Assembly (NCBI GenBank): GCA_025353765.1
Contig: JANXOD010000020.1
Span: 1 to 64,000, forward strand
Origin: Sphingobacteriales bacterium
Lineage (GTDB): Bacteria > Bacteroidota > Bacteroidia > Sphingobacteriales > Sphingobacteriaceae
DNA: 64,000 bases
Reading direction: 5' to 3'
In this document: positions 1-64,000 of the stretch, piece after piece
Position numbering within the stretch: the first letter of the stretch is position 1
Layout of the letters: each line of letters opens with the position of its first letter
Notes under the pieces: model-generated
Told to the model about the DNA's origin: nothing
The model's database searches: none
Seen by the model: only the letters and a program-made list of their open reading frames with translations
Program-made: the position numbers and the translations under genes

Positions 1-18
1 CAGTGCAGCGGAACAAGA

Positions 19-468
19 CGGAGGTGGTTAAGCATTAAACTAAATCACCTTCCTTCCATCCAATCCTCTAAAACCCCAATCACTCCATTTATATCCTCTA
101 GAACTTCCTCATCCTTAAAACGGAGAACAGTAAAACCGATGTCCTCCAAATCAGCTTGCCTTTTCAAATCTTTTTCAAAAACTTCTTCCCAAGTATGGGT
201 GATGCCATCTACTTCAATAATCAGCATCAATTCTATGCACATGAAATCAGCGATATAATTTAACATTGATCTTTGCCTTCTAAACTGATAACCTCGCATT
301 TGCCTGGCTTTTATAACATATTTCCACAAACACGCCTCTGCTCTAGTCATTTGTTTTCTCAGAACTGATGCCAGAGGCTTTAATTTAGAATTGTAAGCAT
401 GAAAGTTGTTTTTATTGGCTTTTTCCATTACAACAAATTACATATATTTTATCGTTTAACCACCTCCG
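19..468. repeat. 13-bp inverted repeat framing the DUF559 gene
   Basis: CGGAGGTGGTTAA at 19-31 is matched by its exact reverse complement TTAACCACCTCCG at 456-468. The arms lie 13 nt beyond the stop and 27 nt beyond the start of the single gene they enclose, so gene plus arms make a compact unit of about 450 bp. No target-site duplication is visible outside the arms. The arrangement resembles a small mobile cassette, but that is inference. Confidence 0.6.
45..428 (-). CDS. DUF559 (VSR-like) endonuclease-domain protein
   Basis: A 127-residue protein of the DUF559 family, which belongs to the restriction-endonuclease-like fold related to Vsr mismatch endonucleases. The family pattern is visible: an MTRAE..LW helix at residues 27-35, QFRRQ at 48-52, YIADF at 58-62, then E72-V-D74-G-x-x-H78 and a C-terminal VLRF strand. 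These carry the acidic residues expected of a nuclease core. The length is normal for the family and the gene looks intact. It is a single gene with no operon partner, tightly framed by inverted and palindromic repeats. The biological role of DUF559 proteins is not established, so nuclease activity is inferred from family. Confidence 0.85.
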   Translation of the reverse strand: MEKANKNNFHAYNSKLKPLASVLRKQMTRAEACLWKYVIKARQMRGYQFRRQRSMLNYIADFMCIELMLIIEVDGITHTWEEVFEKDLKRQADLEDIGFTVLRFKDEEVLEDINGVIGVLEDWMEGR

Positions 469-477
469 CCTCCGGCA

Positions 478-522
478 CCTCCGCCAGCGGAGGACAAGCC
501 TTATTTCCTCCGCTGGCGGAGG
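478..522. repeat. nested palindrome pair (REP-like)
   Basis: CCTCCGCCAGCGGAGG at 478-493 and CCTCCGCTGGCGGAGG at 507-522 are exact reverse complements separated by 13 nt, and each arm is itself nearly palindromic. The GC-rich element stands out from AT-rich surroundings and lies just outside the inverted repeat beside the DUF559 gene. It can fold as one 16-bp hairpin or two small ones. It is probably a dispersed REP-type sequence; copy number elsewhere cannot be seen here. Confidence 0.75.
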
Positions 523-568
523 TAGTTAGCAGACTGTTATATTAAATCAAAAAATAATTTAAAATAAA

Positions 569-600
569 TTTGTGCAATCGAATCATTGCGCATATATTTG
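569..600 (+). promoter_or_regulatory. sigma-A promoter for the ArsR/SRPBCC operon
   Basis: TTTG at 569-572 and TATATTTG at 593-600 match the Bacteroidota -33 (TTTG/TTG) and -7 (TAnnTTTG) elements with a 20-nt spacer. Transcription would start around 604-607, leaving a leader of about 27 nt before the ATG at 633. Confidence 0.7.
571..592. promoter_or_regulatory. candidate operator for the ArsR-type repressor
   Basis: TGTGCAAT-N6-ATTGCGCA is an imperfect dyad (7 of 8 positions symmetric) that fills the spacer between the -33 and -7 elements. Its size and placement fit a dimeric winged-helix repressor that blocks RNA polymerase, so autoregulation by the next gene is the simplest reading. This is inferred from position and symmetry only. 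Confidence 0.5.
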
Positions 601-632
601 CAATCAAACGGTAGCATATAAATATATAAGAC

Positions 633-962
633 ATGAGACGAGATGTATTTCAGGCAATTGCAGACCCAACCAGGAGGGAGATCATCAGCTTGATTGCTCA
701 TCAATCATTGACACCCAATCTGGTGGCCGACAAATTTAACATGAGCCGGCAAGCCATCTCTAAACATATGCAGATTTTAACCGAGTGCGGACTTCTGACC
801 CTTAACATCCAGGGCAGGGAATATTACTACAGTATTCAACCCAAAAAGTTAAACGAGGTTTATGAATGGTTGGAGCCTTTAAGGGAACTGTGGGATAAAC
901 GATTTAACCAGCTTGATCAATTATTAGAAAATAAAACAACCCCTAAAAACCAAAAATTATGA
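633..962 (+). CDS. ArsR/SdpR-type winged-helix regulator
   Basis: A 109-residue winged helix-turn-helix repressor. The N-terminal pattern of the family (FQAIADPTRREII, residues 6-18) is present, and residues 38-49 (SRQAISKHMQIL) form the recognition helix, followed by a beta-hairpin wing ending at GREYYYSI. There is no cysteine pair of the metal-sensing ArsR/SmtB type, so it belongs to the SdpR-like branch whose genes usually sit beside an SRPBCC gene. It overlaps the next gene by 4 nt (ATGA), implying translational coupling. A dyad inside its promoter suggests autorepression. The inducing signal cannot be deduced. Confidence 0.88.
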   Translation: MRRDVFQAIADPTRREIISLIAHQSLTPNLVADKFNMSRQAISKHMQILTECGLLTLNIQGREYYYSIQPKKLNEVYEWLEPLRELWDKRFNQLDQLLENKTTPKNQKL

Positions 963-1453
963 CAACAAAAAAAAGAACAATGGTGACAAAAGACATGGCT
1001 AATAAGAAGCTTTTTACCGTTCGGGAATTTGATGCTCCACGGGAGAAAGTATGGGAATACTGGACTAAGAGTTCTTTACTTGATTTGTGGTGGGCTCCAA
1101 AACCTTGGAAAGCCATGACTAAATCCATGGATTTTAGGGAAGGCGGCCTTTGGTTCTACTGCATGGCAGGCCCGGAAGGGGAGCAACATTGTGCCAGGTT
1201 AGATTACTTAACCATTGATCCCGGGAATTCCTTTACTGCCCAGGACTCGTTTTGTGATGAAGCAGGTAATAAAAATGCTGACTTTTCAGATGTACATTGG
1301 GCGAATAGATTTTATACCACACCAACAGGCACCAGGGTAGAGGTAGAGATGACTTTTAAAGATGAAGCAGATATAGCCAAAATTCTTGAAATGGGCTTTG
1401 AAGGAGGCTTTACCATGGCTCACGGAAACCTTGATGAGTTGTTAGCCAAATAA
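959..1453 (+). CDS. SRPBCC/AHSA1-domain protein
   Basis: A 164-residue cytoplasmic protein of the START/SRPBCC superfamily (AHSA1 branch). The opening phrase (FTVREFDAPREKVWEYWT) and the tryptophan-rich stretch LWWAPKPW are diagnostic of the family, as is the C-terminal helix that closes the ligand cavity (GFTMAHGNLDELL). The gene is translationally coupled to the preceding ArsR-type repressor, the usual arrangement for this pair. Members bind hydrophobic ligands, but no substrate is known. Translation could start at the overlapping ATG used here or at an internal ATG about 20 codons on; the overlap favours the first. Confidence 0.85.
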   Translation: MTTKKRTMVTKDMANKKLFTVREFDAPREKVWEYWTKSSLLDLWWAPKPWKAMTKSMDFREGGLWFYCMAGPEGEQHCARLDYLTIDPGNSFTAQDSFCDEAGNKNADFSDVHWANRFYTTPTGTRVEVEMTFKDEADIAKILEMGFEGGFTMAHGNLDELLAK

Positions 1454-1580
1454 ATCTGGCAACAGGGAAAAAGAAAAATTAGCGAACCGTTAACAGTGGA
1501 TTTGTAAACTGGGGCTGATATGCTTAATTGCACGTCAACCCTTTTATGTAGTAAACCGACACAGTTCTGTGAACGATTCC

Positions 1581-1610
1581 AAAGCTCCGGCCAACGGTCG
1601 GAGCTTTTTT
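1581..1610 (+). terminator. intrinsic terminator
   Basis: An AAAGCTCCG arm pairs with CGGAGCTTT across a short loop and runs into TTTTTT. It lies about 130 nt after the SRPBCC gene and is the likely end of the ArsR/SRPBCC transcript. Confidence 0.65.
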
Positions 1611-1616
1611 ATGACG

Positions 1617-1639
1617 GCTTGACAGTAAAACTGTCAAGC
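1617..1639. repeat. 10-bp perfect hairpin next to the minisatellite
   Basis: GCTTGACAGT and ACTGTCAAGC are exact reverse complements around a 3-nt AAA loop. There is no T-run, so it is not an obvious terminator. It ends 20 nt before the 21-bp tandem array begins. Confidence 0.6.
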
Positions 1640-1659
1640 GAGTATGTAAAAGATACAAC

Positions 1660-1869
1660 AACGTTGATATAAAAAGTATGGCGCTTGATATAAAAAGTAT
1701 GGCGCTTGATATAAAAAGTATGGCGCTTGATATAAAAAGTATGGCGCTTGATATAAAAAGTATGGTGCTTGATATAAAAAGTATGATGCTTGATATAAAA
1801 AGTATGACGCTTGATATAAAAAGTATGAACGTTGATACTAAAAGTATGGAGCTTGATATAAAAAGTATG
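1660..1869. repeat. 21-bp tandem repeat (minisatellite), 10 units
   Basis: Ten head-to-tail copies of a 21-bp unit of the form nnGCTTGATATAAAAAGTATG. The middle four (1681-1764) are identical; the outer ones differ mainly in the first three bases, and one unit has TACTAAAAG in place of TATAAAAAG. Because 21 is a multiple of three, the array stays open in one frame on each strand. The pattern of identical centre and diverged edges is what slippage or unequal exchange produces. Confidence 0.95.
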
Positions 1870-1965
1870 AAGAAGTACTCCCTAAAATTTGACGGTGGCA
1901 TTTCTAAGGTTGGGGAAGCAGTAGACCCTTTTGCAGGTACGCCGGCAGTAAAAATAATATCTTAA
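1678..1965 (+). CDS. doubtful heptad-repeat ORF (MxLDIKS)n
   Basis: An open frame of 95 codons translates the tandem repeat as MALDIKS-type heptads and then a unique tail of about 30 residues. No ribosome-binding site or promoter is visible and the first ATG lies inside the array, so the frame may simply be a by-product of a 21-bp repeat. The opposite strand is also open across the array and would encode a hydrophobic FISSAIL repeat. The amphipathic heptads would form a coiled coil if translated. I do not recognise a family. Confidence 0.2.
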   Translation: MALDIKSMALDIKSMALDIKSMALDIKSMVLDIKSMMLDIKSMTLDIKSMNVDTKSMELDIKSMKKYSLKFDGGISKVGEAVDPFAGTPAVKIIS

Positions 1966-2099
1966 TTTTCTGTTTACTGGTTAAAATTTATCATTGATTT
2001 TAATTGATATATTTGGGATTAAAGGAAAAAAAATTCTTCTTTAGGTTTGTAATCAGCAAATATCGCAAGGACATCAACCTATAAACACAACCATGCAAT

Positions 2100-2750
2100 A
2101 TGAATAAAGATTCCCTTATTACTCATCTCCTTGATAAACACGACTCGCTGAAAATAATTTTATCTCAAGAAAAAGGTTCCTATATCAACAATGGCTTTGA
2201 TGTTAATAAAACTTTAGTGACTGCTCTAATAGGTGCTGTAATTGGACAAGTACTTATTTTCTATATCACTTGGATAAACAACAAACGCACTCTCAAAGAA
2301 AAAAGGAAATTGATAGTCGCTGATTTAGCTCATCAATTAAAAGTACTTGCTCGCTTAGTGATAAAATTAAATGACCTTGATGAAAAATTCGAAAACAAAG
2401 ACACCTTAAATAATACTTCGGACGCATTTCAAGATCTTCAAACTGACATTTATGAAAGTGTGCCAAAACCTGATCTACACAAGATATTCAAAAACGATAT
2501 TTTCAAACTTGTAGACATTTATAAATCAATAAGATTTCTTCAAGATCATTCAATTATATATCTATACGATAATTACATTAGAAAATTGGAAATTCATCAA
2601 AAAGAAAAACAAGGCGATCCTGTTCACGACTTTTTTTGTGCCACACATCTCCGTTTTATTGAAAAAGTTAGGTCTCAAATAAAAGAGAATCTCAGCGGAA
2701 TAACGGACATTACTAAAGAAATGAATAAATTAATTAAAGTATACAGTTAA
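2100..2750 (+). CDS. unknown protein with one N-terminal membrane segment
   Basis: A 216-residue protein I do not recognise. Residues 1-36 are polar, about 38-60 form one strongly hydrophobic helix (TALIGAVIGQVLIFYITWI), and the rest is a charged, mostly helical cytoplasmic-type domain beginning with a basic stretch (NKRTLKEKRK). The layout suggests a membrane-anchored soluble domain. The base composition is more AT-rich than the neighbours and the gene stands alone between a minisatellite and a methyltransferase, which is compatible with acquired DNA. No function is proposed. Confidence 0.6.
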   Translation: MNKDSLITHLLDKHDSLKIILSQEKGSYINNGFDVNKTLVTALIGAVIGQVLIFYITWINNKRTLKEKRKLIVADLAHQLKVLARLVIKLNDLDEKFENKDTLNNTSDAFQDLQTDIYESVPKPDLHKIFKNDIFKLVDIYKSIRFLQDHSIIYLYDNYIRKLEIHQKEKQGDPVHDFFCATHLRFIEKVRSQIKENLSGITDITKEMNKLIKVYS

Positions 2751-2809
2751 GCTTCTGTGTATACTTATCCCAGACCGGAGTAATTTAAACCTACAAGCCC
2801 AACAAAAAC

Positions 2810-3433
2810 ATGGATGAACCCTGGATTGAAAGATGGAATGATAGATATAGTAAAGAGGAGTTTGCTTATGGCGAAGAACCTAACAACTATTTAAAAGAAC
2901 AATTAGAAAAGCTAGATATTGGTTCAATACTTTTCGCGGCAGAAGGCGAAGGACGTAATGCCGTTTTTGCAGCCAAATTGGGTTGGAGGGTTTCTGCATT
3001 TGACATCAGCGTAGAAGGGAAAAATAAAGCCTTAAAACTTGCAGAAGCTAATCAAGTAAGCATTGATTACCAGCTTGGTGAATTGCAGACCTTAGATTAT
3101 AAGCCCGAACAATTCGACGCCATTGCACTCATTTATGCACACTTTCCGGCAGACATTAAATCCGTATATCACAAAACACTTAATAACTATTTGAGAAAGG
3201 GCGGATTAGTTATTTTTGAAGCCTTTAGTAAAAACCACCTGGATTACATCGCTAAAAACCCAAAAATTGGCGGACCAACAGACCTGGCAATGTTATTCTC
3301 CATCAATGAAATAAAGGCAGACTTTGCGAATTATGACATCATAGAATTAGTAGAAAAAGAAATTGAATTGAGCGAAGGCCTGTTTCATAATGGAAAAGGT
3401 TCAGTCATACGGTTTGTAGGAAGGAAAAAGTAA
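2810..3433 (+). CDS. class I SAM-dependent methyltransferase (TehB-like)
   Basis: A 207-residue Rossmann-fold methyltransferase. The SAM-binding motif I is at residues 41-50 ([10 protein letters not shown]), in the variant form seen in TehB/thiopurine-type small methyltransferases, followed by an acidic residue after the second strand (AFDIS) and a motif near [12 protein letters not shown]. The N-terminal [21 protein letters not shown] opening is typical of this cytoplasmic family, whose characterised members methylate small metalloid or thiol substrates. The substrate here is unknown. It is monocistronic as far as can be seen. Confidence 0.85.
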
Positions 3434-3562
3434 ATTGCCAAAATGAACGACTGCCAATAAAGCAACCCGAAGAAATAGGTACAAGTCTGAAGTTACTATT
3501 CGCTTTTGATCTGACTTTGCATTATCTTCAAATAAATTAATCTGCATAGAATAGAGGAAACA

Positions 3563-4435
3563 ATGAAGAGCAGACAAATATGTTTTATACTGGTATTTTT
3601 CACAAGCTTTACATTTGCGCAGAAAAGCAAATCAAAACAAGCTGATAGCAGCAAACCTTTTGTGCTTGGTGTGATTGACGAAATTCAATCAATAGAGTTA
3701 GGAGAAAAACGGATTTTGAACATTTACCTTCCTGAAGGGTATGATAAAAACGATACCATTCAATATCCAGTTACTTACTTACTGGATGGTTCGGCAGATG
3801 AAGACTTTATTCACGCTGCTGGACTATTTCAGTTTAACAGCTTTTCATGGATAAACAGGGTTCCAAAATCTATTGTAGTAGGGATTGCCACAGTTGACAG
3901 GAGAAGAGATTTCACTTATCCTACAAGCATTGAAAAGGATCAAATAAAATATCCGTCAACAGGACATTCAGATAAGTTCATCGCTTTTTTGGAAAAAGAA
4001 TTACAACCATTTATAGAAAAAAAGTATAAAGGAAATTCTTCAAAAACTATAATAGGCCAATCTTTAGGAGGATTATTACTGACGGAAATTTTATTTAAGA
4101 AGCCGGCTCTTTTTAATAAATACATTATCATCAGTCCGAGTTTATGGTGGGATAACGGCTCGCTGTTAAACCAAACACCTGCTATTTTAACGGAAAGCTT
4201 TGCTCATAATACGGACGTTTATATTGGGGTTGGCAAAGAGGGGCTTACACCCACGGATATGGCCCGTGTAATGGAAGTGGATGCCAATATACTGGCAGAA
4301 AAAATAAAGAGCACAAAAAGTAAAAGTGTTCATGTTTATTTCGACTATTTACCAAACGAAGATCATGCAACCATTATGCACCAGGCTCTTTTTAATGCAC
4401 TAAGAACCTTGTATCCTTCAGCAACCACCAACTAA
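3563..4435 (+). CDS. secreted alpha/beta-hydrolase, esterase-D/enterochelin-esterase-like
   Basis: A 290-residue exported hydrolase. A signal peptide ends near FTFAQ (about residue 20). The core matches the putative-esterase family that includes enterochelin esterase and IroE: the early strand with YPVTYLLDG, the nucleophile elbow G165-Q-S167-L-G169, and a late histidine in NEDHATIMHQAL completing a probable Ser-Asp-His triad. The length is normal for the family. The substrate is open: siderophore esters, S-formylglutathione and polysaccharide esters are all hydrolysed by relatives. It is followed after 6 nt by an acyltransferase-like membrane gene and is probably cotranscribed with it. Confidence 0.85.
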   Translation: MKSRQICFILVFFTSFTFAQKSKSKQADSSKPFVLGVIDEIQSIELGEKRILNIYLPEGYDKNDTIQYPVTYLLDGSADEDFIHAAGLFQFNSFSWINRVPKSIVVGIATVDRRRDFTYPTSIEKDQIKYPSTGHSDKFIAFLEKELQPFIEKKYKGNSSKTIIGQSLGGLLLTEILFKKPALFNKYIIISPSLWWDNGSLLNQTPAILTESFAHNTDVYIGVGKEGLTPTDMARVMEVDANILAEKIKSTKSKSVHVYFDYLPNEDHATIMHQALFNALRTLYPSATTN

Positions 4436-4441
4436 TAGTAT

Positions 4442-5602
4442 ATGAAAAGGATTAAGTCTATAGATGTTGTTAGAGGAATTGTGATGATCATAATGGCGCT
4501 TGATCATGTACGGGATTTGATGCATGTGAATTCTATCACACAAAGTCCCACAAATTTAGAAACCACAACTCCCATATTGTTTTTCACCCGGTGGATCACT
4601 TATTTATGTGCCCCCACTTTTGTTTTTTTAGCAGGAACATCAGCCTGGTTATCATTAAAAAAGAACGGCATTTCTCAAAGCCGGAGCTTTTTGTTAAAGC
4701 GTGGACTTTACCTGGTTATGCTGGAATTCATTGTGGTAAATTTCGCTTTGTTTTTTGATCCCGCTTATCATACATTATTTTTTGAGGTTATAGCTGCGAT
4801 AGGATTCGGTTTTATTGTTATTGGATTATTATTAAAGGCACCGCTAAAATGGCTGGGCATTGCCGGTCTTGTAATCATATTTTGTCATAGCCTGGTTTCT
4901 TTTCTCCCGTTTGCAGAACATTCAATGGTTAAAACTATACTGATGCCATTTTTTACACTTAGCGTTTTTCCCATGTTTTCAAACAGAGTTTTTGTAATGG
5001 CTTATCCGCCGGTGCCTTGGTTAGGTATTATGCTGGTAGGTTTTGCTTCTGGGAAATTCTTTGAAATGGCAAATGAAAAAAGAAAAACCTTATTTGTAAA
5101 AATTGGTTTAGGTGCCCTGTTGTTATTTATCTTTTTGCGGTATTTGAATATTTATGGTGATCCGGTAGTATGGTCCGCACAAAAAAGTTCTGTATTTACT
5201 TTCCTGTCATTTATGAATATTGCCAAGTATCCGCCTTCACTTTTGTTTTGCCTGGCTACCTTAGGTATCATGTTTATCATGCTTGATTTGGCAGAAAGGG
5301 CAAAGAACAAACTATGGGAAATCGTGTCTGTTTATGGAAAAGTTCCCCTGTTCTACTTTCTTGCGCATTTTTTTCTTATTCATATTTTAATGCTGGCCAT
5401 GATGTTTTTGCAAGGATTTTCCTGGTCACAGCTTGATTTTGCTGCAGGCAATTTCGGCAGATTAAAAAACGTAGAGAGCGGCGTACGGCTTTGGGTAATT
5501 TACCTGATATGGATAGGTGTAGTAGTTATTATGTATAAACCTTGTGTTTGGTTTGGAAAATATAAAGCAGAACATACATACTGGTGGCTGAAATATATTT
5601 GA
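4442..5602 (+). CDS. HGSNAT-like/DUF1624 membrane acyltransferase
   Basis: A 386-residue polytopic membrane protein with about ten hydrophobic segments. The N-terminus (RIKSIDVVRGIVMIIMALDHVRD) is the signature of the heparan-alpha-glucosaminide N-acetyltransferase catalytic family, with the D21-H22 pair at the end of the first helix. In lysosomal HGSNAT a conserved histidine is thought to relay the acetyl group from acetyl-CoA across the membrane; bacterial homologues are mostly uncharacterised. It sits 6 nt after a secreted esterase, so the two may add and remove acyl groups on a shared envelope or sugar substrate, which is inference. Confidence 0.8.
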   Translation: MKRIKSIDVVRGIVMIIMALDHVRDLMHVNSITQSPTNLETTTPILFFTRWITYLCAPTFVFLAGTSAWLSLKKNGISQSRSFLLKRGLYLVMLEFIVVNFALFFDPAYHTLFFEVIAAIGFGFIVIGLLLKAPLKWLGIAGLVIIFCHSLVSFLPFAEHSMVKTILMPFFTLSVFPMFSNRVFVMAYPPVPWLGIMLVGFASGKFFEMANEKRKTLFVKIGLGALLLFIFLRYLNIYGDPVVWSAQKSSVFTFLSFMNIAKYPPSLLFCLATLGIMFIMLDLAERAKNKLWEIVSVYGKVPLFYFLAHFFLIHILMLAMMFLQGFSWSQLDFAAGNFGRLKNVESGVRLWVIYLIWIGVVVIMYKPCVWFGKYKAEHTYWWLKYI

Positions 5603-5654
5603 TTCTATAGGTCAGCGCTGATTAAATCTATTAATTAACTCAAGGATGTGCCTT

Positions 5655-5870
5655 CTATGGTATATCATTTTTTGTATACTCTAATAAATCCCCTGGCTGG
5701 CAATCCAGTGCTTTACAAATAGATTCCAGTGTGCTGAAACGAATGGCTTTTGCTTTTCCAGTTTTAAGTATGGAGAGATTAGCCAGTGTGAGATCCACTT
5801 TTTCCGAAAGTTGATTTAATGACATTTTACGTTTAGCCATCATGACGTCGAGGTTTACAATGATTGGCAT
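5655..5870 (-). CDS. XRE-family helix-turn-helix regulator (YozG-like)
   Basis: A 71-residue Cro/C1-type DNA-binding protein. It has the compact five-helix layout of the YozG group: MAKRKMSLNQLSEKVDLTLANLSILKTGKAKAI holds the helix-turn-helix, and the C-terminus ends with the family phrase LESICKALDCQPGDLLEY. It starts 3 nt after the stop of the DUF2975 membrane protein and is clearly cotranscribed with it. This pairing of DUF2975 with a YozG-type regulator is widespread; the physiological role is unknown. Confidence 0.9.
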   Translation of the reverse strand: MPIIVNLDVMMAKRKMSLNQLSEKVDLTLANLSILKTGKAKAIRFSTLESICKALDCQPGDLLEYTKNDIP

Positions 5871-5873
5871 GGC

Positions 5874-6425
5874 TTATATAGTTAATTCGTTTTCAGATTG
5901 GATTTCGATTCCTCTTTTAAAAATTTGTGCAACCACAAAAAGTGTAACGCCCATAAATATCCATACATCAGCTCCGGCTAAATGCAGTTGTTGTATATCT
6001 GGCATTTGCACACCTTGCTTTATAAACCAATTGGCATATTTAATGCCCCAAAAAGAGAATAGGCCAATTCCCAAAGCCAAATAAGATATATTAAAAACAA
6101 AACGCCCTACTTCTTTATTGAAAGGCTGAGACATGTTTAGTTTTTTATTGTGCAAAATTTTCACAATCAAATAAAACAGGCATGCTTTCATTACTGCTGC
6201 AATGCTTATAAGCAATATTTCTACAAAGAAATAACCATGATCATGTTTAAAAAGTTCTGTCAAATTTACCTGCTCCCAAAGGTTTGTGGCATTAGGGTTT
6301 ATAACCAGTTTATAAAAAGCATTGAATATAAAACCGCCTGCTTCAATGCACAAGCCAATAAATATTATCCATGAAACAACATACAATACTTGGAGTATTT
6401 GTTTGGTACTAATTTTAATTTCCAT
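5874..6425 (-). CDS. DUF2975 membrane protein
   Basis: A 183-residue protein with four predicted membrane helices (about residues 10-33, 62-86, 107-126 and 150-168), the DUF2975 topology. It is the first gene of a two-gene operon with the small XRE regulator that follows. Two identical palindromes 21 bp apart lie just upstream of its start and may be the binding sites of that regulator. A sensor-like or regulatory membrane role is often assumed for the family but is not shown. Confidence 0.8.
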   Translation of the reverse strand: MEIKISTKQILQVLYVVSWIIFIGLCIEAGGFIFNAFYKLVINPNATNLWEQVNLTELFKHDHGYFFVEILLISIAAVMKACLFYLIVKILHNKKLNMSQPFNKEVGRFVFNISYLALGIGLFSFWGIKYANWFIKQGVQMPDIQQLHLAGADVWIFMGVTLFVVAQIFKRGIEIQSENELTI

Positions 6426-6460
6426 AACTGTTTTATTTTTGAATGACGATACAATTATAG

Positions 6461-6493
6461 ATAAATATTTATTGAAAAAAAATAAATATTTAT
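6461..6493. promoter_or_regulatory. twin palindromes upstream of the DUF2975/YozG operon
   Basis: The 12-bp palindrome ATAAATATTTAT occurs at 6461-6472 and again at 6482-6493, exactly 21 bp apart, which places both on the same face of the helix. They lie 36-68 nt upstream of the DUF2975 start. The arrangement fits cooperative binding by two dimers, most simply the XRE regulator encoded by the operon. AT-rich context makes chance palindromes possible. Confidence 0.45.
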
Positions 6494-6611
6494 TAAAATA
6501 ATGAAAATCTCCTGTTTATTTCTAATTAGCCGGTTTTTAATTAAGAACTATTTTTAAGTAAAAAATTCGTTCCTTTAATAATCAACAGTCAAATTGAATT
6601 AGTATTAAATA

Positions 6612-6980
6612 ATGAGTCAAAAAATAATTTCTATAAGGCCATTTATCGGGACTGGAAACTTTGAATTATCCAGAAGCTTTTACAAAGAATTGGGATTCCA
6701 GGAAAGCGTTTTATCTCACAATATGTCTTATTTCTCGAATCAGGAACTGGGTTTTTATTTACAGGATGCTTATGTGAAAGATTGGGTAGATAATACCATG
6801 ATTTTTATGGAAGTGGAGAATGTGGAAGAATATTGGAAGGAGCTTAATGCACTAGATTTAACTACTAAATATGAAGGAGTAAGGCTAACAGCAATCCGTC
6901 ACGAATCCTGGGGCAAAGAGTGTTTTGTTCATGACCCATCGGGAATTCTTTGGCATTTTGGGGAGTTCTTTAAAACCTAA
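6612..6980 (+). CDS. VOC-family (glyoxalase/bleomycin-resistance-like) protein
   Basis: A 122-residue single-domain vicinal-oxygen-chelate protein. It starts with the usual beta-strand plus the phrase GNFELSRSFYKELGF and ends with the second half-repeat and DPSGILWHFGEF, the family's C-terminal metal-side strand. Such proteins dimerise and either chelate a metal for catalysis or sequester drugs. No specific substrate can be assigned. It is transcribed convergently with the GlxA-type regulator next door. Confidence 0.85.
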   Translation: MSQKIISIRPFIGTGNFELSRSFYKELGFQESVLSHNMSYFSNQELGFYLQDAYVKDWVDNTMIFMEVENVEEYWKELNALDLTTKYEGVRLTAIRHESWGKECFVHDPSGILWHFGEFFKT

Positions 6981-7003
6981 AATATACTTTCGTCGGCTTT
7001 CTG

Positions 7004-7984
7004 TTAAACCAAGACCTCTTTATTGTATTTACTTCTGTATTCCAGTGGAGACATTCCTGTAATCTTTCTAAATACTTCCCGAAACGCTTTTACATCTGAA
7101 TACCCAACCTCATACATGACTTCATTAATGGTTTTGCGACTGGTTTCAAATGCTTTTTTTGCCGATTCAATTTTCACTCGTTGCGAATATTCAACAGGGG
7201 TATTTCCGGTTGCTTTGATAAATCTTCTGTCAAAGTTTCGTCTGCCAACAGAGAATTTGGAAGATAACTGTTCAATGGATATTTTATCCTGCAGATTACT
7301 TTCAATATAGGCTTGTGCTTGTTGAACCACTTCATCTCCGTGCAACTTCTGTCCTGTAAATATGGTAAATGGAGATTGACTATTCCTGTCCATTTCAATC
7401 TGAAAAACTTTGGAACAATAAATAGCAGTTTGCCTGTCATAATATTTCTCTACCAGATAAATCATCAGGTTCAGGAAAGAATAAGCACCACCATTGGTAT
7501 AAATTCCATTTTCATCCGTGATCAATTTATCCGTTTGTAAATTCACTTTTGGAAACATACTTCTGAAATTGTCTGCAGCAGTCCAATGAGTAGAGCAACT
7601 TTTTCCATCTACCAAACCAGTTGACGCCAACAAAAATGCACCGGTGCATATACTTGCTATTTCCGCACCGTCTTTATATTGTTTCTCAATCCAATCAATT
7701 AGCAATTTGTTTTCCTTCAGGGCATTTGCATAATTATGGTTCAATGAAGGAATAATGATGAGATTAGTTTTGGTTATGGCTGAAATATGGGTGTGCGGTT
7801 TCACAGTAAACAAACCCTCATAAAAACCGACTTCTTTTGAAATACCGGCCAACTGAATAGTAAACAATTCTTGTTTGGCGGTTTCCTGCCAGTGCGCATT
7901 GGCTCTTGTAAATATTTTGTAAGCACCTACTATGCTGCTGAGATTATTCTCTCCGTCGGGAACTATTATGGTCAAATGTTTCAT
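7004..7984 (-). CDS. GlxA-family regulator (DJ-1/PfpI + AraC domains)
   Basis: A 326-residue two-domain transcription factor. Residues 1 to about 185 form a DJ-1/PfpI-like domain with a nucleophile-elbow cysteine at C113 (SICTGAFLLAS), and residues about 225-320 form an AraC-type double helix-turn-helix ending with the family hallmark VGYSDVKAFREVFRKITGMSPLEYR. Members include GlxA-type activators of amino-acid or choline-derivative catabolism; the ligand here is unknown. It is divergent from the EthD-family gene across 124 nt, which makes that gene its likeliest target. Confidence 0.88.
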   Translation of the reverse strand: MKHLTIIVPDGENNLSSIVGAYKIFTRANAHWQETAKQELFTIQLAGISKEVGFYEGLFTVKPHTHISAITKTNLIIIPSLNHNYANALKENKLLIDWIEKQYKDGAEIASICTGAFLLASTGLVDGKSCSTHWTAADNFRSMFPKVNLQTDKLITDENGIYTNGGAYSFLNLMIYLVEKYYDRQTAIYCSKVFQIEMDRNSQSPFTIFTGQKLHGDEVVQQAQAYIESNLQDKISIEQLSSKFSVGRRNFDRRFIKATGNTPVEYSQRVKIESAKKAFETSRKTINEVMYEVGYSDVKAFREVFRKITGMSPLEYRSKYNKEVLV

Positions 7985-8054
7985 TGAAAATTTTTAGTAA
8001 AGATAGAAATCTGCTCTGTCCAAATCAACCCACTAAAAGGTCTATTTTACACCC

Positions 8055-8084
8055 TTGTCAAATAGTATTTAGGTAATATATTTA
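8055..8084 (+). promoter_or_regulatory. candidate promoter for the EthD-like gene
   Basis: TTG at 8055-8057 is separated by 19 nt from TATATTTA at 8077-8084, one mismatch from the Bacteroidota -7 consensus. The start codon lies 24 nt downstream. The region between this gene and the divergent GlxA-type regulator would be the natural place for regulator binding. Confidence 0.35.
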
Positions 8085-8108
8085 TACTATAAATTTAAAA
8101 GAATTAAA

Positions 8109-8423
8109 ATGGCAAAAATGACTGTGGTTTACAAAACACCAAAGGACAAAGAATTTTTTGAAAGACATTATTTTGATGTGCATGTTCCATTAGCAAAACA
8201 ATTACCCGGTCTGATAAAGTATGAAATAAATGATGGCCCAATTGTCTCAACTACCGGACATTCAGAAACCTATCGCATAGCCAATTTATACTTTGTTTCA
8301 CTCGAAGCAATGATGAACGCTTTTCATTCAGAAATAGGACAAAAATGTGCTGCTGACAGAAAAATTTTAGCGCCAAATAATGGAGACGTTCAGATTTACT
8401 TGTATGACATAAAAAACACCTAA
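8109..8423 (+). CDS. EthD-family (dimeric alpha/beta-barrel) protein
   Basis: A 104-residue ferredoxin-fold protein of the EthD family. It opens with a strand and the pattern YKTPKDKEFFERHYFDVHVPLAKQLPG, which carries the conserved histidine pair of the family, and ends with a strand near NGDVQIYLYD. EthD was first found in ethyl tert-butyl ether degradation; most relatives are small dimeric oxygenase- or isomerase-like proteins of unknown substrate. It lies divergent to a GlxA/AraC regulator and is probably controlled by it. Confidence 0.85.
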   Translation: MAKMTVVYKTPKDKEFFERHYFDVHVPLAKQLPGLIKYEINDGPIVSTTGHSETYRIANLYFVSLEAMMNAFHSEIGQKCAADRKILAPNNGDVQIYLYDIKNT

Positions 8424-8586
8424 GTTGTTAATTATTCAATATCAAATAAATTCATTTTTGATTGTATTGATAATTCAATAGTTTGGCAGACAATCAACGA
8501 AACACAAAAACCAATTAATCCGGCAAAAACAAAGTCTTGACAATAAATTTATAGGATAAATTTTATAACAATTAAAAACAAAAAAA

Positions 8587-9066
8587 ATGGAAACAAATCA
8601 AACAATGGTTAAAATGATGTTAGACAGCTGGAATACACTCATAAAACAATTTGATACTGCTCTTGACTCCTTCACAGATGAAACTTTGCAAAAAGAAATT
8701 GCCCCAAATAAGAACAGGGGAATATATTTGTTAGGGCATTTGATAGCTGTACATGATGATATGTTGCGGTTATTAGATTTAGGAGAAAAACTATTCCCCG
8801 AATTGTATGAACCTTTTATTAAGTCCCCGGATAAAACAATCGATGAAATTCCTTCGGCAAAAGAATTAAGAGCATGCTGGAAGAAATCAAATGAGGTATT
8901 AACTCAAAAGTTTGAGAGGTTACAGCCAGAGGAATGGTTTCAAAAACACACTGCTGTTTCTGCCGAAGATTTCAGCAAAGAACCACACCGCAACAAATTG
9001 AACATCTTAATTACCAGAACTTGTCATTTGTCTTACCATCTGGGGCAATTTGTGTTGCTGAAATAA
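8587..9066 (+). CDS. DinB-superfamily four-helix protein
   Basis: A 159-residue DinB/YfiT-like protein. The metal-binding histidine triad of the superfamily is visible as H51 (LLGHLIAVHDD) and the C-terminal H147-x3-H151 pair (CHLSYHLGQF). The fold is a four-helix bundle that in characterised relatives serves as a thiol-dependent S-transferase or a damage-inducible protein; the actual reaction cannot be read here. It is followed after 21 nt by an SRPBCC gene in the same direction, so the two probably form an operon. Confidence 0.82.
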   Translation: METNQTMVKMMLDSWNTLIKQFDTALDSFTDETLQKEIAPNKNRGIYLLGHLIAVHDDMLRLLDLGEKLFPELYEPFIKSPDKTIDEIPSAKELRACWKKSNEVLTQKFERLQPEEWFQKHTAVSAEDFSKEPHRNKLNILITRTCHLSYHLGQFVLLK

Positions 9067-9087
9067 TGTCCAACAAAAAATAAAACC

Positions 9088-9567
9088 ATGACAACACAAG
9101 ACTTTACCACTAGCCTATTGGTAGACCAAACTCCAAAAGAAGTATTCAATGCCATCAATAATGTTCGCGGATGGTGGTCTGAAGAAATTGAAGGCAATGC
9201 AAACCAACTCAATGATGAGTTTACGTATCATTACGAAGACGTCCATCGCTGCAAAATGAAGATTATTGAAATAGTTCCAAACAAAAAAATAGTTTGGTTT
9301 GTGTTGGATAACTATTTTAAATTCACTAAAGACAAAACCGAATGGAAGGGCACAAAAATTAATTTCGAAATTGCTGAAAAGGATGATAAAACGCAACTCA
9401 TTTTTACTCACCAGGGTTTAGTTCCCGAATATGAATGTTATGAGATTTGCAAGGAAGGATGGACAAATTATATACAAAATAGTTTACAGAGCCTTATCAG
9501 CACCGGTAAAGGCAAGCCGAACGCTACTGGCAAACCCCAAACTGAAAAGAAACTAGGGGTCTACTGA
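9088..9567 (+). CDS. SRPBCC/AHSA1-domain protein
   Basis: A 159-residue START-like protein. The opening TTSLLVDQTPKEVFNAINNVRGWWS, the central KMKIIEIVPNKKIVWFVLDNYF and the closing helix with GWTNYIQNSLQSLI are typical of the AHSA1-like branch found widely in Bacteroidota. It probably binds a hydrophobic ligand in a central cavity. It is a distant relative of the SRPBCC gene at 959-1453 but has no adjacent ArsR regulator; instead it follows a DinB-like gene. Confidence 0.85.
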   Translation: MTTQDFTTSLLVDQTPKEVFNAINNVRGWWSEEIEGNANQLNDEFTYHYEDVHRCKMKIIEIVPNKKIVWFVLDNYFKFTKDKTEWKGTKINFEIAEKDDKTQLIFTHQGLVPEYECYEICKEGWTNYIQNSLQSLISTGKGKPNATGKPQTEKKLGVY

Positions 9568-9603
9568 AGGGTAATAAACACCTGGAAAATGAAAGAATCT
9601 GCT

Positions 9604-9633
9604 GTTCGATATGTTCTGCGAGGCATGTCGAAC
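9604..9633. repeat. imperfect hairpin after the DinB/SRPBCC pair
   Basis: GTTCGATATG (9604-9613) and CATGTCGAAC (9624-9633) pair at 9 of 10 positions around a 10-nt loop. There is no T-run. It may be a dispersed repeat or a processing/termination signal for the upstream genes. Confidence 0.4.
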
Positions 9634-9753
9634 CTAAAGATAAAGAAGGATTTGAATCTCTTTCAGTGCTTTCAGGTATCTCTACCTTGCAGCACATTAT
9701 TTGTTTATCTTGCATCAGATCAAGCGACTGTGTAAACATTAAACAGTAGAGTA

Positions 9754-10359
9754 ATGAGCAAATTTTTAGTACTTCTTTTCCTTGCAACTTTCGGATTGAC
9801 AAGTTGCAACAACAAGACACAACATTCTTCGGATAAGGATTTGCATTCTGATACCGCGAATAAGAAAATTGAAATCGTAAAGATTGCGCCAGATATCAAC
9901 AATAAAATTGGTTTCGCAACTTCAAAATATCAAGGCGTTTATTCCTTTGGGAATGATGCTAAAAAGGAAGCTGTTGGTAGTATCATTGTTTATCCAGAAT
10001 CGGATTCGACTGTTTTATTTCACCTTGATATTTGCAAAGGGCCTCCTTCATATAATCTGGGAGAATTGTTTGAAAGATTAGTAATTAAAGGAGATAGTGC
10101 ATTGTGTTTTTATAAAGACAAGTTTGATGAAAACGGTTGCAAATTGAAAATGCATTTTAAAGGCAATAAACTAATAATAGAAACTGTTGAAGGGTTTAAA
10201 GAATGCGGTTTTGGTGTCAATGTATATGCTGATGAGATGTATTACCGCCACAAGAAAAAAATTCCCCAATATTTTATCACTTATGAAGGTGACACCATTC
10301 TATTTAAGAATATGACTCCTGAGAAATATACACCTGGAAGTATAAGATATACTAATTAA
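9754..10359 (+). CDS. unknown lipoprotein
   Basis: A 201-residue exported protein. The N-terminus is a lipoprotein signal peptide with lipobox LTSC, cysteine at residue 18, followed by a polar spacer. The mature part is mainly predicted beta strands with several cysteines and aromatic residues and no family signature that I recognise. It is flanked by two intergenic stretches of about 160-185 nt and is probably monocistronic. An envelope location is well supported; no function is proposed. Confidence 0.65.
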   Translation: MSKFLVLLFLATFGLTSCNNKTQHSSDKDLHSDTANKKIEIVKIAPDINNKIGFATSKYQGVYSFGNDAKKEAVGSIIVYPESDSTVLFHLDICKGPPSYNLGELFERLVIKGDSALCFYKDKFDENGCKLKMHFKGNKLIIETVEGFKECGFGVNVYADEMYYRHKKKIPQYFITYEGDTILFKNMTPEKYTPGSIRYTN

Positions 10360-10503
10360 TGTATTCTGATGCAGCTATGTGGATGGAGGAAAGAGGATTT
10401 GAATTCTTTCCATGATACTTGTGCTATTATAAAAGTTTGTAAACTTGTAACAGAATTTTAAACTAAAAATATAATTTTTTTAGATAAAGCCAAATCCCCA
10501 CAA

Positions 10504-10511
10504 TAACTTTG
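10504..10511 (+). promoter_or_regulatory. -7 promoter element 5 nt before the start codon
   Basis: TAACTTTG matches TAnnTTTG exactly and ends only 5 nt before the ATG at 10517, so the transcript would be leaderless or nearly so. No TTG is seen at the -33 position. Confidence 0.45.
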
Positions 10512-10516
10512 GTAAG

Positions 10517-11566
10517 ATGAATACAAAAAGAATAGACAATTTAAATATAGTATTAATTATTGCTTCGCTTTTTTTAGCAATAATACTACCCTTTGAATTG
10601 TTTTTATTTTCCTATGCAATTTTAGGCCCTTTACATTATTTAACTGAAATTAATTGGTTAAATAATAAATCTTTTTTTATAAAAAATGCAAATTGGATTT
10701 GGGTTTTTATAGTATTAACATTTTTAATTTCGCTACCAGTAGTACTAGAATTCTCAATTTTTAATAGTTTTCGTGGAACAGAATTAGGGACACTGATAAA
10801 TCAAAATTTAGAAGAAGGTACAAACGTATTCATCCTAGTGGCATTTCTATTTGCTATTGGTATTTTACACCTTGAAAAACGGACAAATATTTTTTTGTTT
10901 CTAATTTTTAGTATAATCATAAGTGTATTAGTACTAAATTATGTTTCATTCTCAACTATAATTATTGGTGCTTTTCTACCGACAATTATACATGTTTATG
11001 TATTTACACTTCTTTTCATGCTATTTGGCACATTGAATAACAGAACTAATTCTGGAATACTTGTGATAGTATTGTTAGTTTTTAGTCCTTTGTTAATTTT
11101 TGTTTTAAACATTGACACAACAGGGTATGTACTATCTGAAACTACGAAAGCAAATTTTGATGCTACCGGTTTTTCAAGTTTATCTGTGATTATTGCAGAA
11201 ATGTTAGGATATGGAAGAGAGCAATTTGATTTATTGTCGCGGATTGGCATTAAAATTCAAAGTTTTATAGCATTTTGTTATACATATCATTATCTAAATT
11301 GGTTCTCAAAAACAACTGTAATCGGTTGGTATAAAACCATTACTAAACCAAAACTTTATGGGATTATCATTTTTTGGATCACATCGGTATTATTGTATTG
11401 GTATAATTACAAAACAGGTTTAATGGTGCTATTCTTCTTAAGTTTTTTACATGTTTTACTTGAATTCCCATTAAACATAGTAAGCATAAAAGGGATATAT
11501 AAAAAAATCAGAAATGAAAAAAGCGAAATGGCAACCACTAACAGCGGTTTGGAAAAAGTTAGCTAA
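10517..11566 (+). CDS. polytopic membrane protein, possibly Brp/Blh-like
   Basis: A 349-residue protein with about ten membrane helices and several histidines buried in or next to them: GPLHYLTEINWL near residue 38, PTIIHVYVF, YTYHYLNWFSKT and LSFLHVLLEFPLN. Membrane histidines at comparable relative positions are a feature of the Brp/Blh family of carotene 15,15'-dioxygenases, but the resemblance is weak and I cannot confirm homology by eye. The gene is markedly AT-rich compared with the neighbouring pgi. It is convergent with pgi and has a promoter element almost touching its start codon. Confidence 0.6.
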   Translation: MNTKRIDNLNIVLIIASLFLAIILPFELFLFSYAILGPLHYLTEINWLNNKSFFIKNANWIWVFIVLTFLISLPVVLEFSIFNSFRGTELGTLINQNLEEGTNVFILVAFLFAIGILHLEKRTNIFLFLIFSIIISVLVLNYVSFSTIIIGAFLPTIIHVYVFTLLFMLFGTLNNRTNSGILVIVLLVFSPLLIFVLNIDTTGYVLSETTKANFDATGFSSLSVIIAEMLGYGREQFDLLSRIGIKIQSFIAFCYTYHYLNWFSKTTVIGWYKTITKPKLYGIIIFWITSVLLYWYNYKTGLMVLFFLSFLHVLLEFPLNIVSIKGIYKKIRNEKSEMATTNSGLEKVS

Positions 11567-11677
11567 TATTCTATAACAGTTTATGCTTAATCAAATGGAA
11601 GTACATTTAGTGAACTTTAGAGCTAAAATCCTCCCTGTTAGGTATAAATGCCCAATAAGATCCATATCTCACTGCTT

Positions 11678-13348
11678 TTAACGCCAGGCTTTATATTGGT
11701 TAATCAATCCATTGGTAGAAGAGTCATGATCTGAAACCAGTTTATTATCCTTCAATTCCGGTAAAATTTGTCCAGCTAATTGTTTACCTAATTCTACTCC
11801 CCATTGATCGAAACTAAATACGTTCCAAATAATTCCCTGCACAAATATTTTATGCTCATACATCGCGATAAGCGAACCCAAAACCTGTGGAGTTATTTTT
11901 TTAACCAATATAGAATTGCTTGGGCGGTTGCCTTCAAATACTTTAAAAGGAGTTAATTTTTCAATCTCTTCCTTACTTTTCCCTGCTTTCTGTAATTCTG
12001 AAACTACTTCATCCTCTGTTTTACCATTCATCAAAGCTTCGGTTTGAGCAAAAAAGTTAGATAGCAATAACCGGTGATGATTTCCTAATGGATTATGGCT
12101 TTGTGCCGGAGCGATAAAATCACATGGAATAAGCTTGGTTCCCTGGTGAATTAACTGGTAAAAAGCATGTTGCCCGTTAGTGCCGGGTTCACCCCAAATG
12201 ATTGGCCCGGTTTGGTAATTCACAGGATCTCCTTTACGGTCGGTAGATTTTCCATTACTTTCCATATCCCCCTGCTGGAAATAAGCCGCAAAGCGATGCA
12301 TATATTGATCGTAAGGCAAAATAGCCTGACTTTCCGCTCCGAAGAAATTATTATACCAAATGCCTAATAAGGCTAGTGTAACGGGAATATTCTCCTTGAA
12401 ATCTGCATGACGGAAATGTTCATCCATTTGATTGGCACCAGATAAGAGATCACGGAAGTTATTAAAACCAATACCACAGGCAATACTTAAACCAATAGCA
12501 CTCCATAAAGAATATCGTCCGCCAACCCAATCCCAAAACTCAAACATGTTCTCCGTATCTATACCGAACTCTGCCACACCTTTTTCATTGGTGGATATGG
12601 CCACAAAATGTTTGGCCACATCTTCCTGCGTTCCTCCGGTTTCAATAAACCAATTACGTGAAGAAAAAGCATTGGCCATCGTTTCCTGCGTGGTAAACGT
12701 TTTAGAAGCAATCATAAATAGCGTCGTTTCCGGATCCACTTTCTTCAGCGTTTCCGCGATATGCGTTCCATCTACATTAGATACAAAATGTAATTGCAGA
12801 TGATTGCAGTATGCTTTTAATGCTTCGGTCACCATCACGGGCCCTAAATCAGAACCGCCTATCCCAATATTTACAATATGCTGAATAGATTTACCTGTAT
12901 AACCTTTCCACTCTCCATTAATAACCTGGTTGGAAAATCTCTCCATTTTATCAAGTACCTGGTGAATATCTTTCAGGATATCTTTTCCATCTACATTAAA
13001 TCCACTCTTTTTGGGATTGCGTAAAGCAGTATGCAATACCGCCCGGCATTCTGTTTCATTAATCTTTTCGCCGGTAAACATGGTTTCCATAGCTTCATAT
13101 ACACCACATTCATTGGCGAGTTCAATTAACAGATATTGTGTGGTTTCGTTAATGCGATTTTTGGAATAATCTACTAATATATCGCCAAAGCAGATAGAAA
13201 ATTGATCAAAACGCGAAGGTGATTCAGCAAAAAGATCACGCAGGTGTTCTCCTTTGATCTTATTAAAATGTGCTCTTAATTTTTGATAAGCTTCGGTGGA
13301 TGTGAATTTTTGTCTGGGTAACATATCGTGTAAATCGCTGTTAATCAT
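11678..13348 (-). CDS. pgi: glucose-6-phosphate isomerase
   Basis: A 556-residue cytoplasmic enzyme interconverting glucose 6-phosphate and fructose 6-phosphate in glycolysis and gluconeogenesis. The phosphate-binding loop [16 protein letters not shown], the two PROSITE-type signatures ([17 protein letters not shown] and a C-terminal segment with [25 protein letters not shown]) and the catalytic glutamate/histidine region ([18 protein letters not shown]) are all present. The length matches the long bacterial form. It is transcribed divergently from the M16 peptidase pair across 74 nt and convergently with the membrane gene at 10517. Confidence 0.98.
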
Positions 13349-13422
13349 ATTTAATTGTCTAAAATTAAATTATATCTGCTAATTTGGGCCTGGTTTTCCT
13401 GTAAACTTTAAAATAAAATTAA

Positions 13423-14736
13423 ATGAAGAAATTGTTTGTCCTTTTGGTGATGGCATGGAGCATTCCAATTTTTGCTCAAACTAAAGCCGATGATGTAAAA
13501 AGCTTTACGTTAAAGAATGGTATGAAATTCCTGGTATTGGAAGATAATTCTATCCCCAATGCCAATATGTATTTCTTTTACAAAGTTGGTTCCCGCAACG
13601 AGCATCCCGGAATAACCGGATTATCTCACTTTTTTGAACACATGATGTTTAACGGCGCTAAAAAATACGGACCAAAAATGTTTGACCGTACTATGGAATT
13701 TAATGGTGGTGCAAATAATGCCTATACTACCGAAAATGTAACCGTTTACACCGATTGGTTTCCCACTTCAGCATTAGAAACGATATTTGATTTGGAAGGT
13801 GACCGGATAGCCACATTGAGTATTGATCCTAAAATGGTAGCCAGCGAACGTGGTGTGGTATCATCCGAAAAAAGTACTGGTCTAGAAAATAGTCCTTGGG
13901 AATTGCTAGGCGAACAGGTAGCTGCCACAGCTTTTGTTGAGCATCCCTACCATTGGCCGGTTATAGGCTATGAAACAGATATAAAAAACTGGACCAAAGA
14001 AGATCTGGAAAACTATTTCCATACCTATTACGCTCCGAATAATTGTGTAGTAGTAGTTTCCGGAAACGTAAAATTAGAAGAGGTTAAGCGTTTGGCCGAA
14101 AAATATATGGAGCCAATTTCAGCAAATACTCCACCCAAGCCGGTTCATTTAGTAGAACCTCCGCAAATGGGAGAACGCCGGGTGATGGTTCAAAAGGAGG
14201 TGACTACTCCTTATATGATCATTGGATATCATGTACCGGAAGCGAAGCATAAAGATTATTATGCTTTAAATATTCTGAGTTCTGTTTTATCATCAGGTAA
14301 TTCTTCCCGTTTATATTCTGCATTAATAGATAAAAAGCCATTGGCAACTTCGGTTTTTACGGATTACAGCGATAGTTTTGATCCCACCTTATTCCAAATT
14401 TATGCGGTTACCGCTGAGGGAATTAAAGAGGGTGATTTAGAAAATGCCATTTACGCTGAACTGGAAAAGGTTAAAAAAGATGGCATTACTGAGCAGGAAT
14501 TGCAAAAAGTGAAGAATCAAAAGCTGATGGAGTTTTATAGCCAAATTGAAACCATCAATGGCAAATCTAATAATATTGGAACGTATGAACTCTTCTTTGG
14601 CGATTACAAAAAGATGTTTGATGCTCCTGCGGAATATTCCAAAGTTACCACAGAGGATATAAAACGGGTGGCTAATGAATATTTTAAGAAATCAAATCGT
14701 ACAGTAGGGATTTTAAAAACCAATGTGGAGGAATAA
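13423..14736 (+). CDS. M16 zinc peptidase, catalytic subunit
   Basis: A 437-residue exported metallopeptidase of the insulinase/processing-peptidase family. A signal peptide ends near IPIFAQ (about residue 19). The inverted zinc motif HxxEH is intact at H69-F-F-E72-H73, and E149 lies 76 residues after the second histidine, as expected for the third zinc ligand. The size is that of a one-subunit half (two M16 domains). It is followed by a paralogue lacking the zinc motif, the usual heterodimer of catalytic and non-catalytic M16 subunits. Likely role: degradation of oligopeptides in the periplasm. Confidence 0.93.
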   Translation: MKKLFVLLVMAWSIPIFAQTKADDVKSFTLKNGMKFLVLEDNSIPNANMYFFYKVGSRNEHPGITGLSHFFEHMMFNGAKKYGPKMFDRTMEFNGGANNAYTTENVTVYTDWFPTSALETIFDLEGDRIATLSIDPKMVASERGVVSSEKSTGLENSPWELLGEQVAATAFVEHPYHWPVIGYETDIKNWTKEDLENYFHTYYAPNNCVVVVSGNVKLEEVKRLAEKYMEPISANTPPKPVHLVEPPQMGERRVMVQKEVTTPYMIIGYHVPEAKHKDYYALNILSSVLSSGNSSRLYSALIDKKPLATSVFTDYSDSFDPTLFQIYAVTAEGIKEGDLENAIYAELEKVKKDGITEQELQKVKNQKLMEFYSQIETINGKSNNIGTYELFFGDYKKMFDAPAEYSKVTTEDIKRVANEYFKKSNRTVGILKTNVEE

Positions 14737-14740
14737 AGAA

Positions 14741-16144
14741 ATGAAAACGAACATCAAATATATATTTACAGCATTGGTTGCCATTGCATCCGTACAATTA
14801 GCTATAGCTCAAACTAAATCTGTTGCTTTTAAACTTCCTGCTTATGAAAAGTTTACACTGCCAAGCGGATTAACTGTTTATTTAATGGAGCAGCATGAGG
14901 TTCCAACCATAAGTGTTTCAGCCATCATACCTGCGGGTGCAATTTATGATGGGGATAAAGCCGGGGTGGCATCATTAACAGCTTCCGGTTTACAATACGG
15001 AACTAAAAGTTATTCGAAAACCAAGATTGAAGAAGAACTGGATTTTATCGGAGCAGATTTGAATACATATGCCTCTAAAGAATCGGCTGGGTTAACCTCA
15101 AAATTTGCAGCAAAAGACCAGGATAAAGTATTGGCCATTGTTAAAGAAGTATTGGTGGATCCTGTTTTTAATAAAGATGAGTTCGAGAAAGAACGCAAGC
15201 GGGTACTAACCGGATTAGATCAGGCGAAACAAAGTCCGCGAAATGTAATTAACGCTTATTGGGATAAATTTATTTACGGCAATCATGTATATGCAAATGC
15301 CGTGAGCGGAAGTCCGGTTACAGTAAGTAAATTGGGAATAGATGATCTTAAAGATTTCTATAAAGCCAATTATTTTCCGCAAGGTTCTGCCATTGCTGTG
15401 GTGGGAGATTTTAATGCGAAAGCCATGAAATCAAAACTGAGTAAACTATTCTCCGATTGGAAAAAGAATAGCCAGACTCAAAAGAATATGGCGTCCCAAA
15501 CGGTTAATACCATAACTGCAACACGTGTTTTGTTAATTAATAAAGATGATGCCCGTGAAACTACATTTTTAATCGGCGGCTTAGGTATTCGCCGTGATAA
15601 TCCGGATTATGTGGCTATTGATGTGGTAAATACTGTTTTTGGTGGCCGTTTCACGTCCTGGTTAAATGATGAATTGCGTGTAAACTCCGGGTTAACGTAT
15701 GGTGCTAACAGTCGTTTTAATCCTTTGAAAAATTCCGGAACATTTGCTATTTCTACTTTCACTGCAACCAAAACTACCGAACAAACCATTGATAAAGCCT
15801 TAGAAGTATTAGATAAATTACATACCAAAGGTATTGATGATGCAACATTAACATCTGCTAAAAACTATGTGAAAGGCCAGTTTCCTCCAGATTATGAAAC
15901 CTCTGGGCAGCTTGCCAAGTTGCTTAGTCAAATGTTTTGGTATGGATTTGATGAATCATACATCAATAACTTTCAAAGCAATGTAGATGGGTTAACATCT
16001 GCGAAAGCAAAAGAGATTGTAAATAAATATTTCCCAAAAGACAAACTGCAATTTTTGCTGGTTGGGAAATCGGCCGATATTAAAAAGATTGCCGAGAAAT
16101 ATGGTCCGGTAACAGAAAAGCAGATTAAAGCAGATGGGTTTTAG
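14741..16144 (+). CDS. M16 peptidase-like protein, non-catalytic subunit
   Basis: A 467-residue exported paralogue of the preceding peptidase. The ATG at 14741 is preferred over one at 14723: it gives a clean signal peptide (MKTNIKYIFTALVAIASV, cleavage near IAQ) and is preceded 9 nt upstream by GGAGG, which lies in the last codons of the upstream gene. The position of HxxEH is occupied by SLTASGLQYG, so zinc cannot be bound. The C-terminal half keeps the M16 substrate-clamp features (GGRFTSWLNDELR, YGANSRF). It probably pairs with the catalytic subunit to form the peptide chamber. Confidence 0.92.
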   Translation: MKTNIKYIFTALVAIASVQLAIAQTKSVAFKLPAYEKFTLPSGLTVYLMEQHEVPTISVSAIIPAGAIYDGDKAGVASLTASGLQYGTKSYSKTKIEEELDFIGADLNTYASKESAGLTSKFAAKDQDKVLAIVKEVLVDPVFNKDEFEKERKRVLTGLDQAKQSPRNVINAYWDKFIYGNHVYANAVSGSPVTVSKLGIDDLKDFYKANYFPQGSAIAVVGDFNAKAMKSKLSKLFSDWKKNSQTQKNMASQTVNTITATRVLLINKDDARETTFLIGGLGIRRDNPDYVAIDVVNTVFGGRFTSWLNDELRVNSGLTYGANSRFNPLKNSGTFAISTFTATKTTEQTIDKALEVLDKLHTKGIDDATLTSAKNYVKGQFPPDYETSGQLAKLLSQMFWYGFDESYINNFQSNVDGLTSAKAKEIVNKYFPKDKLQFLLVGKSADIKKIAEKYGPVTEKQIKADGF

Positions 16145-16199
16145 AGCTTCCATTAACGTAATGATGGAATAAATACAGTGTTTAAATATAAAAGGCATT

Positions 16200-16233
16200 A
16201 GGTGTCAGACACTTTTTGAAGTGTCTGACACCT
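16200..16233. repeat. GGTGTCAGACACT hairpin, copy 1
   Basis: AGGTGTCAGACACTT (16200-16214) and its exact reverse complement (16219-16233) form a 15-bp hairpin with a 4-nt loop, between the M16 pair and the TPR gene. A closely related hairpin lies on the other side of the TPR gene at 16922-16956. It looks like a dispersed REP/MITE-type element and could also end transcription. Confidence 0.75.
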
Positions 16234-16259
16234 TTAAATCCTAATTAAACTTAAATCGC

Positions 16260-16772
16260 ATGAAATATACATTCACATTTATTTTATCTATTGGCCTTCT
16301 TCTATGTGCTTGTCGTGAGAAAGATAAAGAGTATGCTAAAACAGGCTTAGCAAAATTTGATTCGAAAGACTATAAAGGAGCCATCGCAGATTATGATAAG
16401 GCGATAGAAATTAATCCCAAAGATTCAAAGGCTTTTTATAATAGAGGTTTAGCAAAAGATGCTTTGGAAGATTATACCGGAGCGATGGCAGATTATACTA
16501 AAGCTATAGAAATTAACCCTGGAGATGCAGATGCTTATTATAATAGAGGAAGTGTGAAATCATTCTCAAAGGATTATAAAGGAGCCATCGCAGACTTTAC
16601 TACATGTATAGAGATTGATCCTAAAGAGGCAGATGTTTATAATAGCAGGGGAGCGGCTAAAGAGGAATTGCAAGATTATAGTAGCGCTATAGCTGACTAT
16701 ACTAAAGCGATAGAAATTAACCCGGATTATGCAAAGGCTTTTTATAATAGAGGGAAAGCAGAATATAAATGA
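16260..16772 (+). CDS. TPR lipoprotein, ends at a probable premature TGA
   Basis: A 170-residue exported protein with lipobox LLCAC (lipid-attached cysteine about residue 18) and four to five tandem 34-residue tetratricopeptide repeats (residues about 24-170), each with the NRGxAK...DYxGAIADYxKAIEI(N/D)P pattern. The frame does not really end at the TGA at 16770-16772: the next 30 codons, up to a TAA at 16863-16865, encode GKKDEGCLDLNKAKVLGLDS and a tail ending in KQFCK, which is how such TPR proteins normally finish. A single base change (for example TTA to TGA) explains the stop. The truncated protein keeps its repeats and may still work as an envelope protein-binding scaffold. Confidence 0.8.
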   Translation: MKYTFTFILSIGLLLCACREKDKEYAKTGLAKFDSKDYKGAIADYDKAIEINPKDSKAFYNRGLAKDALEDYTGAMADYTKAIEINPGDADAYYNRGSVKSFSKDYKGAIADFTTCIEIDPKEADVYNSRGAAKEELQDYSSAIADYTKAIEINPDYAKAFYNRGKAEYK

Positions 16773-16865
16773 GGGAAAAAAGATGAAGGATGTTTGGATT
16801 TAAATAAAGCCAAAGTCTTAGGATTAGATAGTGCTGTTATAGCTGTTAAGCAATTTTGTAAGTAA
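16773..16865 (+). pseudogene. C-terminal remnant of the TPR gene after in-frame TGA
   Basis: Thirty sense codons in the same frame as the TPR gene directly follow its TGA and end at TAA. They contain the cysteine-bearing C-terminal cap typical of Bacteroidota TPR proteins (DEGCLDLNKAK and a final FCK). There is no start codon suited to separate expression. Confidence 0.7.
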
Positions 16866-16921
16866 AGGCAAAAAATGATAAAACAGGTGATTTATTTAAG
16901 TCGTGAATAATTCTTCTCGCC

Positions 16922-16956
16922 AGGTATCAGACACTTTTGAAAAGTGTCTGATACCT
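16922..16956. repeat. GGTATCAGACACT hairpin, copy 2
   Basis: AGGTATCAGACACTTTT pairs with AAAAGTGTCTGATACCT (16940-16956) around a very short loop. It differs from the copy at 16200-16233 at one symmetric position (GTGTC versus GTATC), a compensatory change that preserves the stem. Conservation of the stem suggests the folded form matters for spread or function. Confidence 0.75.
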
Positions 16957-17000
16957 AAGATTCCGAGACCAAAGCTGATCGGTGCAAGGCTCAAAATTCT

Positions 17001-17029
17001 GGCCTAGCCAAAAAATAGGCCTGTTTTTT
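17001..17029 (+). terminator. weak terminator-like hairpin
   Basis: GGCCTA (17001-17006) pairs with TAGGCC (17016-17021), followed by TGTTTTTT. The 319-nt gap between the TPR remnant and the next lipoprotein (16866-17184) otherwise holds only the hairpin repeat at 16922-16956; I see no further gene in it. Confidence 0.4.
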
Positions 17030-17184
17030 GTTTAAACTTTCTATGTGGCTAAAAAATAAGTTTATTTTAGACCCCGGCTCTATTATTTGGTTAAAAAAAC
17101 AAACTGAATATAAATCCGAATGTTAAATTCATAAACCACATTTTTAATAAATAATACCTTAAACATATTTTTAATCTAAAAACA

Positions 17185-18291
17185 ATGAGCAACCACACCA
17201 AATTATCGCAAAAAACGAAATCAATTAGTCATTATATACTTCTAATATTAATGGGCATTAGCCTTTTTGTAAGCTCCTGCAAAAAGAAAGAAGCCGCACC
17301 TGCTGCAAAACCCGATGATGTATATGTAGCCGGATTCTTTACTTCTAAGGGTGGAAGCCAATACCCGGCTTATTGGAAAAATGGAAATTTAGTTCAACTA
17401 TCAACATCTGAGGAGGGTATTGTGAAGGCTATAGCCGTAAGCGATAAAGATGTATACTGTGTAGGATATCTTTATACAAGCCAAAATCAGATTGTTTTAT
17501 GGAAAAACAAAACACTAATTCCAGTAACTCTTAATACTGATCCAGAGGCTTCGGCTTATGGTATTGCTGTATTAAATGGTGAAGTATATGTAGCAGGCTA
17601 TCAAATTGATCCCACTAATAATAATCTTGAAGTTGCCAAATACTGGAAAATAGGCATAGATAATATACCACACGGAACACCCTTGGGTAAAGGAAGTAAT
17701 GGTAGTAACAATGCTGAAGCTTCTGCTATTGCCATATCAACTGATCATATATATGTAACAGGTTATGTAATAAGTCAGGCTACTGGCCATAGTATTGCGG
17801 TATTATGGGAAAATGGACCAATATACACATCATACCAAGAGTTAACGGATGGCAATTTTAACGCATATGGTAATGGAATTGCCATAACTGGTACAGATGC
17901 ATATATAGGTGGGGGAGAAAATGGTACTGTAAAATACTGGAAGAATGATAAAAACCAAGTCACCGCTGTTGGTTCGGTGAATCATTCGGCTGCCAGCTAT
18001 AATTGTATTGCCCTAAATGGGAATAAGGTATACATGGCCGGAACTGATCATTCGGGAGTTGTATATAAAGCGATGTACTGGAATAACGTGACACCTGTTC
18101 CATTAAATGGTGGTAATGGTGTTAATGAGTACGCCTATCAAACAGCCGTAGCTGGCAATAACGTATATGTAACCGGAGGTAATGATATTAGTAATGCAAG
18201 TTACCTTTGGAGAAATGGCAGCCTTGTGCCTCCATTTGACGGCAAAGATAAGACTATTTCTGCTACTGCCTTATATGTGGTTAAGAACTAA
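17185..18291 (+). CDS. repeat-rich surface lipoprotein, paralogue A
   Basis: A 368-residue lipoprotein with an unusually long N-terminal segment before the lipobox: residues 1-16 are polar, about 17-33 hydrophobic, and the sequence reaches VSSC at about residue 36 followed by KKKEA. The mature part consists of about six to seven repeats of 45-50 residues built on VYVAGY...YWKNG..., each giving several short beta strands, which suggests a beta-propeller. A close paralogue with the same signal region lies at 23406-24476. I do not recognise a characterised family; a surface-exposed binding role is inferred. Confidence 0.7.
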   Translation: MSNHTKLSQKTKSISHYILLILMGISLFVSSCKKKEAAPAAKPDDVYVAGFFTSKGGSQYPAYWKNGNLVQLSTSEEGIVKAIAVSDKDVYCVGYLYTSQNQIVLWKNKTLIPVTLNTDPEASAYGIAVLNGEVYVAGYQIDPTNNNLEVAKYWKIGIDNIPHGTPLGKGSNGSNNAEASAIAISTDHIYVTGYVISQATGHSIAVLWENGPIYTSYQELTDGNFNAYGNGIAITGTDAYIGGGENGTVKYWKNDKNQVTAVGSVNHSAASYNCIALNGNKVYMAGTDHSGVVYKAMYWNNVTPVPLNGGNGVNEYAYQTAVAGNNVYVTGGNDISNASYLWRNGSLVPPFDGKDKTISATALYVVKN

Positions 18292-18417
18292 AACTATATA
18301 AAAATTACAAAGTCACGGGGTTTCAGGGGTCGTAAGATATTGATGCCGAAGTCTTATTTGTGGTAAAGAATTAGGGGAAATAAAACCTGGAATAAGAATT
18401 TATAATTGGCGGCGCAA

Positions 18418-18446
18418 CTGAATACTTTGTGCCGCCATTATTATTT
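18418..18446. terminator. bidirectional hairpin between convergent genes
   Basis: GGCGGCGCA (18418-18426) pairs with TGTGCCGCC (18438-18446) including one G-U pair. It lies between two convergent genes and is flanked by AT-rich sequence on both sides, so it could end transcription from either direction. Confidence 0.5.
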
Positions 18447-18464
18447 AGCCTAACATAATGGCCA

Positions 18465-19784
18465 TTAATTATTCACCTTATTATACATCCTTACTAAATC
18501 AGTTAAATTACTATAAGAGTTTTTGCTTGGATGAGTTTTCATATATTCTGAAAACGGTGGAGCGGAGATGCTGAAGAATGATTTAAACGTATCAGCAAAA
18601 TTAGAATTTGAAATTAATACCGGGCTTTCAGTACCTTTTGCAATTAAATAAGATTTTAAGGTTCTATCGGGACTTTCATCAAGTTTCTGATTATTGAAGA
18701 TCATATTCCGTGCATCATAATACAACTTAATCTTTCCATCTGCCAATAGAGGATAAAATACTTTTTTCCCATCTAGCGGAGAGGTATAACTATCAAACAC
18801 CAAAGGAATATTGTTTACATATTTTACAATCCGTTTAATATCCTCACCTTTTAAATTGATTTTATGGCCATCTGGCATAATGAAATTAGCTTTATTAATA
18901 ATACCTAATGACAGGCTAGATGCTCCTTCCATTTTAAGATTTCCTTTTAATATATCCCTGGAGTTTAAAACCACATAATCTGTATTAATAGCAAATAAAG
19001 ATCGGTCTGCCTCCATATTATAAAGGCCAGTTACTCTCAATAAATTTGCAGGAGATTTCATTATGTGCTCCCTTTTAACGGCCTTTTGCACCTCTTCCGA
19101 ATCTCCGAAGACTGTACTAAAAAAATCTGTACTTGTATAGTCCACATAAACCAGCAACGATGGATTGTTAGATTTAATGATGTAATAATCAGCCATACGT
19201 TCAGGGTCTGCGTACAATGTTATTTTCCCTTCCACCAGGCGTTGAATAAATTTAACCTGGTTAGAGGAGCTGATATGTTTACTTTCAAAACAAGACCAAC
19301 CATTATAAGTAAGCTTTTGTAATAAATGGATATCCTCATATAAGTATTTTTTTGAGGAAGTAGCATGAATACTTTTCCCCGGATTTAAACCATTATTATC
19401 AATTGGCGGATCTAACTCTACTACCTGCTGTTCAACATAAGAAGATTGAAAACCAAAGGCTTTAATATCTTCTGGCAGTAAGATTTGCTCCTTGTTATTT
19501 TCTAATCCATCGGGCAGAAAAGCAATTTTTTTCAATTCTTCCCCACTTGTGGGTTGAGTATCCGCATTTTTATTCCAGTCTGGTGTGGCTAAACTCCTCA
19601 AGGTCTCTCCATTCTTAATTTTACCAATGATGGTATCGCCTTTTAAATTAACGATATACCCCATTCTGTATGAATTAGTAGGTGGCGCATCCACATAATC
19701 AGTAAAATAAATACTTTTTTGTGCGAAGCTTGTCTCTATCCCCATAAGGGAGATGAATAGTATAAGGGCATTAATTTTTTTCAC
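18465..19784 (-). CDS. unknown exported protein
   Basis: A 439-residue protein with a signal peptide ending near TSFAQ (about residue 21). The mature part contains an N-terminal segment starting YIVNLKGDTIIGKIKNG, a pattern common to many Bacteroidota exported proteins, and it appears twice more in diverged form (NTDYVVLNSRDILKGNLK, PLLADGKIKLYYDARN). This suggests repeated small beta-rich domains. No catalytic motif is visible. It is monocistronic, on the opposite strand to the lipoproteins around it. No function is proposed. Confidence 0.65.
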   Translation of the reverse strand: MKKINALILFISLMGIETSFAQKSIYFTDYVDAPPTNSYRMGYIVNLKGDTIIGKIKNGETLRSLATPDWNKNADTQPTSGEELKKIAFLPDGLENNKEQILLPEDIKAFGFQSSYVEQQVVELDPPIDNNGLNPGKSIHATSSKKYLYEDIHLLQKLTYNGWSCFESKHISSSNQVKFIQRLVEGKITLYADPERMADYYIIKSNNPSLLVYVDYTSTDFFSTVFGDSEEVQKAVKREHIMKSPANLLRVTGLYNMEADRSLFAINTDYVVLNSRDILKGNLKMEGASSLSLGIINKANFIMPDGHKINLKGEDIKRIVKYVNNIPLVFDSYTSPLDGKKVFYPLLADGKIKLYYDARNMIFNNQKLDESPDRTLKSYLIAKGTESPVLISNSNFADTFKSFFSISAPPFSEYMKTHPSKNSYSNLTDLVRMYNKVNN

Positions 19785-19986
19785 TTTGTCTTTTTAACAG
19801 TTGATCTATGCGTGTATGAAAGTCAATTTTGGCTTATTTAATTTTCGAATATATTGCTTTTACATAAGTAGAAATGCAACAATTTAGTATCATTACGACA
19901 ATAATTTAACCGGTATGGGGGAATTGAGTTTATCGTGGTGTCTTAGTAGTTGATTATAATGTAGTAATCATTTAAATTATGAAAAC

Positions 19987-20436
19987 ATGAAAATTTATAT
20001 TTGGACCCTAATCTTGGGTTGTTTATCCGTGTTAACTGCTTGTAAAAAAGACAGTAATAATGTTATTGTTCCTACTCCGGTATTAGAAAGTAAGATAGTT
20101 ACTTATGAAATTTTTAGTGACCACGATTATACCGGACCTGAAGGAGATAATAAGTTCGTAGAAATAAAATTGGGTCTTGGTAGAATAAATAAAAAAACAG
20201 GCATTACAGAAATTGTATTTGATACTACCTTGACTATGCAACCTCTTCGTAATTTGCCTTTGGAAGAGCACAAATTATCTATACAGAAAAGCATTCCTAA
20301 TATAAATAATGATCTGGAATTGCTTCAAGTTAGTTATAGTATTAGGACAATAGTTAATGGCTTTACATCTACATATGCTGAGGGTGTACCTATGAATGAA
20401 AAGGAAACATCTAAAATGGTAACAATAAAACTATAG
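19987..20436 (+). CDS. small unknown lipoprotein
   Basis: A 149-residue exported protein with a lipoprotein signal peptide and lipobox LTAC (cysteine at about residue 19) followed by KKDSN. The mature domain of about 125 residues is predicted beta-rich (YEIFSDHDYTG, VEIKLGLGRIN, FDTTLTMQPL, VSYSIRTIVNG) and resembles a single immunoglobulin- or transthyretin-like sandwich, but no family is recognised. A strong terminator follows directly. It is monocistronic. Confidence 0.65.
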   Translation: MKIYIWTLILGCLSVLTACKKDSNNVIVPTPVLESKIVTYEIFSDHDYTGPEGDNKFVEIKLGLGRINKKTGITEIVFDTTLTMQPLRNLPLEEHKLSIQKSIPNINNDLELLQVSYSIRTIVNGFTSTYAEGVPMNEKETSKMVTIKL

Positions 20437-20454
20437 TCTACTACATATAAAATT

Positions 20455-20489
20455 ACCAGGTGATCATCAAAGATGATCACCTGGTTTTA
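20455..20489 (+). terminator. strong intrinsic terminator
   Basis: ACCAGGTGATCATC (20455-20468) and GATGATCACCTGGT (20472-20485) form a perfect 14-bp stem with an AAA loop followed by TTT. It closes the transcript of the small lipoprotein and isolates prfB. Confidence 0.85.
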
Positions 20490-20539
20490 GGTTTCACCTT
20501 TCAACAACAACAATCTTATCCAAAATAACATGAAATTTT

Positions 20540-20547
20540 TACCTTTG
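20540..20547 (+). promoter_or_regulatory. -7 promoter element of prfB
   Basis: TACCTTTG matches TAnnTTTG and ends 5 nt before the prfB ATG at 20553, predicting a leaderless or almost leaderless message. No good TTG is seen at -33. Confidence 0.5.
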
Positions 20548-20552
20548 CTTTC

Positions 20553-21630
20553 ATGACTAAGGAAAATATCCAGGATTTAAGAGACAGAATAACGTCTCTG
20601 AGGAGGCATCTTTGACATCGACAAGAAGCTCGATGAACTCAAAAATGAACAAGACATTGCTTTAAGACCGAACTTTTGGGATAATCCTAAAGAAGCCGAA
20701 AAAGCGCTCCATTCTATCAATAACAAAAAAAAATGGACTGATGCTTACCAGGATGCCGACGCAACCGTGGAAGACGCAACCGTTATGCTTGATTTTTTTC
20801 AATCCGACGATGCTTCGGAAGCTGATTTAAAAGAACAGTTTGAACTGGCCACGAAAAAGGTAGAAGAACTGGAATTTAAAAATATGCTCAGTTCTGAAGA
20901 AGATCAGTTAAATGCGGTGATGCAGATTACAGCCGGCGCCGGCGGTACAGAAAGTTGTGATTGGGCTGCCATGCTTATGCGTATGTATATTATGTGGGGC
21001 GAAAAACATAAGTTTAAAGTTTCTGAACAGGATTGCCAGGAAGGAGAGGTTGCCGGTATAAAAACAGTTACCATTCAGTTTGAAGGTAATTTTGCATACG
21101 GGTATTTAAAAGGCGAAAATGGAGTTCATCGCTTGGTCCGCATATCGCCATTTGATTCAAATGCCAAACGCCATACTTCTTTTGCTTCTGTATATGTTTA
21201 TCCCTTGGTTGATGATACGATAGAAATTGATGTGAACCCGGCTGATATCGAATTCGAAACTTTTAGATCAGGAGGTGCAGGCGGTCAGAATGTAAATAAA
21301 GTAGAAACTGCTGTTCGTTTATATCATAAACCTTCAGGGATTATTATTAAAAATCAGGAATCAAGATCACAATTGCAGAATAAAGAAAACGCTATTCGCT
21401 TATTAAAATCTCAACTATACGAAGCAGAAATGCGTAAACGCAGAGAAGCTTCTGCCGCTGTTGAAGGTAATAAGAAGAAGATTGAATGGGGTTCACAAAT
21501 TAGAAACTATGTATTGCATCCTTATAAATTAGTAAAAGATTTGCGTACTGATTACGAGACTTCTAATGCCCAAGCAGTGTTAGATGGTGATCTGGATGAA
21601 TTTTTGAAAGCGTATTTGATGGAATTTTAA
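20553..21630 (+). CDS. prfB: peptide chain release factor 2, programmed +1 frameshift
   Basis: RF2 recognises UAA and UGA stop codons and triggers peptide release. The coding sequence is in two parts: 20 codons from the ATG at 20553 to CTT at 20610-20612, then an in-frame TGA at 20613-20615, with translation continuing in the +1 frame from GAC at 20614 to 21630, giving 358 residues. The slip site is the classic CTT TGA C, preceded by AGGAGG at 20601-20606 as the internal Shine-Dalgarno-like stimulator. The stop-codon-recognition tripeptide SPF (about 198-200) and the catalytic GGQ (243-245) confirm RF2. Low RF2 lets ribosomes shift and make more RF2, an autoregulatory loop. Reading only the +1 frame would misplace the start at an internal codon. 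Confidence 0.95.
20601..20616 (+). promoter_or_regulatory. prfB frameshift signal
   Basis: AGGAGG CAT CTT TGA C: the purine-rich stimulator sits 3 nt before the CTT-TGA slip codons, the same spacing as in the well-studied E. coli signal (AGGGGG TAT CTT TGA C). Confidence 0.95.
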
Positions 21631-21657
21631 GGTAATTCTAAAAAATCTGTTTTCAAA

Positions 21658-22527
21658 TTATAGATCTTCAGTAGTATTAAAAATAGATAATAGCTCTTGT
21701 AGTTCATTCGCTTTTTCAATAGCAGAAAGTTTCTCGTAAGAGCTAATCAAGTTTCTAATCACACGTTTTACAATCTCCACATTGCTGCAAGGTTCATAAA
21801 AATGTTTATCAGGCTTTAAGTTTAGTTGTTTTAGAAATGAATCTACATCATTACGTCCAAAAAGAAAACCTTTATTAAATGCGTTAATATAAAATAGAAT
21901 ACCGCCTTCGTAGTTGCTTCGCTGACTTTCATCAACATAAGCCAGAATAAAATGTTGCGGTAGATTTACACCATAAATAGGTATATCCAGTTTTTGGGCA
22001 ATTACAGAATAAATAACTGCCAATAAAATCTGGTTTCCCTTTTTAGATTCAAGAACCTGACTGAGATATGAGTTTTGCGGATCCTGATGATTACTTGTGT
22101 TTCCGGAAAAGCCATGATTAATATACAGAACTTGATTTATTAGTTTAACTTTTTCCACCGCACTCATTTCATAAAGCAGCTGCATCCAGATATCCCGTTT
22201 AATGGCTTCTATTTGATTAATGATTTTCTGTTCATCCAGATCGGGATACTGATATTTATTCAGGATGATAATTCCTTGTAAGAGATCAAAAGAGCCACCC
22301 AAATACCATAATTCGAGTTCACGTTTAACATTTTGGAACTGAATTTTATGAACCAGATTTTCAATACGCTCTTGTAAAAAAGCATCGAAAGATTGCTCCC
22401 AGGCATTTTCCAGATATTCAATTATATCATAACCATAAGATAATAGCTTGTTTTCTACATGAGTAGATACCTCATTATCCGGGTCATCCAGTAATTTAAT
22501 TAATGCTTCAATCTCTTTGTTATCCAT
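21658..22527 (-). CDS. SirB1-like transglutaminase-fold protein
   Basis: A 289-residue cytoplasmic protein of the SirB1/transglutaminase-like family. The central segment with NHGFSGNTSNHQDPQNSYLS, KKGNQILLAVIYSVIAQKLDIPIYGVNLPQHFILAY is the family core. Where active transglutaminase-like enzymes have a cysteine this region shows GNQ, so it is probably a binding rather than a catalytic protein. A helical N-terminal part of about 110 residues precedes it. It is divergent from the methyltransferase gene across about 50 nt. The role of SirB1 proteins is not established. Confidence 0.82.
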   Translation of the reverse strand: MDNKEIEALIKLLDDPDNEVSTHVENKLLSYGYDIIEYLENAWEQSFDAFLQERIENLVHKIQFQNVKRELELWYLGGSFDLLQGIIILNKYQYPDLDEQKIINQIEAIKRDIWMQLLYEMSAVEKVKLINQVLYINHGFSGNTSNHQDPQNSYLSQVLESKKGNQILLAVIYSVIAQKLDIPIYGVNLPQHFILAYVDESQRSNYEGGILFYINAFNKGFLFGRNDVDSFLKQLNLKPDKHFYEPCSNVEIVKRVIRNLISSYEKLSAIEKANELQELLSIFNTTEDL

Positions 22528-22567
22528 TGGAATAGCTAATTTACCATTATTCTTACAAACCTTTGTC

Positions 22568-22575
22568 TATTTTTG
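22568..22575 (+). promoter_or_regulatory. -7 promoter element 5 nt before the start codon
   Basis: TATTTTTG (TAnnTTTG) ends 5 nt before the ATG at 22581. It overlaps the alternative TTG start at 22563, which makes that start implausible. Confidence 0.45.
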
Positions 22576-22580
22576 CCTTT

Positions 22581-23366
22581 ATGTTAAACATGCAACTGGC
22601 ACTAGATTACGTGTATCATCGCCTTAAAGCAAAAACGCGTCATGGTGTTCATTCTCCCTTTGTTTACCATTTGGTTGACGAAATAATTTACGATTTTCAT
22701 GCCAAAAAAACCTACATCGATATAGAACAATTGCGTAAAGACTTATTAAAGGATAAACGCTTTATAACAATCACAGATTTAGGAGCTGGCTCGCATGTTA
22801 ATAATAATAAAAAAAAGAAGGTAAAAGTCTTAGCTAAAAATGCACTTAAACCAACCCGCCTAGCACAACTTATCTATCGTTTAGCTCATTATTTTGCACC
22901 GAAAAATGTTATTGAATTAGGTACGTGTTTAGGTATTACAACTGCTTATCTGGCAAAAGCTGCTCCATTAGCAAGAGTTATAAGTATTGAAGGTTGCCCC
23001 GAAACAGCCGAAATTGCCAAAGATAATTTACAAAAACTCAACATACAAAATGCGGAGCTTTTAACAGGAGATTTTGATACTCTATTGCCTGATGTTATAG
23101 CCCAATTGCCAGAGCTTGATTTTATTTTTATTGATGGTAATCACCGTAAACAAGCAACATTAAATTATTTTGAATGGTGTCTTCCTAAGCTTAGTAAAAA
23201 TTCAATTATGATTTTTGATGATATCTATTGGAGTAAAGGCATGAAAGAAGCATGGCAGGAGATTAAAAATCATCCGAAAGTTACCCTAACCATTGATCTT
23301 TTCTGGATCGGCTTGGTATTTGTTAGGTCAGGCCAGGCGAAAGAAGATTTTAAGATTAGGTTTTAG
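22581..23366 (+). CDS. O-methyltransferase-like SAM-dependent methyltransferase
   Basis: A 261-residue methyltransferase of the class I fold (O-methyltransferase 3/24-type). The SAM motif is ELGTCLGITTAYLAKAAP at about residues 112-129, followed by the acidic residue in ISIEGCPE, and a late LDFIFIDGNHRKQATLNYFEW that matches the caffeoyl-CoA/catechol-type motif with its metal-side aspartate; IMIFDDIYWSKGM follows. The substrate is unknown. I take the ATG at 22581 because a promoter element ends 5 nt before it; an upstream TTG lies inside that element, and ATG 22590 is the alternative. It is divergent from the SirB1-like gene. Confidence 0.82.
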   Translation: MLNMQLALDYVYHRLKAKTRHGVHSPFVYHLVDEIIYDFHAKKTYIDIEQLRKDLLKDKRFITITDLGAGSHVNNNKKKKVKVLAKNALKPTRLAQLIYRLAHYFAPKNVIELGTCLGITTAYLAKAAPLARVISIEGCPETAEIAKDNLQKLNIQNAELLTGDFDTLLPDVIAQLPELDFIFIDGNHRKQATLNYFEWCLPKLSKNSIMIFDDIYWSKGMKEAWQEIKNHPKVTLTIDLFWIGLVFVRSGQAKEDFKIRF

Positions 23367-23372
23367 AAATAG

Positions 23373-23380
23373 TACTTTTG
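23373..23380 (+). promoter_or_regulatory. -7 promoter element for the repeat lipoprotein
   Basis: TACTTTTG (TAnnTTTG) lies 25 nt before the ATG at 23406. The same octamer occurs before the deoxyhypusine-synthase-like gene (25723) and the actA operon (26890). Confidence 0.5.
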
Positions 23381-23405
23381 CAGATAAACTTTAAAAATAA
23401 AAACC

Positions 23406-24476
23406 ATGAAACACTTAAACAATTTAACTCCAAAAGCAAAATTACTTAGCCAATATATGGTTATCATACTAATGGGATTTAGTCTTTCCATTGTATCATG
23501 TAAAAAGAAAGAAGCTAAACCTATAGCTAAAATTACAGATGTTTATGTAGCCGGATCTGTTATATTAACGAATGGTAATAAAGCATATGATACACCTGCA
23601 TATTGGAAAAATGGCACCCAAAATCTTCTTTCGCAATTAGAAGCTGGTAGTGTAACAGCAATAACAGTACATGGAAATGATGTGTATGCTGTTGGATATC
23701 TTTATGCAAATCCAGATCAAATTGTTTATTGGAGAAATACTGATAAAGGAGTTGTTATAGCCGATGCTAATATGGCCTATGCCAGAGGAATTGCTGTATC
23801 ATCAGATGGCCATGTGTATATAGTCGGTTATGATATTAGTGAAGGCACTCATTTTGCCAAATACTGGAAAGATGGAAATCTAATGCCACTTAGTGCCGCT
23901 GCCTCAGAAGCATATAGTATCGCAGTATCTAACACAAATGTTTATGTTTCAGGTTATGAAAATAATAGTACTTATAACATTGCTACCTACTGGAAAATAG
24001 GAACACCTGCTGGTACAGTATTAGCAACAGAAGATACTCCTACTAAAAATTCATACGGATATGGTATTGCTGTATCTGGTACAGATGTTTATGTATCTGG
24101 TAGAGAGGGTAGCACAGTAAAATACTGGAAGAACAATAAGACTAATGTTTTTTCTATTGGTACCAATACATCATATACCTATTTTAATGGTATTGCTGTT
24201 AAGGGAAGTGATGTTTATGTAGCTGGATATGATTTCGATTTTGTAGATTTTAAGCCTAAGTATTGGAAAGGTACAGCAGAAACCTTCCTTACCGCAGATG
24301 CTCAAACTACTACTACAGCTTCTCAAATAGCGGTAGTCGGAAATGATGTATATGTTACCGGACTAGAGGCTACTAATAATACGAGTTACCTTTGGAAAAA
24401 TGGCGGTTTAGTAGCACCATTTAATAATGGAAATACAACAATTAATGCAACTGCCCTTTGTGTAGTTGAGAAATAA
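23406..24476 (+). CDS. repeat-rich surface lipoprotein, paralogue B
   Basis: A 356-residue lipoprotein closely related to the one at 17185-18291, including the unusual polar leader, lipobox VSC and KKKEA(K/A)P spacer, and the six to seven VYVAGY...YWKNG... repeats ending in a shared C-terminus (SYLWKNGGLVAPF...INATALCVVEK). The two differ most in loop lengths between repeats. A beta-propeller fold and surface binding role are inferred. It has its own promoter and a strong terminator, so it is monocistronic. Confidence 0.7.
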   Translation: MKHLNNLTPKAKLLSQYMVIILMGFSLSIVSCKKKEAKPIAKITDVYVAGSVILTNGNKAYDTPAYWKNGTQNLLSQLEAGSVTAITVHGNDVYAVGYLYANPDQIVYWRNTDKGVVIADANMAYARGIAVSSDGHVYIVGYDISEGTHFAKYWKDGNLMPLSAAASEAYSIAVSNTNVYVSGYENNSTYNIATYWKIGTPAGTVLATEDTPTKNSYGYGIAVSGTDVYVSGREGSTVKYWKNNKTNVFSIGTNTSYTYFNGIAVKGSDVYVAGYDFDFVDFKPKYWKGTAETFLTADAQTTTTASQIAVVGNDVYVTGLEATNNTSYLWKNGGLVAPFNNGNTTINATALCVVEK

Positions 24477-24479
24477 AAT

Positions 24480-24520
24480 AATAGTGGTTGCAGAACTTTA
24501 TGTTCTGCAACCACTATTTT
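24480..24520. terminator. bidirectional terminator between convergent genes
   Basis: AATAGTGGTTGCAGAAC (24480-24496) and its exact reverse complement (24502-24518) make a 17-bp stem with a 5-nt loop, flanked by A/T runs on both sides. It ends right at the stop codon of the convergent outer-membrane gene. Confidence 0.8.
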
Positions 24521-25655
24521 AAAATGCTTCCCCCAAACTCACATAAACTCCACTTTGTCTTTTTTCATTGCTCCGTTTCTCACCAAGGCCATAATCTATA
24601 CGAACACTTAATCCGCGTTCTATATCAAAGAAATATCTAAAACCACCACCGTATGAGGGTTTAATATTATGTAGATTAAAGGCTCCACTGCTATAAACCA
24701 TACCTCCTCCTAAAAATCCAACAATCCCTAAACGCGGATTAAACCGGTAACGAATTTCGGTTTGCAGGGCCAGCAAATTCTCATCCCGATATCTGCCGCT
24801 ATAATAGCCTCGCATCATTTGATCATTTCCTAATTGTGGCATCAAGTAGAACGGAGGATTATTTCCCTGCAAGGTTTGATAATTAGCATTTATTCCTAAA
24901 ACAGTGGTATTGTTAAAACTTTTAAACGTTCTGAAATCCAGTTTAGTAAAACTGCCTTCAAAACTATCATTGCCAAAAAAGTTGGGAGCGTAAGAATAAT
25001 TCAATTTCAGGTAAGTTCCTCTGATGGTATATGTATTAGAATTCCGGCTGTCTATAATTTGTGATAACCCAATAAATACTACTTTGCCACCATTTCTTCC
25101 ATTTATAAAGGAGCTTGTAGAAAAAATACCCCCAACTTCTTTATCTTCAAACTGGTAATCTTCAAAGCTTATATTCAAACCTGTATAAGATATCTTCCCC
25201 ATTTGTTTTTCAATTTCCGTATTCAACCGAAATTTTTTCTGAATAATTACATCTTCATCTGCCTGAAGGGTGTTATTTCCAATCCCGTAAAAATTAAATG
25301 GGAAGCTTTTATAGCGTATTTCGCCTATATAATGATATTTGTTTTGAGGAGCCCACACATCCGCTTTAAGCTGGAAATTAGATTGATTTTTTGTGGTGAA
25401 AGTTGCTAAACCTGTAATGGAAGAACTTCGGATTAACGGGTCTGCTTTATCAGTATAAAAAGAATATAAGCTGAGTGCACCAAATTCAAAGCCAGTTTCT
25501 TGTGCATATCCAAATACCGGCAATGGTAAAAAACTGCCTGATCGTGTGGTATCTTTTTTTGCTGAGACCAATTTTTCTAATAATTTTTTTTGTGCGAAAC
25601 TGCTTTCGCAGAGAATAAATATCATGAAGATTAAGAGAGCATATTTATTTAGCAT
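24519..25655 (-). CDS. BamA/TamA-family outer-membrane barrel (surface antigen D15-like)
   Basis: A 378-residue outer-membrane protein with a signal peptide ending near SSFAQ. The sequence is a series of amphipathic beta strands with the D15/Omp85 C-terminal region: DEN-LLALQTEIRYRFNPRLGIVGFLGGGMVY and FDIERGLSVRIDYGLGE near the end. There is no room for POTRA domains, so it is a barrel-only member; it probably forms a pore or export channel rather than the main BAM machine. Such barrel-only proteins are common in Bacteroidota. Substrate unknown. Confidence 0.82.
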   Translation of the reverse strand: MLNKYALLIFMIFILCESSFAQKKLLEKLVSAKKDTTRSGSFLPLPVFGYAQETGFEFGALSLYSFYTDKADPLIRSSSITGLATFTTKNQSNFQLKADVWAPQNKYHYIGEIRYKSFPFNFYGIGNNTLQADEDVIIQKKFRLNTEIEKQMGKISYTGLNISFEDYQFEDKEVGGIFSTSSFINGRNGGKVVFIGLSQIIDSRNSNTYTIRGTYLKLNYSYAPNFFGNDSFEGSFTKLDFRTFKSFNNTTVLGINANYQTLQGNNPPFYLMPQLGNDQMMRGYYSGRYRDENLLALQTEIRYRFNPRLGIVGFLGGGMVYSSGAFNLHNIKPSYGGGFRYFFDIERGLSVRIDYGLGEKRSNEKRQSGVYVSLGEAF

Positions 25656-25661
25656 AGATCA

Positions 25662-25669
25662 CAAATATA
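25662..25669 (-). promoter_or_regulatory. -7 promoter element 6 nt before the barrel gene
   Basis: On the minus strand TATATTTG ends 6 nt before the ATG at 25655, predicting a nearly leaderless transcript. Confidence 0.45.
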
Positions 25670-25722
25670 TATACTCTTATGTTGGATTTTAAAAGCACGT
25701 ACGATCATAAGTTCGAAATAAC

Positions 25723-25730
25723 TACTTTTG
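25723..25730 (+). promoter_or_regulatory. -7 promoter element of the DHS-like gene
   Basis: TACTTTTG (TAnnTTTG) includes a TTG at 25728 that could be misread as a start codon; the real start is the ATG 18 nt downstream at 25749. Confidence 0.55.
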
Positions 25731-25748
25731 GCATTTAATTTTTTGAAT

Positions 25749-26729
25749 ATGAGTATTGAAAGAGGGCCGATATCACGGTTTATAGAAACAAATTATTTAC
25801 ATTTTAATGCCGCAGCACTGGTTGATGCAGCTAAAGGCTATGAAACCCATCTGGATGAAGGTGGTAAAATGATGATCACCCTGGCAGGTGCTATGAGTAC
25901 AGCTGAACTGGGTATTTCACTGGCAGAAATGATTCGCCAGGATAAGGTGGCCATCATATCCTGCACCGGAGCTAACCTGGAAGAAGATATTATGAATTTG
26001 GTTGCTCATTCTCATTACAAACGTGTTCCTAACTACCGTGATTTAAGCCCACAGGATGAGTGGGATTTATTAGAAAATCATTATAACCGGGTTACCGATA
26101 CCTGCATTCCGGAAGAAGAAGCATTCAGAAGACTACAAAAGCATATTTATAAAATCTGGAAAGATGCCGATACTGCCGAAGAGCGATATTTCCCGCATGA
26201 ATTCATGTATAAAATTTTGTTAAGCGGCGAGCTTGAACAATACTATGAGATAGATTCTAAAAACTCATGGATGCTGGCTGCTGCCGAAAAGAATTTACCA
26301 ATTGTAGTGCCGGGATGGGAAGATTCAACAATGGGTAATATTTTCGCCTCATACGTGATGAAAAAAGAATTAAAGGCATCCACCATGAAAAGCGGGATCG
26401 AATATATGGGTTGGCTGGCAGACTGGTACATTAAAAATTCGTCAGGGAAAGGAATTGGGTTTTTTCAAATAGGCGGGGGCATTGCCGGAGATTTTCCGAT
26501 TTGTGTAGTACCTATGCTTTACCAGGACATGGAGATGCAAAATATTCCTTTTTGGAGCTATTTCTGCCAGATATCCGATTCCACAACTTCATTCGGGTCT
26601 TATTCCGGGGCGGTTCCAAATGAAAAAATCACATGGGGTAAATTAGATATACATACACCTAAATTTATTGTAGAATCTGATGCAACTATTGTAGCTCCGT
26701 TGATCTTCGCTTGGGTATTGAAACAGTAA
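25749..26729 (+). CDS. deoxyhypusine-synthase-like protein
   Basis: A 326-residue NAD-binding protein of the deoxyhypusine synthase family. In eukaryotes and archaea that enzyme transfers the aminobutyl group of spermidine to a lysine of eIF5A/aIF5A. The catalytic-lysine segment is conserved as ITWGK with K298, and the characteristic GAMSTAELG, SCTGANLEEDI and GGGIAGDFPICVVP stretches are present. Bacteria lack eIF5A, so the true substrate is unknown; some bacterial relatives act as homospermidine synthases. The ATG at 25749 is chosen because the upstream TTG at 25728 lies inside the promoter. Confidence 0.88.
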   Translation: MSIERGPISRFIETNYLHFNAAALVDAAKGYETHLDEGGKMMITLAGAMSTAELGISLAEMIRQDKVAIISCTGANLEEDIMNLVAHSHYKRVPNYRDLSPQDEWDLLENHYNRVTDTCIPEEEAFRRLQKHIYKIWKDADTAEERYFPHEFMYKILLSGELEQYYEIDSKNSWMLAAAEKNLPIVVPGWEDSTMGNIFASYVMKKELKASTMKSGIEYMGWLADWYIKNSSGKGIGFFQIGGGIAGDFPICVVPMLYQDMEMQNIPFWSYFCQISDSTTSFGSYSGAVPNEKITWGKLDIHTPKFIVESDATIVAPLIFAWVLKQ

Positions 26730-26889
26730 AAAAAATTGCAGTAAAATAAAAAATGTTGTGTAGACTAATTTTGCATTGATCTCAAAAACGTCTTTTACTT
26801 TAATTTATTGAGCGTTTTTTGAATAATTTAGAATGATTATAAATTGTTAATATTGGTCAGCTAAATGTCACCGTTATTCGAATAAATTT

Positions 26890-26897
26890 TACTTTTG
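26890..26897 (+). promoter_or_regulatory. candidate promoter of the actA respiratory operon
   Basis: TACTTTTG (TAnnTTTG) lies 81 nt before the actA start. The 249-nt gap before actA is the only sizeable non-coding stretch upstream of the whole act/cox gene run, so the main promoter should be in it. Confidence 0.45.
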
Positions 26898-26978
26898 TCA
26901 ACCCAAAATGATGATAAAAACTATTCTGTCATTATTTTGAAAAGTTCACATTTCAAATTTTTAGCATAAATACTTAAT

Positions 26979-28259
26979 ATGAGAAGCATCTCATTGTTTT
27001 TTAGAAGTGTTGCAAAGTCTTTAATCTTAATCTCCTCTCTTAGTATTGCTGCTATTTCTGTAGTACATGCACAAGATGCCGGAGCAGGAGCTGCGATTTT
27101 TAAGCAAAAATGTACTTCTTGCCATGCTATTGGTAGTGTCGTTATAGGCCCCGCCTTGAAAGGGGTGAATGATCGTCATGACCAGGCCTGGTTATTAAAA
27201 TGGATTAAAAATGCTCCGGCAATGATGGCATCCGGAGATCCGAAAGCTAAAGCATTATTCAAGCAATATAAGCCTGCGGTGATGACGGCTTTCCCTGAGC
27301 TTTCTGATAATGACATAAAAGGTATACTTGCATATATTAAAGCAGAAGGTGATAAACCTGCTGCATCTGCTAACTCAACAGCCACTGATGCTTCAACAGG
27401 AGGAAAATCTGGTGATGTAAGTGATTTCATGTTGGCGGGTTTAATAGCTGTAATTATTATCGCATTTTTGGTAATACTTGTTCTAAACCGCGTAATTAGT
27501 ACGTTAGAACGTATTTTATTGCAAAAACAAGGATTAGCAGAAGAAAAAGAAGTTGAAGAGGGTGATAAAGACCGGTTTGCAGGATTAAAGAAGCTATCTA
27601 AAAATAAGAAGTTTATATTTTTTGTAGTGCTGCTTGCGATCATCTTCTTAGGTTCTGTAGGTTGGATGGGCATGTGGGAAACAGATATTCATCAGGGGTA
27701 TCAACCAGTACAACCTATTAAATTCTCTCATCAGTTACATGCAGGTATCAATAAGATCGATTGTCAGTATTGCCATACAGGAGCCTATAAATCTAAAAAT
27801 GCATCCATACCATCTTTAAATGTATGTATGAATTGCCATAATTATGTGCAAGCGACAGATAAATACAACGGGGAGATTTCACCGGAGATTCAGAAAATCT
27901 ACAGAGCGCTGGATTATGATCCTAAAACCAAACAATACGGGCCTAATACCAAACCTGTGGAATGGATCCGAATTCATAACCTGCCAGATTTTGCTTATTT
28001 CAATCACTCTCAACACGTAGGAGTGGCCGGAGTTAAATGTCAGAAATGCCATGGTCCGATTGAAACCATGCCCGAGGTTTATCAATACTCTCCGTTAACC
28101 ATGAAATGGTGTATCAATTGTCATAAAGAAACAGAAGTAAATCATAAGGGCAATGCTTATTATGATAAACTGATTGCTGCTCATGAACAATTGAAAAAAG
28201 GACAAAAAATGACTGCTGCTGTTTTAGGCGGTATTGAGTGTGGTAAATGTCATTACTAA
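26979..28259 (+). CDS. actA: alternative complex III multiheme cytochrome c subunit
   Basis: A 426-residue membrane-anchored cytochrome c with six CxxCH heme motifs: one near the N-terminus (C45-x-x-C48-H49) after a signal segment, and five in the C-terminal half after two membrane helices (about residues 146-168 and 208-224). ActA passes electrons from the quinol-oxidising core to ActE or directly to the oxidase. In described complexes it is pentaheme; here an additional monoheme cytochrome domain is fused at the front. First gene of actABCDEF, which is contiguous with the cox genes. Confidence 0.92.
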   Translation: MRSISLFFRSVAKSLILISSLSIAAISVVHAQDAGAGAAIFKQKCTSCHAIGSVVIGPALKGVNDRHDQAWLLKWIKNAPAMMASGDPKAKALFKQYKPAVMTAFPELSDNDIKGILAYIKAEGDKPAASANSTATDASTGGKSGDVSDFMLAGLIAVIIIAFLVILVLNRVISTLERILLQKQGLAEEKEVEEGDKDRFAGLKKLSKNKKFIFFVVLLAIIFLGSVGWMGMWETDIHQGYQPVQPIKFSHQLHAGINKIDCQYCHTGAYKSKNASIPSLNVCMNCHNYVQATDKYNGEISPEIQKIYRALDYDPKTKQYGPNTKPVEWIRIHNLPDFAYFNHSQHVGVAGVKCQKCHGPIETMPEVYQYSPLTMKWCINCHKETEVNHKGNAYYDKLIAAHEQLKKGQKMTAAVLGGIECGKCHY

Positions 28260-28303
28260 AAATAATTATTAAGAGAATATACGTATACCGTTATATAGCT
28301 TAA

Positions 28304-31300
28304 ATGGAAAGCAATAAAAAATACTGGAAAGGTTTAGAAGAACTGCAAAATACAAAAGAGTTTGTTGAATTAAACAAACACGAATTTGCAGAACCACTTC
28401 CTATTGAAGAAGTGTTAAACGAAGCTGGTTTAAGTACCATAACTCCACGCCGTGACTTTTTAAAAGCATTGGGTTTTGGTTTAGGTGCAGTAACACTTGC
28501 AGCCTGCCAACCAGCTCCTATACATAAATCAATTCCCTATTTAATAAAACCTGAAGATGTTGTTCCGGGAATTCCTAATTATTATACTTCGACTTTTAAC
28601 GGCCATAGTATTTTAGTGAAAACCCGTGAGGGAAGACCCATCAAAATAGAAGGCAATCCAAACTGTTTACTTAGCAAAGGTCGTTTAAGTGCAAGAGGAC
28701 AAGCTTCGGTTTTAGATCTGTATGATGTATCCCGGCTTAAAGATCCCATGTATAATAATAACAGTACAACATGGGGAGAAATAGATCAATTTGTTAAAGC
28801 AGAACTAAACAAAATTCAGGCCGGAGGTAAAAAAATCCGTATCGTTTCATCAACTGTTAATAGCCCTTCAACAAAGAGTGTAATTACTGATTTTATAGCT
28901 CAGTATCCAAACACTAAACATGTTCAGGTTGATGCGGTTTCTTACACAGGTATTATTAAAGCGAATGAAAATAGCTTTGGTAAAGCGGTTTTACCACGAT
29001 ATCATTTTGATAAAGCAGACTTAATTGTCAGTTTTGCTGCTGATTTTTTAGGTACATGGATATCTCCGGTAGAATTTAACCGCCAGTATGCTTCAAACAG
29101 AAATAATACCTCTTTAAAAAATAAAAAAATGTCCCGCCATATCCAGTTTGAATCTGGTATGAGCTTAACAGGCAGTAATGCAGATACACGCATCCCGCTA
29201 AAACCATCAGAAGAAGGTATTGCCCTGATCAATTTATATAATGCATTAGGTGGAAATTTATCAGGAGGTAAAAAATTAACCAACAATCCCAATGCAGATA
29301 AAGCAATAACATTAGCTGCTTTAGAATTATCAAAAGCTAAAGGAAGGGCTGTTGTGGTTTGTGGCTCTAATGATGTTTCAATGCAAATACTTGTAAATGC
29401 TATAAATTCCCTTATCGGAAGTTATGGTACTACCATTGACTTAGACAATCCATCTTATCAATATGCAGGTAATGATGCAGAATTTGTAGAATTTATTAAT
29501 GAGATGAATCGCGGGGAAGTAGATGCGGTATTCTTTTTAAATAGCAATCCGGCCTACAATTATGTGAATGCAAAAGAATTTACAGATGCATTAAGTAAAG
29601 TAAAATTGAGAGTATCATTTGCAGATCGCCAGGATGAAACAGCTTCGCTATGCCAGGTTATCGCACCCAATCATCATTATTTAGAATCCTGGGGTGATGC
29701 GAATGCATTTGAAAACTATTATACCATTGTACAACCTACCATAAACCCGGTTTATAACTCACGTAATGCAGAACAGGGTTTATTGATCTGGTCTGATAAT
29801 GCTGTAAAAGATTATTACCAATACATCCAAAACAACTGGACTAAAAATATATTTTCCCGCTCAAATACCACCTGGAAAGATCTTTTGCAAACAGGATCAG
29901 TTTATTTGGGCGAAAAACCAGCAGGCACATATTCATTCACTAAGGATTTAAATGCAGTAGCTCAAACGATAGTTAATGAAAGTAATGCATTGGCTAAAGG
30001 TGGAGATAATGCGGTTGAACTACATATTTATGAAAATGTAGCCATTGGTGATGGTAAAGCTGCAAATAATCCATGGTTGCAGGAATTACCCGACCCGGTT
30101 ACAAAAGTAACCTGGGATAATTTCGTAGCTATTGCTCCTAAATATGCCGAAAAATTAGGCATCGGCGAATTTGACCTGATTGAAGTTAAAACTGGTAAAT
30201 ACAAAATTACGCTGCCTGTTTTAATACAACCAGGTCAGGCAATTGGAACGGTTTCTATTGCTGTAGGTTATGGTCGTACAAAAGCCGGTCAGGCTGGTTC
30301 TGATGTGGGTAAAAATGCTTATCCATTTATAAACTTTTTGAACGGTACTTTCCAAACCGTTTCTTCTGCAACAATCAGTAAAGCAGGTGGTTCATATGAG
30401 CTTGCTCAAACACAAACTCACCATTCTATTGAAGGTAGAAATATCATCAGGGAAACCACATTAAAAGATTATTTAAAAGATCCGTCTTCAGGTACGGGTC
30501 ACCGCCATGAAAATAAATTTGATCTTTGGAACGAGTATGATCATCCGGGACATAACTGGGTAATGGCCATTGATTTAAATGCATGTACCGGTTGTGGTGC
30601 ATGTGTGGTAGCCTGTAATGCCGAAAATAATATTCCGGTAGTTGGCCGTGATGAAGTTCGCCGTCGCCGGGAAATGCATTGGATTCGTATTGATCGTTAC
30701 TATAGCTTTAATGAAAATGGGAAATCTATCACCAAAGAAAAAGAGCTTAAGCATTTAGATAATATGGATAATGTATCGGTGGTTTACCAGCCGATGCTTT
30801 GTCAGCATTGTGATCATGCTCCATGCGAAACCGTTTGCCCGGTATTAGCAACAGTTCACTCTTCCGAAGGTTTAAACCATATGGCTTACAACCGGTGTAT
30901 TGGTACACGTTATTGTGCAAACAACTGTCCTTATAAAGTGCGCAGGTTTAACTGGTTTAACTATTGGAATGATTCTCGTTTCGATAATTATATGAATAAC
31001 GAGTTTACACAATTGGTATTAAATCCTGATGTAACTACCCGCTCACGCGGAGTGATGGAAAAATGCTCGATGTGTATTCAACGTATCCAGGCTGGTAAAT
31101 TACAGGCAAAAATGGAAAAACGTCCGTTGAAAGATGGGGATGTTAAAGTTGCCTGTCAGCAAACATGCCCAACGAATGCGATTATTTTTGGAGATGGTAA
31201 CGATCCTAACTCTGAAGTTGCACAAGCATTAAAAAGTGAACGTACTTACTATGTATTAGAAGAAATTAATACAAAGCCAGGTATTGGATATCAAACAAAA

Positions 31301-31324
31301 GTTAGAAATACGGTAGAGGTTTAA
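28304..31324 (+). CDS. actB: alternative complex III molybdopterin-like/Fe-S subunit
   Basis: A 1006-residue periplasmic-facing subunit. A twin-arginine-like motif RRDFLK is at residues 49-54 (TAT-variant leader). Residues about 75-700 resemble the molybdopterin oxidoreductase fold, though ACIII subunits do not hold a molybdenum cofactor. The C-terminal part from C761 carries four cysteine clusters for iron-sulfur centres: CTGCGACVVAC, CQHCDHAPCETVCP, CIGTRYCANNCP and CSMC...CQQTCP. ActB is the core that passes electrons from quinol oxidised at ActC to ActA. Length and order match known ActB. Confidence 0.93.
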   Translation: MESNKKYWKGLEELQNTKEFVELNKHEFAEPLPIEEVLNEAGLSTITPRRDFLKALGFGLGAVTLAACQPAPIHKSIPYLIKPEDVVPGIPNYYTSTFNGHSILVKTREGRPIKIEGNPNCLLSKGRLSARGQASVLDLYDVSRLKDPMYNNNSTTWGEIDQFVKAELNKIQAGGKKIRIVSSTVNSPSTKSVITDFIAQYPNTKHVQVDAVSYTGIIKANENSFGKAVLPRYHFDKADLIVSFAADFLGTWISPVEFNRQYASNRNNTSLKNKKMSRHIQFESGMSLTGSNADTRIPLKPSEEGIALINLYNALGGNLSGGKKLTNNPNADKAITLAALELSKAKGRAVVVCGSNDVSMQILVNAINSLIGSYGTTIDLDNPSYQYAGNDAEFVEFINEMNRGEVDAVFFLNSNPAYNYVNAKEFTDALSKVKLRVSFADRQDETASLCQVIAPNHHYLESWGDANAFENYYTIVQPTINPVYNSRNAEQGLLIWSDNAVKDYYQYIQNNWTKNIFSRSNTTWKDLLQTGSVYLGEKPAGTYSFTKDLNAVAQTIVNESNALAKGGDNAVELHIYENVAIGDGKAANNPWLQELPDPVTKVTWDNFVAIAPKYAEKLGIGEFDLIEVKTGKYKITLPVLIQPGQAIGTVSIAVGYGRTKAGQAGSDVGKNAYPFINFLNGTFQTVSSATISKAGGSYELAQTQTHHSIEGRNIIRETTLKDYLKDPSSGTGHRHENKFDLWNEYDHPGHNWVMAIDLNACTGCGACVVACNAENNIPVVGRDEVRRRREMHWIRIDRYYSFNENGKSITKEKELKHLDNMDNVSVVYQPMLCQHCDHAPCETVCPVLATVHSSEGLNHMAYNRCIGTRYCANNCPYKVRRFNWFNYWNDSRFDNYMNNEFTQLVLNPDVTTRSRGVMEKCSMCIQRIQAGKLQAKMEKRPLKDGDVKVACQQTCPTNAIIFGDGNDPNSEVAQALKSERTYYVLEEINTKPGIGYQTKVRNTVEV

Positions 31325-31357
31325 TAAAAATTTCACACATAGAAATTCAAAAAAGAT

Positions 31358-32833
31358 ATGTCATCTCATCAAGAATCTATACTTAGAGAACCATTAATTA
31401 CCGGTAAAAATATTACCTATTCAAAGGTTACTGAGGATATACTGGTTCCGGTAGAAAATAAACCCAACAAAGCCTGGTGGATTGGTTTTACTATTGCCAG
31501 TTTAGGAGCCCTGCTTTGGGTATTTGCCGTTAGTTGGACATTTTGGTTTGGTATTGGCGAGTGGGGATTAAATAAAACAGTAGGCTGGGCTTGGGATATT
31601 ACGGGTTTTGTATGGTGGGTAGGTATTGGCCACGCAGGAACATTAATCTCAGCAGTATTGCTTTTATTCCGTCAAAACTGGCGTAATTCCATTAACCGTT
31701 CTGCCGAGGCAATGACCATTTTCGCCGTTATTTGTGCAGCCACGTACATTATATCCCACATGGGCCGTCCATGGATGTTTTATTGGGCTTTACCTTTACC
31801 GAATCAATTTGGATCATTATGGGTAAACTTTAACTCACCATTAGTATGGGACGTATTTGCGATCTCTACATACTTCTCTGTTTCATTAGTATTTTGGTAC
31901 ACTGGATTACTGCCAGATATTGCCACCATACGCGACAGAGCAACAGGATTACGTCGTCGTATTTATTCTGTGATGTCTTTTGGATGGAACGGATCTGTAA
32001 AAACATGGCAACGATTTGAAATGGTGTCTTTAATACTTGCCGGAATTTCTACACCACTAGTACTTTCTGTACACACTATTGTATCCATGGACTTTGCAAC
32101 ATCAATTGTACCGGGATGGCATACCACTATTTTCCCTCCATACTTTGTTGCAGGAGCTATATTTTCTGGTTTTGCCATGGTTCAAACACTTTTATTGGTT
32201 GCCAGAAAGGTGATGAACTTTGAAAACTACATTACCATGTTCCATATTGAATCGATGAATAAAATCATCATTCTTACGGGTTCTATCGTAGGTGTAGCCT
32301 ATTTAACAGAACTATTTATTGCCTGGTATTCTGGTGCAGAATATGAGCAATATGCATTCTTAAATCGTGTAAGCGGGCCGTATTGGTGGGCATATTGGAG
32401 CATGATGACCTGTAATGTAATCTCACCACAATTGTTTTGGTTTAAAAAAATCCGTACTAGTATTGCGGCCTCCTGGATTTTATCTATTGTGGTAAATATT
32501 GGTATGTGGTTCGAGCGTTTTGTAATTATTGTTACATCCCTACACCGCGATTATTTGCCATCAAGCTGGGTAATGTTTTATCCAAGTTGGGTTGATGTAG
32601 CAGTTTTTATAGGTTCAATTGGTGTATTTTTCACCTTATTCTTATTGTTTCTTAGAGTATTACCAGCTATAGCAATGGCCGAAGTAAAACTTCTGTTAAA
32701 GAGTTCCAGTGATCAGGTAAAGCAAAAGCAGATCAAAGAAAAAACAGTAGATAAAGATTATGCAGAATTCTACGAAGAGTCATTAAATAAGTATGATAGT
32801 GTTTCACAAGAAGCGGAGTACGCAAAATTTTAA
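31358..32833 (+). CDS. actC: alternative complex III quinol-oxidising membrane subunit
   Basis: A 491-residue integral membrane protein with about ten helices, of the NrfD/polysulfide-reductase family. In alternative complex III the ActC subunit holds the menaquinol-binding site near the periplasmic side and may take part in proton handling. The N-terminal cytoplasmic segment and the helix pattern (WWIGFTIASLGALLWVFAVSW, GHAGTLISAVLLLFRQ, PGWHTTIFPPYFVAGAIF) are typical. It is tightly spaced: actD begins 3 nt after its stop. The paralogous ActF lies four genes on. Confidence 0.92.
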   Translation: MSSHQESILREPLITGKNITYSKVTEDILVPVENKPNKAWWIGFTIASLGALLWVFAVSWTFWFGIGEWGLNKTVGWAWDITGFVWWVGIGHAGTLISAVLLLFRQNWRNSINRSAEAMTIFAVICAATYIISHMGRPWMFYWALPLPNQFGSLWVNFNSPLVWDVFAISTYFSVSLVFWYTGLLPDIATIRDRATGLRRRIYSVMSFGWNGSVKTWQRFEMVSLILAGISTPLVLSVHTIVSMDFATSIVPGWHTTIFPPYFVAGAIFSGFAMVQTLLLVARKVMNFENYITMFHIESMNKIIILTGSIVGVAYLTELFIAWYSGAEYEQYAFLNRVSGPYWWAYWSMMTCNVISPQLFWFKKIRTSIAASWILSIVVNIGMWFERFVIIVTSLHRDYLPSSWVMFYPSWVDVAVFIGSIGVFFTLFLLFLRVLPAIAMAEVKLLLKSSSDQVKQKQIKEKTVDKDYAEFYEESLNKYDSVSQEAEYAKF

Positions 32834-32836
32834 AAA

Positions 32837-33373
32837 ATGAGTAACACGAAATATATATTAGGCCATTTTGAAGATCCGGACGATCTGATGCATGGAATAG
32901 ATAGGCTTCAGGAAAATAATGTAAGTATCTACGATGTTTTTACTCCCATGCCTATTCATGGTATTGAAGATAAATTAGGTATTAAACCCTCTCGTTTAGG
33001 ATATGTAGCATTTTGCTTCGGAATAACCGGAACATTGACTGCATTTTCTATGATTTATTATATGCTTGTATATGATTGGCCTATGAATATCGGCGGTAAG
33101 CCTTCTTTTGCTTTTCCTGATTTTGTTCCCATCATGTTTGAATTAACCGTATTGTTTTGTGCCTTTGGGATGGTTGGAACCTATTTTTATTCCAATCACT
33201 TATTTCCAGGACGTGCACCACGTGTAATGGATTTTCGTGCCACAAACGATCGTTTTGTAATTGCTATAGATGCAAAAGAGAATCCATATCCCGATAAAAT
33301 AGAAGACCTTTTAAAAGAAGCCGGTGCGGTAGAAATTAAGTATAATGAAAGGAAATATGTTAGTTATGAATAA
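32837..33373 (+). CDS. actD: alternative complex III subunit (DUF3341)
   Basis: A 178-residue subunit of the DUF3341 family. It has a cytoplasmic N-terminal domain with the family phrase YDVFTPMPIHGIEDKLG (about residues 35-51) and two membrane helices (about 57-79 and 95-118). Its C-terminal tail ends in a ferredoxin-fold-like segment (IEDLLKEAGAVEIKY). ActD is a structural membrane subunit without cofactors. Its end overlaps the start of actE by 8 nt, so translation is coupled. Confidence 0.9.
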   Translation: MSNTKYILGHFEDPDDLMHGIDRLQENNVSIYDVFTPMPIHGIEDKLGIKPSRLGYVAFCFGITGTLTAFSMIYYMLVYDWPMNIGGKPSFAFPDFVPIMFELTVLFCAFGMVGTYFYSNHLFPGRAPRVMDFRATNDRFVIAIDAKENPYPDKIEDLLKEAGAVEIKYNERKYVSYE

Positions 33374-33950
33374 GCTCAGAATAGTAAGCGTTATTTTTTT
33401 AGCTGCTGTATCAATTGCAGTTATCTCTTCCTGTTCGGATAAACGTAGTACTGGCTGGCAATATGCTCCTAATATGTACGAACCGATTGCTTATAATCCG
33501 GATCAGCCAAATAAAAATTTCAAAAATGGACAAACAGCTCAAACTCCTCCGGCAGGAACAGTACCGGTAGGTTTTGATCCTGTAGATGTATATCCTAACA
33601 CAGCCGAAGGTTACCAGCTCGCAAGCCAGAGTTTAAGTAATCCTTTGCCGGTTACAAAACCAACTTTAGAAGAAGGAAAGACTTTGTTTTTGCATATGTG
33701 CTCGCACTGTCATGGTTTACAGGGTCAGGGAGATGGGTCAATTATAAAACTGGGAAAATTTCCTGCTCCGCCATCTTATTCCAAAGGAACATCATCACGT
33801 GGTGGTGCTATGAAAGACCTTACGGACGGAAAAATTTTTCATACAATTACGTATGGCGTTAATCTGATGGGGCCACATAAATATCAGCTAACTCCTACAG
33901 AACGTTGGAAGATAGTGATGTACGTTCATGAATTACAAAAATTACAGTAA
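33366..33950 (+). CDS. actE: alternative complex III monoheme cytochrome c lipoprotein
   Basis: A 194-residue lipoprotein cytochrome c with the heme motif C112-x-x-C115-H116 (CSHCHG). The lipobox SSC lies about residue 23 if translation begins at the ATG at 33366, the start with a normal-length signal peptide; ATGs at 33345 and 33357 in the same frame would lengthen it and enlarge the overlap with actD. The N-terminal half of the mature protein is proline-rich and probably extended, contacting ActA. ActE is thought to hand electrons on towards the oxidase. Confidence 0.9.
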   Translation: MNKLRIVSVIFLAAVSIAVISSCSDKRSTGWQYAPNMYEPIAYNPDQPNKNFKNGQTAQTPPAGTVPVGFDPVDVYPNTAEGYQLASQSLSNPLPVTKPTLEEGKTLFLHMCSHCHGLQGQGDGSIIKLGKFPAPPSYSKGTSSRGGAMKDLTDGKIFHTITYGVNLMGPHKYQLTPTERWKIVMYVHELQKLQ

Positions 33951-33967
33951 TCAATTGCTATAACTAA

Positions 33968-35233
33968 ATGGGAACTCACAATCATAACCATACTCCTGAT
34001 TTAACAGAACGATTCGAATTTTCGGGCAAAGTTAAAACCTGGAGTTTAATAGCCATACTTATTGGTATTGCAGCCATAGCATATGGTTTTTTAACAGATC
34101 ATACAGAACGCACTTTCGCTAATTTATTGCTAATGGCTTATTATGTAACCTGTGTATGTGCAGCAGGTACATTCTTTTTAGCTGTACAGTATATTGCACA
34201 GGCTGGTTGGTCTGCAAGCTTATTACGTATACCACAAGCTTTTGCTAAAGTATTGCCATATGCTGCTTTAATACTTATTGCTATTTGTATTGCCGGATTA
34301 TTTACTACTCATACGGTTACTGAAGAAGGTAAAGAAGTAGTAGTACCGTATTTGTATAAGCATTGGGCAACACATGGCTTGGCCGAAAAAGGTTCTGAGC
34401 ACTACGATGCAGTTATTGCAGGTAAATCCGGGTTTTTGAATATTCCATTTTTTCTAACCCGTTTGTTCATATTTCTAGGCTTATATAGTATCTTTTCTTA
34501 TATGCTTACTAAATATTCTTACAATGAAGATATAGAAGGAGGATTAGCGAATTATAACAAAAGCTTCAAATGGTCTGCCGTATTTTTAGTGATTTTTGGT
34601 TTTACAACTCCAATCTGGGCGTTTGATACTATTATGTCTTTAGAAGCTCATTGGTTTTCAACAATGTTTGGATGGTATAATTTCGCTGCTATGTGGGTTA
34701 ACGGTTTAACTGCTATAGCCCTAACAGTTATTCTGCTTAAAAAGGCAGGTTACTTTAGTTGGATAAATGAAAATCATCTGCATGATCTGGGTAAGTTTAT
34801 ATTTGCTTTTTCTATATTCTGGACATACGTGTGGTTTGCACAATTTTTACTGATTTATTATGCTAATATCCCGGAAGAAACCGTTTATTTCTATAAGCGT
34901 TGGGAACCGGAATATCTGCCATTGTTTTGGTTAAACATCATCGTTAACTTTGTATCGCCTATTCTTATTTTGATGACACGCGATGCAAAGCGTAAATTGA
35001 ATACCATGATGTTTGTTTGTATTATGTTATTGTGTGGTCACTGGTTAGATTATTATATGATGGTTATGCCGGGTACTGTTGCAGAACATCGTGGATTTGG
35101 CTTAATTGAAATAGGAACATTTATTGGTTTTGCAGGTTTGTTTTCTTTTCTGATGCTAACTCAACTAAGCAAGAAATCTCTTGTTCCTGTTCATCACCCT
35201 TTCCTGGAAGAGAGTTTGAATCATCAGATATAA
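33968..35233 (+). CDS. actF: alternative complex III membrane subunit, ActC paralogue
   Basis: A 421-residue polytopic protein of about ten membrane helices, a degenerate NrfD-family relative of ActC. It begins with a histidine-rich cytoplasmic leader (GTHNHNHT) and has the family's PIWAFDTIMSLEAHWFSTMFGWYNFA region. ActF has no known quinol site in solved structures; a second proton-pathway role has been proposed. The next gene is the cytochrome oxidase subunit II, so the quinol oxidase and terminal oxidase genes are contiguous. Confidence 0.92.
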   Translation: MGTHNHNHTPDLTERFEFSGKVKTWSLIAILIGIAAIAYGFLTDHTERTFANLLLMAYYVTCVCAAGTFFLAVQYIAQAGWSASLLRIPQAFAKVLPYAALILIAICIAGLFTTHTVTEEGKEVVVPYLYKHWATHGLAEKGSEHYDAVIAGKSGFLNIPFFLTRLFIFLGLYSIFSYMLTKYSYNEDIEGGLANYNKSFKWSAVFLVIFGFTTPIWAFDTIMSLEAHWFSTMFGWYNFAAMWVNGLTAIALTVILLKKAGYFSWINENHLHDLGKFIFAFSIFWTYVWFAQFLLIYYANIPEETVYFYKRWEPEYLPLFWLNIIVNFVSPILILMTRDAKRKLNTMMFVCIMLLCGHWLDYYMMVMPGTVAEHRGFGLIEIGTFIGFAGLFSFLMLTQLSKKSLVPVHHPFLEESLNHQI

Positions 35234-35280
35234 TTAAATAAATAGCGTAAGATTACGGCACAACGTATTATTCGATAAAA

Positions 35281-36618
35281 ATGAGGTTGAGAAAAATTAA
35301 TATTATCAGATCAATATTCATATTCATAGTCATCTGTATTTTGGTTACGAATATTAAAACATCTTTTGCACAAGCAAAAGATAGCACTATTGCTTCCATA
35401 ACATCCGCTGTTGATACCGCAGCAGCAAAAACCACAGCCAGCTCTGTGGATGCACATTCCTTAGCCTCAGAAACTCTGATAAGTACAGCTGTTGATACTT
35501 CGGCGTATGCACAAACGGCACTTTTAAATAAACCGGAAGTTGATAAATCTCCGATGTTTAAATCTGCTTCTTATTATTTTCTATTATTCTTTCTGGGATG
35601 CATTTTCATAGGAATTATTGGCAAAATACTTAAAGTGTATGAGTTAAGCCGTGAGATGCAAGGAAAAACAACACCTTTCGACTGGAGGAAAGTTCAAGGT
35701 ATATTATTTGCGATTGCATTAGTTTTTGGATTATATGGAGTTTACTGGTGTTATACTGTACAAGGGCCAATGGGTGTTCATGAATCTGCTTCAGTTCATG
35801 GAGAGCAGATTGATTTCATGTTTAAGATTACGCTAATTATCACAACCATTGTATTTATTCTTACCCATATTTTATTATTCGGGTTCTCATTTAAATACAG
35901 AGGTTCTGAAAAGAAGAAAGCCTATTTCTATCCGCATAATAATGCTGTTGAGCGTATATGGACAATTATACCTGCCATTGTTTTAACTGTTCTGGTTTTA
36001 CTTGGCTTCTTTACATGGCGTAGCATTACAAACGTATCGGAAGCAGACCAAAAGAAAGCCTTGAATATTGAAGTAATAGGAGAGCAATTCAAATGGAATT
36101 TACGTTATGCCGGTAATGATAACCAAACCGGTATGCGTAATTATAAATTAATTAATCCAACTAATGGCTTGGGTATTGATTTTAAAGATAGAAAGAGTTG
36201 GGATGATAAGCTGGTTTCGGAAATTGTAATTCCTGTCAACCATCCTATAAGAATAACTATTGGTTCTAAAGATGTATTGCATAGTTTTTATTTGCCTGAT
36301 TTCAGAGTTCAAATGAATGCCGTCCCGGGAATGCCTACTTACTTTCAATTTACACCGCGTTTAACCACTCAACAAATGCGTGATAAACGGAATAATCAAA
36401 ATTACAATTATACCTTGTTGTGTGCTAAAATATGTGGTGCAGGACATTATAATATGCAAGCTAAGGTAACCGTAGTGAGCGAAAAAGAATATGAAGCCTG
36501 GATTGCCAAACAGCCATTATTTTATAATGATGATGTGAAAAAAGAGCTTCAAATGGTTGAGCAAAAGAAAGCTGCTCAAAACAATAAGGTAGCATTAAAT
36601 ACTAATATTAACAGATAA
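35281..36618 (+). CDS. coxB: cytochrome c oxidase subunit II
   Basis: A 445-residue CuA-type subunit II, which accepts electrons from cytochrome c or ActE. The CuA-binding motif is complete: C381-A-K-I-C385-G-A-G-H389-Y-N-M392, with the upstream histidine in DVLHSFYLPDF. The protein is much longer than usual because of an N-terminal extension: a signal-like segment, a Ser/Thr/Ala-rich stretch (residues about 30-85) and two extra hydrophobic helices (about 97-117 and 138-158) before the two normal subunit II helices (about 181-203 and 229-250). No fused cytochrome c domain is present at the C-terminus. Confidence 0.93.
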   Translation: MRLRKINIIRSIFIFIVICILVTNIKTSFAQAKDSTIASITSAVDTAAAKTTASSVDAHSLASETLISTAVDTSAYAQTALLNKPEVDKSPMFKSASYYFLLFFLGCIFIGIIGKILKVYELSREMQGKTTPFDWRKVQGILFAIALVFGLYGVYWCYTVQGPMGVHESASVHGEQIDFMFKITLIITTIVFILTHILLFGFSFKYRGSEKKKAYFYPHNNAVERIWTIIPAIVLTVLVLLGFFTWRSITNVSEADQKKALNIEVIGEQFKWNLRYAGNDNQTGMRNYKLINPTNGLGIDFKDRKSWDDKLVSEIVIPVNHPIRITIGSKDVLHSFYLPDFRVQMNAVPGMPTYFQFTPRLTTQQMRDKRNNQNYNYTLLCAKICGAGHYNMQAKVTVVSEKEYEAWIAKQPLFYNDDVKKELQMVEQKKAAQNNKVALNTNINR

Positions 36619-36622
36619 GATT

Positions 36623-38512
36623 ATGGCAAGCATAGCATTACACGATACAGCCGTACTGCATGATCAGGATCACGGTCATCATAAAGAAACATTTATAACT
36701 AAATATATTTTTAGCCAGGATCATAAGATGATTGCAAAGCAATTTCTTATTACCGGCATTATCATGGCGGTTATTGCCATGTTTTTATCGGTGCTATTTC
36801 GTTTACAATTAGCATGGCCTGATAAATCTTTTCCTATACTCGAAACATTTTTAGGAAAATGGGCAGAAGGTGGCCGTATTCGCCCAGAGTTTTATCTGGC
36901 TCTGGTAACTATTCACGGTACAATGATGGTATTTTTTGTATTAACGGCAGGTTTAAGTGGCACATTTAGTAATCTTCTTATTCCATTACAAATAGGAGCA
37001 CGAGATATGGCATCGCCATTTATCAATATGTTATCATATTGGTTTTTCTTTACAGCCTGTATGATTATGATGGGCTCTTTCTTTACCCAAACGGGTCCGG
37101 CAAGTGCCGGTTGGACTGTTTATCCACCATTATCAGCACTTCCTAAAGCTATTCCCGGTTCCGGTATTGGTATGACCTTATGGTTAATCAGTATGATTCT
37201 TTTCGTGGCTTCCTCTTTAATGGGTGCTTTAAATTACATCAGCACGGTTTTAAATATGCGCACCAAAGGAATGGATATGTGGAAAATGCCATTAACTATT
37301 TGGGCATTCTTTTTAACAGCTATTTTGGGCGTTTTATCGTTCCCTGTTCTGGTTGCAGGAGTTGTATTATTGATTTTTGATCGCAGTTTCGGTACAAGTT
37401 TTTATTTATCAGATATTGTTATAGCCGGACAGGTTTTGCCAAACCAAGGCGGAAGTCCCATTTTATGGCAGCATTTATTTTGGTTCTTGGGCCATCCCGA
37501 AGTTTATATTGTAATTATGCCTGCTTTAGGTATAACATCAGAAGTTATTGCTACCAATTCTAGAAAACCAATTTTTGGGTATCATGCCATGGTCTACTCG
37601 TTAATAGGTATTACTGTATTGTCGTTTATTGTTTGGGGACACCATATGTTTATAACAGGTATGAATCCGTTTTTGGGTGGTGTATTTATGATTACCACGT
37701 TAATCATCGCGGTGCCATCAGCAGTAAAAACCTTTAACTATCTGGCTACTCTATGGCGTGGAAATCTTCGGTTTACACCGGCAATGCTTTTCGCAATTGG
37801 CTTGGTATCATTCTTTATCTCTGGTGGTTTAACTGGTATATTTTTAGGAAATGCCGCATTAGATATTAATTTGCATGATACTTATTTTGTAGTTGCTCAC
37901 TTCCACCTGGTTATGGGGTCTGCCGCTATATTTGGTATGCTATGCGGAGTTTATCATTGGTTTCCCAAAATGTTTGGCCGTATGATGGATGAGAAATTAG
38001 GTTATCTGCATTTTTGGTTAACATTTATTGGTGCTTACCTAGTATTTTTCCCGATGCATTTTATGGGCTTGGATGGTGTACCCCGAAGATATTATGCTTT
38101 CACAGAATTTGAATTCATGAAAGAATGGTTAACAGTGAATGTATTCATTACATGGGCTGCTATAATTGCAGCTTTAGCACAGGTTGCATTCTTATGGAAC
38201 TTTTTTTACTCTATATTTTACGGTAAAAAAGCAACACAAAACCCATGGCACTCCAATACTTTGGAATGGACTACAGCAGTTAAACATATACATGGCAACT
38301 GGCCGGGAGATATTCCAACTGTTTATCGTTGGCCATATGATTATAGCAAACCTGGCCATGCGGAAGATTTTATTCCTCAAACTACACCGTTTTCAGAAAC
38401 GATGAGTTCTAATCTTCCGCATGATTTTGAAGGAAATCCGGAAGCAGAATACATTCAGGAAGAATGGATAAAGAGCCATGCTTCAGAACTTCAAACAGAA
38501 GAAAAGGTTTAG
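36623..38512 (+). CDS. coxA: cytochrome c oxidase subunit I
   Basis: A 629-residue heme-copper oxidase subunit I of the A family. Ligands are visible: low-spin heme histidines H98 (TIHGTMM) and H428, binuclear-centre H426, and CuB ligands H291 with the crosslinking Y295 in GHPEVY plus H340-H341 (WGHHMF). About twelve core helices are followed by extra C-terminal ones. The GHPEVY signature places it in the A1-type group. It starts 4 nt after coxB. Together with coxB and the subunit III and IV genes downstream it forms the proton-pumping terminal oxidase. Confidence 0.96.
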   Translation: MASIALHDTAVLHDQDHGHHKETFITKYIFSQDHKMIAKQFLITGIIMAVIAMFLSVLFRLQLAWPDKSFPILETFLGKWAEGGRIRPEFYLALVTIHGTMMVFFVLTAGLSGTFSNLLIPLQIGARDMASPFINMLSYWFFFTACMIMMGSFFTQTGPASAGWTVYPPLSALPKAIPGSGIGMTLWLISMILFVASSLMGALNYISTVLNMRTKGMDMWKMPLTIWAFFLTAILGVLSFPVLVAGVVLLIFDRSFGTSFYLSDIVIAGQVLPNQGGSPILWQHLFWFLGHPEVYIVIMPALGITSEVIATNSRKPIFGYHAMVYSLIGITVLSFIVWGHHMFITGMNPFLGGVFMITTLIIAVPSAVKTFNYLATLWRGNLRFTPAMLFAIGLVSFFISGGLTGIFLGNAALDINLHDTYFVVAHFHLVMGSAAIFGMLCGVYHWFPKMFGRMMDEKLGYLHFWLTFIGAYLVFFPMHFMGLDGVPRRYYAFTEFEFMKEWLTVNVFITWAAIIAALAQVAFLWNFFYSIFYGKKATQNPWHSNTLEWTTAVKHIHGNWPGDIPTVYRWPYDYSKPGHAEDFIPQTTPFSETMSSNLPHDFEGNPEAEYIQEEWIKSHASELQTEEKV

Positions 38513-38546
38513 TTAGAATTGATCTTATCTTAATATAGTTTTTTAG

Positions 38547-38588
38547 GGGTATCTGTTTAAGGTTAAAACTTACAGATACCCTAATTTT
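38547..38588 (+). terminator. terminator or attenuator between coxA and ctaA
   Basis: GGGTATCTGT (38547-38556) pairs with ACAGATACCC (38572-38581), followed by TAATTTTT. It would reduce or stop read-through from coxA into the heme A synthesis genes, or protect the coxA 3' end. Confidence 0.6.
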
Positions 38589-38607
38589 TATCATAGACTT
38601 AGCATAC

Positions 38608-39675
38608 ATGTATCCCTCAAGTGAAAAGAGATTTCTGATGGTAAATAGGATTACCATCATCACTCTTTTTGTTTTGATATTAGCGGGAGGAGTGGTGAGA
38701 AGTTCAGGCTCCGGAATGGGATGCCCGGATTGGCCCCGATGTTTTGACAGTTATATTCCTCCAACCAATGCTTCTCAATTACCGGCAAATTATGAAGAAA
38801 AATTTGTGGCGCAACGGGTGGCTAAAAATCAAAAATTTGCTAAAATGCTGGATGTGTTTGGATATGGCGAATTGGCAATCCGGATACGAAATGATGAGAC
38901 TATACTAAAACCCGAAGAATTTAATGCAGCGAAAACCTGGACGGAGTATATTAATCGCTTAATTGGGGTGCTTTGTGGTTTCTTTTTAATGGGATGTGTT
39001 CTGCTATCCATCACGTATATTAAATCGCGAAAGCGAATTTTCTTTTTAAGCTTATTGAATTTGGTATTAGTGGGTTTTCAAGGTTGGCTAGGCTCTATCG
39101 TAGTATCAACAAATTTGCTGGCTTGGGTAGTTACCGTACACGTGCTACTTGCATTAGTCATATTGGCTATAAGTATTTACACGTATTTTCAAGCTCGTAT
39201 TCTTAGAAATAGACAGATTTTGGCTAATAAGTCTGCAGGTAAGCTTAAAGCATTATCTATTTTTGCAGTAGTCTTAACAATTATACAAATAACATTAGGC
39301 ACAGAATTGCGTGAGCAAATAGATGCTATTGCTGCTGTAATGAATCATTTAAACCGATCTGAATGGATAGCTGGAGTTGGATTAAGTTTTAACATTCATC
39401 GTGATCTGGCTATTTTAGTAGCTTTTGTAAATGGACTATTATTTTTTATGGTTAGAAGAAGCTATGTATTAAATGGCTACCAGTTCAAATATATATCACA
39501 TGCAATAATGCTTATTGTAATGCAAATTGTAACAGGTATAGTATTAACTTATCTTGCTTTGCCACCAGTGGCTCAATCTGCACATATTATATTAGCATGT
39601 TTATTATTTGGTTCCCAATTCTACTTTATGCTGTTGTTGCAGAAAAATAAAATGTATAACCGGAAAACAGTGTGA
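38608..39675 (+). CDS. ctaA: heme A synthase
   Basis: A 355-residue membrane enzyme of the COX15/CtaA family that oxidises heme O to heme A for the aa3 oxidase. About eight helices are present. The first helix segment LVLILAGGVVRSSGSGMGCPDWPRCFDSYIPP is the family signature with its cysteine pair, and the heme-ligand histidines appear in INRLIGVL.., VTVHVLLAL, FNIHRDLAIL and SAHIILACL. It shares a 4-nt overlap (GTGA) with ctaB. An internal ATG at 38638 is an alternative start but would shorten the leader. Confidence 0.93.
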   Translation: MYPSSEKRFLMVNRITIITLFVLILAGGVVRSSGSGMGCPDWPRCFDSYIPPTNASQLPANYEEKFVAQRVAKNQKFAKMLDVFGYGELAIRIRNDETILKPEEFNAAKTWTEYINRLIGVLCGFFLMGCVLLSITYIKSRKRIFFLSLLNLVLVGFQGWLGSIVVSTNLLAWVVTVHVLLALVILAISIYTYFQARILRNRQILANKSAGKLKALSIFAVVLTIIQITLGTELREQIDAIAAVMNHLNRSEWIAGVGLSFNIHRDLAILVAFVNGLLFFMVRRSYVLNGYQFKYISHAIMLIVMQIVTGIVLTYLALPPVAQSAHIILACLLFGSQFYFMLLLQKNKMYNRKTV

Positions 39676-40541
39676 AGAATTTTTTATCAGATTTTAATAA
39701 ACTCATTAAGCTCCGGCTAACTCTTACCGTTGTTTTTTCTGCATCCATATCTTTCCTTATCGGAAGTAAGGTGCAAGGTGAAATTAACTGGATTAATTGG
39801 CTGATATTAACTGTCGGAGGTTTCTTGGTTACATCAGCAGCTAACGGATTTAATGAAATAATAGAAAAAGACCTGGACAAATTAATGAAGCGTACTATGG
39901 ATAGGCCTATTCCATCAGGAAGAATGACTACTGGTCAGGCTTTGGTATTAAGCTTATTTATGGGAATAGCTGGGACACTAATTTTGGTAAAGCTCAATTT
40001 TTTAACAGGTGTCCTATCTGTTTTTTCTATTTTTCTGTATGCGTTTGTATATACCCCTTTAAAACGAAAATCTCCTATTGCCGTATTTGTGGGTGCTATA
40101 CCCGGTGCTTTACCTCCGCTTATAGGATATTTCGCAGCTTTTCATAATCCTCAAATCTCCTGGATACCTATTATTCTCTTCCTGATTCAATTTGTATGGC
40201 AGTTTCCACATTTTTGGGCAATTGCATGGGTGCTTGATGAAGATTATAAGAGAGCAGGTTTTAGATTATTGCCAACTACAAAACCTGATAAAACCAGTGC
40301 GTTTATAACTTTGTTATCAGCTATAATGCTTTTACCCGTTAGTATGATGCCATTAATATATAGTTTTGGAGGAACTATTTTTACTGCTGTATCTATTCTT
40401 GGCAGCTTATTTTTTTGTTGGCAGGCATTGCAATTATATTTAAAACTAGATGTAAATGCAGCAAAAAAACTGATGTATACTTCTTTTATATATCTGCCTG
40501 TTGTACAATTAACATTATTGTTTGATTTTATAGTAAAGTAA
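39672..40541 (+). CDS. ctaB: protoheme IX farnesyltransferase (heme O synthase)
   Basis: A 289-residue UbiA-superfamily prenyltransferase that attaches a farnesyl group to heme B, giving heme O, the substrate of CtaA. The first aspartate-rich motif is NGFNEIIEKDLDKLMKRTMDRPIPSG at about residues 59-84, and the second is VLDEDYKRAGFRLLP. There are about eight to nine membrane helices. The start is GTG, overlapping the ctaA stop by 4 nt, which indicates coupled translation. Confidence 0.95.
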   Translation: MKNFLSDFNKLIKLRLTLTVVFSASISFLIGSKVQGEINWINWLILTVGGFLVTSAANGFNEIIEKDLDKLMKRTMDRPIPSGRMTTGQALVLSLFMGIAGTLILVKLNFLTGVLSVFSIFLYAFVYTPLKRKSPIAVFVGAIPGALPPLIGYFAAFHNPQISWIPIILFLIQFVWQFPHFWAIAWVLDEDYKRAGFRLLPTTKPDKTSAFITLLSAIMLLPVSMMPLIYSFGGTIFTAVSILGSLFFCWQALQLYLKLDVNAAKKLMYTSFIYLPVVQLTLLFDFIVK

Positions 40542-40547
40542 ATTAAT

Positions 40548-41126
40548 ATGGTACAAACATCCGCAGATCAGGATAGAATAAATTTAAGAGCCAGAAAGTT
40601 TTTAATGTGGCTGTTTATTATCTCCTCATTTATGCTTTTTGCGGGATTAACAAGCGGATTTATTGTTTATACCGCCGGTAGTGTAGAGCGAGGATTAAAA
40701 ATATTGTTACCGCAAGCTTTTATGTATAGCACTGCTGTAATTATTATAAGCAGCGTAACCATGCATTTGGCCTATTTATCCGGTAAAAGATTGCAGTTCA
40801 ATAAACAAAAGTTATATCTCACTTTAACTATTCTGTTAGGCATACTGTTTTTTATTATTCAGTTATCAACATGGCGCTGGTTTATAGCCCATGGTGTTTA
40901 TTTTGTAAATTATAATGCCTCGCAATCATTTTTGTACATATTTACAGGAGCGCATTTATTACACGTTTTTGCCGGCCTTATCATGCTTATATATGCTTTG
41001 TTAGGATTGAGGAAAAATATCCCGCAAGTGCGCAATTTATTTCGCCTGGAGGTTACTTCAATATTTTGGCATTTTATAGATATACTATGGATTTATCTAT
41101 ATGTTTTCTTACTTTTGAACCAATAA
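40548..41126 (+). CDS. cytochrome c oxidase subunit III-like protein (short)
   Basis: A 192-residue integral membrane protein with five helices, matching the five-helix bacterial subunit III. The segment YIFTGAHLLHVFAGLIMLIYALLG holds the family histidine, and the final helix (SIFWHFIDILWIYLYVFLLLN) with H and D is the subunit III signature. A second, longer subunit III gene follows 22 nt downstream, so the operon has two. One may serve assembly or a second oxidase form. Starts 6 nt after ctaB. Confidence 0.88.
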   Translation: MVQTSADQDRINLRARKFLMWLFIISSFMLFAGLTSGFIVYTAGSVERGLKILLPQAFMYSTAVIIISSVTMHLAYLSGKRLQFNKQKLYLTLTILLGILFFIIQLSTWRWFIAHGVYFVNYNASQSFLYIFTGAHLLHVFAGLIMLIYALLGLRKNIPQVRNLFRLEVTSIFWHFIDILWIYLYVFLLLNQ

Positions 41127-41148
41127 AAATTAATATACCATCACTTAA

Positions 41149-41838
41149 ATGAGTTCTACAATATCACAAATTGATGAAATAAAAACCGACGCCTGGAGTG
41201 GCGGAAGGTCTCCGTTTAACGTGGAATACGGTAAGCTGATGATGTGGTTTTTCTTACTTTCCGATGCATTTACCTTTTCTGCATTTCTTATTTATTACGG
41301 AGCACAAAGGTTCAGTAAAATGACCTGGCCAGATCCAGATCAGGTTTTTCAATCTATACCTGGTGTGGTAAATGAAGGATACCCACTTGTATTTGTGGGT
41401 ATTATGACTTTTATCCTGATCATGAGCTCGGTAACGATGGTATTGGCTGTTGAAGCCGGACATCGCAAAGCAAAAAAAGAAGTGGTTGGCTGGATGATAG
41501 CAACCATCATTGGAGGCTTAATGTTTCTTAGTTGCCAGGCTTTAGAATGGAACCACTTACATCATGAAGGATACTGGTGGGGAAGAATTCCTGAGTTTTA
41601 TGCAGGTATTGATACTGTTGGTGCCCAGCAATTTGCAAATTTGTTTTTTACCATAACAGGATTTCACGGATTTCACGTATTCACCGGTGTTTTAATTAAC
41701 GGTATTATTTTAGGAATGACCTTAGGGAACGTTTTTGAAAAAAGAGGTAGTTATCTTATGGTAGAAAAGGTTGGTTTATACTGGCATTTTGTAGATCTAG
41801 TTTGGGTATTTGTTTTTACATTTTTCTATTTAGTTTAA
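41149..41838 (+). CDS. ctaE: cytochrome c oxidase subunit III
   Basis: A 229-residue subunit III with five to six helices. The signature FTITGFHGFHVFTGVLINGII and the terminal YWHFVDLVWVFVFTFFYLV are present. The subunit does not bind redox centres but stabilises the proton-uptake path of subunit I. The N-terminal cytoplasmic tail (residues 1-24) contains the phrase GGRSPFNVEYGKLMMW typical of Bacteroidota subunit III. It is followed after 6 nt by subunit IV. Confidence 0.92.
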   Translation: MSSTISQIDEIKTDAWSGGRSPFNVEYGKLMMWFFLLSDAFTFSAFLIYYGAQRFSKMTWPDPDQVFQSIPGVVNEGYPLVFVGIMTFILIMSSVTMVLAVEAGHRKAKKEVVGWMIATIIGGLMFLSCQALEWNHLHHEGYWWGRIPEFYAGIDTVGAQQFANLFFTITGFHGFHVFTGVLINGIILGMTLGNVFEKRGSYLMVEKVGLYWHFVDLVWVFVFTFFYLV

Positions 41839-41844
41839 TAAATA

Positions 41845-42192
41845 ATGGACGCCGAACAGCAACATACAGAACACGCAGAAGTGCATGAAGAAACCATGAC
41901 CAAGAAAAAAATCTGGCGTGTATTCTTTTATCTTTTGGGAATTACCAGCGTAGAGTTTTTTATTGCTTTATACCTCCTTCCTAAGGGAATTATAGGTCAT
42001 GGTATAGGGAATTTCGCTTATATCATTTTAACATTGGTAAAAGCCTTTTATATCGTAGCCTATTTTATGCACTTGAAATTCGAAAAGCTTGCCTTAAGAA
42101 CTGGTATAACTATCTCCTTAGTATTTATAGTTTATTTTATTATTCTTATGCTTACGGAAGGATCTTACCTCCATATTCATATGAATAAATGA
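41845..42192 (+). CDS. cytochrome c oxidase subunit IV
   Basis: A 115-residue protein with three membrane helices and a histidine- and glutamate-rich N-terminal tail (DAEQQHTEHAEVHEETM). It matches the prokaryotic COX4 family; the middle helix with TLVKAFYIVAYFMHLKFE is characteristic. A small accessory subunit of the oxidase without cofactors. Its last codons overlap the start of the Sco gene by 4 nt (ATGA), so the copper-chaperone gene is translationally coupled. Confidence 0.9.
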   Translation: MDAEQQHTEHAEVHEETMTKKKIWRVFFYLLGITSVEFFIALYLLPKGIIGHGIGNFAYIILTLVKAFYIVAYFMHLKFEKLALRTGITISLVFIVYFIILMLTEGSYLHIHMNK

Positions 42193-42893
42193 ACAACACC
42201 TCTTTCTCATTAAAAAAAATATTAATCCTGGTAACTATTCTTGCAGTACCGGGATTTTTATATTATTTACTTCAGGAGAAGGGGAAAAACAGGTACAAAC
42301 CATTAGGTAAATTTGGACCTAAAGAAGTTGCAGCTACTTTTCATACTGTACATGGAAAACAAATTCCGGATACGATTTATCATACCATAAGCGATTTTCA
42401 ATTAACTAACCAGGATGGCAAACTAGTTTCTTTTCATCGGGATAGTAACCAAATATCGGTAGTCAATTTTTTCTTTACCCGCTGCCCGGCTTTTTGCCCT
42501 GCGATGAATAGAGAAATGGCCAGGGTTGTTAAACTATATGAAAAAAACCGGATGTTGCATTTTATGTCTATCACGGTAGACCCGGATTATGATACACCCG
42601 GAGTACTTAAACAATATGCAAAACAATACCATATAAATAGTAATAAATGGAGCTTCTTAACCGGACCTCAGCCACTTATTTATAAACTCGCTCAAAAAGA
42701 TTTTCTGGTAGATGCTCTAAAGGATACTATTCAGGCGAATAATTATATACACAGCTCCATGTTCATATTAGTTGATCCTCAAAAGCGGATTCGCGGTTAT
42801 TATGATTCAACAGATAAAGAGCAGGTAGATAAATTAATTGACGAGATTAAAGTCTTAATAACTGAAGAATTAAGAAACGTTAGAGACCGTTAA
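42189..42893 (+). CDS. SCO1/SenC-family copper chaperone
   Basis: A 234-residue membrane-anchored thioredoxin-fold protein that delivers copper to, or reduces, the CuA site of subunit II. One N-terminal helix (residues about 9-27) anchors it; the copper-binding motif C99-P-A-F-C103 (TRCPAFCPAMN) is intact, with the distal histidine in NYIHSSMFILVD. Normal family length. Its place directly behind the oxidase subunit genes supports a CuA assembly role. Confidence 0.93.
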   Translation: MNNTSFSLKKILILVTILAVPGFLYYLLQEKGKNRYKPLGKFGPKEVAATFHTVHGKQIPDTIYHTISDFQLTNQDGKLVSFHRDSNQISVVNFFFTRCPAFCPAMNREMARVVKLYEKNRMLHFMSITVDPDYDTPGVLKQYAKQYHINSNKWSFLTGPQPLIYKLAQKDFLVDALKDTIQANNYIHSSMFILVDPQKRIRGYYDSTDKEQVDKLIDEIKVLITEELRNVRDR

Positions 42894-42910
42894 TCTTATT
42901 TAATCCAACA

Positions 42911-43450
42911 ATGAACGATAAACTTATTTTTAGACTAATCGCAGGCATTTCAATTTTTGTTTTTGTAGTTGTAATCGTATTGCAGAGCAGAGTAATTACT
43001 ATTTTCCCTGATAAAAATACAATTCCATCTTGGGTATTTATCTTACCCAAACTGAACGCCTTATTGAATGGGACTTGCAGCATATTATTGTTGGTATCGC
43101 TTTATTTCATTAAACGGAAAGATATTGGAGCTCATAAAAGAATTAATATTCTTGCTTTTATTTTGTCATCACTTTTTTTAGTATCATATATTATTTTTCA
43201 TGCAACCGGCATTAAAACTACTTATGGGGGTGTTGGTATTACTAGGAGTGTTTACTATTTTATATTAATAACTCATATCGTACTTGCAGCAATTGTTTTG
43301 CCCTTAATCTTACTAAGCTTTCATCGCGGATTACAAATGCAGGTAGCAAAGCATAGAAAGCTGGTTCGCTGGGCTTATCCTATCTGGCTATATGTAACTG
43401 TAACAGGTGTTATTGTTTACCTGATGATCTCTCCATATTATACTTTTTAA
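42911..43450 (+). CDS. DUF420 membrane protein (CtaM/YozB-like)
   Basis: A 179-residue protein with five membrane helices and histidines at GAHKRINIL, IIFHATG, ITHIVLAA and AKHRKLVRWAYP, the DUF420 pattern. In Gram-positive bacteria a relative (CtaM) is needed for maturation of the aa3-type oxidase, and the position after Sco here points to the same. It is 17 nt from sco and presumably in the same transcript. Confidence 0.88.
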   Translation: MNDKLIFRLIAGISIFVFVVVIVLQSRVITIFPDKNTIPSWVFILPKLNALLNGTCSILLLVSLYFIKRKDIGAHKRINILAFILSSLFLVSYIIFHATGIKTTYGGVGITRSVYYFILITHIVLAAIVLPLILLSFHRGLQMQVAKHRKLVRWAYPIWLYVTVTGVIVYLMISPYYTF

Positions 43451-43483
43451 ATGTAAAGAAGCCCTCCTTTTATACATTAAACG

Positions 43484-43491
43484 TATATTTG
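43484..43491 (+). promoter_or_regulatory. -7 promoter element 4 nt before a start codon
   Basis: TATATTTG (TAnnTTTG) ends 4 nt before the ATG at 43496. It would give the small CAMC protein a leaderless internal promoter at the end of the oxidase operon. Confidence 0.45.
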
Positions 43492-43495
43492 TCAT

Positions 43496-43771
43496 ATGAA
43501 AGCGTTAAGATTAATTGTTGTAAGTTTTCTGTTTGCATTCATCAGTTTTGCTTCTATAAATGTGTTTGCACAATGCGCTATGTGTACCTTAAATGCAGAG
43601 AATTCAGTAAAAAATGGGAACACTCAGGGTAATGGATTAAATGCTGGTATTTTATATTTACTGGCAGCACCTTATTTGGCAGTCGCCGGAATTGGTTACC
43701 TCTGGTATAAAAAATACCGCCGTAAAAATGTGTCTATCAATATGAAAGACGAGAAAATAAATTTGAACTGA
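43496..43771 (+). CDS. small exported/membrane protein with CAMC motif
   Basis: A 91-residue protein. A signal peptide or first helix (residues about 1-24, ending NVFAQ) is followed at once by C-A-M-C, a short polar stretch (TLNAENSVKNGNTQGNGLNAG) and one membrane helix (about 53-72) with a basic cytoplasmic tail. A cysteine pair facing the periplasm next to a copper-oxidase assembly cluster suggests copper binding or a thiol role, but this is inference; I do not recognise a characterised family. Confidence 0.75.
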   Translation: MKALRLIVVSFLFAFISFASINVFAQCAMCTLNAENSVKNGNTQGNGLNAGILYLLAAPYLAVAGIGYLWYKKYRRKNVSINMKDEKINLN

Positions 43772-43853
43772 TTTTGATTGATTGCTTTCCAGCTCAACTT
43801 TTTCTCTAATCTTAAATGTGAGTAAATCAAACCTGTAAAGCTCAAACTCAAAT

Positions 43854-44261
43854 ATGCCTCCTACATCAAAAATTAACGCAATAATACATGCAAAATGTCC
43901 TAAATGCCGCAGAGGGCCAATTTTTTCCGGATCGATGTATGGCTTAAGTTTTCAAAAGACAAATGAGTTTTGTTCCCATTGTGGAATGCGTTTTGAAGTA
44001 GAACCGGGTTATTTTTATGCAGCCATGTATGTAAGCTATGCATTTGTGGTAGGTCAAATGTTAACTATTGGGATGCTAACCTATTATATTACAGGCAATG
44101 ATAAATCTCCCTGGTTATATATCACAACAATTTTAATTTCCATCCTATTGCTTACACCTATAAATTACCGATATTCGAGAGTTATTTTATTGCATTGGCT
44201 ATCACCCAAAATAAAATATAACGCCTATTACGATACGAATGATCAAATTAAGCACGTTTGA
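43854..44261 (+). CDS. DUF983 zinc-ribbon membrane protein
   Basis: A 135-residue DUF983 protein. An N-terminal zinc ribbon is formed by CPKCRRGPIF (residues about 15-24) and CSHCGMRFE (about 41-49), followed by two membrane helices (about 62-84 and 90-110). Members occur widely near oxidase genes in Bacteroidota and alphaproteobacteria, but the function is not settled. It overlaps the following gene by 23 nt in another frame, so the two are coupled. Confidence 0.88.
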   Translation: MPPTSKINAIIHAKCPKCRRGPIFSGSMYGLSFQKTNEFCSHCGMRFEVEPGYFYAAMYVSYAFVVGQMLTIGMLTYYITGNDKSPWLYITTILISILLLTPINYRYSRVILLHWLSPKIKYNAYYDTNDQIKHV

Positions 44262-44901
44262 ATTTTTAACACAGTTAGCCGCCAATAATAATCGGGAATG
44301 GTTTCAGGCGCATAAAGCCGAACATGACAATGCCCGTGAAAATGTACTTGAATTTACAGCAGCTTTAATTTCCGGATTATCAAAAATTGATACTGCTATT
44401 CCATCTGATCTGGATCCAAAAAATTGCGTAATGCGTATTTATCGCGATGTGCGTTTCAGCAAAGATAAAACCCCTTATAAAAATAATTTTGGCGCAGGGA
44501 TTTCTGCAAATGGTAAAAACTTTAATGGTCCGGGTTACTATCTGCACATTAGTCCCGAACAATCATTTGTAGCTGGAGGTTGCTGGATGCCAGAATCCGA
44601 TATGCTAAAAGCTATCCGGCAGGAAATTGATTACAATGGATCAGCTTTTAGAGTTGTAGTGGAAAATAAATCATTTAAAAAGTATTTTGGCCATTTAAAT
44701 ACAGAACACAAACTTAAAACAATACCAAAAGGTTATCCGACTGATCATCCGGAGATAGAATATTTGAAGCTGAAAAGTTTTACGGTTAACCATGAAATAG
44801 CCCCGAAAGACTTATCTAAATCTGATGCAGTAAAAAAAGTTGTAGAAGGTTTTGCAGAGATGTATCCATTAATTATTTTTTTGCGAAATTCAATAGTATA
44901 A
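44239..44901 (+). CDS. DUF2461 (TIGR02453-type) protein
   Basis: A 220-residue cytoplasmic protein of the DUF2461 family. The opening LSTFEFLTQLAANNNREWFQAHKAEHDNAREN, the central NCVMRIYRDVRFSKDKTPYKNNFGAGISA and GYYLHISPEQSFVAGGCWMPES are family signatures. The biochemical role is unknown. It begins inside the last codons of the DUF983 gene (23-nt overlap), and is followed after 18 nt by an OmpA-type lipoprotein that has its own promoter. Confidence 0.88.
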   Translation: MIKLSTFEFLTQLAANNNREWFQAHKAEHDNARENVLEFTAALISGLSKIDTAIPSDLDPKNCVMRIYRDVRFSKDKTPYKNNFGAGISANGKNFNGPGYYLHISPEQSFVAGGCWMPESDMLKAIRQEIDYNGSAFRVVVENKSFKKYFGHLNTEHKLKTIPKGYPTDHPEIEYLKLKSFTVNHEIAPKDLSKSDAVKKVVEGFAEMYPLIIFLRNSIV

Positions 44902-44912
44902 TTATAAATTTG
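44881..44912 (+). promoter_or_regulatory. promoter of the OmpA-type lipoprotein
   Basis: TTG (44881-44883) and TAAATTTG (44905-44912) match -33 and -7 with a 21-nt spacer. The element ends 7 nt before the ATG at 44920. It lies over the 3' end of the DUF2461 gene. Confidence 0.6.
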
Positions 44913-44919
44913 AAACCAT

Positions 44920-45759
44920 ATGAAAAAATTAACACTCTTTGTCTTTATTGCAGTACTCATAGGCTCTTTTAGCTCGTGTATTGTACTATCTCCTAAAAAA
45001 TATAATGCTTTATTAGCTCAAAAGGACTCCTTATCATTAGGGTGGGAAGCTGCCCGTATCAAGATAGAGACCCTTGAAGAGGAAATAGCCAGATTAAAAG
45101 CAGATACTTCTCAAATGAACAGTCATATTGCTGAATTAAAAAGTAAGGTAGAAGGATTGGATGCCAATTATGCATCGTTACGATCTAATAGTTCATCCGA
45201 AATCAATAAGCTTTCTGATAATCTTCAAAAACGAGAAGCTCGTTTAAAAGAGGTGGAAGAAGCCTTGCGAAAACGCGATGAAGCAACAAATGCCTTAAGG
45301 GATAAATTGCAGAAAGCATTACTTGGTTTCAAGCAAAGCGGATTATCTGTTGATATTAGAAATGGTAAGGTATATGTTTCTTTAACAGATAAGCTTTTAT
45401 TTGATACAGGCAGTATTATTATTGATGACAAAGGGACACAGGCTTTGCAGGAATTAGCGAAAGTTTTAAAAACCCAACCTGAAATTAATATTTCGGTAGA
45501 AGGACATACCGATAATCAACGTGTGAATAATCTGGGTCAAATAAAAGATAACTGGGATTTGAGTGTATTACGTGCTACATCGGTAGTACGGTATCTTACC
45601 GAAGTACAAAAAATAGAAAATAGCCGCATTACTGCAACCGGTAAGGGAGAATATCAGCCATTGGTTACCGGGAATACTCCGGAAGTAAGAAGCCGCAACC
45701 GCAGAATTGAAATTGTGTTATCTCCTAAGCTGGATGAATTATATAATTTGATAAAATAG
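44920..45759 (+). CDS. OmpA-family lipoprotein with coiled coil
   Basis: A 279-residue envelope protein. The signal peptide ends in lipobox SSC (cysteine about residue 20). Residues about 40-130 form a long coiled coil (SLGWEAARIKIETLEEEI through LRKRDEATNALRDKLQK), and residues about 150-275 form an OmpA C-terminal peptidoglycan-binding domain: LFDTGS.., INISVEGHTDNQ, NWDLSVLRATSVVRYL, and the closing SRNRRIEIVLSPK. It should tether the outer membrane to peptidoglycan through a rod. A strong terminator follows, so it is monocistronic from its own promoter. Confidence 0.92.
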   Translation: MKKLTLFVFIAVLIGSFSSCIVLSPKKYNALLAQKDSLSLGWEAARIKIETLEEEIARLKADTSQMNSHIAELKSKVEGLDANYASLRSNSSSEINKLSDNLQKREARLKEVEEALRKRDEATNALRDKLQKALLGFKQSGLSVDIRNGKVYVSLTDKLLFDTGSIIIDDKGTQALQELAKVLKTQPEINISVEGHTDNQRVNNLGQIKDNWDLSVLRATSVVRYLTEVQKIENSRITATGKGEYQPLVTGNTPEVRSRNRRIEIVLSPKLDELYNLIK

Positions 45760-45779
45760 GATTAGAATTCTTAGCATTT

Positions 45780-45811
45780 AAGCCGCTTAATTTATTGAGC
45801 GGCTTTTTTTA
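45780..45811 (+). terminator. strong intrinsic terminator
   Basis: AAGCCGCT pairs with AGCGGCTT around a 10-nt loop and runs into a T-tract. It closes the OmpA-type lipoprotein transcript. Confidence 0.85.
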
Positions 45812-46090
45812 TTTGCTTCTAAAAAAATCAAATATCTTCCAAGAAGGTATAATTTAACACCTATCAAACTCCAGCCTGCACATATCAACTAGCAACTGCG
45901 CCAATCAAAAAAGTGTTATAACATACACTTTAAAGAAAATAAAATTTATTTATTAATAATTGTAAGTCAGTTACTTAAAGCATAAAGTCTAAAACAAGCC
46001 AAATAATTATAAATCATTCGAAAATTAATTTCATAAATTGTATACGGTAACATATCCCAACTTATCCCGTAAAACATTGCATGAACCTAA

Positions 46091-46154
46091 TATCGATATT
46101 TTATGGTTTTAGCCATACACTGTTAAAAAGACAGTTATTCTATCGATACTTTAT
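46091..46154. promoter_or_regulatory. direct repeat TATCGATAyTTTAT upstream of the adhesin
   Basis: TATCGATATTTTAT (46091-46104) and TATCGATACTTTAT (46141-46154) agree at 13 of 14 positions and are 50 bp apart. Each has a palindromic TATCGATA core. They sit in the 390-nt AT-rich region before the adhesin gene (45812-46201), in which I see no gene. They are candidate regulator sites or tandem promoters. Confidence 0.4.
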
Positions 46155-46201
46155 TTATCTACCTTATTCCGCATTATTCATACTAATTCAAACTAATTAG
46201 T

Positions 46202-49200
46202 ATGAAGGCCCTACTTAAACATAAAAGCTTTTTAAATCTGGTTTTATTCCTGATTTCTTTTTACGCTATAGATACCACTAATCTGTATGCTCAAAATTTC
46301 CAGGTGCGTTTTCAGGCAGGCCAAAGAGGCGGTATTGTTTATGTATCTAATAGTTCTTTAACCCGTACCGATGGTTATACCGCAGTAAATGATCTCCCAC
46401 CGAGTGGCACCGGAAATGGAAACAATAATGATCATCCCATGGGTTATATTGATGTGGATGGTAATGATCCGGATGCAACATTCAGTTCAAGCTCTGCCAA
46501 TTTAAATCTGATAGCCTGCTCTCAAATCAGCTTTGTAGGTTTGTATTGGGGAGGCTCTGCCGATCATGCGAAAAATATCAATAACGTTAAAATCAAGCTT
46601 CCCGGTGCAGCGGCCTATACTAATCTTACCTCAGATATTACCCCTTTTAATTTTAATGATGGCACTCATGAATATTATCAATCCTTTAAAGATATTACAT
46701 CCTTAATAACCGCACAAAGCATAATTAATGGAACTTATACTGTTGCCAATGTGGTAGGGGGTGCTGATCCCACTGCCCGAATGGGTGGATGGACCATGGT
46801 TGTAGTATACCAGAATGAGAATAAACCATTTAGAAACCTCACTGTTTTTGATGGTTTTAAAGGCATGGCTTCTTCAGGCAGTCCTTTAGATATAAGTATT
46901 TCCGGCTTCCTTACCCCCCAAACCGGTCCTGTAAATTTGGAACTCGGGTTTGTTTCTTATGAGGGCGACAGGGCAACGGTGGGTGATTATATGAACTTTA
47001 ATACTAAACCGGTAAGTGATGCTTCTCATATTGCAAATAACATGTTTAATAGTTCTATTACCTATAACGGGTCGGTAGTAACTACCAGGAATCCGGCATA
47101 TAGTAATACGTTGGGATATGATGCCAGCATCGTATTTCTGGATAATAGCGCTTTCGGATACATAGGGCATAACCAAACCACTGCAACAGTACGGGTTGGC
47201 ACAAACGGAGATGGATATGCTCTTGGCGTACTTACCACAGCCATTGATGTAATATATCCTTACTTCACATTTACCCATTCCTATACTAATAATACAAGGC
47301 CGGGATTTACTCCTGATGCAGGTGATGAACTGGAACTGATGTACGAAGTGAGCAATATTGGTAATGATGATAGCCGCCTTACTTATATAGAAGATGAATT
47401 ACCGCCTCTTTTACATTATGTGAACAATTCTCTTGAGATTGAAACAAGTCCCGGAGTTTGGGTTTCTAAAACAGATATTGCCAGTGATGATCAGGCAGAA
47501 TTTAGTTTGAACGGACAGCTTGAAAAAGTAAAATTTAGAGTAGGAACCGGGGCTAATGCTACCTTAGGAGGAAATGTGGCCATTGGTCAAACTTACCGGG
47601 TGCGCTGTAAAGTTAAGATAACCGCAGATTGCCTTGAACTTAAATGTGCAAATGGAACCATCAGTAATGATGGAAGTGTCTACTATTTCGGCGTTATAAA
47701 TAGTACAGATCTTAATCAAAATTTCTCAGGTCCTCCTCCTGTTGGAGGTGCATGTCCGCACACAGGCCTCATGGATATTGCTGTAAATGTATCAGCATCC
47801 TGTTTAGTTCCCTATCCTGATTTAGATTATACATCTGCCTGTAAAGTAATATTCGATCCATTAAGCTTGCCCACAAGATTTCAGGTTTATGCTCCAAATG
47901 ATTTCAGCTTTTCAACGCCTCTTACAGAAGCGATTACCAGCGGACAATATGTTGCCCGTCGTACAGTTGTAAATGGCTGTCCTTATACATTTAAGATCAA
48001 CATCACCATCCAGCCATTGGCATTAACGAATGTGATGATGACGCCGATCCTTTGTTCCGGCGGAACTTCAACGGTGACTTTAGCAGCAACGGATGGCACA
48101 GGTGCTTATCAATATAAACTGGATAACGGAACCTATCAAAACAGCAATGTCTTTACTAACCTGATCTCAGGCTCTTATACCTTCTGGGTAAAGGATGGCA
48201 ATGCTTGTGAGAAGGATTTTCCGATCAATATCAGTCAACCTGCTACACTTAGCTTAAGCGGTAATGCCAGTCCGATCCTTTGCAATGGCGGAACTTCAAC
48301 GGTGACTTTAGCAGCAACGGATGGAACAGGTGCTTATCAATATAAACTGGATAACGGAACCTATCAAAACAGCAATGTCTTTACTAACCTGATGGCCGGA
48401 AACTATACCTTCTGGGTAAAGGATGGCAATGCCTGCGAGAAGGATTTTCCCATTTCTATCACTCAACCTGCTACACTTAGCTTAAGCGGCAATGCAAGTC
48501 CGATCCTTTGCAATGGCGGAACTTCAACGGTGACTTTAGCAGCAACGGATGGCACAGGTGCTTATCAATATAAACTGGGAAACGGAACCTATCAAAACAG
48601 CAATGTCTTTACTAACCTGATGGCCGGAAACTATACTTTCTGGGTAAAGGATGGCAATGCCTGCGAGAAGGATTTTCCGATCAATATTAGTCAGCCTGCT
48701 GAATTAAAAAGTACTGTTGAGATTATTAATACGCTATGTAAAAATTCTGCTGACGGTAGTGTAATCTTGAATGTTACCGGTGGCCTTCCACCTTACAAAT
48801 ACACCTGGAATGATAATTCAAATCTTAATCAATCTTCATTAAAACAAATTGTTGCCGGCACTTACGGAGTTCGCATTAGAGATGCTAATAATTGTACTCT
48901 AATTCTAAAAAACACTGTTTTATCAGGAAACTGTAAGCCATTAGTAGTTAATGATGAATTTTCTGAAAAAGAGAATATACAAATAGCAGGAACTGTAGCG
49001 TCTAATGATCTTGATCCGGATGGTGATCTTCTTACATTTTCTATAGTTACTTTACCTAATAATGGTGATTTAGTTTTTAAATCTGATGGTACTTTTAATT
49101 ACACTCCACCTTTAAATTTTTATGGGAAAGTAGAATTCAGCTACCAAGCTTGCGATCAGCAAAGCTTATGTACCAATGCAGTAGTAACTATTAACGTAAC

Positions 49201-50170
49201 TGCGGTAATGGGAAATAGCCCTCCGATTGCTAATGATGATCGTTTTTATGTAAATGAGAATATAAATTATCCGGGTACTGTAATAGCTAATGACGATGAT
49301 CCTGATAAGGACATTCTTACTTTTAATGATCTTACCCAACCTGCTCATGGAAGTATCCAGTTTAAGGCAGATGGCAGTTTCATATATACACCGAATAAAG
49401 ATTATAACGGTACAGATCAGTTTAGTTATAAAGCCTGTGATCCTTCCGGCAATTGCGATGATGCTATGGTTACCCTTATAATAGAACCTTTGGTAACTGT
49501 AAATTTAACACCGGCTAAAGGAGATGTGACAGAAGGAAGTAAGATTAGCATTACGGCTGTTCTTACTAAAGCATTACAGGAAGATGTTTTCATAACACTT
49601 AAATACGAAGGTATTGCAGAGCAAGGAAAAGATTATTTTTTGTTGGATAGCTTTAAAACTATAAGAATACCTGCTAAACAAACTACTACGGAAGAGAAAC
49701 TAACAGTTCTCTCTCTTAAGGATGATATTAGCGAAGGTGATGAAAATGTTTTAGTTAGTATTCAAAAAGTTTCATCCAATTTTACTCTTATTGGAACAGG
49801 CTCCGATGTTACCATATTAAATTTGGAGCTTAAACTGCCGGTTATCGGGAAAAATGAAACTCCGGACATTATTACCGTTGATCCTTTTATTTCGCCAAAT
49901 GGAGATGGGAAAGGAAACGAGAGCCTATTAATTTCTAATATTTCTTTGTATCCCGATAACGAGATTACTATTTTTAATAGATGGGGCAATGAAGTATTTA
50001 CAATGAAAGGATATGATAATGACGATCATGCGTTTAAAGGTGTAGCTAACACAGGAATATTTACTAATACAAGTAAAGAGCTACCAGATGGAGTTTATTA
50101 TTATGTGATTAACCTTTTAGATAATGGTACTAAAAAAACCAGAAAAGGGTACTTTATTTTAAAGAAATAA
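46202..50170 (+). CDS. giant T9SS-exported SprB-repeat adhesin
   Basis: A 1322-residue exported protein. After a signal peptide (ending LYAQN, about residue 30) comes a region of about 580 residues that includes a DUF11/isopeptide-like segment (FTPDAGDELELMYEVSNIGND). From residue 615 follow three nearly identical 76-residue SprB-type repeats, a fourth diverged SprB repeat to about 910, two cadherin-like/tandem-95 domains (VNDEFSEKENIQIAGTVASND... and ANDDRFYVNENI...), a Calx-beta domain (about 1096-1200), and a gliding-type B C-terminal sorting domain beginning near SPNGDGKGNE and ending GYFILKK. It should be exported by the type IX system and held on the surface; a PorP/SprF gene follows. 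Confidence 0.9.
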   Translation: MKALLKHKSFLNLVLFLISFYAIDTTNLYAQNFQVRFQAGQRGGIVYVSNSSLTRTDGYTAVNDLPPSGTGNGNNNDHPMGYIDVDGNDPDATFSSSSANLNLIACSQISFVGLYWGGSADHAKNINNVKIKLPGAAAYTNLTSDITPFNFNDGTHEYYQSFKDITSLITAQSIINGTYTVANVVGGADPTARMGGWTMVVVYQNENKPFRNLTVFDGFKGMASSGSPLDISISGFLTPQTGPVNLELGFVSYEGDRATVGDYMNFNTKPVSDASHIANNMFNSSITYNGSVVTTRNPAYSNTLGYDASIVFLDNSAFGYIGHNQTTATVRVGTNGDGYALGVLTTAIDVIYPYFTFTHSYTNNTRPGFTPDAGDELELMYEVSNIGNDDSRLTYIEDELPPLLHYVNNSLEIETSPGVWVSKTDIASDDQAEFSLNGQLEKVKFRVGTGANATLGGNVAIGQTYRVRCKVKITADCLELKCANGTISNDGSVYYFGVINSTDLNQNFSGPPPVGGACPHTGLMDIAVNVSASCLVPYPDLDYTSACKVIFDPLSLPTRFQVYAPNDFSFSTPLTEAITSGQYVARRTVVNGCPYTFKINITIQPLALTNVMMTPILCSGGTSTVTLAATDGTGAYQYKLDNGTYQNSNVFTNLISGSYTFWVKDGNACEKDFPINISQPATLSLSGNASPILCNGGTSTVTLAATDGTGAYQYKLDNGTYQNSNVFTNLMAGNYTFWVKDGNACEKDFPISITQPATLSLSGNASPILCNGGTSTVTLAATDGTGAYQYKLGNGTYQNSNVFTNLMAGNYTFWVKDGNACEKDFPINISQPAELKSTVEIINTLCKNSADGSVILNVTGGLPPYKYTWNDNSNLNQSSLKQIVAGTYGVRIRDANNCTLILKNTVLSGNCKPLVVNDEFSEKENIQIAGTVASNDLDPDGDLLTFSIVTLPNNGDLVFKSDGTFNYTPPLNFYGKVEFSYQACDQQSLCTNAVVTINVTAVMGNSPPIANDDRFYVNENINYPGTVIANDDDPDKDILTFNDLTQPAHGSIQFKADGSFIYTPNKDYNGTDQFSYKACDPSGNCDDAMVTLIIEPLVTVNLTPAKGDVTEGSKISITAVLTKALQEDVFITLKYEGIAEQGKDYFLLDSFKTIRIPAKQTTTEEKLTVLSLKDDISEGDENVLVSIQKVSSNFTLIGTGSDVTILNLELKLPVIGKNETPDIITVDPFISPNGDGKGNESLLISNISLYPDNEITIFNRWGNEVFTMKGYDNDDHAFKGVANTGIFTNTSKELPDGVYYYVINLLDNGTKKTRKGYFILKK
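48044..48700 (+). repeat. three near-identical 228-bp repeats in the adhesin
   Basis: Units start at 48044, 48272 and 48500, each 228 bp (76 codons; the third is cut off slightly early). They differ by only a few substitutions, mainly at their junctions and at CTGATCTCAGGC versus CTGATGGCCGGA. Such identity implies recent duplication or gene conversion, and the number of units may vary between strains. Confidence 0.9.
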
Positions 50171-50316
50171 TTTTAATTAATCCCGTTTTAAAAAGAATTA
50201 AAAACCTTATATTGTTTTACGCGTAAAAAATGAAGACGAATTACAGGACATCTTTATAACGACTAATTTTAGGAATTCTCTTTACTGTAAAACGTGTCTG
50301 ATTAAGTAAAGAAGAA

Positions 50317-51240
50317 ATGAATAAATGTGCAATTCTTTTTATTTTATTCTGCAGCCTTTGCTTAAGATCCATAGCTCAACAAAAGGCTATGTACACACAA
50401 TACATGTTTAATGCGCTGGCCATAAATCCCGCTTATGCGGCAGTTGATGAATATATGGTTGTTACTACTTTAGCAAGACAACAATGGGTTGGTTTTGCGG
50501 GCGCACCCAATACTCAAACTATTTCTTTCCATACGCCTATAAAGGAATCCAATACTTTTGTAGGTGCCCTGCTTATTAGAGATCAGATAGGGGAGGTATT
50601 GACAGAAACAGGTGGGTATGTAACCTTAACACAAAGAGTCCCCGTTGGTGAAAAATCGTACTTTGCAATAGGCTTAAACGGTGGAGTAAGCAGTTTTCAG
50701 GCAAATTATTCGCAAATGTATTCGCAGAGTTTAAGCTCTGGAGATGACCCCGTATTTATGAATGAAAATAGCATAAAAGGAAATTTAGGTATGGGAGTAA
50801 TGTTGTTCTCTGATAAATATTATATGGGAGTTTCTTCACCTCATTTTTATTCTGGTGATTTAATTAAACTGAATAAAAATGCAACATCAATATCTTATCG
50901 CCCGCATTATATGTTGCAAGCCGGTTATCTAATGGATGTTAGTGAGAACCTTAAATTAAAACCAAATTTGCTAATTAAATATGTAAATGGTTCACCAATC
51001 CAATTCGATTTGAATGCTAATTTATTAATAAAAGAAACGGTATGGATTGGTGGTTCTTACCGCTCTTTAGATTCTTTTGATGGATTACTTTCTATCTTTA
51101 TTACGCCTGAAATGCAAGTAGGATATTCCTATGATTTTGCCACTACACAGCTATCTGGTTTACAAAAAGGCTCCCATGAAATCATGTTACAGTTTCGTAT
51201 CCCGGTAAAAGGAAGAGATCGTATGGCTTGCTATTTCTAA
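50317..51240 (+). CDS. PorP/SprF-family outer-membrane protein
   Basis: A 307-residue protein with a signal peptide ending near RSIAQ and a beta-barrel-like mature part. The N-terminal motif QQKAMYTQYMFNALAINPAYAA and ARQQWVGFAGAPNTQTISFHTP is the hallmark of the PorP/SprF family, and the protein ends in strands with FRIPVKGRDRMACYF. Known members are needed for export or surface attachment of one type-B-CTD cargo encoded beside them (SprF with SprB). The adjacent 1322-residue adhesin has such a domain, so it is the expected partner. Confidence 0.92.
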   Translation: MNKCAILFILFCSLCLRSIAQQKAMYTQYMFNALAINPAYAAVDEYMVVTTLARQQWVGFAGAPNTQTISFHTPIKESNTFVGALLIRDQIGEVLTETGGYVTLTQRVPVGEKSYFAIGLNGGVSSFQANYSQMYSQSLSSGDDPVFMNENSIKGNLGMGVMLFSDKYYMGVSSPHFYSGDLIKLNKNATSISYRPHYMLQAGYLMDVSENLKLKPNLLIKYVNGSPIQFDLNANLLIKETVWIGGSYRSLDSFDGLLSIFITPEMQVGYSYDFATTQLSGLQKGSHEIMLQFRIPVKGRDRMACYF

Positions 51241-51254
51241 TATAATAGAAACAA

Positions 51255-51284
51255 GAATGGCTTTCCATAATTGAAAAGCCATTC
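51255..51284. terminator. bidirectional hairpin between PorP/SprF and gldN
   Basis: GAATGGCTTT (51255-51264) pairs with AAAGCCATTC (51275-51284) between two convergent genes. The T-runs are weak on both sides. Confidence 0.5.
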
Positions 51285-51306
51285 CTATCTATTCTTTATT
51301 CTTTCT

Positions 51307-52179
51307 TTAATATGTCCACAAATCGTGTTCAAAGTTAAGCAACTCTTTCTTTACACGTTCAGATTCATATAATCGGTCTATCCCTTGCGCATAATCCTTA
51401 ATTCGTAAGTCTTCAGGATTGGACTCCTTTACAATATAACTCGCAAACAAACGCTTCATGAAAACATCATCATAACTTAGTCCTGTTGCATCATTTTTAC
51501 GGTTAGCAACTTCCTTGGTCGCTAATAATGGACGAGCTTCCGGGAAATATATCCAGAAAGCAGGTTGTTCATCAAAAGATTGTCCAGCCGCTTTGATTTT
51601 AATCATTGGCGCAATACCTACAATACGGGGTTCAAAAACAGAGCGTTGTTTGTCAAAAACCCAGTCTTCTTTAATACGAAATTTAACAACACTATCAGGA
51701 TTAAACTCTCCGGCTTTTACTTGAGTACCCGTTTGTTCACCTGTTTTTGGGTCAATAATCGGAACCAAAACACTATCAGCAAATCTTGATAATGCCTGTT
51801 CTGGTTGTAAAACTGATGAAAATTCATCTCCATTAACATCACCTTTAGTGCTCGAAGCATCGTAAGCTGTTAATTCACCCGCTGTTATCGCATCCATTAA
51901 GATATCTATTAAACGAGCTTTAGGCGATGCAAATATCATGTTCATCTTTTCACGCAAATCTATTTCACGCCATACACGCTTACTAAACATCACGTCAACT
52001 TCCCGCAAATTGGCATAAGGAGTAACTTTGGCGCTTAAGAGATTCGTTTTTTTATAATATCCATCTATCGGTTTATCAACCGGTTTTGGCTTAGTATCAT
52101 TTGTCAGATTAGGTGTCTGTGCAAGTGCAGCTCCGGCACTTACTATTAAAACGATCAGCGTGAATAAATTTCTTTTCAT
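51307..52179 (-). CDS. gldN: gliding motility/T9SS protein GldN
   Basis: A 290-residue periplasmic protein with a signal peptide (ending AALAQT, about residue 20). GldN (PorN) forms the outer-membrane-associated rings of the type IX secretion system with GldK. The family regions DGYYKKTNLLSAKVTPYANLREVDVMFSKRVWREIDLREK, LRIKDYAQGIDRLYESERVKKELLNFEHDLW are clear. It is the last gene of gldKLMN, 11 nt after gldM, and converges on the PorP/SprF gene. Confidence 0.95.
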   Translation of the reverse strand: MKRNLFTLIVLIVSAGAALAQTPNLTNDTKPKPVDKPIDGYYKKTNLLSAKVTPYANLREVDVMFSKRVWREIDLREKMNMIFASPKARLIDILMDAITAGELTAYDASSTKGDVNGDEFSSVLQPEQALSRFADSVLVPIIDPKTGEQTGTQVKAGEFNPDSVVKFRIKEDWVFDKQRSVFEPRIVGIAPMIKIKAAGQSFDEQPAFWIYFPEARPLLATKEVANRKNDATGLSYDDVFMKRLFASYIVKESNPEDLRIKDYAQGIDRLYESERVKKELLNFEHDLWTY

Positions 52180-52190
52180 AACAAATAAGT

Positions 52191-53720
52191 TTAATTAAGT
52201 GGGAAAACCATTCCATCCAATTGTCTGGGTGTTCCATCCGGACCAACGGCCACTATATTATCAAAAATTACACGAGTACCCGGAGTTACGCTCGCCATTG
52301 CAGCTCTCATTTGTGCGCTTAAACTATTTCCGGTAGTTGAGTATATAGCTACATCTGCACGAGGTTTTGCAATTACTAAGTTAAAACGAGTAACATTAAA
52401 TTTTGCATCAAAATCAAAATTATCTAATATAGCGAATATCGCATTTTGAGCTTTGGCTGATACAGAACTCATGGATCCTCCTGTTTTACCTGCAAATTTT
52501 GCTTTTGGATCTGGTATACGTTTTATACGGAAATCACTGGTTCCAATGTTTTGAATTTTCCCATTTATTTCTGCAGATACATTTACTTTAGCCGCTCCTG
52601 CTGAACTTACATTTACTATGTATTTCCCATTTGCACCTGAAATTCTTCCTCCCGTCATGCTCACTCGCAAATTTTCTTTAGGAATACCTGGAGCAGAAAC
52701 AGATACCGGATTGGGAACTCCAATATAGAATACATTCATTTTATCGGGTGAAACTACCGCAGAGGGGCGAGCTACCTGGTATTTTTGTTCGGGAGTATGA
52801 TAATCCTGAAATGTACCATCCGCCTTTTTCACTCTTACTGTTCCTACCCATGTAAAAACACCTTCAGAACCGGTATTAACGCTGTAAGTTCCCTTACCAT
52901 CCTTAACCTGAAGACTTGAACCACCAACAGTAATAGTTGGATTAGCTTGAGAATCATAAGCCGTCAAAAATACTTCGGCGGTATATGGCTGCCCTTGTAG
53001 GACGTATGAAGTTGGTGCTACTGCAACTGCTGCAAATTGGTCAAGGGTTACAACTGCCTGATCCATTTTACCAAAAATCTTCTTCACCACATCTGATTCT
53101 GCATTTTTAGTATCTGCTTGTATTTTAGTTAAAATTGTCATGGCGGCTGTTAATGGAGTTCCCTCACCAAAATTAATTTCCTCCCAGTCTTTTTTGCCCT
53201 CTACCGCATTAGCAGGGTCTTTAGCTTCCAATGAAAATGTAAGGCTTAAGCGCTCTTTTGGATCAAGAAGATTAATTAATTTTTCGCGGGTTTCATTAAT
53301 TTTAGCCTTAAGTTTTTCGCCTTCTTTTTGATTAATCATGATGCCTGTTGCGATATCCAAGTTGGCTCTTTCCACTAAATCTCCTGTTTCTTTATCGTAT
53401 CCCTGACCAGCAGTTATAAACTTTTGTTTTAATCCTTCAATGTAATCGTATAAATCTTTTGAAATAGCCTGAGCTTTTTTAGCTTGTTCATAAATTGGCT
53501 TGGCTCTCACTGGCTCATCTTTTAATTTAGTATTTTCAAATGTTGAAAATAATTGGGAAACACTACCATTTATATTTGATGTGGATGTTGCTAAACTATC
53601 ATTTAAATTTTTAAATGCATTTAAAATCGTATCAGACACATTCAAGGCAAGCATCGCTAACAATACCAAATACATGATATTGATCATTTTCTGCCTGGCT
53701 GATTCTTTACCTCCTGCCAT
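52191..53720 (-). CDS. gldM: gliding motility/T9SS protein GldM
   Basis: A 509-residue protein. One membrane helix (about residues 11-33, KMINIMYLVLLAMLALNVSD) anchors it in the inner membrane; the long periplasmic part comprises a helical domain (to about residue 220) and then three beta domains that dimerise and reach towards GldK/GldN. With GldL it makes the proton-driven motor of the type IX secretion system. Length and the family start MAGGKESARQKMINIMYLVLLAML match well. Confidence 0.95.
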   Translation of the reverse strand: MAGGKESARQKMINIMYLVLLAMLALNVSDTILNAFKNLNDSLATSTSNINGSVSQLFSTFENTKLKDEPVRAKPIYEQAKKAQAISKDLYDYIEGLKQKFITAGQGYDKETGDLVERANLDIATGIMINQKEGEKLKAKINETREKLINLLDPKERLSLTFSLEAKDPANAVEGKKDWEEINFGEGTPLTAAMTILTKIQADTKNAESDVVKKIFGKMDQAVVTLDQFAAVAVAPTSYVLQGQPYTAEVFLTAYDSQANPTITVGGSSLQVKDGKGTYSVNTGSEGVFTWVGTVRVKKADGTFQDYHTPEQKYQVARPSAVVSPDKMNVFYIGVPNPVSVSAPGIPKENLRVSMTGGRISGANGKYIVNVSSAGAAKVNVSAEINGKIQNIGTSDFRIKRIPDPKAKFAGKTGGSMSSVSAKAQNAIFAILDNFDFDAKFNVTRFNLVIAKPRADVAIYSTTGNSLSAQMRAAMASVTPGTRVIFDNIVAVGPDGTPRQLDGMVFPLN

Positions 53721-53765
53721 GTTTTATTTTCAGTTTTAGAGTGAAATTATTAATAATAAACCAGA

Positions 53766-54563
53766 TTAAACTCTTGGCTGATACATTGCTGAAAGCATAT
53801 TTCCGTATATGGCATTTAAAGATGAAAGGTTTTTAGCTAAGTGACCCACTTCTTCTTTAAACATTTTAGAATCTTCCATGGATTCATTAAAGTTTTGCAT
53901 TGTGAGAGAAAGATTTTGATAAAATTTATTCATGGATTTTAAATGCGCACTAGAATCTTGCAACTCAAGCTCGTATACTGCATTTAATGCGGATAGATTT
54001 TTAGCTAACGAATTGACCTGATCGTGATATGCTTTAGAATCGGTATTGCTATCAGCCATTTCTGACAAGCTTGAAGTGGCTCTATCAAAAGCAATATTCA
54101 AATTATCAACATTTCCTGATGCGGCTTTTAATTTGCCTGTAAATTCTGTAGTTGCTGTTGAGGCATCTGCAATATTTGAAATAGTAGAGACCTTTTCACT
54201 AAACGTTCTTAAGCCGGAACCAAGGCTTTCTATTAATTCGGGTCCAATTTTAGCATCAGTCATCATTTGATCTAACGCTGATGCAGGAACAGGGCCTGAT
54301 GAATGCGTAACAGATCCATGTAATTCGCCCGTATAGTCTTCTGCAAGTTCAGGATATACTTTAGACCAAGCAGGATCTTTTGGAGGTGGGAAAAATCCAG
54401 TTAGGAAGAATAAACATGCCTCAACACCTAAACCGGCACCAATCATATAATTACCATAAACTCCACCCAGGTGAAGAATTTTGAATAATGCTCCAACAAT
54501 TACAACACTTGCACCCCATGAAATTGAAGTATGTAGCCAGTCAAATTTTTTGTGTCCTGCCAT
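53766..54563 (-). CDS. gldL: gliding motility/T9SS protein GldL
   Basis: A 265-residue inner-membrane motor protein. Two helices at about residues 13-34 and 38-58 carry the family signature WGASVVIVGALFKILHLGG and GAGLGVEACLFFLTGFFPPPKDP, with the conserved membrane glutamate (GVEACLF) implicated in proton coupling. The rest is a cytoplasmic coiled-coil tail containing a repeated SLAKNLSALNAVYELEL / HLAKNLSSLNAIYGNML pair. GldL surrounds the GldM dimer. Confidence 0.95.
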   Translation of the reverse strand: MAGHKKFDWLHTSISWGASVVIVGALFKILHLGGVYGNYMIGAGLGVEACLFFLTGFFPPPKDPAWSKVYPELAEDYTGELHGSVTHSSGPVPASALDQMMTDAKIGPELIESLGSGLRTFSEKVSTISNIADASTATTEFTGKLKAASGNVDNLNIAFDRATSSLSEMADSNTDSKAYHDQVNSLAKNLSALNAVYELELQDSSAHLKSMNKFYQNLSLTMQNFNESMEDSKMFKEEVGHLAKNLSSLNAIYGNMLSAMYQPRV

Positions 54564-54607
54564 AGTAGTATAAACTTATATCTTTTAGATTTCTTTATTT
54601 TAAATAA

Positions 54608-55933
54608 TTATTTTTTGTCTTTAATATCTCTACCCTGGAACTTAGTTATACAACGAAAACCAATATAAGATTTTGCAGTGTCTTGATATTCAAATGTACT
54701 TACAGAATTTTGCAGAAAATATCCTATATCTTTCCATGAACCACCTCGTACTACTTTTCGTTTTAAAACTTCTGGGTCATCTGCTTTAGCTTCATAATTG
54801 AATGTTGGATTCATATCATGAGTAAATGTAGATGCAGATTCATCATATGCAGATGAAGTCCATTCAGCAACATTTCCGGCCATGTTATATAAACCAAAAT
54901 CATTCGGATAATATGCCCTAACATTTACGGTAAAAGCACCTCCATCATCAATGTAATTACCACGACCTGGTTTAAAATTAGCCATTAAACATCCTTTTGC
55001 ATTACGAATATATGGGCCACCCCAAGGATAAGTTGTACCAATACGACCACCACGTGCTGCATATTCAAATTCTGCTTCGGTAGGCAGATCATACTCTGAC
55101 CGCTTAGGCAAGTGAAGTTTTTCTCTATAAGACTCATTATATTTAGTTCTCCATACAGTAAATGCACGAGCCTGTCTCCAAGTTACACCAACTACAGGAT
55201 AATTAGAAAAAGCAGGATGAGAGAAATATCCTTGTACCATTGGCTCATTTTGTGCGTATGCAAAATCAGAAAGCCATACTAAGGTATCCGGATAAATTGC
55301 AACAGTATCACGCAAAATAAAATCTGATCTCTTTTTAGTTTTATCATTACGGAAGTTAGAAGCTTCACGTAGCTTCATGATGGCAAAATTATATTTTAAC
55401 AATCTTACATCTAATTCATTACGGTCAAAAACGCGATCTTCGCCCTGGTAATACATGGCTTGCAGTTTTGCAGCGTTAGCTGAGGTGCCTTTTTTAGAAC
55501 CCCAAATATTACTACTATGTGTTTTTTCTATTTTAGCCCAATCTATTAATTTTTTGCTCGAAGCGCTTGGATCTACCTTTCCTTTAGGTTTAAGGTAAAA
55601 TTTATCATCCTGCAAATAATTTGTAATTGCAATAGAATCTCTTACCCAATTTACAAATTGATGATACTCACTATTGGTAATTTCAGTTTGATCCATCCAA
55701 AATGCCTGAACGGTAACTTGTTTATTTTGCGAAATTTGGGCAAAAGTGATATCCTGATCAGTTTGCCCCATTACAAAACTCCCTGAAGGTATGTAAACCA
55801 TGCCATAAGGGACTTCCTTATTTTTGAAGCTTTTGCTTGCAACTCCTACTAACTCTCCGTTAGTACCCCCTTTACCACAGCTACCAATTAATAAAGCTAT
55901 AGCTGCAAGAGCAATAAAGTATATTTTTCTCAT
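54608..55933 (-). CDS. gldK: gliding motility/T9SS lipoprotein GldK
   Basis: A 441-residue outer-membrane lipoprotein of the formylglycine-generating-enzyme (FGE-sulfatase/SUMF) fold, without enzymatic role in gliding. Lipobox LLIGSC gives the lipid cysteine about residue 19. The domain shows VYIPSGSFVMGQTDQD, FWMDQTEITNSEYHQFVNW, YDLPTEAEFEYAARGG, NMAGNVAEWTSSAYDE and VVRGGSWKD. GldK (PorK) forms rings with GldN. The ATG at 55933 is preferred to a GTG at 55957, since it gives a normal lipoprotein signal. Confidence 0.95.
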   Translation of the reverse strand: MRKIYFIALAAIALLIGSCGKGGTNGELVGVASKSFKNKEVPYGMVYIPSGSFVMGQTDQDITFAQISQNKQVTVQAFWMDQTEITNSEYHQFVNWVRDSIAITNYLQDDKFYLKPKGKVDPSASSKKLIDWAKIEKTHSSNIWGSKKGTSANAAKLQAMYYQGEDRVFDRNELDVRLLKYNFAIMKLREASNFRNDKTKKRSDFILRDTVAIYPDTLVWLSDFAYAQNEPMVQGYFSHPAFSNYPVVGVTWRQARAFTVWRTKYNESYREKLHLPKRSEYDLPTEAEFEYAARGGRIGTTYPWGGPYIRNAKGCLMANFKPGRGNYIDDGGAFTVNVRAYYPNDFGLYNMAGNVAEWTSSAYDESASTFTHDMNPTFNYEAKADDPEVLKRKVVRGGSWKDIGYFLQNSVSTFEYQDTAKSYIGFRCITKFQGRDIKDKK

Positions 55934-56219
55934 TGTTTGCTTTTCAATTTTGCGCACTTTTTAAATTATTTCGAATATAATAAAAAAAGCATTGTTCACC
56001 TATAAATAAAAGTAGAATATTTTAATATTAAAAATAATCAATTACAAGATTAATGCTTTTAAATGTGTCTAAACAATAGTTTAATTTCCATTAATAACTA
56101 CTTAAGTTCTTTTTTATTACGAGTGCTAGTATAATAAAGTTTCTTTTAAAATACACAATCTTAATATATTTCTCTTATAACTCTGTAAAGATAAGAGCTT
56201 TAAATTAATTTTAATTTTG

Positions 56220-56990
56220 TTATTTTTCTATCTGTTTAATGTATTGTTCGATAGCCATAGTCATGCTTGGGGCATTGGGTGTTGGCGCCGGTATATCCAA
56301 TATTAGATTATGTTCTAAAACAGCTTTGTGCGTACTTGCTCCAAAAGCGGCAATACGTGTAGCATTTTGTTTAAAATTAGGAAAATTGATGAACAACGAA
56401 TGTACACTCGAAGGGCTAAAAAAAGCGATGACATCATAAAATACCTCGGCTAGATCAGATAAATCACTACATACTGTACGGAAGAGAACCGCAGGTTTAA
56501 AATCATAGCCATTATCCTGCAAAAATTTTTGAGTTTCTTCGGCGGCTACATCGGAACAGGGATAAAGAAATTTTTCTGTGGTATGCTTTTTTAAAACTTC
56601 TGCCAGATCAGTTGATGTTTGTTTTCCGAAAAATATTTTCCGTTTACGATATTGAATATATTTTTGGAGATATAAGGCAATCGTTTCGGATATACAGAAA
56701 TACTTCATATCTGCGGGCACTTCATATCTCATTTCTTCAGACACTCTATAAAAATGATCCACTGCATTTTTGCTGGTAAATATAATTGCTGTAAAGTCTG
56801 CCAGGTTTATTTTGTCCTTACGAAATTCTTTAGCCGGCACTCCTTCTACGTGAATGAATGAACGAAAATCTATCTTTAGATTATTTTTTTTGGCTAAATC
56901 AAAGTATGGTGATTTTTCTGTTTCTGGCTTAGGCAGTGTTACCAAGATACTCTTCACTCTTCTATTTCTCGTGTCTGGTATTACTTGCAT
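56220..56990 (-). CDS. hemD: uroporphyrinogen-III synthase
   Basis: A 256-residue cytoplasmic enzyme that cyclises hydroxymethylbilane to uroporphyrinogen III in heme synthesis. The two-domain layout and typical segments are recognisable: VKSILVTLPKPE at the start, ADFTAIIFTSKNAVDHFYRV, EKFLYPCSDVAAEETQKFLQDNGYDF, DVIAFFSPSSVHSLF and IAAFGASTHKAVLEHNLI. Sequence conservation in this family is low, so the assignment rests on the overall pattern. A 229-nt AT-rich gap (55991-56219) without a gene separates it from gldK, which therefore has its own promoter. Confidence 0.88.
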   Translation of the reverse strand: MQVIPDTRNRRVKSILVTLPKPETEKSPYFDLAKKNNLKIDFRSFIHVEGVPAKEFRKDKINLADFTAIIFTSKNAVDHFYRVSEEMRYEVPADMKYFCISETIALYLQKYIQYRKRKIFFGKQTSTDLAEVLKKHTTEKFLYPCSDVAAEETQKFLQDNGYDFKPAVLFRTVCSDLSDLAEVFYDVIAFFSPSSVHSLFINFPNFKQNATRIAAFGASTHKAVLEHNLILDIPAPTPNAPSMTMAIEQYIKQIEK

Positions 56991-57002
56991 ATAGTTTTCG
57001 GA

Positions 57003-57995
57003 TTAGAACCTAAGTACTTTAAGTAGGATTAATAAAGGGCAAATTTCGAGGGCACAAAGATAGATAATTAAATAAACTTTAGGAAACTGATAGTTAGATA
57101 AAATATTTAATCCTACACGCAAAAATTGCCATAAAAAAATAACTATTAATAACAAAATAGCTAAATAGATATATATACCGGCATAATGATTAGAAGTTAG
57201 GCTAAAAGCGATGACAAGCGGCAAGAATATAATCGCCAGATTGAAATAGCTTAAATACAAAACAGATACATATTCCTTCACTAGCTTTTGCGTCCCAAAG
57301 AAAAACCCCAATAAGCGAAGTGCGATTATTTTTAAGGTAAATAATCCAATTACTAAAGCTGATAAGATTATAAACCACTCGAAACCACTAAACTGATATT
57401 CCAATTTAAAATATCGCCCGGAAAGGTATAGGTACATTCCAATAGTTAATCCAAATAAGAGGTAAAGAAATAGAAATGGCCAGGAACTAAACAGATTATC
57501 TTCTTTATTAATTTGACTAAGCATCCGATTACTGTAAAAAGATTGAAGAACAGCTAAGAGTTCTTTGGAAAAGATGCTTTTTATAATGGAGAAAAATATT
57601 GTTAAAAACAATATTACAGCAATTATCCATGATTCACCTTTTGGCCTTGGTTTGCCTTCATTATATTGACTCATTTTTTTAGGAAGCTTTTTAGACCAGG
57701 AAGTGAAGTCTAATTTTTCAATCTTGCATGTATTAATGATGCTATCTAAAAATCTATTTGGCCTTTTGGGATCCGGTGCTTTTATCCAAACAAATGCAAG
57801 CGAATCACCAATGTTTTTAAGAGAATCTTTAATTGCTTTATTATGAGCCAATGAAACAGAATCTAATATCTTGTAGCGATCATGGTTTAAAACGGTATCA
57901 TACTTTATTGTACTTTGGGATGTATCTGTTTGAGCAAATACTGTTGTTTGAGAAAGCAAGAATATACCCAGAAATACAAAAAACAATTTTATCAT
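57003..57995 (-). CDS. DUF4271 membrane protein
   Basis: A 330-residue protein with a signal peptide (ending TVFAQT), an N-terminal periplasmic part of about 100 residues and then seven or so membrane helices (from about residue 123 to the end). This layout matches the DUF4271 family of Bacteroidota, usually encoded next to hemD, as here (12 nt gap). No function is known. It is expressed with hemD downstream and the barrel protein upstream. Confidence 0.82.
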   Translation of the reverse strand: MIKLFFVFLGIFLLSQTTVFAQTDTSQSTIKYDTVLNHDRYKILDSVSLAHNKAIKDSLKNIGDSLAFVWIKAPDPKRPNRFLDSIINTCKIEKLDFTSWSKKLPKKMSQYNEGKPRPKGESWIIAVILFLTIFFSIIKSIFSKELLAVLQSFYSNRMLSQINKEDNLFSSWPFLFLYLLFGLTIGMYLYLSGRYFKLEYQFSGFEWFIILSALVIGLFTLKIIALRLLGFFFGTQKLVKEYVSVLYLSYFNLAIIFLPLVIAFSLTSNHYAGIYIYLAILLLIVIFLWQFLRVGLNILSNYQFPKVYLIIYLCALEICPLLILLKVLRF

Positions 57996-57997
57996 TA

Positions 57998-59731
57998 TTA
58001 GAATATGGTAATTATGCCGAAGTGTATTTTCCCACGCTGCAAATTTACCGTATTATTTTGCTGTTTTCCTAATGCATAACTAAGGGAAACAATTCCTGCT
58101 TTTGTTTCAAAATTAATGCCTGCACCAAATCCCACAGGTTTATCTTTAATATTTTCTTTTCTGGTTTTTAGATTTACAACCCCCTGATTTATAAACGCAA
58201 AAAGAAATGAATTGCGCTCTAATAAATACCTGTATTCTGCATTAAATATGGTGTATTGATTTGCTAAAATACTTTGCTCATCAAATCCTCTTAAGGTACG
58301 AAATCCACCAATGCGATAAAGCTCATTTTTAAAAAGATTTTCACCAAATAGAATCCCTGTTTGATTTGCCACTGTGAAAACGCTTCGTTTTCCTGAAGGA
58401 ATAAAAAAATCTGCATAGCTTTCTATTCTGTATTGTGATGATCTTAAAGTGATCGTATCATATAAAATTGCAGGTAAGCCAGAGTTTCGTTTAATTTGTT
58501 TATTTCCTACACTTGCATCAAGCCGTACACTATACCCTTTGGAGGGGTTAAAGCGATAATCAAGCTTTTCCCGAGTAATTCCTAATCCATAAAGTGTTGT
58601 ATTAATATCAGCAAATGCAGGTAATTGAGTTGCATTCTTATACGGATCTACAGAAATCAGGCTACTGGAACGGCTATCGATAAAAAATCGCAATGTATTA
58701 TTTCCCGAAAAAGTATAATTAAAACCTAAACGTTTATTTACATTTTGGTAAGATGTATCTTGTTTAAATAGTTCAAAGCTAATATCTAAACCTAAAGGTG
58801 ATTTAAATAGATTAGGAATATTTACAGCCAAACCCAGTTCACGGCTTTGTTTTGGCAATCCTTTAAAATTAAAATCAATACGCTCGGCACGTCTGAATAC
58901 ATTTTGTAATTTAAGTTTTACATCGCCAGTAATTTGTACTTTCCCGTTCTCGCTATTAGGTGCAAAACCCAGTATCCCATCAAATTGATTCGAGTTTTTT
59001 TTCTTTAAAAACAAGGTGATACGTGCCTCATCACTAACAAAATTCACTTCCGGAGTTTTTGCTGAGCTTAAAAATGGTAATTCTTGTATACGATTACTTA
59101 TATTTCTAACAGCCGCTTCATTATATGCTGCATCTTCTTTAAGATTTAAGTAGGATTGAAGAAACGTATTTGAAACTTTAGCATCTCCCACAATTTGCAA
59201 GCTATCTAAAACAAAATATGGATTAGGAACTGCCAATAATTGTGCTGTTATCTGTTCTTTTCTAATACTAATGCTATCTAAACTTACTACTGCAAAAGGG
59301 TAACCGGTATTTTCATACACTCGCAAAATGTTTTTGAAGAGAGTCTCTAACTGAAAAGGATTATAAGCAACATCTGTAAATAATTTATCGCGATAGCCTG
59401 CCTGCCTGAGTATAACTTCATCTATATTTGCATTCTTAAGTTTAACCAGCTTAAACAATTCATTCAGTTTTAAAGTTGCCTGGAGAGTATTATTGTCCCA
59501 TTTTATATCTAATGTTTCAGCCAATAAATATCCTTTAAATTGGGCAACCGAAACTATTCTATCTAATTCATGAAATAAAGTAACTGTATCGGGATAAGAG
59601 TTTGCTATGTGCAGCGATTTTAGTAGTGAAGGATTATCAACACTTAAATGTAATTCAAGTTTATACGTTTTCTGAGCTTTGGAGCTAAAGAAGCATAGCA
59701 AAAAAAATAACGATAATAGATATCGAAGCAT
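57998..59731 (-). CDS. BamA/TamA-like outer-membrane protein with POTRA-type region
   Basis: A 577-residue outer-membrane protein with a signal peptide (ending SSKAQ). Residues about 20-250 look like POTRA-like alpha/beta repeats (IDEVILRQAGYRDKLFTDV, NPYFVLDSLQIVGDAKVSN), and residues about 260-577 form an Omp85-type barrel with the late strands FLFAFINQGVVN and PVGFGAGINFETKAGIVSLSYALGKQ. It could act in outer-membrane protein or lipid transport. DUF4271 begins 2 nt after its stop. It is divergent from hemW across 43 nt. Confidence 0.82.
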   Translation of the reverse strand: MLRYLLSLFFLLCFFSSKAQKTYKLELHLSVDNPSLLKSLHIANSYPDTVTLFHELDRIVSVAQFKGYLLAETLDIKWDNNTLQATLKLNELFKLVKLKNANIDEVILRQAGYRDKLFTDVAYNPFQLETLFKNILRVYENTGYPFAVVSLDSISIRKEQITAQLLAVPNPYFVLDSLQIVGDAKVSNTFLQSYLNLKEDAAYNEAAVRNISNRIQELPFLSSAKTPEVNFVSDEARITLFLKKKNSNQFDGILGFAPNSENGKVQITGDVKLKLQNVFRRAERIDFNFKGLPKQSRELGLAVNIPNLFKSPLGLDISFELFKQDTSYQNVNKRLGFNYTFSGNNTLRFFIDSRSSSLISVDPYKNATQLPAFADINTTLYGLGITREKLDYRFNPSKGYSVRLDASVGNKQIKRNSGLPAILYDTITLRSSQYRIESYADFFIPSGKRSVFTVANQTGILFGENLFKNELYRIGGFRTLRGFDEQSILANQYTIFNAEYRYLLERNSFLFAFINQGVVNLKTRKENIKDKPVGFGAGINFETKAGIVSLSYALGKQQNNTVNLQRGKIHFGIITIF

Positions 59732-59759
59732 TTCAATGATTTCAGGTGATGAAATTAAG

Positions 59760-59767
59760 TAAATTTG
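59760..59767 (+). promoter_or_regulatory. -7 promoter element 7 nt before hemW
   Basis: TAAATTTG (TAnnTTTG) ends 7 nt before the ATG at 59775 in the 43-nt gap between two divergent genes, implying a very short or absent leader. Confidence 0.5.
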
Positions 59768-59774
59768 TTAAACT

Positions 59775-60920
59775 ATGGCCGGAATTTATCTGCATATTCC
59801 TTTTTGTAAACAAGCGTGTCATTATTGTGATTTTCATTTCAGTACATCATCACAATATAAAAATGAGCTAGTTGCTGGTTTATGTTCTGAACTTTTTTTG
59901 CGTAAAAATTATTTAAAGGATGCACTTGTTGAAACCATTTATTTTGGTGGCGGTACGCCGTCTTTGTTGGCTGCGGATGAATTACAAATGCTAATTTATG
60001 AAGTTACCCAACATTATAATGTGTCTAAGGATGCCGAAATTACGCTGGAAGCAAACCCCGATGATTTAAATCCTCAAAAAGTAAAAGAATTAAGGCAAAC
60101 CGATATTAATCGTTTTAGTATTGGCATCCAGTCATTTTTTGAAGAAGATTTAAAATGGATGAACAGGGCACATACATCCAGCGAAGCTCAAAGTTCTGTA
60201 AAACGTGTTCAGGATGCAGGGTTTGAAAACATTACCATTGATCTGATTTATGGTTATCCGCTTTTAGCAGATGAAAAATGGTTGTCGAATATTCAGCAGG
60301 CCATTGAACTGCAAATAGCACATATTTCATCTTATGCCATGACGGTTGAGCCCTCAACAGCATTGGCTTCATTCATCAGCAAAGGAAAACAAGTGCCCAT
60401 GAATGAAACGCAAAGTTCTGAACAATTATTAACATTGATAGAACAACTGAAAAATGCAGGTTTTGAGCATTATGAAATTTCAAATTTTGCTAAGCCAAAC
60501 AGGTATTCCCAGCATAATTCTAATTATTGGAAGGGTGTTTCCTATCTTGGGATCGGGCCATCTGCCCACTCATTTAACGGAGAAACACGTCAATGGAATA
60601 CTGCAAATAATGCCCGTTACATTGAATCAATAACTAAGAAGATAATTCCTGCTGAAATTGAAATTTTAACTATAGCCAATAAAATTAACGAGTATATCAT
60701 GACGTCGTTACGCACCAGTTTGGGGATGGATCTTAATAAGATTAGCAAATTGTTCGGGCCAGATTATACTAAAGCAATTGAGTTAGGACTTGAAAAATTC
60801 CCAGATAAAAGCTGGTTGATAAATAAAGATCAGATTATTACTTTAACTACTAAAGGAAAGCTATTTGCAGATCATATAGCTTCTGAGTTATTTATATCTG
60901 AAAAAGATGAACATTATTAA
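59775..60920 (+). CDS. hemW: radical SAM heme chaperone HemW
   Basis: A 381-residue radical SAM protein. The iron-sulfur motif C11-x3-C15-x2-C18 is followed by F20, giving the CxxxCxxCxF form of HemW rather than coproporphyrinogen dehydrogenase HemN, and the sequence FGGGTPSLL, EANPDDL, RFSIGIQSFFEEDLKWMNRAH and TIDLIYGYP is typical of the family. HemW binds heme and is thought to deliver it to membrane cytochromes. Length is normal. Its placement in the same window as heme A synthesis and multiheme cytochromes fits a cytochrome-maturation role. Confidence 0.93.
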   Translation: MAGIYLHIPFCKQACHYCDFHFSTSSQYKNELVAGLCSELFLRKNYLKDALVETIYFGGGTPSLLAADELQMLIYEVTQHYNVSKDAEITLEANPDDLNPQKVKELRQTDINRFSIGIQSFFEEDLKWMNRAHTSSEAQSSVKRVQDAGFENITIDLIYGYPLLADEKWLSNIQQAIELQIAHISSYAMTVEPSTALASFISKGKQVPMNETQSSEQLLTLIEQLKNAGFEHYEISNFAKPNRYSQHNSNYWKGVSYLGIGPSAHSFNGETRQWNTANNARYIESITKKIIPAEIEILTIANKINEYIMTSLRTSLGMDLNKISKLFGPDYTKAIELGLEKFPDKSWLINKDQIITLTTKGKLFADHIASELFISEKDEHY

Positions 60921-61086
60921 GCTACGGAAATAAAATTACCCAGATGTAGGTCAGCCTATATTTCAGGAATACAAAATTCAAAAAATGAGGCTATTTGAAA
61001 TAATTTAAAAAAGTTTCATTCTCTCAAAACCAAGCTTAGATCTTTCTCGTACTTTCTCCTGATTACAAATTAAATCTTAAATCAAA

Positions 61087-61635
61087 ATGAAGAAAATTTT
61101 TATTTTAGCAATTGCATTAGTAGCTTCTGCAGTTAGCACCCAAACATTCGCACAAACTAAAATGGTTGGTGGCGCTGCAATGTATCCAACAAAAGACATT
61201 GTTGATAATGCAGTAAACTCTAAAGATCACACCACATTAGTTGCAGCAGTTAAAGCAGCAGGTTTAGTAGAAACTTTAAAATCTGCTGGCCCATTTACAG
61301 TATTTGCACCAACAAACGCGGCATTTGACAAACTTCCTGCAGGTACTGTAGCTACTTTGCTCAAACCAGAAAACAAAGCAACATTAACTAAAATTTTAAC
61401 TTACCACGTATTGTCTGGCAGATATAGTGCTGATGATATTATGAAAGCTATAAAAGCAGGTAAAGGCAAAGCAGAATTTAAAACCGTTAGTGGTGGTATG
61501 TTAACTGCACATATGATGGGTAAAAAACTTATGCTAATGGATGAAAAGGGCGGAATGTCTACAGTTACTATTTCAGATGTATTTCAAAAAAATGGAGTTA
61601 TTCATGTAATAGATACCGTAGTATTACCTAAGTAA
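61087..61635 (+). CDS. secreted fasciclin-domain protein
   Basis: A 182-residue exported protein with signal peptide ending TFAQT (about residue 24). The mature part is a single fasciclin (FAS1) domain: [38 protein letters not shown], then [21 protein letters not shown] and [16 protein letters not shown]1 domains mediate adhesion or ligand binding. The start has the typical Bacteroidota leader without a Shine-Dalgarno. A terminator-like hairpin lies downstream. Confidence 0.93.
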
Positions 61636-61670
61636 TTATCTAAATATAAATTCACATTTGAGTTTATTAG

Positions 61671-61703
61671 TCCCGGTATGATATTAATCTGCCGGGATTT
61701 TTT
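61671..61703 (+). terminator. intrinsic terminator after the fasciclin gene
   Basis: TCCCGG (61671-61676) pairs with CCGGGA (61692-61697) followed by TTTTTTT. The 257-nt gap to the next gene holds otherwise only a possible promoter at 61827-61834. Confidence 0.65.
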
Positions 61704-61826
61704 ATGATATTATGATGCTATAAAATTCACTTTTTCATATAGCATAAGGCTAACAATTTTAGGCAAATGCTTTTCAAAGAAATCTGGTATTTAAAAAAAC
61801 AATTATTCTCTTTATGCAGTTATAGC

Positions 61827-61834
61827 TAAGTTTG
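61827..61834 (+). promoter_or_regulatory. candidate -7 promoter element
   Basis: TAAGTTTG (TAnnTTTG) lies 58 nt before the cupin-like gene. No TTG at -33. Confidence 0.35.
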
Positions 61835-61892
61835 CATAAAGATTAAATTACTAAGCTAATAAAGATTCTAATTCCTCAAATATAAAATAGAT

Positions 61893-62774
61893 ATGGGTTT
61901 TATACTTAGTCCCGTTGACACTGTTAGCACAATTGACCCTGAAGATTTCAAAAAAAATTATCTTAAAGCACGACGGCCAATCGTAATAAAGGGACTAACT
62001 GAAAACTGGGCTGCCCGAGAAAAATGGACAACTGATTATCTAAAAAAAATAGCAGGACATCTGGAAGTTCCATTGTATGATAATTCTAAATCAGATCCTT
62101 CAAAACCAATTAACTCTGCAGCAGCACATATGTTATTTGGAGATTACCTTGATTTAATTAAATCTGAACCTACCGAACTTCGGATTTTTTTCTTTAATAT
62201 TTTTAAACATGTACCAGAACTCCTTAAGGATATTGAATTACCTAAAGATCTGATGAGTGGTTTTCTGGAAAGCATGCCTGCCATGTTTTTTGGTGGTTCT
62301 AATTCTGTCACTTTTTTGCATTATGATATAGATCTTCCGCATCTTTTTCATACCCACTTCGGGGGACGAAAACATGTGATTCTGTTTGAAAATAAGTGGA
62401 AAAGACGTTTATATTGTATCCCAAATGCAACATATGCACTTGAGGATTATGATGTTTTAAATCCGGATACTAAACGTTTTCCTGCATTAGATGGGGTAGA
62501 AGGGCAGCAGGTTTTTTTAGAACATGGCGATACTTTATTTATGCCAACGGGCTATTGGCATTGGATGAAATATCTTGGCGGATCTTTCTCTTTAAGCTTA
62601 CGAGCTTGGGATGCATCTATCTTAAGAAAAGTAGAAAGTTTATATAATTTAACTACAAAAGGTGGCATTGACAGTATTCTAAAAATGATTTTAAAAGCTC
62701 CTTATGCTAAATATAGAGAACGATTAGCAATTAAATGGGCAGAGAAAGCACTGGCAAATAATGAACCTAAATAA
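61893..62774 (+). CDS. cupin-like/JmjC-domain protein
   Basis: A 293-residue protein of the cupin_8/JmjC family. The N-terminal RRPIVIKGLTENWAAREKWTTDYLKK is the family opening; the iron-binding facial triad appears as H-x-D in TFLHYDIDLPH and the distal histidine in TLFMPTGYWHWMKYLG. Such 2-oxoglutarate oxygenases hydroxylate proteins or small molecules; the substrate is unknown. It is monocistronic. Confidence 0.87.
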   Translation: MGFILSPVDTVSTIDPEDFKKNYLKARRPIVIKGLTENWAAREKWTTDYLKKIAGHLEVPLYDNSKSDPSKPINSAAAHMLFGDYLDLIKSEPTELRIFFFNIFKHVPELLKDIELPKDLMSGFLESMPAMFFGGSNSVTFLHYDIDLPHLFHTHFGGRKHVILFENKWKRRLYCIPNATYALEDYDVLNPDTKRFPALDGVEGQQVFLEHGDTLFMPTGYWHWMKYLGGSFSLSLRAWDASILRKVESLYNLTTKGGIDSILKMILKAPYAKYRERLAIKWAEKALANNEPK

Positions 62775-62944
62775 AAGGCTTAATTGAACCTACCTCTTAC
62801 TCTTTTCTCTACTCCTTCACCAGTTTCATTATCTTAATGCTTCCTTTTTTACAAATGAAATGGCTTAAAGAGGAAGCCCAAATTCAAAATAGATTCGAGC
62901 TTATTTAATATTTTATCTTCTTAAGAGGAAGGCAGAAGAAGTTT

Positions 62945-63826
62945 CTATCCTTTAGATAATGCCGCAGCACCACTCACAATCTCTGTTAATTCTGTAGTAA
63001 TAGCAGCTTGGCGAGCCTGGTTGTACGAAAGTTTTAAAGCTTTTAATAAATCACCGGCATTTTCGGTGGCTTTATCCATGGCAGTCATACGTGCACCATG
63101 CTCAGAAGCATGTGAATCTAATATGGCTTTGTACACTTGGGTTTTAATTGATTTTGGAAGCAATTGTTCTACTATTTCTTCCTGCGAAGGCTCTAAAATA
63201 TAATCTACTTGTGTGGCAGAATCAGAACCATTTTCAGAGCGTGGCACAGGCAATAATTGTTCTGTAGTTAAAATTTGGACAGCTGCATTTTTAAATTGGT
63301 TGTATACCAGTTCAACTTTGTCGTAATCACCATCAGCAAAAGCTTTCATGATGGCTTCGGTAATTTTTGATGCATTTTCAAAGGTCAGCTCACTATATAA
63401 TTCGTTATTATTCCCAATAACATTGTATTTACGTCTCTCATAAAAATCCTGAACCTTTTTACCAATAGCAACTATGTGAACATGCCCTTGACGATATTGC
63501 TCAGCATACTTTTCTGAGATCAAATTATTTGTTTTTTTGATCACGTTCATATTAAATGCACCTGCAAGTCCGCGATTTGAGGAAACAGCAATAATCAAAA
63601 CTCTAACCGGTTCACGCTCTTGTATAAAAGGAGAATTTGACTCTTCTAAACTGGCTGAAAGATTAGCCAATATTTCCTTCATCTTATTAGCATAAGGCCG
63701 CAATTGAACAATTGCGTTGGTAGCACGCTTCAACTTAGCTGCCGAAACCATCTTCATAGCCTTGGTGATCTGCTGAGTTGAACTAACAGACGCTATACGG
63801 TTTCTTACTTCTTTTAAATTAGCCAT
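62945..63826 (-). CDS. atpG: ATP synthase F1 gamma subunit
   Basis: A 293-residue gamma subunit, the central shaft of F1 that turns inside the alpha3beta3 ring. The N-terminal coiled-coil helix starts MANLKEVRNRIASVSSTQQITKAMKMVSAAK, and the C-terminal helix ends GARMTAMDKATENAGDLLKALKLSYNQARQAAITTELTEIV, both conserved. The ATG at 63826 is preferred to an upstream one at 63841, since it starts at the family MANLKE. The gene is read from right to left after atpA. No functional defects are seen. Confidence 0.96.
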   Translation of the reverse strand: MANLKEVRNRIASVSSTQQITKAMKMVSAAKLKRATNAIVQLRPYANKMKEILANLSASLEESNSPFIQEREPVRVLIIAVSSNRGLAGAFNMNVIKKTNNLISEKYAEQYRQGHVHIVAIGKKVQDFYERRKYNVIGNNNELYSELTFENASKITEAIMKAFADGDYDKVELVYNQFKNAAVQILTTEQLLPVPRSENGSDSATQVDYILEPSQEEIVEQLLPKSIKTQVYKAILDSHASEHGARMTAMDKATENAGDLLKALKLSYNQARQAAITTELTEIVSGAAALSKG

Positions 63827-63847
63827 TCTTTTGAGTATCAAGTATCA

Positions 63848-63879
63848 CAAGTATCAAGAGCAATTAATCTTGATACTTG
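63848..63879. repeat. hairpin between atpA and atpG
   Basis: CAAGTATCAAG (63848-63858) and CTTGATACTTG (63869-63879) pair perfectly over 11 bp with a 10-nt loop, flanked by further partial copies (AGTATCA on one side and GGTACTTG on the other). It lies in the short gap between two cotranscribed genes, so a role in differential expression or mRNA stability is possible. It may equally be a small dispersed repeat. Confidence 0.6.
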
Positions 63880-63894
63880 GTACTTGTTTCCTAT

Positions 63895-64000
63895 TTAATA
63901 CTTTCCTGCCAATTCCTTAGCTACGGTTTCCATTGCATTAGTGATCGTATCATCCAATTTACCGGCTTTTAAACCTTGTAAAACTTCTGGATGACGCTGC
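63895..64000 (-). CDS. atpA: ATP synthase F1 alpha subunit, C-terminal end (partial)
   Basis: The window cuts the gene; about 35 codons remain, ending ITNAMETVAKELAGKY and TAA at 63895. This is the end of the alpha-subunit C-terminal helical domain, and the order alpha then gamma on the same strand is the normal F1 operon order. Confidence 0.85.
   Translation of the reverse strand, partial: QRHPEVLQGLKAGKLDDTITNAMETVAKELAGKY

Follow-up and report, generated by a model that had tools for sequence, protein, structure and literature searches.

A DUF559 nuclease gene and its framing palindromes as a candidate minimal mobile element

In the window analysed here, a 64,000-nucleotide stretch of DNA from a Sphingobacteriales bacterium, a DUF559 gene is enclosed by palindromic elements, and gene and palindromes together probably constitute one minimal mobile element that is nuclease-driven. 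Comparison between genomes shows the framing itself, its recurrence in several phyla, dispersed stand-alone palindromes, joint divergence of repeat and protein, and patchy in-frame inserts with empty sites. On these sequence comparisons the mobile-element reading is strongly supported, and the DUF559 nuclease is, as our best inference, the driver of movement. A first-pass annotation had tentatively proposed such a nuclease-driven repeat element, and framing, dispersal and empty sites support it, with movement and the role of the enzyme deduced by comparison. Its mobile-element reading thus stands, whereas its extent had to be revised: the unit is palindrome-gene-palindrome, the lineages involved are wider, and numerous copies are in-frame inserts within genes.

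Table 1. Features of the DUF559 locus (window positions)
Feature	Position	Strand	Basis or remark
DUF559 gene, 127 aa, EDxHD/Vsr-fold nuclease candidate	45..428	-	ORF, PF04480, predicted model, solved-structure matches
Right palindromic element	456..529	.	outer end approximate, set by comparison with other copies
Order within the right element: TTAACCACCTCCG end, CCTCCGCCAGCGGAGG, 11-nt loop, CCTCCGCTGGCGGAGG, GGTAGTTAG end	456..529		
Inner end of right element, TTAACCACCTCCG	456..468	+	sequence, end-motif inventory
Inner hairpin arm 1	477..494	+	inverted-repeat search
Inner hairpin arm 2	506..523	-	inverted-repeat search
Left palindromic element, inner half only, cut by contig start	1..31	.	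continues at ends of contig C16
Inner end of left element, CGGAGGTGGTTAA on plus strand	19..31	-	sequence, inverted-repeat search

The lone DUF559 gene reported by the annotation is present (Table 1), and its product matches PF04480 with an E-value of 2.4e-31 (Pfam). The 13-bp inverted repeat formed by CGGAGGTGGTTAA and TTAACCACCTCCG is perfect, as had been claimed, and sits within a 30-nt inverted repeat of 80% complementarity (16-45 / 442-471), while the palindrome pair described at 478-493 and 507-522 extends to perfect 18-nt arms. The boundaries were redrawn. The annotation had placed the palindromes outside a unit of about 450 bp ending in the 13-mers, whereas the 13-mers are the inner ends of two flanking palindromic elements; the correct unit is palindrome-gene-palindrome. 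Comparison with other copies in the genome gives the full layout: TTAACCACCTCCG is followed by a module that varies, then by ACCTCCGCCAGCGGAGGA and a short loop, after which the reverse complement follows, with a module of its own. Allowing up to three mismatches, CCTCCGCCAGCGGAGG has four matches in the window (two sites, both strands each) against 0.05 expected, a number reached in none of 100 shuffles. Folding of positions 456-530 as single-stranded DNA gave z = -7.65, and four elements of the window type ranged from -6.9 to -10.1; the one LeuRS-type stretch tried, in which the insert was only partly spanned, folded weakly (z -1.5). Both ends of contig C16 again show the DUF559 tail and the repeat of the left element, so that the contig start of the window is read as an assembly break inside this repeat. 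Elsewhere in the window (1664-1869), a tandem array comprises 9.8 copies of a 21-bp unit, TTGATATAAAAAGTATGGCGC, and by inspection similar short-unit arrays adjoin several of the palindromic elements elsewhere in the genome (L013, L022, L023, L025).

The palindromes are dispersed in the host genome and concentrated at DUF559 genes, the condition that the annotation had set for a new class of repeat element. The palindrome 16-mer has 19 exact matches in the whole 2.83 Mb genome, with none for the reversed control, and the end motif ACCACCTCCG was found at 27 places, three of which look like chance (C6, C20:258331 and C24), against six for its reversed control. About 15 element sites were counted by inspection. 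All three DUF559 genes found in this genome adjoin a palindromic element, the other two being 94% and 87% identical to the window copy. Under random placement, the chance that all three genes lie within 150 bp of an element is about 1e-7, assuming 20 sites that include the three chance-looking ACCACCTCCG places. Furthermore, a search of 100 relatives for the palindrome CCTCTCCNNNGGAGAGG located it in 26 of the 54 genomes that have a DUF559 match (265 copies) compared with 10 of the 46 without (37 copies); at least 10 copies were carried by 10 genomes with a match and by none without. This association has a Fisher p of 0.007 with kinship ignored, and the reversed control matched in one genome. 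The presence of CCTCTCCNNNGGAGAGG in those 10 genomes without a DUF559 match counts against the best explanation.

The association was then quantified at loci from three sets by a hairpin criterion (GC-rich, perfect, arm of at least 7, loop of at most 8, within 250 bp of the gene) chosen after inspection of the flanks, the loci being best matches and not a random sample. Among the GTDB loci, for which the 80 best matches out of 267 were taken, a hairpin was present at 75 of 80 and on both sides at 50, compared with means of 5.5 and 0.155 of 80 for random positions in the same loci, and with 52/398 and 6/398 for control ORFs; random placement of palindromes relative to DUF559, which the annotation had named as an observation against its reading, was thus not seen. 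At these best 80 of 267 loci there were 6.4 hairpins per kb within 100 bp of the gene, compared with 0.14-0.22 per kb at distances above 1 kb, and five of the 80 had no hairpin within 250 bp (L188, L220, L233, L252, L253). Loci from relatives, which were selected from genome searches and in part share flanks between neighbours (L158, L161 and L170 hold two genes each), carried a hairpin in 52 of 63 cases and on both sides in 36. A plasmid-collection set of 20 loci, picked from 38 records, covered Deinococcus, cyanobacteria, and alpha- and gammaproteobacteria. In these loci outside Bacteroidota, hairpins were found at 18 of 20 (atypical in one of the 18, Azospirillum brasilense), on both sides at nine, and with an inverted repeat between the flanks at 15. 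The palindrome-DUF559 class therefore extends beyond the lineage of the window, to Deinococcus, cyanobacteria and proteobacteria. An inverted repeat between left and right flanks with a score of at least 16 was found at 61/80 GTDB loci (best 80 of 267) and 51/63 loci from relatives, versus 26/363 control ORFs. The DUF559 locus of E. coli, which we take to be ycjD, has no hairpin by the criterion and a flank score of 17, just above the cut of 16. Terminators or chance as the source of the hairpins were rejected against the random positions, the ORF controls and a one-sided pyrimidine polarity. As regards gene neighbourhoods, cyanobacterial plasmid DUF559 genes adjoin DUF1156 or BREX PglX-type methyltransferase genes (L357, L365, L366), and DUF559 lies between the operon genes paaD/paaZ in Deinococcus psychrotolerans and sufB/sufC in Sphingomonas (L350, L360).

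The polarity is nearly uniform. Among 327 hairpins near the genes, the 5' arm was at least 75% pyrimidine in 308 (by set, 160/165, 110/116 and 38/46) and at most 25% pyrimidine in none, whereas hairpins more than 1 kb away had a pyrimidine-rich 5' arm in 57/116, 41/77 and 4/12 cases. In addition, near flanks become more alike as protein identity rises (Mantel r 0.34, a value reached in none of 2000 permutations), while the similarity of flanks 1.5 kb away is flat. The CGCCAGCG core or its complement lies near the gene at 17 of the 18 GTDB loci inspected, L178 being a variant, and loci bearing it include Flavihumibacter, Fulvivirga, Scalindua, KSB1, Desantisbacteria and a Syntrophaceae MAG. These observations bear on the possibility that the palindromes are MITE-like repeats moved by another, unrecognised enzyme, with DUF559 as cargo or hitch-hiker. 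Palindromes without the gene, both in the host genome and in the 10 of 46 genomes lacking a DUF559 match, would be accommodated by such an arrangement, but neither co-divergence of repeat and protein nor a single polarity across phyla is expected of passive cargo, and two other solo gene families in overlapping genomes occur without these hairpins (DUF559-type hairpins at 0/30 GxxExxY and 2/30 IVP loci). A MITE-like origin is thus considered unlikely, and the nuclease-driven element is preferred.

In the protein tree, the window protein groups with that of Flavihumibacter soli (Chitinophagaceae) with a support of 100/87, away from Pedobacter, and the F. soli DUF559 gene adjoins the same CCTCCGCCAGCGGAGG palindrome; this grouping together with the common palindrome suggests transfer of the element between families. 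The same tree places 20 of the 22 rows labelled coding in one 44-row half, and 15 coding rows form one weakly supported subclade (96/36).

The encoded protein is predicted to be an EDxHD/Vsr-fold nuclease. The predicted model of the window protein has a mean pLDDT of 87.4 and a pTM of 0.79, and profile comparison with solved structures matched 3hrl (E 4.9e-32) as well as I-Bth0305I, a homing endonuclease (3r3p; E 1.2e-6). The two also rank top in Foldseek (I-Bth0305I at rank 2-3, E 3.4e-4), followed by Vsr (1vsr, rank 4). EDxHD is described as one of at least six homing endonuclease families (PMC3943268). Across 38 sequences, inserted copies included, W35, Q52, D61, E72, D74, G75 and D87 are invariant, with H78 close to it; judging from the fold, some of these residues probably make up the active site. 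PHROGs assigned the window protein to phrog_503, of unknown function, and two of 50,697 phage records match DUF559. A defence gene was considered and rejected, as PADLOC gave none for the window protein and one weak match (E 0.0041) for a LeuRS-inserted domain. The fold similarity to Vsr raises the alternative that DUF559 is a stationary Vsr-like repair enzyme, with the palindromes as its recognition sites or as transcription terminators, and a role in mismatch repair has indeed been proposed for the Caulobacter DUF559 protein VsrA (PMC12907096). Against this stand the multiple, patchy copies inside unrelated genes, the empty sites, and the ends of control ORFs, which mostly lack such hairpins; a purely stationary role appears very improbable.

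The insertion of DUF559 copies into genes is most apparent among the relatives, in which 36 of 96 DUF559 matches (E up to 5.5e-14; count from the table of matches) lie within open frames of at least 300 aa. Many copies are free-standing and others are translated in frame. Scanning of the insert-bearing proteins, nine with Pfam and eight with NCBIfam, located DUF559 within or fused to LeuRS, HsdR, MetH (at two positions), IcmF, RecJ, RecG, HisF and a PAS/SpoIIE protein. The flanks of the inserts are palindromic on both sides, and for inserts inside genes they are translated. LeuRS has two separate insertion sites. Site 1 was measurable in 24 of 31 rows and unmeasurable in seven; among the 24, five carry the nuclease element (G004, G005, G007, G009, G073), three a palindrome without the nuclease (G006, G044 and G000, the genome of the window), one a decayed remnant (G017) and four other short inserts, while 11 are empty (39-42 bp). 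Conservation of position without empty sites, the other observation that the annotation had named against its reading, was therefore not seen. By inspection, the arsR operon beside the window copy is likewise free of the element in G012 and G014. Target duplication was not demonstrable at the copies compared, where the exact ends of the element could not be fixed. A predicted fold of LeuRS with its insert was set aside (mean pLDDT 59.9, pTM 0.33). At site 2, the LeuRS of G012 (L125) bears another kind of in-frame insert, about 130 aa long and not recognised as DUF559. In four genera a DUF559 element occupies one shared position immediately ahead of hisF, in three of them in frame with that gene and in one out of frame (L069, L070, L071, L095).

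Inserted DUF559 copies are under purifying selection, with dN/dS of 0.10-0.13 for those in LeuRS site 1 and of 0.05 for those in site 2. In three species pairs at site 1, synonymous differences amounted to a proportion of 0.22, 0.39 and 0.39 for the element versus 0.57, 0.76 and 0.79 for the host gene, although constraint on the palindromes could depress the element's value in the linkers; two LeuRS pairs with an empty site 1 had no synonymous dip there. The lower synonymous divergence of the element fits copies that are younger than their host gene and arrived later at the same site. This age signal is limited to LeuRS site 1, since neither site 2 nor hisF showed a dip of element versus host; the G073/G116 upstream comparison was apparently out of frame and was dropped.

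Occupation of one LeuRS site in several species, with synonymous divergence below that of the host, together with the relation to I-Bth0305I, would also be expected of a conventional homing endonuclease gene whose spread is restricted to alleles of one site, with the palindromes as scars or landing aids. However, the many different sites occupied in one genome (11 DUF559 matches in G116) and the dispersed palindromes require movement to new places. In addition, only sub-threshold Rfam matches and no family at gathering score were obtained for window positions 1-3000, so no intron is seen there. Homing confined to one site is regarded as improbable, somewhat less likely than a MITE-like origin and slightly more so than a stationary repair function.

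According to the proposed mechanism of the nuclease-driven element, the DUF559 nuclease, which is related to I-Bth0305I in sequence and fold and to Vsr in fold, would recognise its own pyrimidine-rich hairpins and nick or cut DNA. Host repair or replication would then copy the palindrome-gene-palindrome unit, or the palindrome alone, into the break. Inside genes, a unit would persist because it is open and in frame, and the host protein would gain an extra domain or peptide.

Several known systems share part of this architecture. As in REP/REPIN sequences with their RAYT (TnpA-REP), a single-domain nuclease gene is framed by palindromes that are also dispersed without the gene, often as inverted pairs. 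The likeness to REP/RAYT with a different nuclease fold, as drawn by the annotation, is borne out: dispersed palindromes adjoin the gene, and the enzyme is of the DUF559 EDxHD/Vsr-fold type, matching 3hrl, I-Bth0305I and Vsr, and not an HUH Y1 enzyme. Unlike REP/RAYT, DUF559 copies also lie in frame within essential genes. By eye, no conspicuous GTAG or CGTC tag was seen at the palindrome foot in 13 stretches. Rickettsia palindromic elements are palindromic DNA carried in frame in protein genes (PMC10969869; also PMC3733652), similar to the inserts in LeuRS of G000, G006 and G044; here, however, the palindromes of related units enclose a nuclease gene, whereas the Rickettsia account, in the parts drawn on here, names no partner enzyme. 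The EDxHD homing endonuclease I-Bth0305I has a related nuclease domain, and reuse of one LeuRS site is reminiscent of homing, but the DUF559 gene is framed by dispersed palindromes and the LeuRS insert is kept in reading frame. MITEs are likewise small gene-less repeats with inverted ends; the present elements differ in that their associated gene is DUF559. In the copies compared, no target duplication was demonstrable and no parent insertion sequence was recognised. The Vsr very short patch repair endonuclease (1vsr) shares the fold, whereas DUF559 is multi-copy, palindrome-framed and inserted in genes. The putative DUF559 element resembles both REP/RAYT and homing systems, yet departs from REP/RAYT in the enzyme that defines it. 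In the open-access literature, at the level of titles and abstract openings, none of the 14 papers containing the word DUF559 ties it to repeats or mobility, and GxxExxY occurs in two papers; most subscription papers and preprints fall outside that scope.

If the nuclease-driven reading is true, it would provide a function for DUF559, a widespread domain of unknown function, and point to a candidate enzyme for mobilising the pyrimidine-rich palindromes that are scattered through these genomes. It would also offer a testable model for the in-frame entry of palindromes into coding genes, as in the Rickettsia palindromic elements. Furthermore, LeuRS, MetH, RecG and HisF of some environmental bacteria would carry a nuclease domain under purifying selection, which would bear on annotation and protein evolution.

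Two further families of solo genes, GxxExxY (PF13366) and IVP (PF05635), were sought in 15 of these genomes and found in 13 (up to 19 matches) and in all 15 (up to 23 matches), respectively. With 30 loci returned for each family and a PF13366 fragment (L280) excluded from the comparison, a left-right flank inverted repeat scoring at least 16 was present at 26/29 GxxExxY and 29/30 IVP loci, versus 26/363 control ORFs. As a tentative but serious possibility, DUF559, GxxExxY and the 23S-rRNA-IVP four-helix-bundle protein may be three parallel representatives of a so far hidden stratum of bacterial mobile elements. Each would pair one gene of about 120 codons with a private inverted-repeat class (pyrimidine-rich hairpins, CACAGAGG-type repeats and heptad-like tandem repeats, respectively) and occur many times in a genome, and the DUF559 type would also colonise essential genes in frame. 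The GxxExxY genes (L256-L285, for instance L258, L259 and L262) have their own inverted-repeat class, of the CACAGAGG / CACAGATTACACAGAT type, and the IVP four-helix-bundle genes (L286-L315, for instance L289, L292 and L293) have inverted, heptad-like tandem repeats on their flanks, which differ between genomes.
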